From positions 70,896,696 to 70,960,695 of the forward strand of contig CM060188.1 in assembly GCA_030549335.1 (NCBI GenBank): a DNA stretch of 64,000 bases, written 5' to 3'. Below the pieces are notes generated by a model. The model saw only the letters and a program-made list of their open reading frames with translations, did no database searches and had not been told where the DNA came from. How positions within the stretch are numbered: position 1 is the stretch's first letter; each line of letters begins with the position of its first letter. This DNA comes from Pontederia crassipes (taxonomy: Eukaryota > Streptophyta > Magnoliopsida > Commelinales > Pontederiaceae). Made by a program: the position numbers and the translations under genes. Positions 1 through 64,000 of this stretch are shown here, piece by piece.

Positions 1-329
1 TTATTCTGAACATGAAAGCGACTGAGAACCAACACCAGGACAAGAATTTTAAGCTGTCAAGCATATTTTGCACTTCAACAACTTGCAGATGCATTAAACA
101 TACTAGCACCTGTGAGTCACAAGAAGCAACAGAAAAATGTGTTTAACAAACAATCATGTTCAATACCAAGAAAACAATTGAAGTTACCGTGTAAAAAAAT
201 GTTGGATTCCAAGCTCTAAAAGTTATTTGAGATATGAAGTACGGTTTAAAAATAATTTCCCTGTTGTTTTATGCACTTTCCTTTTCTATGAGGTAGAACT
301 AGTCTGACAACTTCAAGAAAAAAGGTTAC

Positions 330-2411
330 CTGATCATTTTCCAAATGAACTTGCTTCACATGCTTTTGGTAGCAAAATTCATAAGACCACCAACTTTCAT
401 GCTGCATGATAAAATATAACATAAGAAATGTTGAAAAAGAACAGAGTCAGAATTCTATTAAGGAACCTCACATTGTAGAAACATCTGTCCTTCAGCACAT
501 CCAATAACTCATCAGGAGTCTTCAACTTAACCCTTCGTTCGCTTTCAATTATAATACTACTTGAATTTTGTGGGGCAGCTGGCTTTGAATTTTTTGTTTC
601 CTCAATCATAGGCATGAAACACGTGTAGCTGCGCCCTTCCTTATTGGACATTGGAACTGACTCCTGGCCTTCTTCCTGTAAATGTTTCCCTAGCTGTTAG
701 TGGATTCTCGTCAAGTTGGGCATTCTATTTAGTCCAAAACATTGAGTGAAATAGAGGCATTAAGATCCATTCAAAATCAACAAATTGCAACAAAGGTCCC
801 TGGAAGAGAAAATGGAACATATAAATCAAACTGTCACTTTAGCCTCATGACTCCTGACTTCAACTTATTTGATGTCAATTGTACAGTATCAATCACCTCC
901 AATTGACTCAGTTAAATGGACCATACTATCTTAAATTTCAGCTTGAAGTTAATTCAAACCAACTAAAAGTTCACGATAAACCAATTCTAGAAACAAACGC
1001 AATGAGCTTGAACATTAGGATGCAGTGACTTGAATGAGATAACCAGATTCAAGATGTGGTTGCAGATTATCGACCAACTTGAAATAAACTTAAAACTAAC
1101 CTATGAATTATGGAATTTTTAACTAAGTTGTTCTTCTCTATATTTGCCATGGAACCAGTTAAAGCACGGCATTCTTCCCTTGACAAACACAGGCTTTTTG
1201 TTAGGAGTTTGATAAATACAAGCTGCATGAGAAGGGAATAAAAAGTCAAAACACATAAAGATTACGCTGATGATGTATTATTTACAAACCTTAATCTCTT
1301 GTTTCTTAGGGCATTGTCTCATGCTAATACAAAACTCAAGGAAACATGAACTTATGATAATACATCTTATAATTTTCTAGGTTGAGACCTTCATTTTACT
1401 GATAAGCATGTGCTTTCAGGGGATACATCACTTGAGATGCCCAAGGTTGCTCCATATTTGAAGAATAGAACAACATTAAAAGGTAAAAACTATAATCCTT
1501 AATGGTAATCTTAAATCATTCAAAGACAAGTTCACTACAACAAATGTATCCACCTACGACGCATTATCAACAATTATGATGTAGTCAAGTATAGAAAAAA
1601 GCAGAACTCTTCAAGATGAACTTACAGGATAAAATGGCGAATTCACTGGATGAACCTCAACCTTATATTTTGGTTCCCGAGAACTCCGACCAAATGCTCG
1701 GCCTGCTATACAACAAATGCTTTAGACACCAAAAAATTACTTTAAAATGATCAAAACATAAGACAACTGTTCTCCATGAAAAGCACAAATATGAAGACTA
1801 ATGTCTAATGTAACACCACCAGTAGCATTTTAATGATGAACACTGGTTCCGCTACTGATCCAACCAAGTATTCAGGATAATCTTAGAAGGATTTAAGATC
1901 CGAAGGAAACATATCACATAATTAACAAGAGAGAGCATTAGATGTTTTTCAAAATAGCTAATTATATGAAAATACCAATAATCAAACATGTATAGAGTTC
2001 AAATGCAGAATGAGATCATGCGTTAAGAAACCCTAATTTACGATTCAAGAAACTACTTATCCAGATACATCGGAAAGTGATTATATATAAAACAAATCGA
2101 CTTACTTCAGTAAAATAATTCAAAACTTGCAACCCAGAACACAAAAGGGACAGAAATAAACTTTTTTTTCTCATTATACAGAAATAAGTAAACCTAACTA
2201 CATAATCGGCGATTAAGAGCAAAATTGCAACTTGGAAAAATTCAATCATTGAGAAAATCAAAGGGATGCGATCGAAAGATTACTAACCGGAGCTCGATGT
2301 GACGATCTCATCGGCAGAAACCAAGAGAGGGGAAGGATCGCAACGGAGGAGGGGGAAGAGGAGGAGGAGGAGGAGAAGGAAGCGGAGAGCCGGGAGCTTG
2401 CAGGAATCCAT
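330..2411 (-). CDS. OS9: OS-9 homolog, ER lectin (5' part; gene continues beyond the left edge)
   Basis: OS-9 proteins are ER-lumen lectins with an MRH domain. They recognise trimmed glycans on misfolded glycoproteins and pass them to the HRD1 ubiquitin-ligase complex for ER-associated degradation; the Arabidopsis protein (EBS6/OS9) acts on mutant brassinosteroid receptors. Four exons can be read: 2288-2411, 1626-1702, 472-675 and 330-401, all with consistent phase and GT-AG borders, giving 159 residues. Exon 1 encodes a signal peptide with a long leucine run (residues about 9-22). Exon 2 carries the family stretch AFGRSSREPKYKVEVHP. Exon 3 carries ESERRVKLKTPDELLDVLKD. Exon 4 carries the MRH start WWSYEFCYQKHVKQ, with the paired tryptophans. 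The start at 2411 was chosen because the signal peptide follows it directly; the longer upstream frame would put a non-signal sequence first. The rest of the MRH domain and the C terminus lie outside the window. Confidence 0.9.
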
Positions 2412-4018
2412 TGGAGAACAAATTCGAAGGCCTGGTCGCCGGCGCGTCCCCAGGATCGCCGTCGCTGCGGTCGTCGCGGCGGCGTTGGCTTCTGGGGGTT
2501 TTACTTCGGAGTTCAGACCACACGGATCTTTCATCATCTCTTCGAGTTGCTCGGCGGTTGAATCATGCGAAGTGCTTACGAAACGAGACCAATCAGCTCG
2601 TGCCAAGTCAGCTGTTAAAAAATGCCTGTAAAACACGTGTACCCACATTAAACCTAGCGGATTCAATTAAAACAAAATCGTTTATCTTTAGCATTCTTAT
2701 TTTAAATTAAATTAGTGCATTATTAATCAGCGGATATGACTAATGATCAGGGGTCTAACAAATAAGCATTTGTAAATCTAACTGTAAAATTAGTTGAGAA
2801 ATATAAAAAACATAATTGAACATGGGATAAATTATTCGATTCAATCACTATACAAATTTTATTACCATGCAAAAAATAAATTGTTTATATCTTAATTAAA
2901 TAAAATAAAATCTCGTAATTATTTTTATTGAAATATATAGAAATTTGTATTTACAATAATATAGAAATTTAAGGTGCTTGAAAGTGCATTAATCCCAATT
3001 ATATAGTGCAACCACGAAATAAAAATATTTGTTATTAATTTTTTATTCATGATTAATATATAAATAATTTATAATTAATTAAGCATGAATATAAAAAAAT
3101 ACAGTTAAATGGTGATAAAATAAAATTGAAAAATATAATAAGATAAGTTAAGAAAATATAATGTATTTTAATAAGGGTAAAACTAGAAAAAAAATATGAA
3201 CAACAAATCTCTAATCGCTAAACCCTAGTAGAAGTAACTTTTCAATATTTTTATTTAAAACGTTAAACACTATTTTTTTTGTAATTTTTCAAACATAAGA
3301 ATTAACAGTTGAATCGCTATACGCTAGTTGAAATGTTAATTTTGATGTTGTCAATACAGAGCCTAAGTCCATACGATGGATAGATATTACATATATTAGT
3401 CATTATATAATTATTTTTTTTATAATGGTAAGAATTATTGAAATAAAATTTTTAATATGCAAAGTGTTAATTTAGTTAGAGTACTTTGCTAAAAAAATGT
3501 TGACACAATATGAAAATAAATTGAAAGTAAAATTTAAAATATGGATAATAATTTTTTATCATCAAATTATATTTAAAATTTGTGAATGATAAATAAATTA
3601 TTTTTAATATAAATAAGTTATTTAAAATTATATTTAATATTCTTCAAATTATTTTTTATAAATAAGAAAATAAATCACTCTCTTTTTCAGAATAAAAAGG
3701 AAAAAAGTTATTTTTCTAATTGTACTCATACTGAATTCGTGAAATTATTTTTAATTCCGGTTATTAATTTTTTAGAAAAGAAATATTAATTGGTTTAATT
3801 ATACTTATGACTTATTACTTTTCTTCAAGTAAAAAAATCCTATTTATATTTATTTATATAGGGCTCCAAATTTTACTTGAAATTCACATTTTAATTTAAT
3901 TTATATTACAAATAGAATAATAATGTTGTATATGAATTAATAGTTTCAATATATATGTATTTTAGTTTAATAAGATCAGGATATGTATCATGATTTTATT
4001 ACTATATTTTTAGTAATA

Positions 4019-4064
<46 letters not shown>

Positions 4065-5595
4065 TAGGATTATAATTAGATTTTGGAATAAGTTTGGATT
4101 ACTGATCCAAAATATCAAATGTTTTATTAGATGACCATCGTGGCATGGCACTTGTCATCTCGTACATTTACATTTTTTATTTTTAGTTAATCCAGATTTC
4201 CACTCAAATTAACTTTGTTTTCTTAAAATAATCTCATTTGGTTTGCAAAAGTCCTATTTCTACTCGGACTAAAGAATGCAAAATTTTAAAATATAATAAA
4301 TTTCTAACCTCCTATTACTGCTCAAATTAAATTTATTTTGACTTAATTTTATATTTTATTATTCTTAAATATTTATATCTAACCCTATCAAAACTCCTAT
4401 GTCAACTTAAATTAAAATTATTTTTTATATATTTAGTTAATATTTAAATATTATCGGTATTGAATATAAGGATAAAAATAACGTATGCATAAAGAATTTT
4501 ATTTGACCTCAAATATTCTTTATAAGTATTTTATTATGTTTATGAGTATTAATTTAAATTTTTCCTGTGTTGTACGGTATTCTCTGTTTTTTTTGGGAAT
4601 ACAATTTAATTGGTATATATTACGATTTTGATTACAATTTGAAATACATTAGAACTATTAGTTTTATTAAAATTGGAACAATTATTTTTTAAAACAAATG
4701 TTTTATCCTTATATTTTATCATTTAATATTAAAATCATAAGATGTATCATAAGGTGCAATCACGGTGATTCCACCGTGCAATCTCATATTTCTGATCCAT
4801 CAGATTAGAACTATTTTGATCTAATGGTCCAAATTACTTATGTTTTGAACTTTCAAATTAAAATGATACTCAAAATTATGAGATTGCATGGTCACAATTA
4901 TATATTGATACATATATATAACTTTAAGTCGTTCATTTTATCCATATATTTAATTAGGATCTTATGTGCTTTCTTAGAATTAGAATTTTATATTAATTAG
5001 GATATGAATATTTTTCTAAATATACATTTATAATTAAAATTTGGATTTAAAATAAATTATTTCCTCTGTAATAGATACATTTAAAATAGTATAAGTTATC
5101 AGCTGCTTTTTTGGGACTACGATTTTATTGCTATATATTAGGATTATGATTAAAATTTGAAATAGATTTGAACTCTTAGTTTGAGTAAACTTAAAATAAT
5201 TATTTTTTAAAACAAATATTTTATAATTTAATATTAAGATAACAAGGCGTATCCTGATCCAAGTACCTATATATTAAACTTTTACTCTATCTCTTATATA
5301 TTTAATATATGGATAAATATATATATTGAAATAAGAAGATATATATATATCGATATATATGGATACATATAACTTATATCGTATGTTGGTTTTATCTATA
5401 TATTTAATTTAATTAAGATTTTATGTGTTTTCTTAGGATATGAATCTTATCCAATATACATTAATGATTAAAATTTAGATTTAAAATAAATTGGTACTAT
5501 TATTATTGATTTAAATTTAAATAATAAAATTTTAATAATATTTTGTCACTTGTCCCAATCTCTTACTTATATCTCTACTTATCGCAATCTCTTAC
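2412..5595. other. AT-rich intergenic region upstream of OS9
   Basis: The first 250 bases form the GC-rich OS9 leader and proximal promoter. Beyond about 2650 the sequence is very AT-rich with no convincing reading frame. It holds an (AT)n microsatellite at about 4021-4058. Two related AT-rich stretches near 4600-4900 and 5100-5400 repeat phrases such as 'tattaggattatgattaaaa', so an old diverged duplication is possible. No RNA gene or coding similarity was recognised. Confidence 0.6.
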
Positions 5596-5839
5596 TTATA
5601 TCCCCCACAGATTCACTAATCGGGTAACGAAACCCTCATAGGGGAAATAAGCAAATAAGCGTATGAGGTACCACAAAAGGGTTACAACTAGGTTCGAGAC
5701 ATTATCAATACTTTTTTTGTTGAACAATCGAGTAAGCAACAATGTTGCAAGATATGCATAGAGTGCTAAAAGTATCTCCAGTTGAAGGAAAAGAAAGATG
5801 ATAACAGAGCTAAATGAAATTAATAATCTGTTCTGCATT

Positions 5840-7474
5840 TCTGATGAGAATAATCTTTATGTGCTTTACAACACCATTTTAGACAAAAAAAAAAGGATCT
5901 CATACCCAAAGACCAAGTGACCAACACAGTTACAAAGCACCACATATCTTGCATGCTTGAAGAAAAAATAGAACACAAACCTTGAAAACCTAGACATGCT
6001 ATGAACTATTACATTCCCAAGTATGACAAAAAAAATTTGTAGAAAACAACAGATGAATCAAGCCCTATCCAAAGGACCAATGGCAGGTGCATTCATCTCC
6101 AAGGGAGACCTCTATGAATGACCGGCGCGTATCAAAGGTATCAATAATGTAACAGTGGGACAATGCTAAATATTTCACCAATTTTTTTCCTGCTATACGA
6201 AGAGGTGACAACTTCCCCGTAGGTAGGACCCTAGTAATTAAACATGAAACTACATCCAGCCCAGCAAAAGACCTGCGAAGACAAAATCACGGTTAGAAGG
6301 GGGAGGAAACTATTAGCAGACAGTAGTTTTATGCAGCTACAAAAGAAAAACTTAATGCCGAATCTAAACTATCGTAGCAGAATTGTATGCATGCTGTTCA
6401 CATATGCAAGTATATTAATCACAAGAAATGAATTCTCTAGTAGAAGTAAACCTAAAGCAAATAATATTATCAGAGTACATTAAAATTTCTAAAGAAAACT
6501 GAAAAACCTTCTTTAAATATCACCACTCATCACTGTACACTATACCTGTATGTATCTGGTACAGGACATCACATTATCTACACAAGGACAGACTTCTTTT
6601 ATGTTTATCAACAGACAGTACCAGTATGCCAGAAACTATGTGACAAGTTACTTTTGGCACAGGCCGAAAACACTCAAGTCATCAAATTTGGAGTGACAAG
6701 ACCAAGCAAACAAGATATTGACTAGCTCAAAGTGAAAATGTTCGGACTTTCCATGTCTTGTGCAATGACAATTCCAACTGGGACACTCCTGGATACATAT
6801 TTATAACACCAAGGATATAGGAGAAACTAGAAAAGCCTGAAGCTGAAAAAGAAGTCGACATTCGTAGTAACATTTTTGGATAGTTTATGCTTCATTTATT
6901 CAAACTTACATTAACTCTTTGCCTCGTATTTCAAAGGGCATAATATATTGTTAATGTCAAGGGTGTACACTGTTCAACATGTTTAATGATGCAACTCATA
7001 AAAGTTTCAGTCTTTGGATACCATTGTTCAATTGGCAATGCCAAAAGCGATGATGATTACAGTCCATATGAACGAAAATCAGGAGAGAATAAAATCAAAA
7101 GATTACTATGTTTTCCTCTTTTGAGAAAAAAAATGCAAAAATGTTAATTCTTGACAAAGATAATGTTATGTATCTCAGCAAGAGAGAAAAATGAACATCC
7201 TTGAAAATGTCATCAAAATGATAACATCCAGGTAGAAGCCCCAAATATATTCTAATAGAGAAACTTCAGTTAATAGGTCTTTTTTGTTTGTCACAAGCTG
7301 CCTGTAAGATGTCTCCACTAAGCCAATCATTGTTGCAGCATCAGAGAAATCATAGAAGAGAAAATGCTTCTCTATGTGAGTTCATTGACCGAAAAGTGAA
7401 TGTGTAGACTACTGGAAATGGAATAACTTTGCAGTTAAATAAGTACCAGATATTTCCGAATTTCTGACAGGGAT
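5840..7474 (-). other. Predicted 3' UTR of the PHOX gene, with an intron
   Basis: After the PHOX stop codon, the minus strand shows a good donor (CTG|GTACTT, exon end 7447) and a good acceptor (CGCAG|GTC, exon start 6272). The resulting last exon, about 6272 down to about 5840, is T-rich on the transcribed strand and has the look of a plant 3' UTR. The stretch is much less AT-rich than the true intergenic DNA on its left. No coding frame is supported. The splice assignment is inferred from consensus alone. Confidence 0.4.
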
Positions 7475-10003
7475 TTAAAGATGCTCCAATATGTGCTGCA
7501 GCTTTGGGACTCTACGCCGAAACAATGGCTCAAGTCTGAAAGAGGGAACACCACTTATCCATCTTTTAGCATCGTACATTTCCATCCATGCCTGAACAAT
7601 TTCATCAATATGGAACCCTAGTCCTGCAACAAGAAAAAGACATTGCACATCTAATGAGAATTGTCCACAAATAACCATCACATCCACTAGGAAGGAGATC
7701 AGTGCCCCCCAAAAAAAAAGCCTCAGGGAGATTAATGTAATAGATTATTACATAGTGCCATTCAATTAGCACGCATGATGTAGCAACAAATATGCATTTC
7801 AAAATGGTCGAATGAGAAGCTTTGGAGAGATCACATAGGAGATGCAAGATTCTTGTTTATTCATATAGAATTTAGTTTGATATTGTTACCTATATACGTC
7901 TAAGGATATATGGGTAAAATGTTAACAAGATCTTGAATGACCTTGCTCAACAACGAGCAAGCTTGTAAATGTGGTCTCATAATATTGTTCAAATATTGCT
8001 CATGCAGTATTTAAAGTAAGAACATCATGCACAAATCAATGAGAATAAGCACCACAAAATAAATGTTTGTTACTACTCAAATGAAGAATATAAATAAGGT
8101 AAATATGGCAAATATATATACCGTCTTGGGTAGTTTCATTGGCACAGTGGTTTTTAATCATCACGGCAATGTCACTTGGAGAAGCCCCTGCCAGTTTGAA
8201 TTTCTCAACAGCTGCCATAAGACATTCTTCCCAAGTTGGAAGGCCTATCCTGAATTCCACAATCGACCTCTCATAGAGCATAGTGCCCCATAATATATTT
8301 ACCTGGGACCTCATATTAGAAGCAAGTTCAGCAGCTTCATCTGTAGATAGCTCCTTGAAATAATTATCCAAACCCATCTTTTGCAGAAAGTTTTTTTCCT
8401 TGCTTGGTGTCGATAGGTTCTTTAGCCGATTCTCTTCCATTTTCTCCCACATTTCTGTCCCACTTTCCATAGAATCCTCAGCATTATTAAATAGCTCTAA
8501 TACATTCTTTGAAGGCCAGTTATCTACATCTGCCTCAGTTGCAATCGCATAACACCATGAGAGCTTTGCTTGTTCAAATTGTTGTTGCCCAAGAGCAAGA
8601 AGCCCTTCATAGAAGTCAGGTTTAATTTTCAGAGATTCTGCATATTTTTCACCCGCCTTAGCATATTCAGCTTGGGCCCACTCATATGCAGCTTTAACCT
8701 GCTGGAGTAGTGATTCCTTGGATGTATCTTCTGAGAAGAACAATTTCTTCCTTGCTCGAGACATGTGAACATTTCCCCAGTTGAACAGGGCTAGTGCTGT
8801 CATCTCCTGAAATTTATCCTCAGTTAACTCGAAAATTCCTTGTGCTTCTTCACTTGTGACAGTTTCTTCCATTGCCTCAGAGTAAAGTTTCATTCCAAGC
8901 TCATGAAGATTCAAACAAGCATCTGAATTGATGCCCACATGGTTCTTGAATAAACGAGAAAACTGAATGATATAGTCATCCACATAGGAAGGAGGATCCT
9001 TATCGTTGTCACTCTTTACGCTACCATTTTCGGATATGCTGTTAGAATTTCTACCCACTCCCCGAGCCGAGCCATTCTTTGTTTCTTCAAGCCATGGTTC
9101 ATGCTCAGGATTCACTTCTGCAATATACAGCCTTAATGATCCCTTTGGATCCGCAGATTCTTCAGCCCACCTTAATTCCTCCGATGTTGTGATAGTCACC
9201 AAGTCACCTTCTTTGTCCTTGTATTTGACGAGGATGGCCTTTAAGCCTGGAAACTTGTTACCGACAATCTCCCTCAACTGCAACATGCTACAGTTGGCAG
9301 GTAACTGAGCCCATCTTATGTCCTCTCCAAAAACCACTTTCACAGCTCTCATAGGCTCTTCTTTAACTTCATCTTGTTTTACCTCCTTCACATCCTTCTT
9401 TTCCTCGGTCTTGTGGCTCTTCTTCTTCTTTGGCTTTTCTTTTACCACCACAACATCAGGAATCGGGACAACTGTCTTCTCATCCAATTTGATGCCTTGT
9501 TTCTCCATAGCTTTCTTTACCCTTTCAGAAATCTCTAATGCTGTGAGGTTGTTGGGTTCCAAGCTCAAAACGAGATCCACATCCCTACAGGCCAAATCCA
9601 ACCTATTCAAAGCTTCAAAGCACCTTGCCCTCTTTAGAAGGGCTTTGCTGTACTTCGGCGATATCTCAAGTGCAAGGTTGCATTCCTCGATAGCTCGGTA
9701 GTGGTCCTGACCCATTTGCATATAACAAGCAGCAATGTTGCTCCGAAGATATGCTACATCGATGTGGTTCGCGGGAAGCAGCTTGATGGCTTTTTCATAC
9801 TTGTAGATAGCACCGCTGTAGTCCCTCTTTTGGAACAACTTGTTGCCCTCTTCCTTCTCGTTCTGAGCCATGTCTATGAATATAGTCGTGTCCTCGTCAA
9901 AGACTTTTGGGCTGTGCTCGCTGGATCTGTTGTGCTTGGAGTTCATATCTCCCAATTTACTCGACGAATTTGACCGCTTTTTCTTTCCAGTAGGCTTTCC
10001 CAT
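7475..10003 (-). CDS. PHOX3: PHOX-family protein: TPR and PB1 domains, HSP70/HSP90 co-chaperone type
   Basis: There are two coding exons (8122-10003 and 7475-7623), giving 676 residues. The start at 10003 is preferred over an in-frame ATG 31 codons upstream because the family begins MGKPTGKKK and a 5'-UTR acceptor (TTTTGTAG) lies between the two ATGs. Visible domains: three TPR repeats at residues about 45-165 (for example [16 protein letters not shown]), a lysine-rich linker (185-215), a PB1 domain at about 220-296 with the acidic motif [17 protein letters not shown], and a helical C-terminal half ending [15 protein letters not shown]. Plant PHOX proteins are described as carboxylate-clamp TPR co-chaperones that also bind myosin or the cytoskeleton; CLMP1 in Arabidopsis affects chloroplast partitioning. 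The PHOX3 label rests on the neighbouring TIP1 and PHT4;5 genes and on memory of the family, so the exact paralog is less certain than the family. Confidence 0.9.
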
Positions 10004-11040
10004 CTCCAGTTTGCTGAAGCAATCGATAAGACCACCTTCTCCGTCAATCCCCAGTTTACCAATCAGTCGTGGAACTACAAAATAACACTTTGACAAAGCA
10101 ACAGCGAGAAAGCTCGATTAAAGCAGCGATACAGATATTGGCGGAATGGTGGGTTTCCCTAATCTCCCAGGCGACCAAGAAAACCCTAATTCCGCAGCAA
10201 AAATCGAGCCTTTCTCAATCTAATCCACCGGAATAACTTGAGAAGGGGTTCCCAAACCCGAACGAAGAAACAAATTAGGAGGGCAGCTAAGCACGGAACT
10301 CCCTGTCGGACATTAACAAATAAAGAACAAATTTACATGTCAAGATCCAATTTTTACCCCGCAAATCGACATAAAGAATCACAAATCATTCAGAAAATAG
10401 AGGGGCAGACAAAAAGGAAAAAAAAAAAAAAAACCTCACCTTTCCTCCGGCTTTCAGCTGCCTTTCCTTCCACCGCCTCCCCCAAGCCGGAAGCTTTCAG
10501 CTCGGAAGGCAGCCGGTGTCGTACGAGGAACACTCGCGATAGCGAGGAAGGGGGGCGCCCTCCTTTTCCCCCTTTTTTATCCCGTGACAGCTCGGAGCGG
10601 AATCGCCCGGCGCCCCGATGCCAAACGCCAGCCACACGAAATCGCTTCCCTCTTCTCCCTCTCGCTCCCTATCGCTTTCCTCTGGGCCTTGGAAGCTTTA
10701 TCGTGCGGCGGAGAACAGGGGAAGGGCGGAGGGAGAAAAAAAAAGAAATAAACAAAAGGAGAGAAATTTATTACAGCGGCCGCCCAAATTGGGAAAATGG
10801 AATTGGATTTGGGCGTTGCTTCCAGGCTGTGCGTCCGGTGGTGGGCGGTGAAGTAAAAGGAAGCAGTTTGAAATGGTAAGAAGACGAAGACGAAGACGCA
10901 GAAGAAGAAGAAGCAGAGAAGGATGCATGCAAAGAGGAGGAAGGCGAGTGGGTTTGGTTGCCTTGCCGTCTTCGTGGATTCCTTGCTTATACTCCAAGGT
11001 TTCCGGAGGTGTATGCAAAACAGTTCTTAATAAATAAATT
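10004..11040 (-). promoter_or_regulatory. PHOX 5' leader with a UTR intron, and proximal promoter
   Basis: On the minus strand a donor (GGAAAG|GTGAGG, exon end 10440) and an acceptor (TTTTGTAG, exon start 10074) define a likely 365-base intron in the 5' UTR. The upstream leader exon, about 10440-10860, is GC-rich and rich in CT tracts on the sense strand, as is common in plant leaders. Long frames on both strands here are compositional and match no known protein. The transcription start is probably between about 10850 and 11020; no clear TATA box was seen. Confidence 0.45.
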
Positions 11041-11152
11041 AATTAAAATGAGAGGAATTACAAATAATTTTATAAAAAAAGGAAATACAAAAAATATTGG
11101 GTGATAAAAGTAAAATGAAATTAGCAAACGACGTCATTCCGCTCTATTAGTA

Positions 11153-11272
11153 ACTATATTCGTTGATCCATGTTCATAAGATTCGACAGGGTTTTACGCT
11201 GACTGTCGGAGTCTAACACAACCCTTCTCCTTTATCTGAACCTGGGATCGGTTATAAAGTATAGACGGAGTT
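11153..11272 (-). mobile_element. Truncated Au-type SINE copy
   Basis: The sequence from TATATTCGTTGATCCATG through ATAGACGGAGTT matches the SINE at 48574-48759 with scattered substitutions. It lacks the element's 3' end (the conserved CCCACTAGGTGGG block and the CAA/TTG repeat tail). The break is at about 11153. No target-site duplication is visible. Confidence 0.75.
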
Positions 11273-14026
<2,754 letters not shown>

Positions 14027-17000
14027 TCACAAAGGCAGAATAGATCTTGAGTTGTGGCGAGCGTTATTTCGGCCAAGACCCAAACCCAATCCAACAGGGG
14101 CCGCATCAGATTTACTGGTGTTGTGACTGCATTTCGACGAATGTACATGTTCCTGTGGTTTGGAATTTTTGTTCTGAACGTCACCACAAGCATGGCCGTT
14201 GCAACCACCATTATGCCGATGATTCTCTCCATTCTGCAAAATTGAACTTGTCATCTGAATCATCCCCATTTCTTCAGGAGATGTTGGTTCTGGAAGTTCA
14301 ACATCTTCATTGTAACCGTTTATCAGGAAGTCTGAACAGTTCTTGCGAATGCCATGATCATAAGGATTCCTGAATCGACCCCCAGGACCTCTAAGATAGC
14401 TGTAGCGCATTGAATTCGCCATTTCATTTGTTGTTATGTTCCGTGAAATCTGAAAAGGAATCATATTTGGAAGGTCATCAGAAGGAACATAACAAAGTTA
14501 ATATTGTCAAGATAAGTCAACAAGAACTGCAAAGGTCATTAATATTGTCAAGATATTGTCATCAATATTGTCAAGATAAGTCAACAAAGTTATTCATTTC
14601 TAATGCATGATTGTGGTGGCATCAAACAGGGAAAATGCTCATCACAGAGCAGAACAAATAGGCAGGTCAGCATGAAACTAACAGAGTGACAATCCAATGA
14701 AATTACTCAGCATACCTGTGATGCTTGAACAACTGTTAGAACTGCAACTCCAAAGAAGAGAAAAAAATCCATTACAAGAAACGCTATGGCCCCAGGATGT
14801 TCAGTAGCAGAATGACCAACCCATGCACCAAAAGATGATGGAGAAGGATCTTTGACAATTCCTGAAGCACAAAGATGTGATTTCTATTCAATTCAAGGAA
14901 ATCCACATTATTATTGAAAAGAACACAGAAATATAGCATAGAAAATTGTACGCACTTGTGATGGTAACTGCCCCTGTAACTATCATTGCAGAAACTTCTA
15001 GAACGAGAAAAGTGAAGAAATCCCTCTTATTCTTCTGCAGTTGCAGATCATGGAATCAGATGCCGTGAACAAGAGCATGGAAAGGAAAATCATAGTATTC
15101 ATGACCATAGAAAAATATGAGTTACAAACATTAGAGCACCTTGCCAATACAATTTGACACCCAAGGACAGTGATGATCAAATTGCTCAACACAACGCTCA
15201 CATGTTGAACAATGTTTTGCGCGCACCGGTCTGACAATCTAAGTTTTTTACAGAGAAAAACAAGTCAGGCCACAAGATTGCAATTGTTAAGGGAAACAAA
15301 TTTTCTTGCAAATGGAAGGAAAATCCACCTTGCATGTTGCACATAACTGAGACCAATTCCCAGCCAGCAGTACAGGATGGTTTAATTCCGTCCTCAACAA
15401 GGGTTCCTGAAATATTATGCAGTTAGGTATTGAAAAGCCTTCGGTGGCTCTTAAAAAAAACCTTCAGTAGCTCTTCAAGAAGTTCCTCAATTAAGTGCCA
15501 ACTAAGAACTTCTGTTGTCGATTAAACCAACTAAGAATATATATCATTATTAAGATAAGTCTTTGCTAACTTGTATCTACTACTACTTCCACATGATACA
15601 CTGGAAAAGTACTGGGAATATGACTTTTCTCATCACATAACTAAGTAGAACCCAAGAGAATGATCATTGATGTGCTGGAGCTCATTAGAGATAAAGCAAT
15701 ATGGATATAAACTTATTGTTGAAGTGCAATAAACCAAATTAATTCCATTGATTAAGAAACTTCCTTTATCTCTGAGGTGGACATTGATAAGCCTAACTGC
15801 ATATTATTATTGAATGATAGAGAACACTGAATCAATAATGATGTGTAACACGCATAAATAACATAATGTTCTATAAAATAATGCCGACATAGCCTATGAA
15901 ATTATGCTTAAAACAAAATGAAGCATATGATATGTTCAAGATAATCGAGTTCATAGTATGACAAATACAGTGATCATAGCTAAAGTTTATGGTCCAAGTT
16001 GGAAATTGTAACTCACATCATCTCTAAGATTTTGTGTATCACGTGGATTCCTGTTGATGTAACCAGGATCCTTCCTGAAAGAAAACAGAAGTCTTTAGTG
16101 ATATAGAACAATGTTAACTAAGAACCAAAATTCTTCCTAGACGTTGAACTGACAAGGAATGCAGAAACAGTAAACAAATTAAAAATACAAAATTCATAAC
16201 AATATGGAAGCACAAAAGTACCAAACGCAGCAACATATAAAAGTTATTGCTAAAATCATATAAGCTAACAAATAATTAGCAAAAGAATTCATTTTGTTAG
16301 ACTCTCATAGACAAAGAAATGAATAGAATACCTGCTACACCTATAAAACATGACCAGTCCACTAGTTGCGAGGAAAACTCCTAACCATGCAAAAAATCCA
16401 AAGGTGGCTGTTAATTTCAAAAGATATGGCCCTGCATTCAGAAGAAGAGGAAGTAGAGGGTAAGTCATGTACATAGAAAGAATTTACATAATTGATCACT
16501 GATACTATATGCATCCATCATGACTTACCTGCAATAACTGAATGCATATAGGTAACTAGCATGGCAATTATTACACACCAAAGAGCAGGTGCAAGCCCTA
16601 ATTTTGACAGTTTGCCTGCCCGACCATCACAACGCTTATCAAACACCCTTCTAGCATTTCCCTACAAAACAAAAAAATTATTGCTAAGGGATTGGCTGAT
16701 CTATTCATGACAAAGTTTCATGCCCAAAGAATTTGGTCCTGTTAAATTGTGCTAATCGATTGACAGCTTGCAAAACTCTAAGTAAGAAAAATAAAGGATT
16801 CTTAATTTTTGGGATCGACAGAGTCTTCTTAATAATCTTGCTAAGTTCTGACTGAACAAAAAGATACATGATTGCATAATAAGAACTTCTTGAAAGGATG
16901 CATACACTAAGAATTAATATGCTCACTACATTTAAAACAAAGGTAAGCATTGTGCTGAGTATTATTTCAAATTTTCAATTATTACACACAAAATAGATTA

Positions 17001-20000
17001 AAAAAATACATACAAACACATTAACAGAAATATAATTATCTATTCAAACACATGATACCTACAAGGAAAAAAGCAACTTGACGGTGATTCTTGTCAGAAG
17101 CAAGTTGTGCTGGAGTAAAACCAGTATTATCAGTTATCACCAGGTCCTCCTTCTTTCCAGCTTGGACTAAAACAGTGCAAGCTTCTAAGTTGCCTCGGAT
17201 AGCGGCCCAATGAAGCGGAGTACAGCCTAACCACAACAATAAAAAAGATAATACAGATGTTAAGGCTATAGTTCCAGCTGCTGCAAGCACAGTTGCCTGC
17301 ATGGGTTAATGCCATCTAACTACAGACAGGTGATAAGTGATTTGGAAAGAGCTTTACCCTCTTTATCTTGTCGTCCCCTATAAGCATCAAGAAAAAGGAG
17401 AAGTCGTATGCAATCAGCAAATCCTTTATAAGCAGCCCTATTATCAGAACAAATTGCAAAAGTGAATGATCATTGCAAAACAAAAACATAAAAGATGAAG
17501 CATTCCATTTAAAAATTTGGTTTTATATTATCCGGACTTTCTAAGATGTTTAAAGTACTTTAAGATCAACATAACAACTTAGCTAACAAACTTTAATGAG
17601 TTATAGATAGTAATGAGACTCATAAAAGGTGAAAAATCACAAACTTGGACTTTGGACAAAGGGAAAAAAGAGACGAGCAAATATATTGATGCACCCAAAA
17701 TAACATAAAGACAGAGAAATTGTCATATACCAATGCAGAGGGCTTCTTCCATCATTATCGGGGGTATCCGGATCAGCATTCCATTTTGTGACAATATGGT
17801 AAAGATATGCTGTCTGACCATATTGCGCTGCAACATGGGTAGCCTGAAATGAAAACAAATTTTAAAGAATCTTACTGACCAAGTTAAAACAAATGATCCT
17901 CAACACAGCATGAAGCTGATGCACATATACAATTTAATGTATAGTCCTCCCTTTCTTTCACTCAAAAGTTTAATCTCAGACAAAGATATTAGATTCAACT
18001 ATTCAAGTATCTTTTTTAAGGTAAACACTATTCGAGTATTGAAAGAACTATCTTAATCAACTGAAAATGAAAGAACAACTACTCAGCTAGTGAGCAACCA
18101 ATATCAATTAATGAAGTGCAAGGCAGCGCCTCAAAATGTGGGGGGAAAGGGGGGTTAATAGCATAAATTAGAAAAGGCTTGTTTATTTTTAAGAAATAAC
18201 TAATTTTGTAATATATAAGTTAATTTAAGAGGGCGTCTTTTATTTAATCCAAACAAATTATGTAATATGCTACATACTATTAAGGTTATCAAGGAAATAT
18301 GGTGAAGAGTGGGGAAGGCCCCCATCAAGCATATTATCAGTCTGTCACTGATGAAATCAGCTTTAAAATCTTAATTTGTGTTCCAAAATCCAAAAAAGGA
18401 ATAATTTCCAGGGAAACCTTCCTATCCAACTATCTCAAGAACCTTTAAAAAAAACTATCGCAAAAACCTCTCCAGTTCTTAATATATTCTTTGGAGTAAC
18501 TAGTAAGTAACAAATTTGGTAAGAAACAAAGCAATTAAATTGTTAGGTTCTACTTTTGTGAAAGTGGATCATGTATGAGTATGAACAATAAATAATCTTT
18601 TGTACGAGGAAAAAGGCGGGTAATTATTGCCTTATTGGTTCATTTATGTACTAACTTGTGGTCCCCTTCTATAAACTTTTTATAATTATACAGTATAATA
18701 TACTTTTGCAAGTTCCAAATGGAATTTACCAGCATGGAACAAAAGATTTCAAATTAACTCATTGGCATGGAAAGAGATGGGTCTTAACTCAATGCCTTAT
18801 ATGGTGTATTTGTTACCATTTTTTGTAGACTATTTGTAACGTTTTAAAAAAAAAGGTGTCATTTTCCTAAAGGTCAGGGGCATTTTGGATATTTTTGCAG
18901 GGAAGGTCAGTATAAAAAAAAAGAATAAATGCATCGTCTTCTTCCCCAAGCTGCTACAGTGCCGCGCGAACCCAGCCGCCGCCACCACTTTCAGCCGCGA
19001 TTTCTCCCCCGTCCGGCCACCGTTTTTCGCGGGAGAGGTATCGATGGAAAGAGGACGACGTGACGAACGTTTTGACATATAGTATGCGATGATTGGTCCA
19101 CCGTGCACCACGCAGTGAGAGAAAAACGCGAGGAGGCCGAAAAATCCACCGGCGACGATTCCGGTTCCGACTCGCACCGATCCTTTTCCTAGTGAGTTGT
19201 ACATCATTCTTAGGTCGATTAGGATCATTTGGAGGGGTTTTGATCATGTTTTTGTTCAAATCATATAGGAGGCCGAGATTGGGGTTTTCCGATGAACTTT
19301 TCCGGTGAACAGAAGGTGAACTTCGGTCGAGCTCATCTCGACGTTTTAGTAGGTGCACACATTCGACAAAAAGGAATTAGGTTGCAGTCCGTATAAAATT
19401 GATCGCTAATCTTTTATTTTTAGGTTCATAGGTTTCGGATTCCGATCGTTCTCCGACGACCCTTTCGGCGACTCGTTATCATATCGTGGTTGGTAAGCGA
19501 ATAAGAATGTGCATTTGATTAGATTTCCGTGATGTGAATAAATTTAAAATAACTTATTTTATTTTGGATGAAAAAGACGTTCGACGGCCTTTCGACATTT
19601 TGACGGGTGCGGCGGTGATTTTGGAGAGCGGTGACTTCAGTGGTCGTGGTATGAATGTCGGACAACTGAAAATAATTATTATAAAATAGTTAAGGTTCTA
19701 ATTACGTTTTATTTAAAGTTTGATTGAATTTCGCTTATAGGAGGTTGCTAATCGGAAAGCGATAGTTCGTGGGTTGTTGTGAATTGATTAGGCTGTTACT
19801 AGATGACGAGGCCTATCTTTCCTTTTTGGTAAGTATTATAGCAAATTAATAATGGGACTTGATTTATGATAAGCACGCCGAGCAGTTGTGAATAGTGAAT
19901 TACCAAGTTTATTTTATAATATTAATTAATCAAGTAACGAATATGATAGGTTGTGTTTACTTTTGATTTGGATTCGGACGAGGGGATAATTTGAGGACTC

Positions 20001-22596
20001 GACGAATCCAAGGTGAGGGAACTTATCTCAATTGATATGAATTGCTAAACCCTTCGGGGTGAAGACATTGTTCCATCTGATGTGGAATGAATTTTCGTGA
20101 TAGTTTCCTTCATGCATATTCATATATTTATATGCTTCATATGTGTGTCATCATATGACTTGTGATATTTTATTATGAATTTTGAAAATCCGTCGAAGTT
20201 TATGCTTGTGAAATTGAAGTGAATATTTGATTTTTGAAAAGAAAAATTGTATGATGGTTTCTAATTCTAAATTTCTATTTGGAAACTGCATACATGCATC
20301 ATGTGCATTACATGTAAAAACCCGCATAAGGCGGAGTGTTTTCACCTCGGAGGATTGGCCAACTCTGAGTAGACCGGTTGGGGTCCGATTTGCTCTGTGT
20401 CGATATAGTGACACAAGGAGCAGGTTCAACACCCTGTGTCGATATAGTGACGCGAAGGGTGGAATTAGAACAACCATCCTGTGGCGATATAGTGACACGA
20501 GGAATGGAATGGAAAAAGAAAAGAAAGAAGCTCTGTGTCGATATAGTGACACGAGGAGTGGTTCAACGTCCTGTGGCGATATAGTGACACGAGGGACGAA
20601 ATTAGAACAACCATCCTGTGGCGATATAGTGACACGAGAGGTGGGTGAAGAAGCACTCGACTGACGAGTGATATGGATATCCGTGTTTGATGATGTTCCC
20701 CAAATTTTCATGATGTTATTTTATTATCATACATGTGCATCCATGGCATTCATTTTGGTATGATCATTATTTAAATGGGCTTCATTGAAGAATTGAAAAA
20801 GGTTTGGAATGATTTTTGAAAATAAAGAGGTTGGTGTTTGCTTCGCTGTTTTAAAATTTGAGATAGTTGTTTTACTCACTGAGTTTCTTTATGCTCACTC
20901 CTGTTTATTTTTTTTCAGGTGATGAATGAAAGCTTGCATAGCATGAAATAAGAAATGTAAAAGGGGCTAGGAAATGAGCATGTGTGAGAGGCGTGATTAT
21001 TGAATGGCTAATTTTGTGTTTCATTGAGCTTTCTTATACGGATTTATTACTTGATGAATGTTTTGAAAGATTTTGAAAATGTTGGATAATTGTGTGGAGC
21101 GAGGGACGCTCACGCCATATGGTTTACGAGCGGCTCGTGATTTTGATTCGAGGGACGCTCACTATTTTGGGCATGCGTCCCACGATTTTAGCTATATGAT
21201 AAATTGCCAGTAATGATCTTATAACTGCCTGTGATGATTACAGTTTTGAAATTAATTGTTGAAATGATAACTATATGAATTGTTGTATATGATGTATAGT
21301 CGAATTTACGCATACGTCATGCCGAAATTTTTGGAAATTTCCAGAGTTAGTTTATTTTTGAAACGTTGGTTTCCGTTGAAGTTTTGAATTCAAATTTAAA
21401 CGATTGATTTTCCTGTTTCACCCCTTGTGGCACCAAAAGAAGTCGAAGGACGGCACACTATTTATCCATGTTGCTGGAAATTTTTCCTCTTATGAGTATT
21501 TATCCTCATATGATGTTGATGAGTTTATTACTGCTGACTGTCAGGGTGACTACCAAGTTATGTACATCATGCCCTAGATCAAGATAACAAAGAAACCAGT
21601 GCAGTGGGAATTTTGATATTACATTAAGCAAAAAGGCACATGTTCTTCTACAGGAGGAATACATAAATAAATCAAGCTAGAAGCTGAATATAATTCAGAA
21701 TACGAACAATGCAATATGGAAAGCAGTTCTTTCAGAGATTTTTATATCTTTTGACGAGATCAGAGATTCTTTCTCAGTGATCTGTATAACTCTCTGTATA
21801 GATATCGCGTTTAATCGTCTAATGATTCAATAAAGTAAGGTTTTCCCATGGGCAAAGTAAGTAAATGCGCGCAACCTAAATTTACTAGTAGCTATGAATT
21901 AGAAACAAACAGTAAAATCAAGACTGATAGCAAATGGAGACCCAAAAGATGGGCTAGAAACCTGATAGCCATACAAATCGACCGCATCCACTCGAGCACC
22001 CTCTTTCAGTAGCAGATCAGCAACTTGGATGTGTCCCCGAACAGCACTCCAGTGGAGCGCAGTCTGCCCGGTGTTGTCTGCCATATTTATATCACCCCCA
22101 TGCTGCTTAAACGACAAAATTCATTGTCAATTTTTTACTGTATGTAGTCGAATCGCGATACAAGGTAACATAAAGTTAGATCGATATGAAGATCGAATTA
22201 AACTTCACTTAAAACAGTGTGCACATATGGATGGGCAAAAGAGCAAACATGAAATCCGGAAAGTTCAAATTTCAAGGGAACAATTCTCTACAATTCAGCT
22301 AAAAAGGACGGAGAGGAGAGGAAGGATCACAATACCTCGATGATGTACTGCACGGCGGCGGTGCGGTTGTTCAGAGCGGCCCACTGGAGGGCGTAGTACC
22401 CGACACCATCGGGCTCCGCCACCGAGCAACCGTCGACCTCCACGAGCCGCTGGAGTTTCTCGAGATCCCCGTACGCCGCGGCCGTGTAGACGTCATTCTT
22501 CAAGACTTCCTCCTCCGGCCCCGGCGGGGGAGCGCCTCCACCCAACCCTGCACCCCCATCCCTGACCTCCTCGACCACCTCGATCTCCGACGACAT
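14027..22596 (-). CDS. TIP1: Ankyrin-repeat DHHC protein S-acyltransferase, TIP1/PAT24 ortholog (complete, 13 exons)
   Basis: TIP1 attaches palmitate to cysteines of target proteins at Golgi-related membranes; in Arabidopsis its loss reduces root-hair and pollen-tube growth. Exons: 22336-22596, 21962-22102, 17731-17843, 17358-17437, 17063-17226, 16529-16661, 16332-16431, 16017-16074, 15329-15406, 15140-15238, 14956-15034, 14716-14861 and 14027-14449. Phases agree throughout and give 624 residues, close to the roughly 620 of the Arabidopsis protein. Order: Ala/Pro-rich N terminus; ankyrin repeats, residues about 34-255 (for example [17 protein letters not shown]); two membrane segments in exons 6-7; the cysteine-rich domain with [17 protein letters not shown] and the DHHC catalytic motif at residues 397-400; two more membrane segments in exons 11-12; a histidine- and asparagine-rich cytosolic tail. 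Catalytic residues are intact. Intron 2 (17844-21961) is 4.1 kb and holds an LTR-like insertion. Confidence 0.95.
18800..21480 (+). mobile_element. LTR-like non-coding insertion within TIP1 intron 2 (probable Ty3/gypsy-type solo LTR)
   Basis: This block lies inside intron 2 but opposite to TIP1. It has a TATA-like box (TATAAAAA, 18911-18918) followed by a GC-rich leader-like patch (18950-19030). Several donor and acceptor-like sites follow, then a six-copy tandem array (20397-20635). Next comes a 'CACTGAG ... GCTCACTCC' motif near 20877-20900 and a polypyrimidine stretch ending TTTTTTTTCAGG at about 20919. Plant gypsy LTRs often have this layout. No gag or pol frame is present. Both ends are uncertain and no target-site duplication was found. 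Confidence 0.5.
20397..20640 (+). repeat. Six-copy tandem array with hairpin-forming core
   Basis: The core GTGTCGATATAGTGACAC, or its GTGGC variant, occurs at 20397, 20436, 20481, 20535, 20573 and 20618. Spacings are 39, 45, 54, 38 and 45 bases. The GTGTC and GACAC arms can pair around an eight-base loop. Units with GTGGC break the left arm, and the second copy has GACGC in the right arm. The array has no stop codons on either strand in some frames, which explains long repetitive open frames that are not genes. Confidence 0.85.
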
Positions 22597-22738
22597 CGCT
22601 CCAGCAACGAGCCGGCGCCGCCTCCCCCTCGAACTCGAAACTACCGGAATCCGGCGATGCGGAGGCGGAGGACGGATCAAAATCCAAACCTGTGCAGGGG
22701 TTTCTTTTAATTCAAACTTTTGTTTTGGGGATTTTGGT

Positions 22739-22762
22739 GGGGGGGGGGGGGGGGGGGGGGGG
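22739..22762. repeat. Poly(G) run, 24 bases
   Basis: A homopolymer about 145 bases upstream of the TIP1 start codon. On the TIP1 sense strand it is a C run. It could form quadruplex structures, and its length may be unreliable in the assembly. Confidence 0.9.
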
Positions 22763-23523
22763 TTGTAAGAGACGAACAGAAACGAAGCAAAAGGGAGAGG
22801 AAAGAAAGACGAAGGCGAGGACCCGACGACCGGTTCGGGTTGACCGAATGGGGGTCGGGGGCCGAAGAGGCGGCCAGGGAATGGACCCGGCTTAGAAAAT
22901 GGACCGGTAATACTTTTTTTTTTCTGGAGAAAAAAAACCAAGGGAATAATATTATAATATGTAATTCGGAATTTGAATCTCAAAAGATAATATTTAAAAT
23001 AGATGGAACCTTTCAATATCATATAATTTAAATTATCAAAATATTAACAATCACAAGCATTTGAATTTTTTATCATCACAACGACAACTGTAAGAAATAA
23101 ATTTTAAATAATTAAATTCCTATATTTTTAATAAACACGTTCAATTCTTCACCTCTGGATCCCAATCTCAAATATTATTATTTCTTTTTTTCTCAAATAT
23201 TATTATGGTAAGACCGTAAGAGTTAAAGATGTTTTTTTATTTTCATTTTTCAGAGATCAAATGAGAAATGCCATATATCAGAGTTTTTCTTAATTAATAA
23301 AAAAATAACGATATTTTTCTGTTAATAAAATTATATATATATATATATATATATGTTTCATACACACATTGTCATGATGGTGTGAAATTTAGAGCTGGAT
23401 TTTAATACGAAGAATTTAGTAGTCTTGGTGGTAATGGAAGGAGCGTGGGATTCATATTTGGCTACTTGGAATTGGCGATGGAACAAGCAAGTGGGGGAAC
23501 TACTCAAGATGTGGTGGCCAAGT

Positions 23524-23555
<32 letters not shown>
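23524..23555. repeat. Poly(G) run, 32 bases
   Basis: A second, longer G homopolymer in the same intergenic region, about 930 bases upstream of TIP1. Its true length should be treated as uncertain. Confidence 0.9.
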
Positions 23556-23556
<1 letters not shown>

Positions 23557-26500
23557 GTGTCAGAATGGTAATTAATTAATGCTTGGGAGGATGGTGGATT
23601 TAATGGTGGCTGCACAAGAATTATTTTTGGAATGCAAAGTTTATTGTTACCAATAAGAGCAACAAATATTTTTATGTTCATGTCAACTGGTTTAAGGTTG
23701 AGTTATGTGCTGCTGATGATTAGGGTGACAATAATAATATTATTATTAACAAGTTGGCTCATGGTTTTTTACCATAATTTTATAATTAATTGCAATGATC
23801 TGTTCTTTCATCATTTATTTTCTTTTTCGGTCGTAGAATATGACTAATTACTCTCATTAAATTGATTGAGTCTACAAATCAAATTACTCTCATTATTTTA
23901 GTTTACTTACTCCTAATATATGAATTGATTATCATTTTTATATCAATAGTGGCTTACCACTACATGCTAGTTTTTAATTTTATTTATCTTCTACACTTTT
24001 TTTATTTTATATATATAATTATAAAAATGTCATTATAAAATTAAATTTTACTTTTCCATATTTTATTTTTCAGTTTAGATGTACAATTACACAATTTTTA
24101 CCTTTAATGAACATATATAAAAAAATAATACAACAATGTAGTAATGTACTATATTTTTGTTATTTTTCTATATACTGATTTATTTTATATATGATTAAGA
24201 TAATGAAAAATAGAGAAGACGAGCCTTCTACCACTATTACATAGTTGTCTCTCGGTATTAATAGTTGATTGTTGTAAATTTTGATTTTATTTAATATGAT
24301 ACTAAATATGCAATATTTTATTTTTAGCACAATGAATTTTTTAATTACTATAATCGTGGACGTGGATTACAAGCCGAACCATGTAAATACTTTGTCTTTC
24401 TTATTTATATTTTGACAACATAATGAGAAATTATATAATAAGAAAATAAGGAATAATTCGCTCAAGATTGTAAAAAAATTAAAAAAAACTTACTGGACTA
24501 GTCCAACCCATCTATGAAAAGGTTAAACAATTATTGCACAGTTCGATGTATGTCCGATAAGATAACGATCGATCAGATCTGTCCGATATCCAGTCAATGC
24601 CCAATTGTTTGAATCGATTAGTGGCTCGGTCCGTTAAACACCTATAGCAGCGTTTATATAGCTAGAGATTTAAATTGGTAAATTTCAAACTTTTTAAATT
24701 ATTCAGCCTCATCAACCCACCTTTCCTATCTTTTGTCTAAATTTGTACATGCCTGGTCACATTTTGCACAAATTTGGTCAATGGACCAAATCATGTTGCC
24801 ATTAGCCATTTTATTGCTTCTTCACCTTCCTTTTCCTAACACTTTTTTCAATTTATTTCTTATTTAGTTTTCTTTTCCATATAAGTCATTTTTATGTTTT
24901 ATTATTTACTTATCTTTGTGAGTTGAAGTGGATGGAATCACAAAAAATTATTATTGAAGTTTCAAATTATGCGATAAACATGCATGTAAAACATGTTTAG
25001 CGTATGATTAATGAAGCAAATCAAGTACAAAAAAAGGTTTGATTTTAACTTTACCTTCCATATATATTCATATTTTCTTTAAAATGATTTACTAACTTTT
25101 TTATTTCTTTTGAGATTGTTGTTATCTAATAAATGGTGCAATTCCTTATTATGTTTCTTATAATAACATAACATGAAAGTTTAGGAACCAAATAATTTTG
25201 TTATCCGTGTCTATGTATGTTTTCTTGTAATCAGTTTTTTTTCCTTTTTCTGCTATATTAGTTTTCAGGTAGCTCCTCCTTTTCCCTCTATCTAATGCCA
25301 TCTCAGTCATATTGCTCTCATCTCATTTAACTTTCTCCATCATTTAATCTCATTGTTATTATAGGACTTAACAATGATGTTCTTCATGTGTGTCTCTTAT
25401 CTTATTATTCATCAAATAAAAAATATTTGGACCAGATAAAAAAATTTAAATGAAAATAAATTAGATATCGTCCGCACATTAATAATCTAATGAATTTTTT
25501 TAATGAGGGTCACCTCTATTTTATCTTCACATGTATCGAAATTAAAAAAAAACTACTTTTAATATCCAAAGTTAAAAAGTAAATTTAAGTAATCGGCATA
25601 GTCTTGTAAAAAAATTTCCATACATGCACTTAATAATAAATATTTTTTATATTATTTAAAATTGATCGACCACACAAGATCGTTCCCTAATTATATTAAT
25701 AAAATAAGGAAAATTATATGTGACAAATCACATCTCCTCATTTATGATTCTAATGTACTATTTTGGTATACTAGTAAAGGAAAATTATTTGTCTCATTCA
25801 ATTAACTTTTATACCTTCAATTCCATAGACAATTCAAATAATGAAAACCCACATCTTTTAGTTTTTATCTTAGGATGTCACTATTGTCACTCCAAAAAAA
25901 TGCTATTGTCACTATATTTTACTAGACAAAGGTAACAATGCCCAACACTAATAGAAGAAAGTGACATTCGTGACACCTGACCTTTAAAAAAAAGAAAAAA
26001 AAGAGAGAGGTGGACTCGTTCGTAACTACCCTACATCCACGGAGCAACCATTATGCATACTGTTAAAATGGAAACAAAAAGGGAATCTGAGGCTTTTGTT
26101 TCCATCTCGGTGTCTTGGCCACAGGAGAGGAAAAGGGTGAACGAAGATGCACGTGAAGTCATCGTCAATGAAGGAGACGTCGAAATCGTGAACAGTAAGA
26201 TCAGATCGATTGTTTGCAAAGGTACACAAAAACCCACGAAATCCCTCTTCACGTCGTTTGATTAACAAATTAATTACACGTCCACTTATTGTACAAGAAA
26301 TTACGTGGATACATGAATGTCTCTCGGCTGTCCCCTGCTCCATATATATATTTTGGAATGGTCGTTTAAAAGAATGGAGTTTTATTAAGTAAATAATGGT
26401 ATACACTATGGATATATGAAATTGCACTCTCGCACGAGTTAAAAAGTAGCATGATCATTTTTTTTGCCTGATCGGGTTAATACTCTAGTGAATATCATAA

Positions 26501-26692
26501 TGTTCATTACCAATTCATACTCGTCGTCGTGCCTCCCGTCAATGTGTCCATTAGCTACTAGAATCATAAGACACGCAAGTTTCTTTTCCTTTATCATCTA
26601 CTATGACTTTAATCTCGAAGTTAAATACGATTCCATTCTAATTTGGCACTATGTTGTGATGGTTGATCCCATATAAATGAGTGCAATATAGG

Positions 26693-26975
26693 TGTCGCAA
26701 AGATTTGAACAATCGAACAATTCAGTAGATCAACAAGGAAGAAGAAATCATTGATTCATATCAACACGAATACAAGAAATGGAAGAGGAGGAAAGGAAAA
26801 ATGTGTTCATCTGAAAAATGTCCCAAAAATAGTTGTTAACCGTCTTACAAAAAGTCTTATATATATGTACATAGAAAAGAGAGAAACAGATGACTCGTAT
26901 TGAGAGTGTAGTACAAAGACAAATTGTGCAGTACACAACTCGTTCTAATCACTATGAATTCATAATATTGTAATA
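26693..26975 (-). repeat. Copia 3' LTR
   Basis: It aligns along its whole length with 31460-31752. It lacks 13 bases present in the other copy, where a short GTACA direct repeat flanks the missing segment, as expected for a slippage deletion. Its plus-strand left end reads TGTCGCAAAGATTTG, slightly changed from the other LTR. Confidence 0.9.
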
Positions 26976-27359
26976 CCCCCGGTCAAGTTGGCGGCTGAAA
27001 CAAATCATACAGACCCAACTTGCTAAGAAGGTAATCATGCTGGTGTTTAGACAAAGCCTTGGTTAAGAGATCAGCAAGTTGTTCTGAAGTTGGAATATAA
27101 GACAATTTAATCAGTTTCTGTAAAACACGATCACGAACAAAAAAATAGTCGACATCTATGTGTTTTGTCCGCTCGTGAAAGACTGGATTCTCTGCTATTT
27201 GTAAAGCCGGTCTACTATCAGTGAAGACATGTATTGGAAGAGAAACAGGTAGTCTGAGTTCCTGAAATAATCACTGCAACCAGATTAATTCATCAACTCC
27301 AAGAGCAACGCTACGATATTCTGCTTTAGCTGAGGATCTAGCCACGACATCTTATTTTT

Positions 27360-29389
27360 TTATTTCCAAGAAACAAGAGATGAGCCCAATTTGACACAAA
27401 AAGCTGAAATTGACCTTTGAGTCATTAAACAAGATGTCCAATCTGCATCAGTGAAAACAGTGAGAACATTATTCTGCTCAACTGGAAAGAACAATCCTTT
27501 GCCTGGTGCAGATTTCAAATAATGGACAACTCGTAATGTTGCATTCATATGAGACCTCTTTAGTGAATGCATGAACTGTCTAACAGAGAAAGTAATGTCA
27601 TGCCTTATTTGGGTAATGTGAATAAGCCAACCAATTAACCTTTGAAAAGAACAAATGTCCTGAAGAGGAGGATGTGTGGAATCTGAACTAGAAGCAACAT
27701 TTGGAAAAACTTTATCAAACTCACAGGAAGTGAGTTTTAAACTCTCTTCCATTGGAGTCATGACTGGTCTAGATGCACTTAAACCACAGTCATCAATGAG
27801 TTTTAGTATATATTTCCTTTGAGTGACAATGAGTTCTTTTTCAGATCTCAATATTTCTAAACCCAAGAAATATTTCAAAGCACCTAGATCTTTAAGTCTT
27901 AAGTGCTGATTGAGATGAGCCTAAACAACAACAATAAAGTCTTTGGAGTTTCCTGTCAAAAGAATGTCATCAACATAAACTAATATCATGACAAACTGAT
28001 CTCCTACTCCTTTAGTAAAAAGAGTTAATCATTGTTGCTTTGAATGAAGCCATCACTTAGCAAAATTTCTGAAAATTTTAGATACCACTGCCTTGAAGTT
28101 TGTTTTAAATCATAGAGTGACTTAAGCAATCTGCAAACTTTATTTCCAGCTTGAAGACCTTGAGATGGCTGCATATAAACTTCTTCAAAAAGTTCACCAT
28201 TAAAAAAAGCATTATTTACATCTAAACGATAGATAGGCAAACTTTTTTGAACTGCAGAAATGAAGAAAGCCCTGATGGTAACTATCTTTGCCACTGGAGA
28301 GAAAGTGTCCTTATAATCAATGCCTTCCTGCTGATTGAACCCCTTTGCCACTAATCTGGCCTTATATCTTTTCATTGAACCATCAACATTTAACTTGATT
28401 TTAAAGACCCACTTACAACCAATCTCTTTCTTATGAGAAGGCTTATCAACCAATTCCCAAGTGACATTAGCTTTGAGAGCCTCAAGTTCCTGATTCATAG
28501 CAACTACCCAATTGGGATCTTGAATGGCCTGTGCATAGGTGGCAGGCTCACAAAGAGACCCTGAATCAGAGAGGAAAGACAAATACGATGGAGAAACTTT
28601 ATCAAGAGTAACATGATTACTCAAAGGATAAAGTATGGATGAATTCACAACATAATCCTTCATCCATACTGGTTTTCTGCTTGCTTTTTTAGATCTGATA
28701 TCTTGAGGAAAACTAGTGACTTCATTAGAAGGAACAACAAGTTGAGAAACTGAAGATTCAGAAACATCTAGATCTGGAAGTGATACATGCAAGTCAAGTG
28801 TGGGTAAAGATGAACCTGGAGAACTCTGAACAACTTCCTGAAAATTCTGAACATTTTCCTGAGAAGTATGACCTTGATGATGAGGATCTGTAGGAACTGA
28901 AGTATTGATGCTGGAGTCTGCTGAGATAGTAATAAAAGGTGGAACAATATGACTTGGATCAATATCAGACTTCTGGACTTGACAATTGTGTATATCAGAT
29001 CTAGGCACAACAGGAGATTTTGAAGCAAAAGGAAATATGGATTCATGAAAAACCACACTTCTACTGATGGAAATCTTTCTAGAGTGTAATTCCATATATC
29101 TATATCCTTTTTTAGTACTACTGTATCCAAGAAATATTGCTGGTATGGCTCTTTTATCAAATTTGTTGTTGATATTCAAATTTGTCACATAACAAAGGCA
29201 GCCAAATGCTTTTAAATGTGAGAGATCAGGTTTAGCCTGAAAGAATTTCTCAAATGCAGACATATTATCCAATACTTGAAGACGTACACGATTCAATATA
29301 TGAACAACAGTTTTTATGCACTCATCCCAATATTTAATGGGCAAGGAAGATTGGAAAAAAGTGCATATGCTTCCTTTCTGCAGTGCCAT
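27360..29389 (-). pseudogene. Copia reverse transcriptase and RNase H region, broken
   Basis: The reverse-transcriptase part includes WVFKIKLNVDGSMKRYKAR, KGFNQQEGIDYKDTFSPVAK and, near 27985, the catalytic YVDD. RNase H features follow (KYFLGLEIL, YLKSAPGKGL, FTDADW). The frame changes between about 28025 and 27880, and stops occur around both ends, so no full polyprotein can be made. The upstream part of this frame (29389-29100) is the integrase C-terminal region. Confidence 0.88.
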
Positions 29390-30077
29390 TCTGCTGGGGA
29401 GTATAATGGCAGCTGCTTTGATGGATTATCCCTTTATAATTTAAAAACTGTGTGAATTTCATAGAAAAAAACTCTGCCCCATTATCTAACCTGACTGTTT
29501 TTACAAGTGTATTGAATTGAGTTTCCATTTTCAATATGAAATGCTGTAAATGATCAAAGGCTTCTTATTTCTGTTTTAACAAGTAAATCCAAGTCATTCT
29601 ACTGAAGTCATCAACAATTGTAAGAAAGTATTTGAATCCAACATGTGATATAACATTGTATGGACCCCATATATCAATGTGTATCAAGTCTAATATGTTC
29701 TTACATTTTTCTATTTCTGTACATTGAAAAGGCAATCTGACTTGTCTAGCCATTGGACAGATTTTACAATGCAGATTCTTAAAAATAGAAAAATGAAAAT
29801 CAGGGACAAATGACAGCGTATGATATGGCAAATGGCCTAGCCTTCTGTGCCACAACTCAATCTCATCACTATCAGAAGTTGAAACCTTTAGTGTTATATG
29901 TCTATCAGCTCCAAACTCCTCTTTATTTACAACAACTTCCTCCAAAAAATGTAGTCCATGAATCTCTTTACCAGTCAGGATCTTCTTCCCACTTGGCTGT
30001 TCCTGTATCACACACCTCTTTGGATAAAAGATAATAGTGTAATGAGTGTCTTTAGTCAACTGTGAAACTGATATCAA
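29334..30077 (-). pseudogene. Copia GAG-pre-integrase and integrase core, broken
   Basis: LWHRRLGHLPYH and CKICPMARQVRLPF belong to the GAG-pre-integrase zinc region. LIHIDIWGPY, DDFSRMTWIYLL and TVRLDNGAEF are integrase core motifs, including acidic catalytic positions. An in-frame stop near 29565 and a frameshift near 29385 interrupt it. Confidence 0.88.
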
Positions 30078-30089
30078 ATTATATTTGAA

Positions 30090-31369
30090 TTATGGAATAT
30101 ACAGAACATCTGATAGAATAATGTCTGAACTGAGCATAAAAGAACCCTTATGAGTGACAATAGATTTATGTCCATTAGGCAAGGTAACAAACTTAGTGGT
30201 CTTTAACTTAGTGACATTAACAAGACCATGAATATTAGCAGTCATATGCTGTGAAGCACCAGTGTCAACAATCCAGATATGACTATTATAATTGTGAGAC
30301 TTCATACCTGCCATGAGACCAGAAATATCAGGCACAATCATATTGGACTCCATTAACTTCAAAAAATGCTTATATTGATCATCTGAGAGCATATGCATTT
30401 TTTTAGATGTGGAGGTCCTGTCAGTTCCTTCAAACTTCTCTTTGGAGCCAGGCTGAATTTCAGAAGAATCAGACTCTGCAGCAACATGGTTAGCAGCTGT
30501 ATTCTGAAGCTGATTTTTTCCTTTGTTGAATTTAAAATTTGGTGGAAAACCTATCAACCTATAGCACTGTGACTTTTTATGTCCAGCTTTATGGCAGTGT
30601 TCACATATGACAAAATAATCTTTCTTGATCTTGCCTTGCTTGATGTTGCCAAAAAAAGCTGAGTTTTGTTGCTGTGCAGGAACTGAAATCTTGGTCCTAT
30701 GTTCTTCCTCAGATATCATGAAGAAAACTTGATTAAGAGAAGGAATTGGATGCATCAAGAGTATTTGAGATCGTGCTTGAGTGAATGAATCATTGAGCCC
30801 AAATAGAAATTTATATATCTTTTGCTGATTCGGGTATTCTGAATATTCCTTTAGTGAATCCAGCACTGGTATGTTTGGCACCATTAAGGATAATTCTTCC
30901 CATAGAATTTAAGTTTGTTGAAGTATTCCCCAACTGTTAAGGAACCTTGATTAATAGTATCAATTTGACCCTGTAGCATATAGATTTTTGTGGCATTTTT
31001 CCTTTGAAATCTTTCCTTAAAATCAAGCCAAACAATACGTGCATCTTGATTATAGGTAGCATTACTGATAAGGCCTTTGGAAATTGAACTAATCATCTAA
31101 GAGACTACTAAAGCATTACAACGTTTTCACTGAAAATGAAGAGATTGATCGATCGATTCAATTGAGCAGGATCCATCAATAAATCCGTGTTTATTTTTCG
31201 TTAATAATGCATTGTAAAAGAAATTACTCCAATCTGAATAGTTACTTAAATCAACTAATGGATATGGAATTAAAGATTGGCTAGCAGATTCAGTGGAACT
31301 CAGATAAAGGGGATTGCTGATGTCGATCGTAACAACAGATGCATTCAGGGAAGAACTCGCAGAAGCCAT
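30090..31369 (-). pseudogene. Copia gag and protease region, broken
   Basis: It begins MASASSSLNASVV. The gag domain is followed by a CCHC zinc knuckle (CEHCHKAGHKKSQC) and the protease motif WIVDTGASQHMT. Stops occur near 31127 and 31095, with a frameshift near 30885. A further stop at 30090 separates it from the integrase part. Confidence 0.88.
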
Positions 31370-31459
31370 CTGATCGATTCAGAAAAATAATTCAGAAAAC
31401 TAACCAGATGAATTGAGTTCTTCAGTAATCAGCATCTAGATCTTCGTGGCTCTATACCA

Positions 31460-31752
31460 TGTCAAGATTTGAATAATTGAACAATTCAGCAGATCAATAA
31501 GGAAGAAGAAATCATTGATTCGTATCAACACGAATACAAGAAATGGAAGAGGAGGAAAGGAAAAATGTGTTCATCTGAAAAATGTCCCAAAAATAGTTAT
31601 TAACCATCTTACAAAAAGTTTTATATATATGTACATAGAAAAGAGAGAAACAGAGGACTCGTATTGAGAGTGTAGTACAAAGACAAATTGTGCAGTACAA
31701 TTCTGCTGTACACAACTCGTTCTAATCACTGTGAATTCATAATATTGTAATA
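31460..31752 (-). repeat. Copia 5' LTR
   Basis: This is the partner of 26693-26975. It ends, read on the minus strand, in TCTTGACA directly before the primer-binding site, which fixes its inner border. Confidence 0.9.
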
Positions 31753-33019
31753 CATAATAAATGCCATATACGTGCCATGTGCATAGTAAATTCATTTGAT
31801 GCATTACAGGTGCAATTACATGCACATTTCCACGTGCAATGTATCAGAACGTGAGTGGCATGCCTATTAAGTAGCTAATGACATCAGATGCACCCAATTA
31901 ATACACGTCAAGCATGTTAATGTAGCATGCTATTATCGAATGCACCTCACATCTTATGTATTCGATTTGTTTATCTGCCGTATGATTTATCCGAAGCGAT
32001 TATAATTTAATTAATTAGTTATCTATTGTATCATCTTACCGTAACATAATAATATTCATGAAGTCATATATTTAGAACCTTTTCAAACTGCGTTGTGCAT
32101 GTAATAACCAGTCATTTTATTTTTAAAATAATTAGCTCAATTAAATAATAATTAAGTTAACTAAAATCTTATTAAGATATAAATATTTTTAGTGACTCAT
32201 AATTGTAAAAGGGTCAATTAAGCTAGGCATAAATATGAAGTCCTAACTTAATTAAGATGAATTGGTTTAGCTAACTATTAATTAACTTAATTAATATTTT
32301 CTTTGACCAGTTTTAATGTAATTAAAAATATCATAAGTGTTAATTAACATCCAAATATTATAATTCAGTTATTTAGTTAGTTTAAATAATTATTGTGTAT
32401 AAATAATGTATAATATTACCTTTTAACTAACAAGTACGTTATCTGTCCACTCCTTGATTTTTACCACTACAGCATGCCTCCACCTCATCTTCCAAACTTT
32501 CCCCCAAGTACACCTCATGCTCAACAAACTACAAAATTTACCATACGTGTTAAACCTCCTCTCATCCATTCTTGGCGGTAACTGATGGGAATAAAGAAAA
32601 AAAAATGTGATCATGAAAGGAGGCTTTTGCCTTCTTTTATTCTGTTGCCAACAAAAAAAAAAAGAAAAAAAGAAAAAGGGGTTGTTTTACATTCATCCCT
32701 GGACGCTATCCGAATGGAGGGAAATGGAAACGAGAAAAGAAAAATAAATCTGGTAAATTTTTATGATTTTATCATTTTAGATCCTTACACAATTATATTT
32801 AAAATAGTTTTTATTGATCAAGTTTCACTCAATTGATATAATAGTCGTTTTATGTTACCTAATAGAATTAATTTTGTTTCTAATCTGGCCAAAAGGTTGC
32901 ATGCCATTAGTTAAATGTAAAAAGTGATTTAAAAATTATGAGCTTTTACATAACATGAACTCGTATCAGTTTAATCTTTAGAAGTTTCGGAATCACATCA
33001 AAATGATATTGATATAAGG
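31753..33019. other. AT-rich intergenic DNA
   Basis: Nothing is recognised here. Short open frames on either strand show no family similarity. Confidence 0.5.
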
Positions 33020-35144
33020 AGTTAGGTGCAAATAGATGAGCTTATGTTGTTCTATCCGCACAGAACAAGTGGAACCGATTAGGAATCATGTTGTAACCAA
33101 ATTGAAATAACTTAAAAATAAGTTAGACAGAAATAAGTATAAATGGTACAATAACTACATATAGATTTATTAGATTTTGAGATAAAATCTAAATATATGT
33201 AATCAGGATTTCTTAGACTTATGTAAGATAGCATAAATTATGTAATTAATTTATATAAATCATTAATGAGTCTAATCTTGTTGATTTTTGAAATAAAATT
33301 TATAGGATATTGGTGGAGAAAGTTATGTGCTAGGTGCTATCAATTTGTCTTCCGAAACTGTTGTCTGATTTTGTAAATTAAATGTAAAGTCAAATATGTT
33401 ATAGAATTACTTGATAATTTAGGGTGAGAAGTATACATATGTCAGGATTCATTTATAATTGGAATCACTCAAAAAGAATATGAATAGGGTAAGTCATAAG
33501 TGATTAACTAAACACTTCTTCGTCTGTTAAAAGAAAATTTAGGACATATCATGTTAGTATTTGTGAATTTATTGTGCTTAGTTCAGCAAGTTATAAATTC
33601 TAGAAATTTTATGAGTTACATCTCAAGAAGTCTAATGTCAAGAAAGATTGGAATCATCTGATTTTGTTATCTATATTAACAGTTATGAATTTTCTTTAAC
33701 CAAGAATGCAAACTATCGTAACACACTTTTGATGTGTAAAGTTAGGAAGATTGAATACATGAGTGATGTATATATGTCATGTTCTAAGTATCATAGGTTG
33801 GTGTTCATTTTATAATATAATAATATAAACATATATTATTGTTATAGGAAAGAAGATTAATGTAAGAAAAAAAAGAACAGGGAAAAATCTTTTGTTGTCA
33901 TTCATATGAGGTAAGTTGGTTTATTCTACTCTATGTTTTCACCTCTTTTGAATTCGGTGTGTTATTGAATATATTTTGAAATGTTATGAATTGATTTCGA
34001 GAAATACAATTGTGAAAAGTATATTTGAATGATTATATGATTTCACATTTGAAAAGCGTATGTGATATGATATGAATGAGTTATGAGAAGTGCAATCTTG
34101 TTCGGTTTTAAATGGTATTTGATATGATTCATCTTCTGATACTCGAAATATAATTGTTATATGATGAATCATGAATCTGCATCTGTCTGCATTGCATGTT
34201 TGATGATTGAAGCTAAGTGCTACATCACTGATCACGATGAGAGCCACATCTAAAGTCCAATCCATCATTTTGTTTCCCAGTAATGGGATGAGATAGGCTA
34301 GAGCTAAGTGCCATGCGGAGCTGTGCCACATCGTGAGTAGTCACGATGAGGGCCACCTCTAGAATCCGTAGGGGCCACCTCTAGAGTCCACCTATCGTTT
34401 TATGATTTATTTCCCGAAAGGGATGAAGTAGAATGGAGCTAAGTGCTACATCGCTGATCACGATGGGAGCCACCTCTAGAGTCCACCTACCGACACTGGC
34501 CAGTCGGTGATTCGTGCATTCATATAAGAGTGTTGTATTTGCATACATCTATTTGATATGATTTGAGTGATATTGATGCAATTGGAGTGTCATAATTTTG
34601 ATTAGGATATTGTATTTATTTTTTTCAAATATATGAAAACACCCATTGCGATATTATTATTCTTTTATATCTTTGCATGTCCCTCTGAATTGATTAGTTA
34701 GTAACACATAGACTATGAGTTATCAACTTACTGAGCTATTTTAGCTCACTCCGTTGTTTCCAACATTTTTCAGATAATTCTTGGGAATCATGCGAGGTGG
34801 TAGTATTTGAAGGGTTCGTGGTAAGATGGAAAGATTTGAGTCCCTCGTATCTTTCTATTAGGATGTCGAGAGGTTTGATTATGCGTAATGCATATGTAAT
34901 ATTTTATATGTTGTAAGAAGGCAAAATCATTTTATGATGATGTAAAACTTAAGGATTATTGATTTGCTCTGAAGGATTATCATAAATTGTGTAGTTAATT
35001 TTATGATATTTTCATTCTTATGTATGTTATATAAAAAAAAGAAAAATTACATCACGTTTCCGCAATCTTTTCCAATTTTATTTGATCGTTCGTAATGGGT
35101 CGCGAACTTCGGTTTAAACTAAAGTTTAAATCGGGGTCGTGACA
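33020..35144 (+). mobile_element. LTR-like non-coding block with internal tandem repeats
   Basis: The right end reads GGGGTCGTGACA, typical of many plant Ty3/gypsy LTRs. A donor-like GAGGTAAG occurs at about 33908. A tandem array at about 34205-34490 repeats 'GAGCTAAGTGCTACATC ... GATCACGATGAGAGCCAC ... AGTCCACC', with about three units. A 'TTACTGAGC ... GCTCACTCC' motif occurs near 34730-34752, followed by a pyrimidine tract ending TTTTTCAG. The layout resembles the block in TIP1 intron 2 although the sequences differ. The left boundary is a guess. No coding frames. Confidence 0.5.
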
Positions 35145-36106
35145 GTGCATCTCGATCCAAATATTCTTTTTAATTCTTATTACTTATCATCCTTGATCCA
35201 TGAACAAATATAATTATATGATAAGATAAAATAAAAGATGAAAATTACTAAATGAAGAGCTCTTATATTCGGTTGACGACGATCAATCTAGCCATAAGGG
35301 AGTCGAAAGATACTTCATCGGCTCATATTTTGGCGTTGAGATGCTCCACTCTGGTCAAAAGGGAGTCGAAAGATACTTCACCGGCCCTATCAAAGAGAGT
35401 TGAAAGACACTTCAAAATGAGTGTAACATAATGAAAATATAAAGATGACAACGATTATGATGATGGACAATGTCCAATGATATTATGATCTTTTATTGAT
35501 GATTATGTTCTTCTTGTTACACTTATCATATTATCATCAGTCATGCTACTCTATTTTATGCATCTTGATCATGATATTAACATACCAATTATGTTTACAT
35601 GGATCTATCATTTATGATTATATTTATTTGATTATCTTTATGATGTCATTGCTACTTATATGTCATATAATTATTATGTACCGGACGTCAAAGCTCACAG
35701 GGAGGTTCACCTCCCGTGTGTATTCAATGTCATAGGTAATAACCTGTCACAATAAAAAAGATGATGGCGCAGGCGATCGATCGAGCCCGTGGTGATCTTT
35801 GCACATGAAATCGAGTCTCTTCGGCTTCCTTTCTATTTTCATCGAGTTGTATTTATATTATGCAAACTCTTTTGTTTATATTATTTGAGACTCAGTTATG
35901 TTATCTTGTTAAGACTTTCGTACTCATTTTTTATTATATCTCTTTTTAATCAAATAATAATTATTTTTCCTTCCGCAATTATGCCTCTATTATGTTGATC
36001 AGTCAAAATCTTATTTTGGTCAAATTATTGTACACATAAGTCATGTCTCGTAACGTCCTCGAGGTGTATTCGGCCACGTGACGGAGTGCATTTCGGGGGT
36101 GTTACA
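35145..36106 (+). mobile_element. Second LTR-like block, ending GGGGGTGTTACA
   Basis: Directly after the previous block comes another non-coding segment. It has three copies of a short unit around AAGGGAGTCGAAAGATACTTC (35297-35415). Its right end, GGGGGTGTTACA at 36095-36106, is typical of plant gypsy LTRs. Between them lies a 'CTCACAGGGAGGTTCACCTCCCGTG' style inverted patch (about 35694-35718). No coding frames, and ends other than the right one are uncertain. Confidence 0.42.
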
Positions 36107-38146
36107 ACATTAGTGCTCTTGCAATGGCAAAAGATTCACCATCATATTATTTATTTATAATGTCTATCTTTATTTTTTTCTACTTTCTTTACAATTCATA
36201 AGTTAGCAATCATAATTATAGGTTCAATATCATCATCATGAGATCATCATCATAATAATATGAATAAATATAATTAAGAATGTAATCACCATAATTAATC
36301 ATCAATAATATCATAAAAATACCCTTTTATCTTTGGAACTTGGCCCGCTTCAGATGAAACCGGGATTGTATTCTTGTAATTAAGTTTTACTTTTGATCAA
36401 TAATAACTCGGGCGAAGCGTCGTGAGGACTTGAGTCCAATTGACTTGATTTTTCCTTTACTATTAGTTGTCATCACAACTCATGTTAGGTAGGCTGAAAC
36501 CCAATTCAAATTCTTTTACAATATATACTTGTCTTGCTCGGATCATAGAACCTGGGCCATGCACTTGAAATGGGGGCCCAATTTTTCGAACTCAATTCGA
36601 TATTTTTGGAATCTTGTCCAAATTTGATAAAATTTGGGTTAGGTTCTGTGTGTTGTGCTGTGTTTTTTTTTTAGTGTTACTTTCTTCTATCATCATTTCA
36701 AAATAAAAATCAACATCAATATTTTTCTTTTATTTGAAGTAGGCAATCACACCCATGCATTCTTTAACAATGTTTTGTCTCATTGCATTCAAATGATTCT
36801 CACAATCTTGTTTAGTCACTAATGAAGCATCTATGAAATTAAACTTTTTGCAATATTTGAAAGACCAATACTACAACCACGTAACAATGACATCTTTAGA
36901 AGCACGTAATGTTCATGTAAATGTAAACCTAACACCTTTGTTGAAGTGGATAATTACGTCATAATTTCACTTTTAATCCTTTGTTTCACCAACTAAAAGA
37001 TGAGATTTGCAACCACTTCATACTTCCCTCCTTCGTTTGACACCAATTTTGATATTTCATGTGAAATATTTATGACCTTCGTCTAAACAAATAAACATTC
37101 TGTTTGAATATTTTGTAATCCCACTTGCCCTACGTAAAAAAACCATACAAAAAATTCAATTATTTTATCATACAAATTATAATACTTATATGCTTCATCA
37201 TTTGACTCAAATGTCAAATGATTTGATAACATCATCACGAGAGTGTGTGAAATTCTCATTTTATGCCTTGCTTATAATTATTAATATGTACTTCAATTTT
37301 AAGTACACTACATTGTACAAATATTTAACATAAAATAAAATGTCTACTAAAAGTCATCACGAATAGATTAAGATTTGGAGATATACCGTTGTTTGGTAGC
37401 AAATGCTTTGTCAATATATTGATCTTGACTATAAAGTGTATTCATATAATTGATTGCTCATTTTTTAAGCCGAACCATACTAATAGTAAAAAAGTATTAT
37501 ATTAATTAACTACGAGCTTGAAAAACCAATGTGGGATGGAGAAAACAAGGGACTCAATGAAAGAAATTTTATGCTCCGCCTTGAACTTTTTTGTTTCAAA
37601 GATGTAGATGATCTCCCTCATATTTTTGTCAACAAAAGTTAATTGTTTATCATTATCATGGAAAACCATGCGCTAGTATGCATCTAGAAAAAGAAACTTA
37701 GGAAAAAGCTGAGAGCAAACAAAAAAGAGATACATGAATCATATTAAAGAAATAATACAACTACCTATAAATTAGATAAGTTGACAACAAACTGGAATGT
37801 TGTTAAATACTTTAGAGGGTATTTCATTATATGGAGTCTAGGGCCTCTAGGCAATGCTCTAAATAATATGAGTAAATAAAAAATTGGATTAAGATATTTA
37901 AGCACCAAAGACCTAAATTCATATGAGTCAAATGCATTTAAGCCAAGAGCAAAAAATGAGAAAATAGTCTAAGCCTAAAAATCTAAGCTAAAAAAGGAAA
38001 TTTATCGAAGTAACTTAGAGGATTGCCTTAAGGAGGCGTTTACTGCATTAACTTTTCATATTACTTAGTAATCTATATTACCTAACAGAAAAATTATCAC
38101 ATATTAAATTATCAGCAATGTGCATTATCTTGTTTACTATATACAA

Positions 38147-38608
38147 ATAATCTTTTCAATAATTTAAATGACACTATACAAATTTTACTAAAATACGCTT
38201 TATCATTAATATTGAGTTAAATAATATATAATTCAACTAAAAACTCAAATAAAATTAATAAATTAAATAAATATAATTATAAATATTTCATATCTTTTTT
38301 AAATGAAAATAATGGTAATATATATAATATTTAAAATAATAGCTTAATAATAATATGCAATTCATATGAATAACAATTAATCTTTCCAATAATTTAAATG
38401 ACACTATACAATTTTTACTAAGATACCTTTTATCATTAATATTGAGTTAAATATTATATAATTCAACTAAAAACTCAAATAAAATTAATAAATTAAATAA
38501 ATATAATTATAAACATTTCATATCTTTTTAAATGAAAATAATGGTAATATATATAATATTTAAAATAATAGCTTAATAATAATATGCAATTCATATGAAT
38601 AACAATAA
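38147..38608. repeat. Tandem duplication, two units of about 230 bases
   Basis: The unit beginning near 38151 (TCTTTTCAATAATTTAAATG) recurs at 38381 with few differences, head to tail. Confidence 0.9.
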
Positions 38609-39149
38609 TAAAATAATTTTAAGATAAATTAATGTCATTAATTATTATGGTAATAATATTATTTATTGTTATATGAATTTTTATATTATTTTTTTGTATT
38701 ATTTGTCTAAAATTGGAAAGAATATGAATGAAAAGAAAATAAGAATAGAATGTTGTTGGATGGCAATCTTGATGAACACTCCCCTCTTAGTCAATATGAA
38801 TTGCTGCTTTATAAGTAATCTGCATTGTTGACAATGCAGATTGTCGATAAATTTAAATAAAGTAAACAAAGTAATGACGTGTGTCCATATAATTTAACTT
38901 CAAATTATCAGTAATCTAAAAAAATTACCTATAGAGAAACACCCCCAAAGGCCCTTCATAACTTGCATACCGTTAACTTCAAACCAACAACAGTAGTCAT
39001 GGGCACTTGCATCCATAAATATTAGTTGCATCTAATTTCTCTCTCTCTCACTCGCACACAGGAACTAATAATTTAGATCACAATGAACTAATATTTTTTT
39101 ATTAATTTAAATGAAATATGAAAAAAATAAGCATGCATGTATAGCTAAA

Positions 39150-39528
39150 AAAATTGCATTTATATATGATTATTTTTTTATTAAGATAAAAATATAATGG
39201 AATATAAAGAGCCATAATATAAGTTATGAAAATTTAATCATGATGTTTAATACACATTAATTAATAATGCATTTATATATAATTATTTGTTATTAAAAAT
39301 ACAAATATAATGGAAATGTAAAGAGACTATGTAATTTATGAAAATTTAATAATGTTGTTAAAATTTTAAGATGTATTTATCTCTGATTATTTTTTATGAT
39401 AAAAGATATAATGAAGTATAAAAGTCAATTAAATCATGACACATTAATTAAGGATGCATTTATATATTATTACTTATTATTGTAAATAACAAATTTAATT
39501 CAGTATGTAATATGCGACAATGTAATCA

Positions 39529-39564
<36 letters not shown>

Positions 39565-39900
39565 TATAATATTTAATCATGATTTTTAATAAGCATTAAT
39601 TAATAATTCATTTATATATAATTATTCATTATTAAATACAAATATAATGAAATGTAAAGAGTCAATATGTAGTTTATGAAAATATAATCATGGTGTTAAA
39701 ATTTCAATACACACAAAGATGGATTTACCCTTATCTATCACTATTTTTGTGATTAAAAATATAATGGAATATAAAAATTTTCAATTAAATCATGACACAT
39801 TAATTAAGGATGCATTTATCTATTATTATTTGTTTATTATAAATAAAAAATTATGCAATATAAAAAGTCAATATATAATATGTGGACATCTAATAACATA
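39150..39900. repeat. Degenerate AT-rich tandem repeat, units of roughly 120-150 bases
   Basis: Successive units share 'GCATTTATATAT', 'AATATAATGGAATATAAA', 'TATGAAAATTTAATCATG' and 'ACACATTAATTAA'. About five or six diverged units can be followed. Unit borders are approximate. Confidence 0.7.
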
Positions 39901-40274
39901 AATAAAAATCCATGTAATAAAAAGTACGTGATCTTTCAAATTTAAAATAATTATGACTCTTTGTATTAATAAAAAACAACTAATGGGATTAAGTATACAT
40001 AACTATGTGACTTTTTAAATTTAAAAATGGTTGGTAGATTTAGTTATCATAATGTATAAAGTTAAGGAGAAATATTAAAGTAATTTAAATAAAGTAAAGG
40101 AAGAATAGATATGTTTAATGAGTGAAATTATATATATATTATATATAAGATATATTTCAATTGTTTATATTTTATTGAAGAATCTTAATGGGATAATCCA
40201 TGGAGTCCCAATAGTCGTCTCCTCGTGACTCCTTCCAATTGGGTCCAGCCACCTGTCCCGATTCAATAATAAGC

Positions 40275-40356
40275 GGGCCCCACTAAACCCTAGCCAAGTC
40301 TCCGGAGAAGCGGCCCAGAACCCCAACACCCCCCCGAACCGGACCAAAAACCCTAA
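40275..40356 (+). promoter_or_regulatory. Promoter elements: GGGCCC site and two telo-boxes
   Basis: Upstream of the acidic-protein gene are GGGCCCCA (40275-40282) beside AAACCCTAG (40285-40293), and a second AAAACCCTAA near 40346-40356. Site II-like GGCCCA elements paired with telo-boxes are common in plant promoters of ribosomal, nucleolar and cell-proliferation genes. Leader transcription probably starts at about 40380-40400. Confidence 0.5.
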
Positions 40357-40580
40357 TCAAAATCCCTCCTTTTTAAACTTCTCTTCTTAGTTCTTACAGC
40401 ACCTGTAGATTTGTAGTAAGTAGTAGTGTAACTATCCTTTCGATTCCCGGGTAAGAAATCCCTCTTCCTCTCTATAATTCAAAGTTCGAATCTTTCCTCA
40501 CTTTCGCGGAGGATTCGAGTTGTTTTCGCTGCTTGTTGGTGTTATTTGAGTTGTTTCTTGCTGTCTTTGGTTTTGCAGAG

Positions 40581-43500
40581 ATGGAGGCGGCGATTTGCAG
40601 GAGCGAGGATAATGGGGCTGCTTCCCTCTGCTCCGTGGTGGAATCGCTTGCAACGGAGATCATTTTGGCTGCTCAAAGGTCCCTCCTTTGTCTTCTCCTG
40701 GCGGTAAGATGCTTGTATTTCAACTTTTTTAGTCCGTTGCTCTTCTTAGGAGAGATAAATATGGATCTTGGGAGCATGGATGGTGTAGCTATCTAGTTAT
40801 CTGTTTGTGTTAATGTAATTATGTAGGGCTTGTTGCTTATGACATAAAGGTGAATATTTAGTCTTGTTTTGTATTGTCACGAAGTGATTTCTTTGTACCA
40901 TATTCCTAGCAACATTATTATTTCGTTGATTGCGTAAAGGTATTGTTTCTGCTATATTTACATAGGGATCTGTTACTTTTATCTAAGCCATGTTTCATAT
41001 TAGCATTCTTGTATGATATGTTTTATAAGGTAATTTTTTGGGCTGCAGTAATTTATAGCACAAAAGAACAAGTTTCCGACCAATTAAGGAAAAATAAGGA
41101 ACTTATATATTTGATTATGGGGAATTTTCCTTCTATAAGATTGAAATTTTGAAGCAACTACAGCTTTTATGTTTTTTTTGTCTGTCTGTGAGTTCGGTAA
41201 TAATTGTTAGCTTCCATATGTTTCAATGAAAACAGCTTTTAGGAAGTGAATTTTAAAGAAATGAATACTGAGAGTAATTTTTAATGTTCCACTGTATATC
41301 ATAATAAGTGGAATTTTTGACTTAATTACTGCGTGATGAGAGAATGCAAGAGGAAATTTTTTTTACATATTTTGAGAAAACAAACCCTAAACATTTTCCT
41401 CACTTATTTCCTAGTTTTGACAAAGTCAGAAGTGATCCTCCATTGATCTTTTTTCCCCAAGCATAGGGAAGTGCATTGACTACATTAGTGCAATCCATTT
41501 TCCCAAGTGAACTCAGCCTTAGTTTCCTTTTCTTTTACTTCCTTTCTTTGTATTCTAGCTTTTAGCTGCTAGATTTTCTCTTTGCGATTCTCCATTTCTT
41601 TATTTATTATTTTATGATTTTAACTGTACATTATGTACAATCTCATTTAGAAGTATAAAATGATTATCCCATTGCAATCTCTTTTTTTTAGGAGACCCGT
41701 TAGAATCCTAGGAGGTCATAATTGGCGCTTCATGAGTGCAATCCATTTTCCCAAGTGAACTCAGTCTTAGTTTCCTTTTTCTTTTACTTCCTTTCTTTGT
41801 ATTTTAGCTTTTAGCTACTAGATTTTCTCTTTGCGACTCTCCATTTCTTTATTTATTCTTTTATGATTTCATATGTGCATTCTGTACAATCTCATTTAGA
41901 AGTATAAAATGATTATCCCATTGCAATACCTTTTTTTTAGAGGAGACCCGTTGTAATCTTAGGGGGTCATAATTGGCGCTTCATGATTTTCCTAATGTGC
42001 TGGTTTTCAGGACATTTGATTTTCACCCTCTGATTTTTTTAGCTTTGTTTCTCTATTGGACTTGGCACATCCAAGATTTTTAGGGCTATTGGTTGGCCAC
42101 AAGCCTACAATGTTCCTCAGTGTTGACTAATTGCTTTCATAAAACTCTACAAACCTGTTATGCTGTATTTTTTTGGGCATGCATACTACTGCTTTATTGG
42201 AGTTGCATCAACTTATTATTGGTCAGCTACTGTTGGCTTTTAATTATCTTACTGACAATTATTACCTTCTGTATTATTTAAATTTGGAAGTCGTGTATAT
42301 TGGGTTCATATGGAATTGAAATGTACATTTTTTTTCTAGCATGCTATTTTATTTTTCAATTTAGTTTTTAGTGATAAATTTATACTTCAATCTAACTGTT
42401 GTTCATTGAACTTATCAATATGTTGCTTTGTATTTTCCTTTTCCCCTGGCATTATCTAACATGTCGGTATGGTACAATAAAATTAGTTATGTTTGTACAA
42501 TAGAATTAATTCTACCAGGAAAATTTATCACGACAAAGAAAAGAATTTGAGGAAATTATCTATCATATTTGATGCCTTGGATCTGTAGTCATCCAGGTGA
42601 AAATTTTGATGCTGAATATCACAATCTGGTTTTAATGTTTATTTCCATTTGTGTTGTAGATATTAACCTCTTTGCTATCTTCTTAATTTGCTCTTTCGAA
42701 ATCTTTTTAAGCTTTAACTGTACCTTTATTAGTCAATAATTGTTGGAAACAATACAATTGGAATGTATATACACATACCAGCTGGATGGCTACAACTTTT
42801 CTAGTCATTCTTTTCATTCTCAATATGTTGTGTATGCATGTAGGAATAGGAGTTGCATTTGTGAACATCCTTTGGCTTCGTTCCTTCAAATTTTTTGCGA
42901 TTTTATGCATACTTGGTATGTTTATTTGTTTTGTTGCTATACTTGAATGACTAATCCAATACCTAATTGTCCTTTGCTCTTTAGAAATGAACGAGTTTAA
43001 TATTTTATTTCAATAACTTTTTTGGTCGTATTTCTATGATATTGATTTACTTGCCATACTTTATACTCATGTGAAATATTAAGCAATGTTGTGTCAGTAC
43101 CATGGATAAGTGGATGAATGATCATCGGGGAAAAATATTTTGAAGGCTTTAGAGTTGGTTTTATTTCATGTATTGATTTGAAAGAGTACTTGTGTAAACT
43201 AATCTTCTGCTGTCTATTCAAATTATAGGTGGGCTCCACGTCAAATGGAAGTGAACAGTATGAAGTGATTCATGAGTAGGATCTTGTTTTACTTAAAATG
43301 TCTGGTACCCTTTCCATACATAAGTATCAAAATGTTCTTATTCCCTGTTTTCTGTCTGAAGGATATTGGCTAGAAGCAAAGCTGAGCGAGTTCCTGAAAA
43401 TAAGGATGATGTTGAGTCGGATGATGATGAAGACGAAGATGATGACGAAGAAGATGGAGATGATCAAGATGGCGATGATGGAGGTGACGATGATGATGTC

Positions 43501-43692
43501 TCAGGAGATGAAGATAATGAAGGAGATGACGATGACCCTGAGGCCAATGGCGAAGGGGGAAGTGACGAGGATGATGACGATGACGATGATGATGATGAAG
43601 GTGATGAAGATGATGAAGACGGTGAAGATGATGACGAGGAAGAGGAGGATGAGGAGGACCTACCCCAGCCACCTTCCAAGAAGAAGAAGTAA
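40581..43692 (+). CDS. Small highly acidic (Asp/Glu-rich) protein, nucleolin-like composition
   Basis: There are two coding exons, 40581-40678 and 43362-43692, joined in phase (CAA AG|G ATA), giving 142 residues. A leader intron is likely from the donor CCGG|GTAAGA (40451) to the acceptor TTTTGCAG (40578), so the ATG sits two bases into its exon. The N-terminal 33 residues (MEAAICRSEDNGAASLCSVV ...) form a helix-prone conserved-looking segment. ARSKAERVPENKDDVE follows. The remaining residues are almost entirely D, E and G and end in a basic PPSKKKK tail that could be a nuclear localisation signal. Similar plant proteins are annotated only by composition (for example 'prostatic spermine-binding-like'), and no molecular function is established. 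Acidic nuclear proteins often bind histones or basic ribosomal proteins, but that is inference here. Confidence 0.82.
41487..41986. repeat. Tandem duplication inside the intron of the acidic-protein gene
   Basis: Two units of about 250 bases (41487-41734 and 41735-41986) begin AGTGCAATCCATTTTCCC and end ATTGGCGCTTCATGA. They differ at few positions, so the duplication is fairly recent. Confidence 0.92.
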
Positions 43693-45039
43693 ACCCTGTT
43701 TTGATGTTACATTTATTTCTTGTACTCGTGGTTTAAATTGGCTAGTGTTCTTAGATGATAGCTTTGATGTGGTTTTAGTTGGTTTCTTCATAGATTTGGG
43801 GTAAAACGGATATTACATCCTTGTGAACTAACCTATGTTTTTTTTCTTTGTCGTTATCTAAATTGTCATATTGTGTTGGGTGCTCAATGTATTTGGAGGG
43901 ATCATTTTACTTTGTGTATTGGCATCCATATTATTTTCCCTCGTTGGAATTTGCCGAAAATGTAGTGATATATCTTAGTTCTCTTGCAGACTTTTTTGGG
44001 TTCATCCTTCAGAAATTTGATCTTTGTAACCATTTCCTGTTTTTTGGGGGTTCAACCCAATTCCCTTGCAACTCTTTGGATGATCTTCTCTGTCTGAAAA
44101 GTATAAAGAATAATAAAATTTATTTTGAAGAATGTAAATATTCTTCTTATGTTCTTATTCTTCTTTGATAATCTTCATCCAAACGGCCCTCGGTTTCTTA
44201 TTAGCTCCCTCCACTCCAATCCAAGATCCTCCGACTTGCTCGCGTCCGGCTAAACCAAGTGATCCATCACCACCGGCATCAAAGTTCAAACTCCATCTTG
44301 AGTTAAAACAAATCAACTCCCCAATGCAAACTCTTTTGCTAATTGAACCACTCGATTGCTCTTGTGATGGTGAGCTGTTAGATCTCCTACTTCCAAAGAT
44401 TAAAAATTATCTATGCCTCTCTGCAGTGCACTAAAAATCTGTACTAGAAAGAATAATATATACTTATAACACTTGGGTCAAATATAATATTCCTTGAAAT
44501 CTAAAAAAAGGGAAGATTTTGAAGATCCAGCTTTCCTTTTGCGAGTATTTGCCCAGGGCACATGTCAATCTCAAAGCAAATTAGTAGTCGACAAAAGCAA
44601 TTGGAAATTTCGGCTCCAAAAAAAATTGGAAATTTCCTGTATAATTGACAAAAACTAACATAGCCTCGCCATCAACAGCAGAACAAAGGAAAGATTTTTA
44701 TCATATTATCCCAAAGTTACAACCAAATTGAGGGTACTAATGTTTAATTATGAGTCCCAATATTAGCGAAACTTAAAACTCACTTCAAAAAGAAAACATA
44801 ATCTAATTTATATCTTTATGACATTCTTTTATCTTTTAAATATTGGATTTTGTTTTATTTTTATGGAATTTTGTTTCATTTGAATTTCTTTGTATATATA
44901 TTAGGTATATGACATTCATTTTCTTTGATTTCCTGATGATTTGACATTATGAAGATAGATAGGTCCTTACCTTAGAGTCAACAATGAGACTAGATTAACA
45001 CCTGATGCATAGTTTCATGGTACAAATATATGACATACA
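43693..45039. other. 3' UTR of the acidic-protein gene and intergenic DNA
   Basis: The first 450 bases or so are probably its 3' UTR. A GC-richer patch at 44180-44440 contains open frames on the plus strand but shows no recognisable family. Confidence 0.5.
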
Positions 45040-46020
45040 TACCATGAGGATAGAAAGCCACAAGTCAATGCATACCTCGAGGATGAGGTTATCCCTACAA
45101 TCTCAGCAGACTCAAGGTCGGTTGCTAAACTCTTTAAAGATATAATATTTCTAAGGTTTGGGATGCCGAGATTGGTTATTAGTGATGGAGGATCACACTT
45201 TATCGAACGGAGTTTTGAAAAATTACTGCTCAAATATGGGATCAAGCATCGAATTTCTACCGCTTATCACCCTCAAACCAACGGGCAAGCAGAAGTCTCA
45301 AATAGAGAGATCAAACTAATTCTCGAGAAAACTGTTTCAATAACCAGGAAGGATTTGAGCCTGAAACTCAATGAAGCACTGTGGGCATATCGGACTGCAT
45401 ATAAAACATCAATTGGGACAACACCATTCAAGCTGATTTATGGCAAACATTGTCACCTACCGGTGGAATTAGAACATAAGACTTTTTGAGCAATTAAAAC
45501 ACTGAACTATGATTTCCAAGCAGCCTTTGGAAAATGTTTATTGCAGCTCAAGCTAGATGAATTGAGATTAGATGCTTATAACAACTCTCACATCTATAAA
45601 GAAAGAACAAAGAAGTGGCATGATATGCACATATTGAGAAGGAGCTTTAAAGAGGGCGACCATGTTCTGTTATTTAACTCCCGACTACGACTTTTCCCGA
45701 AAAGTTAAGAACGTGATGGTCTGGACCGTTTATCATCGAAAAAATATACCACGATGGTGCAGTGGATATCAAAAATAATAATTCAGAAATCTTCAAGGTC
45801 AATGGGCAAAGATTGAAACGTTACAATCCAGGTGCAGTAAGGTCCGAAGAAGTAATACATCTGCAATCGGACCACTAAAAGAAATAAGATTGAGCCAACG
45901 ATGTTAAAAAAAGGCGCTACAGGGAGGCAACCCAACCTAATAAATGGTCAGCAGCCACGTCAGCATCCACAAGGTCAGAAGTATTAGAAAAAAATACCTG
46001 AAAATACACTTTTTAGATTT
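45040..46020 (+). pseudogene. Ty3/gypsy integrase fragment
   Basis: The frame from about 45070 reads [18 protein letters not shown] and continues with [34 protein letters not shown] and [16 protein letters not shown]. These are integrase core and GPY-type motifs of plant Ty3/gypsy elements, most like the Athila/Tat group. A stop at 45489 and frameshifts downstream (LLFNSRLRLFP near 45670; later KVNGQRLKRYNPG near 45800) show decay. The rest of pol and gag and both LTRs are absent nearby, so this is an orphan fragment. Confidence 0.85.
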
Positions 46021-47639
46021 AGTTGAGAATCCCAACAGAATCTAATACTATATCTATCCAAACATCCATTTTTCCAAGTTCCACACGAACTCCCTCATGC
46101 CGCTTCATTTTCCCACCCGATCGACTAATCCTTACCTCAACACTTGTCGTCTCTCAGCTACCTCTCGAAATCCCTAACAGTGCTCCACCGTCCTCCGAGA
46201 AAACTCTGCCATCCTCCACCCCTACGATCACCGATATTTTCAACCTACCAACCGACAATATGAAGAGAACCCGTACATCGTCTGAATCCCCGATCAACAA
46301 TTTGTCTAGAAAGTCACATCTAGCAGAGTCAATGCATGCTTTTTTCCAGAACTCATGTCAAGTTAGTTGTTTTAAACACATTCACAAGTACTTTAAAATT
46401 ATATGCTCCTTTTTTTATTTTCCTCCTCCGCACAATCACATAAGAACACACGAGATACGAAATAGAATACACGAGATACGAAATAATTCAATCATCATAA
46501 AATTTATATAAAAAACTTCAATACAAAATAAGAAAAAAAATCTTAAAATAGTTTAGATTTAAAAAAATCTGACCCGTGGAGGGATCCCTCTTAGACCCTC
46601 CTTCGCGGCCTCCACTAGTGAAAATCATGATTACATAGGAATCCATACAGAGTTACAATTGTATTGATATTCAAGGCATTGTCAACACTCACGTTTGACA
46701 TTTTCTTCTGATAATGGTGTCGGCCGGCCGCCATTCTTTTGGTGAGAGACTACCCTGCTCCAGCCGAAGTGATTTGCGGAGTCGCATCTCGTATGATTGC
46801 ACTATGATCAAGACCGACACTCTCCTCTCACGAAATGGCTTCTATCATCTTTTCCAACTTTATTTTCAAATTTTACTTTCTAACTAAATTATCTTATAAC
46901 TTTTAACTTATTTCACTGACTACTTGTATATTTAATATTTTTTTGTTGACGCAGAAGATTAAAAATAATAACCAGATAAATATAAAATAATAAATTATTA
47001 TTAAAATACAAAAAAGTAGGTGGCGAGGGAGAGGGGCGCCCTTGAATGTCCATTTATTTTGTTTTTCTAATCATGTTTATGAAATTTTAATATTTATTTT
47101 ATTATTTTTAGTGCATCTTGTTAGCAAAAAATCGACAAACTGACAATATCCGATCAGAGTATTAGTTAGTGAAATAATTTTTGTAAGTTAAAAATTGGAG
47201 GACGAAAAGTTTCATTAGAAAGTCGAAGTTGAAATAGGATGAAATTGAGGGGTATTTCCTAAAATGTATCCGCATTTGTGGCATTCTTCAAGCTTGGTGT
47301 CGTTGTTTCCTTTACATCCGCTGCCACTGTTCTTGTGTCTGCGGCTGCTCTCTTATCTGGTGGAGTGACATCTTTCTCTGTTCCGGCATTTGCGAAGTGA
47401 AGTGGCCTCTTTCTCTTTCTCTTGTCATACCTTAACATCTGGTTTCTTCATTGAAGCAAATTCTGAATCCCGCTATCAGTGAAAGCTAAAGCTCATCTCA
47501 CAAGGAAGAATGAAAACCTTTTCTTTAAAGGAAAGCAATATTTATTTTAGCAGCAGAAGAAAGCAAAGATTCATCATGTTCTCTCGAAGTTATACATCCA
47601 CAGTGCCAAATTGAGGGTATCAATGTTTACTCACATCTG
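46021..47639. other. Intergenic DNA, possibly further retroelement remains
   Basis: A plus-strand frame at 46023-46511 is Ser/Thr/Pro-rich and follows the integrase fragment, so it could be element sequence, but I do not recognise it. The region 46565-46860 has GC-rich patches with a GTGGAGG/CCTCCAC inverted pair. At about 47270-47400 a short hydrophobic frame ending in TGA stands out from the AT-rich surroundings. Confidence 0.4.
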
Positions 47640-47928
47640 ATTTCATCATTGACGCAATTCCATGTCCCAGCAAAAAAAATCCAGAACAATTAGAAACCCG
47701 GAATAACAATGGCAAATCTTAAAGCTAACTTCAAAATGAAAAAAAAGAAGAGAAAGCTTATTTGAGCAGAAGCTTTGTTTCCATATGACTTTGGGACCTA
47801 TCACATATACTGCATCCATCAAAGAAGTCAACTGTTGGGTGGCCTCGATGGAAGGCAGAACTGTTGGTGGTGCTTTCAACTGCTTCTAGTACTGCAAAGA
47901 AGAGATCTAAGTGGCGTTCTGCAACAAT
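47640..47928 (-). other. Candidate last exon (3' UTR) of the CDC26-TTM3 transcript
   Basis: Immediately after the TTM3 stop is a strong donor (TTAAA|GTGAGT, intron from 49728). The best downstream acceptor I see is TCTTGCAG at 47931-47929, which would make this a 3'-UTR exon behind a 1.8 kb intron. The exon has an open frame from its first base to a stop at 47758-47760. That gives 56 residues, beginning IVAERHLDLFFAVLEAVEST, without similarity I recognise. Whether it is ever translated is unknown. Confidence 0.35.
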
Positions 47929-48573
47929 CTGCAAGATGAACCAATCAAGGTCATCAACAGACTTCTTACTATGTTCTGTTGTTATATTCTTTATGCTCTT
48001 AGCGGTCTAGTTTTCACAGACGCATCATGAACAGCAGAGGTTAGTTAGCTCTACTATTCAATTCGCATCGCCTTGTGACATATATGAGAATAAACTAACA
48101 TCTGTTTAGCCTTCAGTTTGGATGGATTTTAATTTACTTAGATGTATCTTGTATTGAACCACCATCAGAACCATAAAAAATGCATTTTGATTGATAGTCA
48201 GAATATGATTAAGCAATTAAAACAGACTCAATCTTAATGCGGCAGACATGTAATTTCTTTATTATCAGGTAGGTGCCAGATTGTGTAACATTTGGTATTA
48301 ATCATGCAATTACTTACCAGAAAAGAACTTTGTAACTGCAATTGATTATGAAAGGATATGGAGGACTAAAATTTGAATCAAATGGACCTTATATACCATG
48401 TAACAAAATTAAAACATGAGCAAAATTAAAACAAAATCAAAGTGAATCAGTATAGATTGAGAGGTTACTGTGGCAATCAATGACAGCCTAACATCCATTC
48501 GAATTTCTCAAAACAAGAAATGCGTCAAGCCATGTGAGATGATCATCTTCACCAATATCAGTTATGGTAACCA

Positions 48574-48759
48574 ACAACAACAACAACAACAACAAAGCCT
48601 TATCCCACTAGGTGGGGTCGGCTACATGAATCATACGACGCTATATTCGTTGATCCATGTTCATAAGATTCGACAAGATTTTATGCTGGCTGTCGGGGCC
48701 TAACACAACCCTCCTCCTTTATCCGGGCTTGGGACCGGCTATAAAATATAGGCGGAGTT
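48574..48759 (-). mobile_element. Au-type SINE with target-site duplication
   Basis: The element is in minus orientation. A (CAA)n tract, the 3' tail, is at the left. Next is CCCACTAGGTGGGGTCGGCT, the hallmark 3' block of Au SINEs found across flowering plants. The right end is GGCGGAGTT. It is flanked by ATCAGTTATGGTAACCA (48557-48573) and ATCAGTTACGGTAACCA (48760-48776), a 17-base duplication with one mismatch. That supports target-primed insertion of a complete copy. It lies in the presumed TTM3 3'-UTR intron. Confidence 0.9.
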
Positions 48760-49479
48760 ATCAGTTACGGTAACCATTCCAGTTATATGTAGGAACAAGA
48801 GAAATATAATTAATACCAATTCTATAGTTCTTATGCAAATCTAAAATAGATCAAAGTCCTACATAGTTATAAAAATTAAATAAAATTTAGAGTACACAAG
48901 AAATTATGCCCCCCTCAAAAGAGAAAACTTACATGCCAAAAACAATTTGATAAACCACCTAATCAGATACAGAACAAATCCAGTAGGAAAATGACTTTGG
49001 TGATGCTAGTACTAAATGATATAATAATTAGTAGTTATACTTTTGCAAGATAAATAGATGGAAAATTGTGCTCTTTTCAAAGGTTAACAATGCCTCAGAT
49101 TAGCATTTTGGCACATTAATCCTTGCAAGCAACAAACCAGGTCTTTAAACCCAGTGCGCAAAGTATAATTGCCGCAGCTCATGCCATATTTCTGTCATCA
49201 CAGGCATGCAACAGAATCAAATTTTAAACAACCACTTCTGATTCCACTAAAAAATGTGCAAGCACAGCATCTCAAAAATGACATGAAATGAGAGAATATT
49301 ACATATTCATAGAAAGATGGGATATTTCATGCTTAATGGTTCAAAATGATCATATTTTATTGAAAACTCGTAGTCAATAACCAGGAAAAAAAAACAAGAA
49401 AGAGTAGTCATCAGACATCCAAGAGACATGGCATAAAGCACCAAGAAAGTGAAATAAAAAATGAAATTCATATCACAAC

Positions 49480-49625
49480 TAGATTTTCTTTTATTTGGGC
49501 TTGCCTTTTATTTGGTTTCCTAGTTATTTGGCATAAGGTGTCGAGAATGCTATAAATACTCTTGTATGTTAAGATAATAAAAATTTGGATAAGCTCTTAC
49601 ACAACAAAGGTTCTCGCAAAATTAA
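49480..49625 (+). other. Promoter-like, possible LTR remnant
   Basis: The stretch 'TTATTTGGGCTTGCC ... GGTTTCCTAG' followed by CTATAAATACTC and AATAAAAATTTGG has the TATA-box and polyadenylation-signal spacing of a short plant LTR. Ends and family are unresolved. Confidence 0.25.
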
Positions 49626-49729
49626 AAAATATACTTCATGTGATATAATTTATTTGGATTAAAAGATACAATATTTTTCGTCTATACTATATGAATAAAT
49701 GGAAGAAAAAAAGGTCAAGATAACTCACT

Positions 49730-50350
49730 TTAAGGCAGCAACTTCCCTGCCCGGAAAACGGCAAACTTTGATGCGCTCGAATAGGAGTACGGTATCCCGT
49801 TCTCCTTGAGGAATCCTTCGAGCAGCTCTTTGGCCACCTCCGGGTCGGTCGTCTCGCACTCCAACTCGTAGCTCGTCCCGAAGTCATAGCGCGTCTCGTC
49901 GAGCTCCAGCGTCAGCCCTTCCTTCCACCCGTGCACGGCCCTCACGTTGCGGAACCCCCCGAGGCACACGAAAGGCGCCTCCTTTCCCTCCAATCCGAAC
50001 TCCTCGACCACCCTCCGAGCGATCCGTGACGAGCCGGCCATGTCGGCGAGGCGCCAGGGCTCGGCAACGCAGGCGCGGCCGAGGGAGGGTTCGATCTCTT
50101 CCTCGTCCTCCTCAACTCGACTGACGCCGTCTACGAGGCGAGCCTTGGCCTTGAGGGAGAGCACGCATCGGGCGTCGTCGTCGTAGAAGCGGACGCGGAG
50201 GACGGCGAGGCGGGAGGAGAGCTCTCCGGCGGCGCCGTCGAAGAAAATGTTCTCTTGGAGGTGAGTGCGGAGGTGAAAGGCGGCGAGGGCGTCGGAGAGG
50301 CGCTGGTGGGCGGCCGCATCCGGGAGGCGGAGCTTGACCTCGACCTCCAT
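49730..50350 (-). CDS. TTM3: Triphosphate tunnel metalloenzyme 3 (CYTH domain tripolyphosphatase)
   Basis: A single coding exon of 206 residues, close to the roughly 210 of Arabidopsis TTM3. It starts MEVEVKLRLP with the CYTH signature E-x-E-x-K at residues 2-6, and continues with acidic and basic tunnel residues such as RFYDDDARCVLSLKAK, LELDETRYDFGTSYELECE and SASKFAVFRAGKL. The enzyme hydrolyses inorganic tripolyphosphate with Mg or Mn. In Arabidopsis it is translated as the second cistron of the CDC26 mRNA and assists polysome loading of that transcript. Here the ATG lies 11 bases after the CDC26 stop, so the same arrangement holds. A donor site just after the stop suggests a spliced 3' UTR. 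Codon usage is GC-rich, like CDC26. Confidence 0.95.
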   Translation of the reverse strand: MEVEVKLRLPDAAAHQRLSDALAAFHLRTHLQENIFFDGAAGELSSRLAVLRVRFYDDDARCVLSLKAKARLVDGVSRVEEDEEEIEPSLGRACVAEPWRLADMAGSSRIARRVVEEFGLEGKEAPFVCLGGFRNVRAVHGWKEGLTLELDETRYDFGTSYELECETTDPEVAKELLEGFLKENGIPYSYSSASKFAVFRAGKLLP

Positions 50351-50361
50351 TGGGTGAGGGT

Positions 50362-50613
50362 CTAGCTGTGGGGCGGGTGGTGGAGGCCGATGCGGTGGGC
50401 GATGGCGGCGGGGTCGAGCGGGGCGGAGGAGTCGATGAGCTTTTGGAGGGGGAGGGGGTTGGGATTAGGGTTAGGGTTTTGTGGAGGGAGGCGGGATTTG
50501 GAGGAGGAGGAGGCGGCGGCGGCGGCGGCGGCGGCGCGCTGGCGGAGGGCTTCCTCGAGCTCGTCTCTGTCGTCCACCGTCACTTGGATCTTGCTGGGTT
50601 TCCTTCTCAACAT
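50362..50613 (-). CDS. CDC26: CDC26 (APC12), anaphase-promoting complex subunit, upstream cistron
   Basis: Eighty-three residues, starting MLRRKPSKIQVTVDDRDELE, which is the CDC26 N terminus that binds and stabilises the TPR groove of APC6/CDC16. An alanine-rich segment follows (27-34), then serine, an unusual NPNPNPNP run (46-53) and the conserved C-terminal IAHRIGL. CDC26 is part of the ubiquitin ligase that degrades cyclins and securin. The gene is co-linear with TTM3, 11 bases apart, with no room for a separate promoter. Both are therefore expected from one mRNA, as shown for Arabidopsis. Most family members are 55-85 residues, so the length fits. The first ATG of the leader is used. Confidence 0.95.
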   Translation of the reverse strand: MLRRKPSKIQVTVDDRDELEEALRQRAAAAAAAASSSSKSRLPPQNPNPNPNPLPLQKLIDSSAPLDPAAIAHRIGLHHPPHS

Positions 50614-51244
50614 CCCTCTCTCTCCTCTCTCTCTCTCTACCCTCCCCTCTCCGTGAGGCGTGAGCCACAGAACAAAATGCGGGTGAAAGAAAAAGTGGGA
50701 CGAAATAAATTATAATTTTTTTTAAAAAATAAATTATAATTTATCTAATTTTATGCATTGTTAAAAACCTGAAAACAAAAAAAAATCCCGAAAAATATTT
50801 TTAACATGATTCAAAAATAGGATAAGTTTTTAGAAAATATTGTAATTTAAATTAATGCCCCCTAATGAAAATAAAGAGAACCACATTCTAATTTTTCTTA
50901 AAATAAGTAATAATTACAATATTATTTATATTTCTTTAGATAATAATCTAGGTGTGTTCAGTAAGTCGCGTCGACTTGTGAACTCGATGACTCGATCCGA
51001 TCCAAATTTGATCCGAAAGCCTCGACTTTTTTATTTTATTTTTAAATTTTAGTTTTCGGCTTATATTTTGTATAAATAATAAAAAATAAATACGTAAAAT
51101 ATTATTAAATATTTAACACATTATTTTATGTTTTTTAAATAAAATATTCTATAATATTTTTTATATTAAATAAAAAAAATAAGAAAACTTTTTTTAAAAA
51201 AAATAATGGTCTAATAACTCGATCTAGACCCGACTCGGCCCCAT
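50614..51244 (-). promoter_or_regulatory. CDC26-TTM3 leader and promoter
   Basis: A short leader rich in GA/CT (about 50615-50665) precedes CDC26. Upstream, the DNA turns abruptly AT-rich (50700-51240), including GC-poor tracts with TATA-like sequences (TTATAATTT near 50710-50745). The LINE begins at about 51245, so any distal promoter is limited to roughly 600 bases or has been displaced by the element. Confidence 0.4.
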
Positions 51245-54200
51245 CATAAACATGAGCCTAGCAGAAGATTTCAAGGATTTTATTGATGAGCTGGGTTTCT
51301 TTGATTTTCCTGTACCAAACTGCAAATACACTTGGAGGAGTACTGCATCACCGCAGGCTAAGTCCAAACTTGACAGATTCTTGGAATCAGTGGAACTTCT
51401 TGAGGCCTTTCCTCTAGCCTCTGTCAAAGCATTAGAAAGACCATTCTTCGATCACACACCTCTTCTCTGGCAAACTAATGAGGGAAGAGATTTGGGACTT
51501 ATTTCAAGCTTGAGAAAGCATGGCTTATGGAAGAGGGTTTTCGGGAGATGATTAATGAGAAATGGAAAAATGTCCCCGAGTCCACATCAGCGACACGCAC
51601 GTTTGCTGAAAGATTATCAAGTCTCTGAGCTTCTCTCCAAGTGTACAAGAGGCAAATTAAGGAGGAACGCTCGCGAAGAAGAGCCGATGCCTTGGCTGCC
51701 ATAACTCAATTTGACCGAATAGAAGACAATAGGGAACTCTTAGCACAAGAGAGGATTGACAGGAAGAGTCACCAAGAGATTGTAGCTGAGGAGGACCGTA
51801 AGACAGAAATTCAGTGGCGCCAAAGATCTCGTCAGCTCTGGCTTCGAGAAGGTGACGCAAATACTCGTTATTTTCATATGTGCGCTAGTAGTCGACGTCG
51901 ATCCAACCACTTGGACCGACTACTAGTTGGTGACATGGAGATTACAGGAAGAATTCCAGTTGGAGAAGCAATTGCTCAACACTTTAAGGACTTCACAAGA
52001 CGTCGTCCACCCAGAGAATGGTTATGGAATGGCCGAGATATGCCACAACTATCTGAAACTCAAGCATCTGAGCTTGTGCAGGAGTTCTCAGAAGAAGAAA
52101 CCCTTCGGACACTTCGAGACTTAAAAGGTGAGGGTGCGCCAGGCCCAGATGGCTTTCCTATTTTTTTTCTTTCGTGAATTTTGGAGTGTTATTGGCAAGG
52201 ATGTCATGGCTGTAATCAAAGAGTTTGCTGCTGGAAACTATGAGTTTGAGAGATTGAATAAATTCTTTCTCTTTCTCATTCCAAAGAAGACATCAGCTGA
52301 AAGAGTTGAGTTCAGATCAATTGCACTTTCAAATGCCATCTATCTTATAGTGGCCAAAGTTCTTGCAAATCGTCTACGGGTGGTATTGGGCTCCCTTATA
52401 CATCCGGTCCAATCAGCATTCATCTCAGGTCGATCTATAATGGACAGCTTTTCAATGGCAGCCGAAATTATTTCTTTCTAGAGACAAATAGGCAAACATG
52501 AGTTTCTTTGGAAAGTCGACTTCTCCAAGGCATATGATTCCTTAGATTGGTCATTCATATGGAGCTCCCTTCAGCGACTTGGCTTCCCAAACGGTTGGAT
52601 CTCTTGGATGAAACGGTGTGTATGCACTGTTTCTTTCTCTCCTCTTATTAATGGCGGTCCTGTTGGTGGGTGGGTACAACCCTAACGTGGAGTTCAACAG
52701 GGGTGTCCGCTGACCCCTATGTTGTTTGTTCTTGTTGCTGATGCTTTGGCTAGATGCACACTCTCAGCTTGCAATGAGGGCATTCTCTCTGGTTTTTGCC
52801 CAATCCCAAACCAAGGTACACTTGTCCCTTTGTTACAATATGCAGATGATACCTTGTTCTTTATAGAAGGCTCTGAGGTGGCAGCAAGAAGGATTGCTTT
52901 ACTCATTGACATTTTTGACGACTTTTCGGGCCTTTCCATTAATCATTCCAAGTCATCATTCATACAATTTGGCATGGATACAGAAGAAGCAAGTCGGTGT
53001 TCTCTGGTGCTCCAAACAGCTGTCTGTAGTCTTTCTCTACCCTACCTCGAATTACAACTCTCGGACAAAAAGTTACTATACAAAGATTTGACTCCAGTTA
53101 TTGAGCGGGTGGAGAGACGACTAGAATGATGGAGTTCAAGACTTTTATCGCGTGGTGGTAGGTTGATTTTAGTCCGCTTAGTGCTGTCAGCAATTCCTGT
53201 GTATTTCATGTCCCTCTTTCAGATGCCTATTGGTGTTTGCAAACACATTGATGTCTTAAGGAGGAGGTTTTTTTGGAGGCATTCTGGTAGCACAAGTCGG
53301 GGTCTACATCTAGTTGCATGGTCAGAAGTGTGTAGGACATAATCAGAGGGTGGGTTGGGTGTCCGAGAGCTTCAAAAGATGAATGATGCACTCTTGTCAA
53401 AATGGACATACTGATTATTGAGCCAATAACAAGATCTTTGGTCAGTTATCATACATGCTTGCCATGGTACGTCTCCACTTGACAATAGGACAACATCGTC
53501 CCAGGGCCATTCGTCTTGCTGGAAGGCCATATTGTCAGTTACCGCAAAGCTTCAATGATTCTTCTCCCCATCCTTAGGATCAGGTACAATGTTTCGCTTC
53601 TAGGAGGATGCTTGGGCTCTTCCACTCCCCTTTCGGTGTCTTTTCCACGATTAGCTGCCTTAGCACAAGATCGACAGGCTACTGTTGCTGATTGTTGGTC
53701 AGAATCCTTACTGTCTAATGGTATTTGGACACCTCTCTTTGTCTCAGCGCTATCAGATCAACGAGTAGATGACCTCCTGTGCCTATTAGAGAGGTTGAAT
53801 GGGTTAACACCAGACAATTCCAGACGAGACTCTTGGGTATGGACTGCAGGTCAATTATCAGTCAATGTTGTATATAAATTGTTGGATGAGGATAATAGGA
53901 CGAATGATGATGAATTGCAGATGGATTGTAACCTTATCTGGCGACTAAAAATTCCTCTTCATATTAAAATCTTTGCATGGCTTCTTAGACGTCAACGACT
54001 GCCAACTAAAAACCTTATATCACAATGGTACCCTACAATAAGCATCACGTGCACATTGTGCGAGGATAGTGATGAGAATCCGGATCATCTCTTTTTTGAT
54101 TGCACTGTGGCAAGGGCTGTATGGAGGGAGGCAGGATGTCACTGGTTGAACACAACTTCAACACAGGATTTTTGGAGAACATTTCGATTTGGAGGTCATC

Positions 54201-54478
54201 AATGAGATATCATCATCTATACATCGAAGCAACAACGAGCAATCCCAATTGCATTCATGTGGTCCATATGGTCTCAACGCAATGGAGTCACATTTAGAGA
54301 CGAACGAATTTACACTGAAAATGTAGTGGCATTTGCTAAGCATATGGTGCATAGTTGGATGGTGTAATATAACATGCTTTATGTAATGATATGATCCAAT
54401 GTAACCTACTGTTGCATCAATAAATCTGGATGGTTGCACCTTTTGACAATCATCTTTCCCCTTCTAAAAAAAAAAAAA
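51245..54478 (+). mobile_element. 5'-truncated, degenerate L1-type LINE
   Basis: The left end starts inside the endonuclease domain (NCKYTWRS, AKSKLDRFLES, FDHTPLLW). Next come the linker and the reverse transcriptase (GAPGPDGFP, IPKKTSAERVEFRSIALSN, FSKAYDSLDWSF, GVQQGCPLTPMLF, and the catalytic YADD at about 52841-52852). The zf-RVT domain follows (WRLKIPLHIKIFAWLLRRQ, CTLCEDSDENPDHLFFDC). A 3' UTR leads to a poly(A) tail at about 54466-54478. ORF1 and the endonuclease N terminus are missing, as is usual after incomplete target-primed reverse transcription. Frameshifts (about 51552, 52165) and stops (near 52482, 52684, 53129, 53340) make it inactive. No clear target-site duplication was found. 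Confidence 0.92.
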
Positions 54479-54706
54479 TCGAACGATCGGGTGAGGTCAA
54501 ATCCTACTCGTAAACATCCTAATCTCTGCTCTTTTTGCCATCAGTATCATTATTAATATTACTTCTCCTTTAGTTGAAACTAAATTACTCTGGTATTAAA
54601 ATATAAAATGAATTAATATATTAGATTGTGAGATGATGGTTTATTGATTCGGAAATGAGAAAAAAATGAATTTTAGAATGTGATTCTGATTTTCTTTAAA
54701 TGAATA

Positions 54707-54738
<32 letters not shown>

Positions 54739-56598
54739 TTATATTAAATTACGATGTGACTCGAAAAGTTATGACTCCTTAAATGACCTTTTGTTGAATA
54801 ACTAAGAACGATATGAACAATTAATAAATTTGTCCCCTAAGATGCGAAAAGTCACTTTTACGTGTACTTATTCAATTGGAATACCATATTCAATTTAAAT
54901 AAAAAAAGTTTATGCTTCACATAGTCCAATTTTCTTATTCAATTTTGAATATTAAATTTCAGACTTTGATACAAGTCGTGAGAATGTACATTTTTTTCTC
55001 AAATATATTCTTTATATTGAGTAACGCGAAATGAATACAATTAAATTTATTTTTTATATTATATTTATATTGTAGATCAATATTATCAATTTAGAAAAAA
55101 AGTTATGATTACCTTGGACTCATAAAACGATAAATAAAGTAAATTCGGCAAACCATCGATCGAATGGGTTGGACCGTTTGCTACATAGTGTTAAAAGAGT
55201 TTATGGATAAGTTTTGAACTGCTAGACTCATGTCATGTTCAACCATTGATTCTGATGATTTTTTTTAATGAGAAAAATAATGGGAGGTTCAACTATTGAT
55301 CGGATGACTTTTTTTTTAAAAAAAAATTGAGAAGAATAGTGGAAGAGGTAAGATTCTAACTGTGGTGGACCTATTTAAACATCACATAGTACACTAACCA
55401 CTCAACTACTATGTGTTACATTTAAGTTTTGGGTACATTTTATTTATATATCACCAATGTCATGTTTTTAATCATCTTTAGATATTAAAATAAAAAATAA
55501 TTCATCGTCTAATGAGAATAAAATCATTTATTTATTTTATTTAGTTTTTACCACTTTGTCTTAAATAGAATATTAATAATTAAGTTCAAAATTATGAGTT
55601 TATATATTAATTTATATATTTACGACCAAAATAAAAAAAATGATCAATTATTTTGTTCCTTTATTTATTAAAATGTGTTAACAATATTACTATACTTTTA
55701 TCAATGTATAATTATACTAATTATTAATAAATATATGTTCATAAATATTATAGAGAATATATTTTATATTATTTTATTATGATCGGATTCGACCATATGA
55801 TTTACTTAACCCAGCTAAATCGACCTAACCTGCAAACTTTTCCAAGTCAGACATCCGGTTCAAGTTTTAGGACGGTTTGAAAGGAGAATTAATTTGGTCA
55901 ACAAGGATTTATTCTAAAAATAATGCCAAATGAAAGATGGAATAGGATTACAAAAGAATTTATACTGAAATCACCTAAAAAGTTCATAAACCGACATATC
56001 TTTTTTAACCACGTCATAGTAGTTTTAGTATATTGACAAATAATTACCTTTTTATTAATCTAAAACAGTGAGATGGTACAAATAAATACTAGATCCTTAA
56101 TTAATTCATAAATAAACGAAGAAAATGTTAATCACTAAAAATAACATATTATAAAACTTTATTCAACATCGAGCAAATTCTAGAAGTGTCATTACGTAGT
56201 ACATAGCATATTAAATGACATAAATAAAGGAATCAGTGTCCTAAACCATATATTACCTTAGCACTATGGTTGGAGAAGAGATAACTTCTGTTTCAAAAAA
56301 AAAAAAAAAAAAGAAGAAAGAAAGAAAGAAAGAACCCCTGTTACAATCATCTACACAACTATGCCGCCAGAAAAAAGGCACAACATGGGGGTTTCCTCTG
56401 TTTGTTCGACAAATTTTCTTTTCACTAGTTACATGATAGAATTGTCGGATTTGACTAATCTCTGATCAATTCTTATTCGGGAACAATGGGGGCAGCTGAT
56501 TTGAAGCCCCAATGCTGCATCCAATCTTCTTCTGGATGCACCTCCATCCTCGTGGGATGCGCTCAACTCATATGACTCTTGCTAAAATGGTATCTGTT
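54479..56598. other. Intergenic DNA and PHT4;5 3' UTR
   Basis: AT-rich DNA without genes. It contains an (AT)n run at about 54709-54729 and an (A)n(GAAA)n microsatellite at about 56296-56334. The last 200 bases or so before 56599, which are less AT-rich, are probably the 3' UTR of the transporter gene. Confidence 0.55.
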
Positions 56599-59500
56599 CT
56601 ACTCGGAAAAGCTCTGTGGTTTACTGCTAGCAAATGTCAGCCACACTATTGTTCCGGTCAAGTAGAAAAAGATGGACGGCGCAAATAATGATAACTACGC
56701 ACAGAAGACGAACGAGCTTGTTGTTAGGTCAGAGATTATTCCAAGTATATAGTAGTGTGCGGTAGAATGCATGTTCTTCAAACTTACACTCCACGAGTGG
56801 GTTGAATCAAGTATATATCCTGTCAAAGCCACACCAACAATTCCAGGTACCGCTCCAACTGTATTTGTTATACCCTGTACAAAAATATCAATAACTGTTA
56901 TTGCCACCCAGAATCATGTCTTTATTCTCTGATCGAAAATTCTATGAAAGAGGAAGCAGATGGATTTGTACATGTTGGGCATGTCCTTGTTTTCTATGTT
57001 ATTTGTATTTTAATTTTCGGGAAATGCTTGTTGGAGAAAGCTCAGAGGAAATGGATAAACAAGTCAGTAAATGATTATTAGCGGCAACAAATGTATATCA
57101 ACAACATCTACATAAAATGAAAAAGATGGTATTTGATATTTCTTAAATACTCCAAAGATGAACTTGCAAAATATAATACACAAGAAAACATACCAGTAAT
57201 ATGCTTGCATACTCGGGCGAAATATCTTGGTGGGTACAATAAAGACCTGCATCAGTATAACATGGATGAGGTTTTTAGAAGAATTGACTGCTCAGAGAAC
57301 ATAATAAATATGCGAAGCTTGAGAACTACCAGACAAGGCAAAGCTCGAAAGAGCCAATCCACTTGTCAAAATGCCAACAACTTCCCAATGTGGCAGTCCT
57401 AGATCCAAAGAGGAAAGGGTCATGCAAATTGCAGGAGACAGAAAGGCTATTGTTTGGCAAATTTTTCGTACCTACATGTAAAGAAATGAGCAATCAGGTT
57501 GTGACAGGATTGAATAAATTTCCATTTAAAATGACGGAATTCAGCTCCTTATTTTGTTGTTGTTTACTAAAATCATTTTATTTCAAATGGTCATAAGGAA
57601 GTATTGGTGCTTGATCTTCAGTGTTCTTGTCAGTCAGAAACAGCTCAGTTAATATCTTAGATGTCCCTGCAAAGAAGCTCAACTGCTGTCCATAAAATCT
57701 CTGGAGTAACTTAAAAACTGGATGCTCGTTCATTCTGATTAACACTTAAGAATCTGTCATCCTTGGAACCATATCACTTAAAATTATCTTAGAAAGAAAC
57801 TCTTTATTTTATTATTGGTTTAGGACAAAAGACACTTGTTGTATACTCTTCTTGAGAAAATAATCCTGGATCACATCAAACAGTAAGATGGTGTTTGGTT
57901 GAAGATTTATTATTCTAAGAGTAAGAATTATTATTGTAGTTTCATTATTCTTTTAAGTTATTCAAGAATAAAAAAAAGATTGTGTTTGGATGATTAATAA
58001 ATAAGATAGACTTACCCCCACACGTCCTCATCAGGGAAAAAATTGCTTAGGTTAGCTATTTGGTGTTTTTTGGGGGTCATGTTCAGTGAAATGTTCGAAC
58101 GAAAACATAAATGACAAATCCTAACCAAAATAGTGACTTTAGGAATCCAACCCAGGGCTACTAGCGCCCAACAATCCTGGGACACAACATAATTTACATG
58201 CCCATCTTTAAAATAATAGACTAAGGATGGTAGATCACAAAAATGATCAGATTCTAGAATGAACTAAAAGAAAAGAGCCTTATTGTTTCATTTTATTTAA
58301 TGTGTGAGGCCTGTGCAGAATTGAAGTTTAACAGAAGCCTAAATGTCTAATGTTCATCCAGCATCAATCAAACACAAAAATTACTAAACTCAAATGAGAT
58401 GCGGGCTTGCATAATTAAAAAGTGAGAGAGACAGAAATGATTCAACTCTTATAAAAAAGATCTATTGAAAAATAAAAATTCCCCATCTTACAATTGTTGT
58501 CTCAACTCCATTTGAGATCAGATTGTCAGCAAAAGTTGATGCGATGGAGGTAATAATAATTGAACCCAATGAAGGGAGGATTGAAACCTGTAGCAGAGGA
58601 GCAATATCTGTGATGTCCATCTCGTATGACATACCAAGTAAAAATTTCATGTCACGTTCAATGTCATCACATATTACTTGTTGCGTAAATCATGAAAAGA
58701 ACATAAAAAATTACTATTTCTATGATGAAGAAATAGATTGATTTGGGACATACCCATGCTGCTTCTGTCAAATTTAAGTTTAGTTCTTCACTGTATCAAA
58801 CGGAATTCAAAAGAATTAGTGAAAAATAACACATAGCCAAAAACAGAAAAAATACTTCAAATCAGATTTAGAAATAGATAAAAGAAGAGCAGGCAAAACC
58901 AACTGTTTGATATGTGCACTTAATATTAAGTTAATCCTGAATGATGGCCAACAATGTCAAAAGAAACTTCCTAATCTTGCACATTAAAATCCAAATTATG
59001 GGCTACAAAAAGTGGGGTCATTGATGATATCCCAAAATTTTGCACATAACCATCTTACTAGAAAGCATAATCCTTTTTTTTATGATGCGGATAGATTAGT
59101 TTTCACTGATGTATAAAACCTGAAATGTTTATTTATTACAAAATTAATAAAGTGAACGGATGCACGATGGTCATGTTTTCCTGAATAACTGTAAGTTCGA
59201 CATTTTTAGAGGAACTAAGTACTGGTAATGCTTTAAATTCATTCAAACCTGGCTAACAACTACAAGCATTAGGAACCAAAGTTACGGGTTGCGGTAAAAT
59301 ACCTAAAGTAAGTTGGCAGCCAAGAGAGACAAGTATAATGTCCCCAACTTCCACAAAAGTGAGCATATATCATTGCCCAAACTGCTGGACTTTTAAAAAA
59401 TTCCTTCCACGGTACATCCTATTGAATAAAAACCAAAAGAGACATGTTACCCCATAATTACTGGTGGTTGATATATTAACATGCATAAACACATTGATTA

Positions 59501-62500
59501 GAGTCTGGAAGTGAACGTTGCCATTGAATCAGCTCCAACACTCTTGACCTCAATATCATTATATTCTCAGTTTATTTTCGTTAGATAGCTGTTCACCTGT
59601 CACAATGGTGATACAGGAACATTCTTGAAATTGCATGATCCTCCTGTTAAAGTTTATTAGAGTATGTGACTAACTAAGGTACATATCTTCATTGACTAGG
59701 AAAACTTAAGTGAGCAATAGGTATACACAAATTTGTGGAGTAACAGATTCTAGAAACCAACTAATAGTTACATAAAAAGTTTGTCCCAGTAGTGACAACA
59801 TACCTTTAAGGAGTGAGCTAATTCTTTGAAAGATTCATTCACTGAATTCTTTTCATATGAAGATCTGATATGGGATGAATTTCCTCCTAAACAATGAAAT
59901 AAGGTCAAGATCTATCTATCTATCAACATAGTTCTAATGTTATGAAGATCAATGAAGGACAACTCTGGAATGTATCAATTCATTAACTCAAAACAAGTCA
60001 AAATGAAACAATCAAATGTAAAGTAAACAACAGGATGCAAATAGCTTATAATAATAATTTTAAGGAATAGTCATACACATCAATTCATCTTGCAGATTTG
60101 TACTTACAACTAAACAAATAAACTGCATATTTAATTTTTTTTCAGTGAACAAAGATTAACCATATTCCCTAGTAAAATTAATAATACAAACCAACAAATT
60201 TGATGCTATGGAACCAGAAAGCAAACCAACAGATTAAATCTGACAAATTTTTTGAAAAAGATTAAATCTGACAATTAATAAAGTTAACATAGTAAGCCAG
60301 AATCAAAACGTTTCTTTGGGCGTCAATCACATTGTATCAAGATGCTGCAGCACTTCCATTTATCTTGTTCTGATTTCCATCATGATTGACAATGTAGGGC
60401 TTTAGTTCAATATTTTTTCCTTTTAGAGGGAAGTTCCCCTATTATTTTTTAAACCTAAAAAACATGGCAACTTGAAATGAACAAATATAAGGCAACAATT
60501 AACAATAGCACTGTAACAAAAAAATCAGCTGAAATTTTATTTCGGCGAATATTCTAGTGGTAAGTTCATTATCCCACATTTAATTGCTACAGACTGCATT
60601 ATTCAACATGACCTCACTAATGTAAGTGATCTATGATATATTTTCATATTTTTCAAAGCTGAAAAGTAAAGAAACTAATGACCTAAAAGTAGAGGGATTG
60701 TAACAAAAAGGGCCAAAATAACTTTTGAAAATGAAAATATTGAATTATTATTACATCATGACAGAAAGAAATAATCAGCAATGGCACATGACAATAATAA
60801 CATAAAAAGTAGTGGTATAACTTCAGAATAATACTGCTTGCAAAAACCATGGTATACTGTAGATACAAGATCATGAAAACAGCAGTGATGAGTGAGGTGG
60901 TTAGGCAATTACCAAATATGCTGCTGTCCCCAAATGTTATTCGTCCTTCTCTAACAAACTCAAATCCTACACACCTACAATCATAAAGAAAAGTTGTGAA
61001 GATCTAAGGTTCGGACAACTTCTAGAATTTCAGTCTCAGAAACTCTTCAAAAGACCAGATTAGATTAAAATTCAATTACTGGATTGTGGACCTTGTCATT
61101 GGTGAATATACTGTTTAATAAATGACAAAAGGAAACAACTTGTAAGAAGACAAACCATGTAATACAAAAGCATTTTTCACAAGTTTTAAATTAGCTCACC
61201 AAATAATTCCAAGAAGACCAAAAATGTAGAAGACAGACTCCCAACCAAATGTTTGTATTATTGAAGGTGCCAAGAGAAGCCTGAAGAGCCAAAAGACAGT
61301 TGATATTAGGTTCTATTGGAAGGGAAAGAGTAACAAGGAAATGCTTGGTTATAAATAAGTTTCTTTGACCAACCATAAACCTAAGTTTAAAGCTCGGTTT
61401 TCAATATATAATGTGAACTAGCAATCAAATGAAAAGGATTATTTTCTTTTGTGCCTTTGTGCTACTAATCTTTCTCCGCTGCACATGACATCATGTTAGT
61501 TGCTTGACTTTTTGTTGTGCTTTTCTGGAGTGAAACTAAATGCATGCACTAAAACTTTTGAAGTGTCAAACATTAATTTTCAACCAACAAATGGCATGAA
61601 TTACAAACTACACTACCTAATCAAAAGCTAATCATGAAGGAGATCCACTATGACAACTCACTAAAGTTTTGCTTTCTCCGCTGCACATGACATCATGTTA
61701 GTTGCTTGACTTTTTGTTGTACTTTTCTGGAGTGAAACTAAATGCATGCACTAAAACTTCAGAAGTGTCAAACATTAATTTTCAACCAACAAATGGCAGG
61801 AATTACAAACTACACTACCTAATCAAAAGCTAATCATGAAGGAGATCCACTCTGACAACCCACTAAAGTTTTGCTAAACTTAATGATAAATCTCAATACA
61901 TAAATTCAGATTGGATAGAACTTGTTGGGTATTTATTTACAAATCTATATATGCATGCACATGTCCTTCTAACACTGTAGCAGGAACTTCAAACATCACG
62001 TAGTAGGTACAAGAAAATATGTAAACATCCAGATTCTAGGATAACATGAAAGCTAATTGAGAAACCTTTGTGGTAAGTAAGGCAACAACCATCCTCAAGT
62101 AAGAAATTTACAACAAGAATGCTTTGATAATCAACACCAGATGATTAAACAATGTCATTAGCCTTGAATTTAACCTGATGATAAAAAGTTTGAACTTCAA
62201 TCATGCCATTCAAATATTAATGTTTTCTACAAAAAATGCTAATAAATATATCATACTTGACAATTTAGATCATGGTTTTCTTATTTCAGATAGGGCAAAA
62301 GGATGTTTGTCGAATATGGAACATGTTACACTAAAAAATACCTGCAGTCACAAAGACAAGGTACTATAGAAGTTTCACTAGAAACATTAGTAAAAAAATC
62401 ACCATGATTGTGTATTTTTTTCCTTTTTGAGGGATGTGATTTTATCATCTTATGCAGTAACAACATACAGATGTACCATTGTTTGTAAATTCAGTTATTG

Positions 62501-64000
62501 AAATGTTTCTTTTTTCAATGTTTGCAGTTCATCTAAAATTATATCCAATTAATTTAGCAGACTTCAAAATTATTTAAAAAATCTAGAAGATCTTTAACTG
62601 CCAAGGTTGATGACAAACTATTGGCAGAAAACTACCACAGTAGTCATACTATCCAGAGTTACACATCATCAATACATAAAACAAGCACAAAAATACTACA
62701 CACCCCAGTACGCTTCCTACACTGAGACCACCAAAAACAACTGCAACAGCTCTTGAACGTTCTTGTAAAGGGATAGATCTGCATAAAGTGAAGGACGATA
62801 TGCATAAGTTTAATACTAGAATGAAAACAGAAATAATTAGGAAATATGCATGTAACATATCATTATAAGACCAAGTGACTATGAAAATTTAATTGATTTA
62901 CATTCGGGAAAGAAAATATTGTTTGGCAGTTTTCCGCAGTTCAAACTCAGTTCCATGGAAGGTATGAAGACACAACTGATGGATGTCCTATGTGGAAACT
63001 AGTTAAGTTTAACACACCTCCGCAATGCAGTGATACATCATCTTCCGGCAGGTCAATATACTAGCAAATACCGAATAATCATGATATGCATGAGATTTGA
63101 AACCTAACGTTAAGAAAATGAAGGAAATGATTTAATATGTATTCCATGGAAAGCAGTAATAGACAAACTCGCATGCATATTGACTTGTGATATTTTCTAG
63201 TAGAATGTCGTCGTGCCAAATGTAAAGAAAATGAAGGAAATGATTTAATATGTATCCCATGGAAAGCAGTAATACACAATGATATGCATGCATATTGACT
63301 GACTTGTAATACTATTTTCCTAGCAGAATGTTGTGCCAATTATAACTTCTAGGAACTCACAAATTTCATGCAAGAATCCACTTTCTTTTAGGATAAAAAA
63401 ACGTGGTGACGTGTTGGAGCATAACTAAATAATGGGGAATCTTCTGAATTCTAAAGCATTGAATGATAATGCAAATCCAGGAAATAAAGATATGTACATA
63501 AAATAAACTAATAAATAACTTTCTCCTACTATCTTGCCTAGCAATAAGGTCAGTTGCAGCTGATGGTGAAACACCTTCTCCAACTCCTACCTGGAACAAG
63601 AGGAAAAGGAAAGGTATTTATCTACTGAAGCCACAAAACTTGACCTTGAAACCAACTCCCAGTAAAAACACAGAACACCAAGCAGAATTGACAGGTTTCC
63701 TAAAATGTGTACAACAACTAGAAACTGAAAGGCTAGAATATCAAGAACATAGAAGTCGAGCACTTAGCATTTTACTTGATATGAGAATGAAAAGAAACTA
63801 ATAAATAATACATGGCAAAAGAACACAATGAACACATAAAGATGACATCATTCCAGATGATATATGAGACCATTTTTATTTTGGCTTAAGGTGATGCTTG
63901 AAGGCTTCTGATATCACTGGGAAATTTAGAAAATACCCAACATACCAGTATCCTTGATAAAACCAATCCTGGCATAAATACTGCTACCACAGGAACAAGC
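56599..64000 (-). CDS. PHT4;5: PHT4;5-type anion/phosphate transporter (3' part; gene continues beyond the right edge)
   Basis: PHT4 proteins are major-facilitator carriers of the SLC17 group that move inorganic phosphate or organic anions; PHT4;5 is reported in plastids. Exons: 63946-64000 (incomplete), 63538-63590, 62704-62778, 61200-61280, 60913-60974, 59804-59886, 59303-59418, 58754-58790, 58492-58587, 57330-57471, 57194-57246, 56788-56874 and 56599-56694. Phases agree throughout and give the last 344 residues; the N-terminal 170 or so lie outside. Family motifs: VGVGEGVSPSAATDLIA, IPLQERSRAVAVVFGGL, GHYTCLSWLPTYFSEELNLN, GLYCTHQDISPEYASILL, GITNTVGAVPGIVGVALTG. A hydrophilic loop (exons 60913-60974 and 59804-59886) separates the two six-helix halves. 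One intron (63537 to 62779) uses a GC donor. PHT4;5 rather than another PHT4 is chosen from these motifs and the TIP1/PHOX neighbours. Confidence 0.93.
61471..61875. repeat. Tandem duplication inside a PHT4;5 intron
   Basis: Two head-to-tail units of 202 bases (from 61471 and 61673), beginning TTTCTCCGCTGCACATGACA and differing at a handful of sites. Confidence 0.95.
63109..63345. repeat. Tandem duplication, about 115-base unit, inside a PHT4;5 intron
   Basis: The segment GAAAATGAAGGAAATGATTT through TTGTGCCAA occurs twice head to tail (about 63115-63222 and 63229-63340), with small indels such as an extra GACT. Confidence 0.88.

Follow-up and report, generated by a model that had tools for sequence, protein, structure and literature searches.

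Organization of the CDC26-TTM3 locus

The window analysed here, the whole stretch of 64,000 nucleotides of Pontederia crassipes DNA, contains two adjacent open reading frames (ORFs) between positions 49730 and 50613. These ORFs and all elements of the locus given below are on the minus strand. The first cistron (50362..50613; 83 codons plus TAG) encodes CDC26, a subunit of APC/C, and the second (49730..50350; 206 codons plus TAA) encodes TTM3, a CYTH/triphosphate tunnel metalloenzyme protein. The spacer between the TAG and the TTM3 ATG (50351..50361) has a length of 11 nt and reads ACCCTCACCCA. The ORF calls agreed with the coordinates given in a preliminary description of this DNA, in which the strand was not stated, and confirmed its reading of an 83-residue CDC26 frame, a stop, 11 bases and the TTM3 ATG on one strand. 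The two identities proposed there were also upheld, as both ORFs scored above the Pfam cut-offs (PF10471, ANAPC_CDC26, 30.2 bits against a cut-off of 24.5; PF01928, CYTH, 70.7 bits against 23.2).

The CDC26 ORF also matched plant homologues, which read MLRRKP...HRIGL, and the N-terminal motif MLRRKP is present here. Compared with solved CDC26 chains, its N-terminus gave an E-value of 0.33 as a single sequence and of 1e-05 (3hym) with a plant profile. TTM3 could be aligned to solved proteins over residues 1-206 (6yp4) and 1-204 (3v85 and 5a5y). We take 6yp4 to be the 'adenylate cyclase' of Hippeastrum, an organism also suggested by the identical-looking record P0061. Among the matches listed, the closest TTM3 proteins were those of Canna indica (86%), Ensete, Musa, Curcuma and Zingiber (83-85%) and oil palm (83%). 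The structures 3v85 and 5a5y are reported as those of Arabidopsis TTM3 (AtTTM3; PMC4641920).

A single interrupted protein could be ruled out, because the CDC26 and TTM3 ORFs are in different frames. Beyond its TAG, the CDC26 frame continues for 76 unrelated residues before the next stop; upstream of its ATG, the TTM3 frame is open for 38 codons only, among which neither an ATG nor any of the seven near-cognate codons sought was found. A probable 5' leader, presumably spanning 50614..50680, contains no ATG and is purine-rich, with a GA repeat beside the CDC26 ATG. Further upstream, a TATA-like TATAAT motif (50709..50714), putatively functional, is present in both chromosome copies of the locus, and another TATA-like element lies at 50738. 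No AATAAA was found in either ORF or in the spacer; by motif search, the first one past the TTM3 stop is located at 49649..49654.

Second copy on C5 and genome-wide occurrence of CDC26

A colinear segment on C5 carries the same bicistron, encoding both proteins and again with 11 nt between the ORFs. The spacer reads ACCCTCATCCA there, which amounts to one change in 11 nt. Between the window and C5, CDC26 showed four synonymous and no non-synonymous changes, so that the proteins are identical, and TTM3 showed nine synonymous and one non-synonymous change, with one residue differing (13:1 for both ORFs together). The dS values between the copies were 0.067 for CDC26 and 0.063 for TTM3, and the corresponding dN/dS values were 0 and 0.034. 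C5 and C6 could represent two phased haplotypes or, in a polyploid, a homoeologous pair. The two segments also differ by an insertion of ~3.6 kb at about 50950-54520 of the window, which is missing on C5 and starts ~340 bp upstream of the CDC26 ATG. It is flanked by TAATCT at both ends, and a single TAATCT is present on C5. Its ORFs presumably resemble a LINE endonuclease/reverse transcriptase.

When the CDC26 protein was searched against the whole genome (1.13 Gb, 43 contigs), two places were found at an E-value of 5e-46, namely the two bicistrons, and the best of the remaining matches among the 11 listed had an E-value of 0.26. Coordinate comparison placed none of these weak matches within 500 kb of any TTM3-like gene. 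The Pfam CDC26 profile gave no match genome-wide at E<=0.001 and missed both bicistrons too; it is probably too short to attain this threshold in 1.13 Gb. With a second copy of equal spacing, and with CDC26 at two places only in the genome search, the arrangement is more than chance.

The preliminary description had taken the intactness of both proteins to imply selection on their linkage. This does not follow, because intactness, and the low dN/dS values that go with it, show selection on each protein separately and do not speak to adjacency. The question of linkage is better addressed by the fact that CDC26 never occurred without TTM3 in the genome search and by the adjacency reported in plants and algae, both of which bear on it.

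The same data concern the role of the first ORF. CDC26 has been catalogued as homology group 30 (HG30) of the conserved-peptide uORFs (CPuORFs), from which it might be read as mainly a regulatory uORF of TTM3 and not as a separate protein. We consider this highly improbable: the MLRRKP N-terminus is kept, no amino-acid change separates the two copies, and the genome search found no other CDC26. Moreover, the report that describes HG30 itself sets this group apart as putatively dicistronic (PMC3426882), and Arabidopsis ttm3 mutants are stated in a citing paper to be rescued by CDC26 expression. Since no other CDC26 was found in the genome search, the CDC26 of the bicistron presumably supplies APC/C in this plant.

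Comparison with known CDC26-TTM3 loci

The CDC26-TTM3 family is already known and has been regarded as putatively dicistronic since 2012, and the present locus adds another plant's copy. On the basis of Arabidopsis and rice cDNAs, At2g11890 was assigned to HG30 and described as a putatively dicistronic transcript, its uORF being homologous to cdc26 (PMC3426882). The work of Lorenzo-Orts et al. (2019), as represented in papers citing it, described the Arabidopsis CDC26-TTM3 transcript as bicistronic (PMC7943633, PMC6973038, PMC11892635), with CDC26 as the essential part and TTM3 seemingly dispensable in good conditions; transcript levels were up in NMD mutants, and translation of TTM3 raised CDC26. 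Conservation of the locus has been reported both for plants and for green algae (PMC11892635). The earlier statement that this bicistron is known from Arabidopsis and conserved among plants agrees with the citing papers, which add the green algae.

In Pontederia, the same two proteins are found in the same order as in Arabidopsis At2g11890, and the single transcript reported there is predicted here. CDC26 has 65 aa in Arabidopsis (PMC11291117) against 83 aa in the present copy, the extra length being apparently due to a longer linker rich in Ala/Ser and Asn-Pro. Like the green-algal bicistrons (PMC11892635, PMC11291117), the locus consists of colinear ORFs on one strand. It is very probably orthologous to the bicistronic CDC26-TTM3 gene of plants and, as homology and the 11-nt spacer suggest, expressed as one mRNA.

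Plant promoters often have no TATA box, and it is conceivable that TTM3 is driven by a TATA-less promoter within the CDC26 ORF, so that the locus would consist of two overlapping transcription units of tightly packed neighbours. This appears improbable, as the orthologues of Arabidopsis and Chlamydomonas have been reported to be bicistronic, and the two TATA-like elements found in the region scanned (50760-49200) both lie 5' of CDC26.

Indirect signs of linkage were seen in two other plants, in which the CDC26 and TTM3 records share the same longest-contig figure (67,408 in Thalictrum thalictroides and 6,676,301 in Spirodela intermedia), a figure that carries neither distance nor strand. A scan of viral contigs for stray plant or algal DNA, intended for comparison of the spacer, gave 70 pattern matches, none of which was confirmed.

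Proposed translation of the second cistron

To judge from the absence of intervening AUGs and from experiments in algae (PMC11291117), leaky scanning may well be the main route to TTM3, and it is our first choice, ahead of re-initiation. A single promoter upstream of CDC26 would give rise to one capped mRNA, starting upstream of 50613 and ending beyond 49730. Most scanning ribosomes would initiate at the CDC26 AUG and produce the small APC/C subunit, whereas some would leak past it and encounter the TTM3 AUG, the next one, 263 nt further on. As leaky scanning would require, neither copy has an ATG in any frame between the two starts, nor is there any in the 107 nt upstream; in the window copy, the closest ATG 5' of the CDC26 ATG is 145 nt away. 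It should be noted that such an AUG-free interval is unremarkable for an ORF as GC-rich as this one, because the probability of finding no ATG ranged from 0.25 to 0.89 under three simulated nulls (0.44 for a first-order Markov model, and 0.89 and 0.25 for synonymous recoding with local and flat codon usage, respectively). Shuffling the gene's own synonymous codons never produced an ATG (P 1.0), and this null has no power.

Alternatively, ribosomes might terminate at CDC26 on the same mRNA and re-initiate at the TTM3 AUG. This would suit the spacer, which is only 11 nt long in both copies and brings a terminating ribosome next to that AUG. Re-initiation works well chiefly when the preceding ORF is very short. 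With 83 codons, CDC26 is long for such a process, whereas leaky scanning requires no special element, and we regard re-initiation as rather unlikely.

Leaky scanning is backed by mutational studies done in vivo on bicistrons of algae, in which removal of the ORF1 AUG raised the output of ORF2 in two bicistrons other than CDC26-TTM3 (PMC11291117). The algal set has few AUGs before ORF2, whereas here there are none, and it is reported to tend to a weak context at ORF1 and a stronger one at ORF2. In contrast, the start contexts of the present locus are mixed: ORF1 has GGG-ATG-T (G at -3, T at +4) and ORF2 has CCA-ATG-G (C at -3, G at +4), so that position -3 favours ORF1 and position +4 favours ORF2. 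The preference at -3 runs counter to the algal tendency.

The +4 pattern could be followed in homologous proteins. The second residue of CDC26 was Leu in 100 and Ile in one of 101 rows, which means that +4 is not G; the start pattern allowed only Leu, Ile or Val, and the two rows dropped from the 103 were both Met-Leu. In TTM3, the second residue was Glu (+4 G) in 117 of the best 120 of 741 matches, and the other three were gapped there. Solved non-plant CDC26 chains, which we take to be those of human and fission yeast, likewise start with Met-Leu, and this start is therefore not a plant adaptation.

Several TTM3 records differ at the N-terminus. Three of them (P0044, P0058 and P0091, from Persea and two others, all among these 120 matches) have 74-81 extra residues that resemble the CDC26 region read in the TTM3 frame; in these cases, an in-frame ATG within the CDC26 region seems to be tolerated and to give an extended TTM3. 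Extensions of 31-42 residues, similar by eye to organelle targeting peptides, were seen in eight records from Magnolia, three Solanaceae, Aristolochia, Actinidia and two others (P0054, P0068, P0075, P0080, P0086, P0103, P0118 and P0124), and these could reflect either unlinked copies or the use of alternative first exons.

We also considered the lack of internal Met in CDC26 as a signature of leaky scanning and rejected it, because the TTM3 control was equally poor in Met. No internal Met was found in 97 of 101 CDC26 rows with a recognised start (P0210 and P0220 were dropped from the 103 rows; a stricter start pattern, by which 11 of 103 were dropped, gave 90 of 92), and, once the 9 of 120 rows that did not fit the pattern had been set aside, the first 70 residues of TTM3 had none in 106 of 111. 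The four CDC26 rows with an internal Met comprise two chimaera-like models (P0193 and P0217), a divergent copy (P0211) and a distant relative (P0223). In P0217, a cut-down CDC26 continues into a degraded TTM3-like stretch, and this record might derive from a bicistron that has decayed. In the variable linker of CDC26, taken from 91 of 103 rows, a single Met was counted over 3174 residues, whereas a TTM3 loop, taken from 103 of 120 rows, had 58 over 2743 residues (none in 64 of these 103 rows); the contrast is suggestive only, as the compositions differ and the rows are related. When dipeptides were used to gauge the potential for out-of-frame ATGs, CDC26 (97 rows) had 95 where 202 were expected, and TTM3 (111 rows) had 477 where 384 were expected; this test was dominated by conserved blocks in both proteins and is not relied on.

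Unlinked TTM3-like paralogues

Genome-wide, the CYTH profile gave at least 15 matches, of which 10 covered at least 164 of the 179 profile positions and five were partial (44-45 positions). The partial matches are perhaps exons of TTM1/TTM2-type genes. Of the 10 full-length matches found, two are those in the bicistrons and eight are unlinked; the latter (L003-L008, L024 and L025) are single-ORF CYTH proteins and lie pairwise on C7/C8 and C11/C12, making four pairs in all. The CDC26 N-terminal motif was sought at L003-L008 and was absent, and the genome-wide CDC26 protein search found no CDC26 near L024 or L025.

By alignment, both linked TTM3 copies keep the residues corresponding to E2, E4, R52, R54, K67, E81, E164 and E166 in the numbering used here, where K67, E81, E164 and E166 stand for K76, E90, E169 and E171 of AtTTM3. 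R54 is presumably a catalytic/metal-site residue of AtTTM3 as well. For E2, E4, R52, K76, E90, E169 and E171 of AtTTM3, catalytic or metal-related roles have been reported (PMC4641920). All eight unlinked paralogues have Asp in place of Glu2, Gly in place of Arg52, Leu in place of Glu81 and Cys in place of Arg134. The first three of these positions are important for catalysis by AtTTM3, Arg52 as the catalytic arginine and the two glutamates at the metal site. They all retain E4, K67, E164 and E166, and thus these proteins have been changed, not ruined. Their identity to linked TTM3 was 57-61% in the six compared (all but L024 and L025). The dN/dS values in the four pairs were 0.10, 0.13, 0.37 and 0.80, which implies faster protein change than in linked TTM3. 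In a tree of 20 sequences, all eight grouped together with a support of 1.0; the tree did not place their origin.

In the best 120 of 741 matches to TTM3 proteins, which are those closest to the linked copy and hence a biased sample, Arg52 was present in 119 and Gly52 in one, and Glu81 in all 120. Among the 10 full-length matches found in the genome, the canonical site occurred only beside CDC26, and CDC26 only beside a canonical site. On the basis of these substitutions, the eight unlinked paralogues are likely not canonical tripolyphosphatases. By alignment, a solved TTM3-like relative of plant type, 8h92 ('triphosphate tunel metalloenzyme 3-like'), has Phe at the place of Arg52 and Gly at that of Glu2. 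Changes at these two places are therefore not unique to this genome, although the replacements in 8h92 differ from those in the eight paralogues. Two apple TTM proteins have been reported to have adenylyl cyclase activity (PMC9582125).

A tentative and rather speculative explanation is that, in this lineage, active TTM3 is kept only in the bicistron, with CDC26 never alone, such that co-translation may preserve the enzyme, or the TTM3 ORF may keep the CDC26 mRNA translated, and copies that escaped would have taken on a new role other than that of a tripolyphosphatase. A plain alternative is that duplicates of CDC26 were lost for reasons of dosage and those of TTM3 drifted or acquired new roles, in which case linkage need not be the cause.

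Our data add a further monocot genome, in which two chromosomes carry the locus, to the known examples of a nuclear plant mRNA that is among the few said to encode two separate functional proteins. The side result on the unlinked paralogues appears to be the part most worth following: eight unlinked copies with altered active sites, set beside the linked copies, offer a natural experiment on what holds CDC26 and TTM3 together. If it is true that linkage preserves the activity of TTM3, or that translation of TTM3 protects the CDC26 mRNA, this would be testable across monocots.
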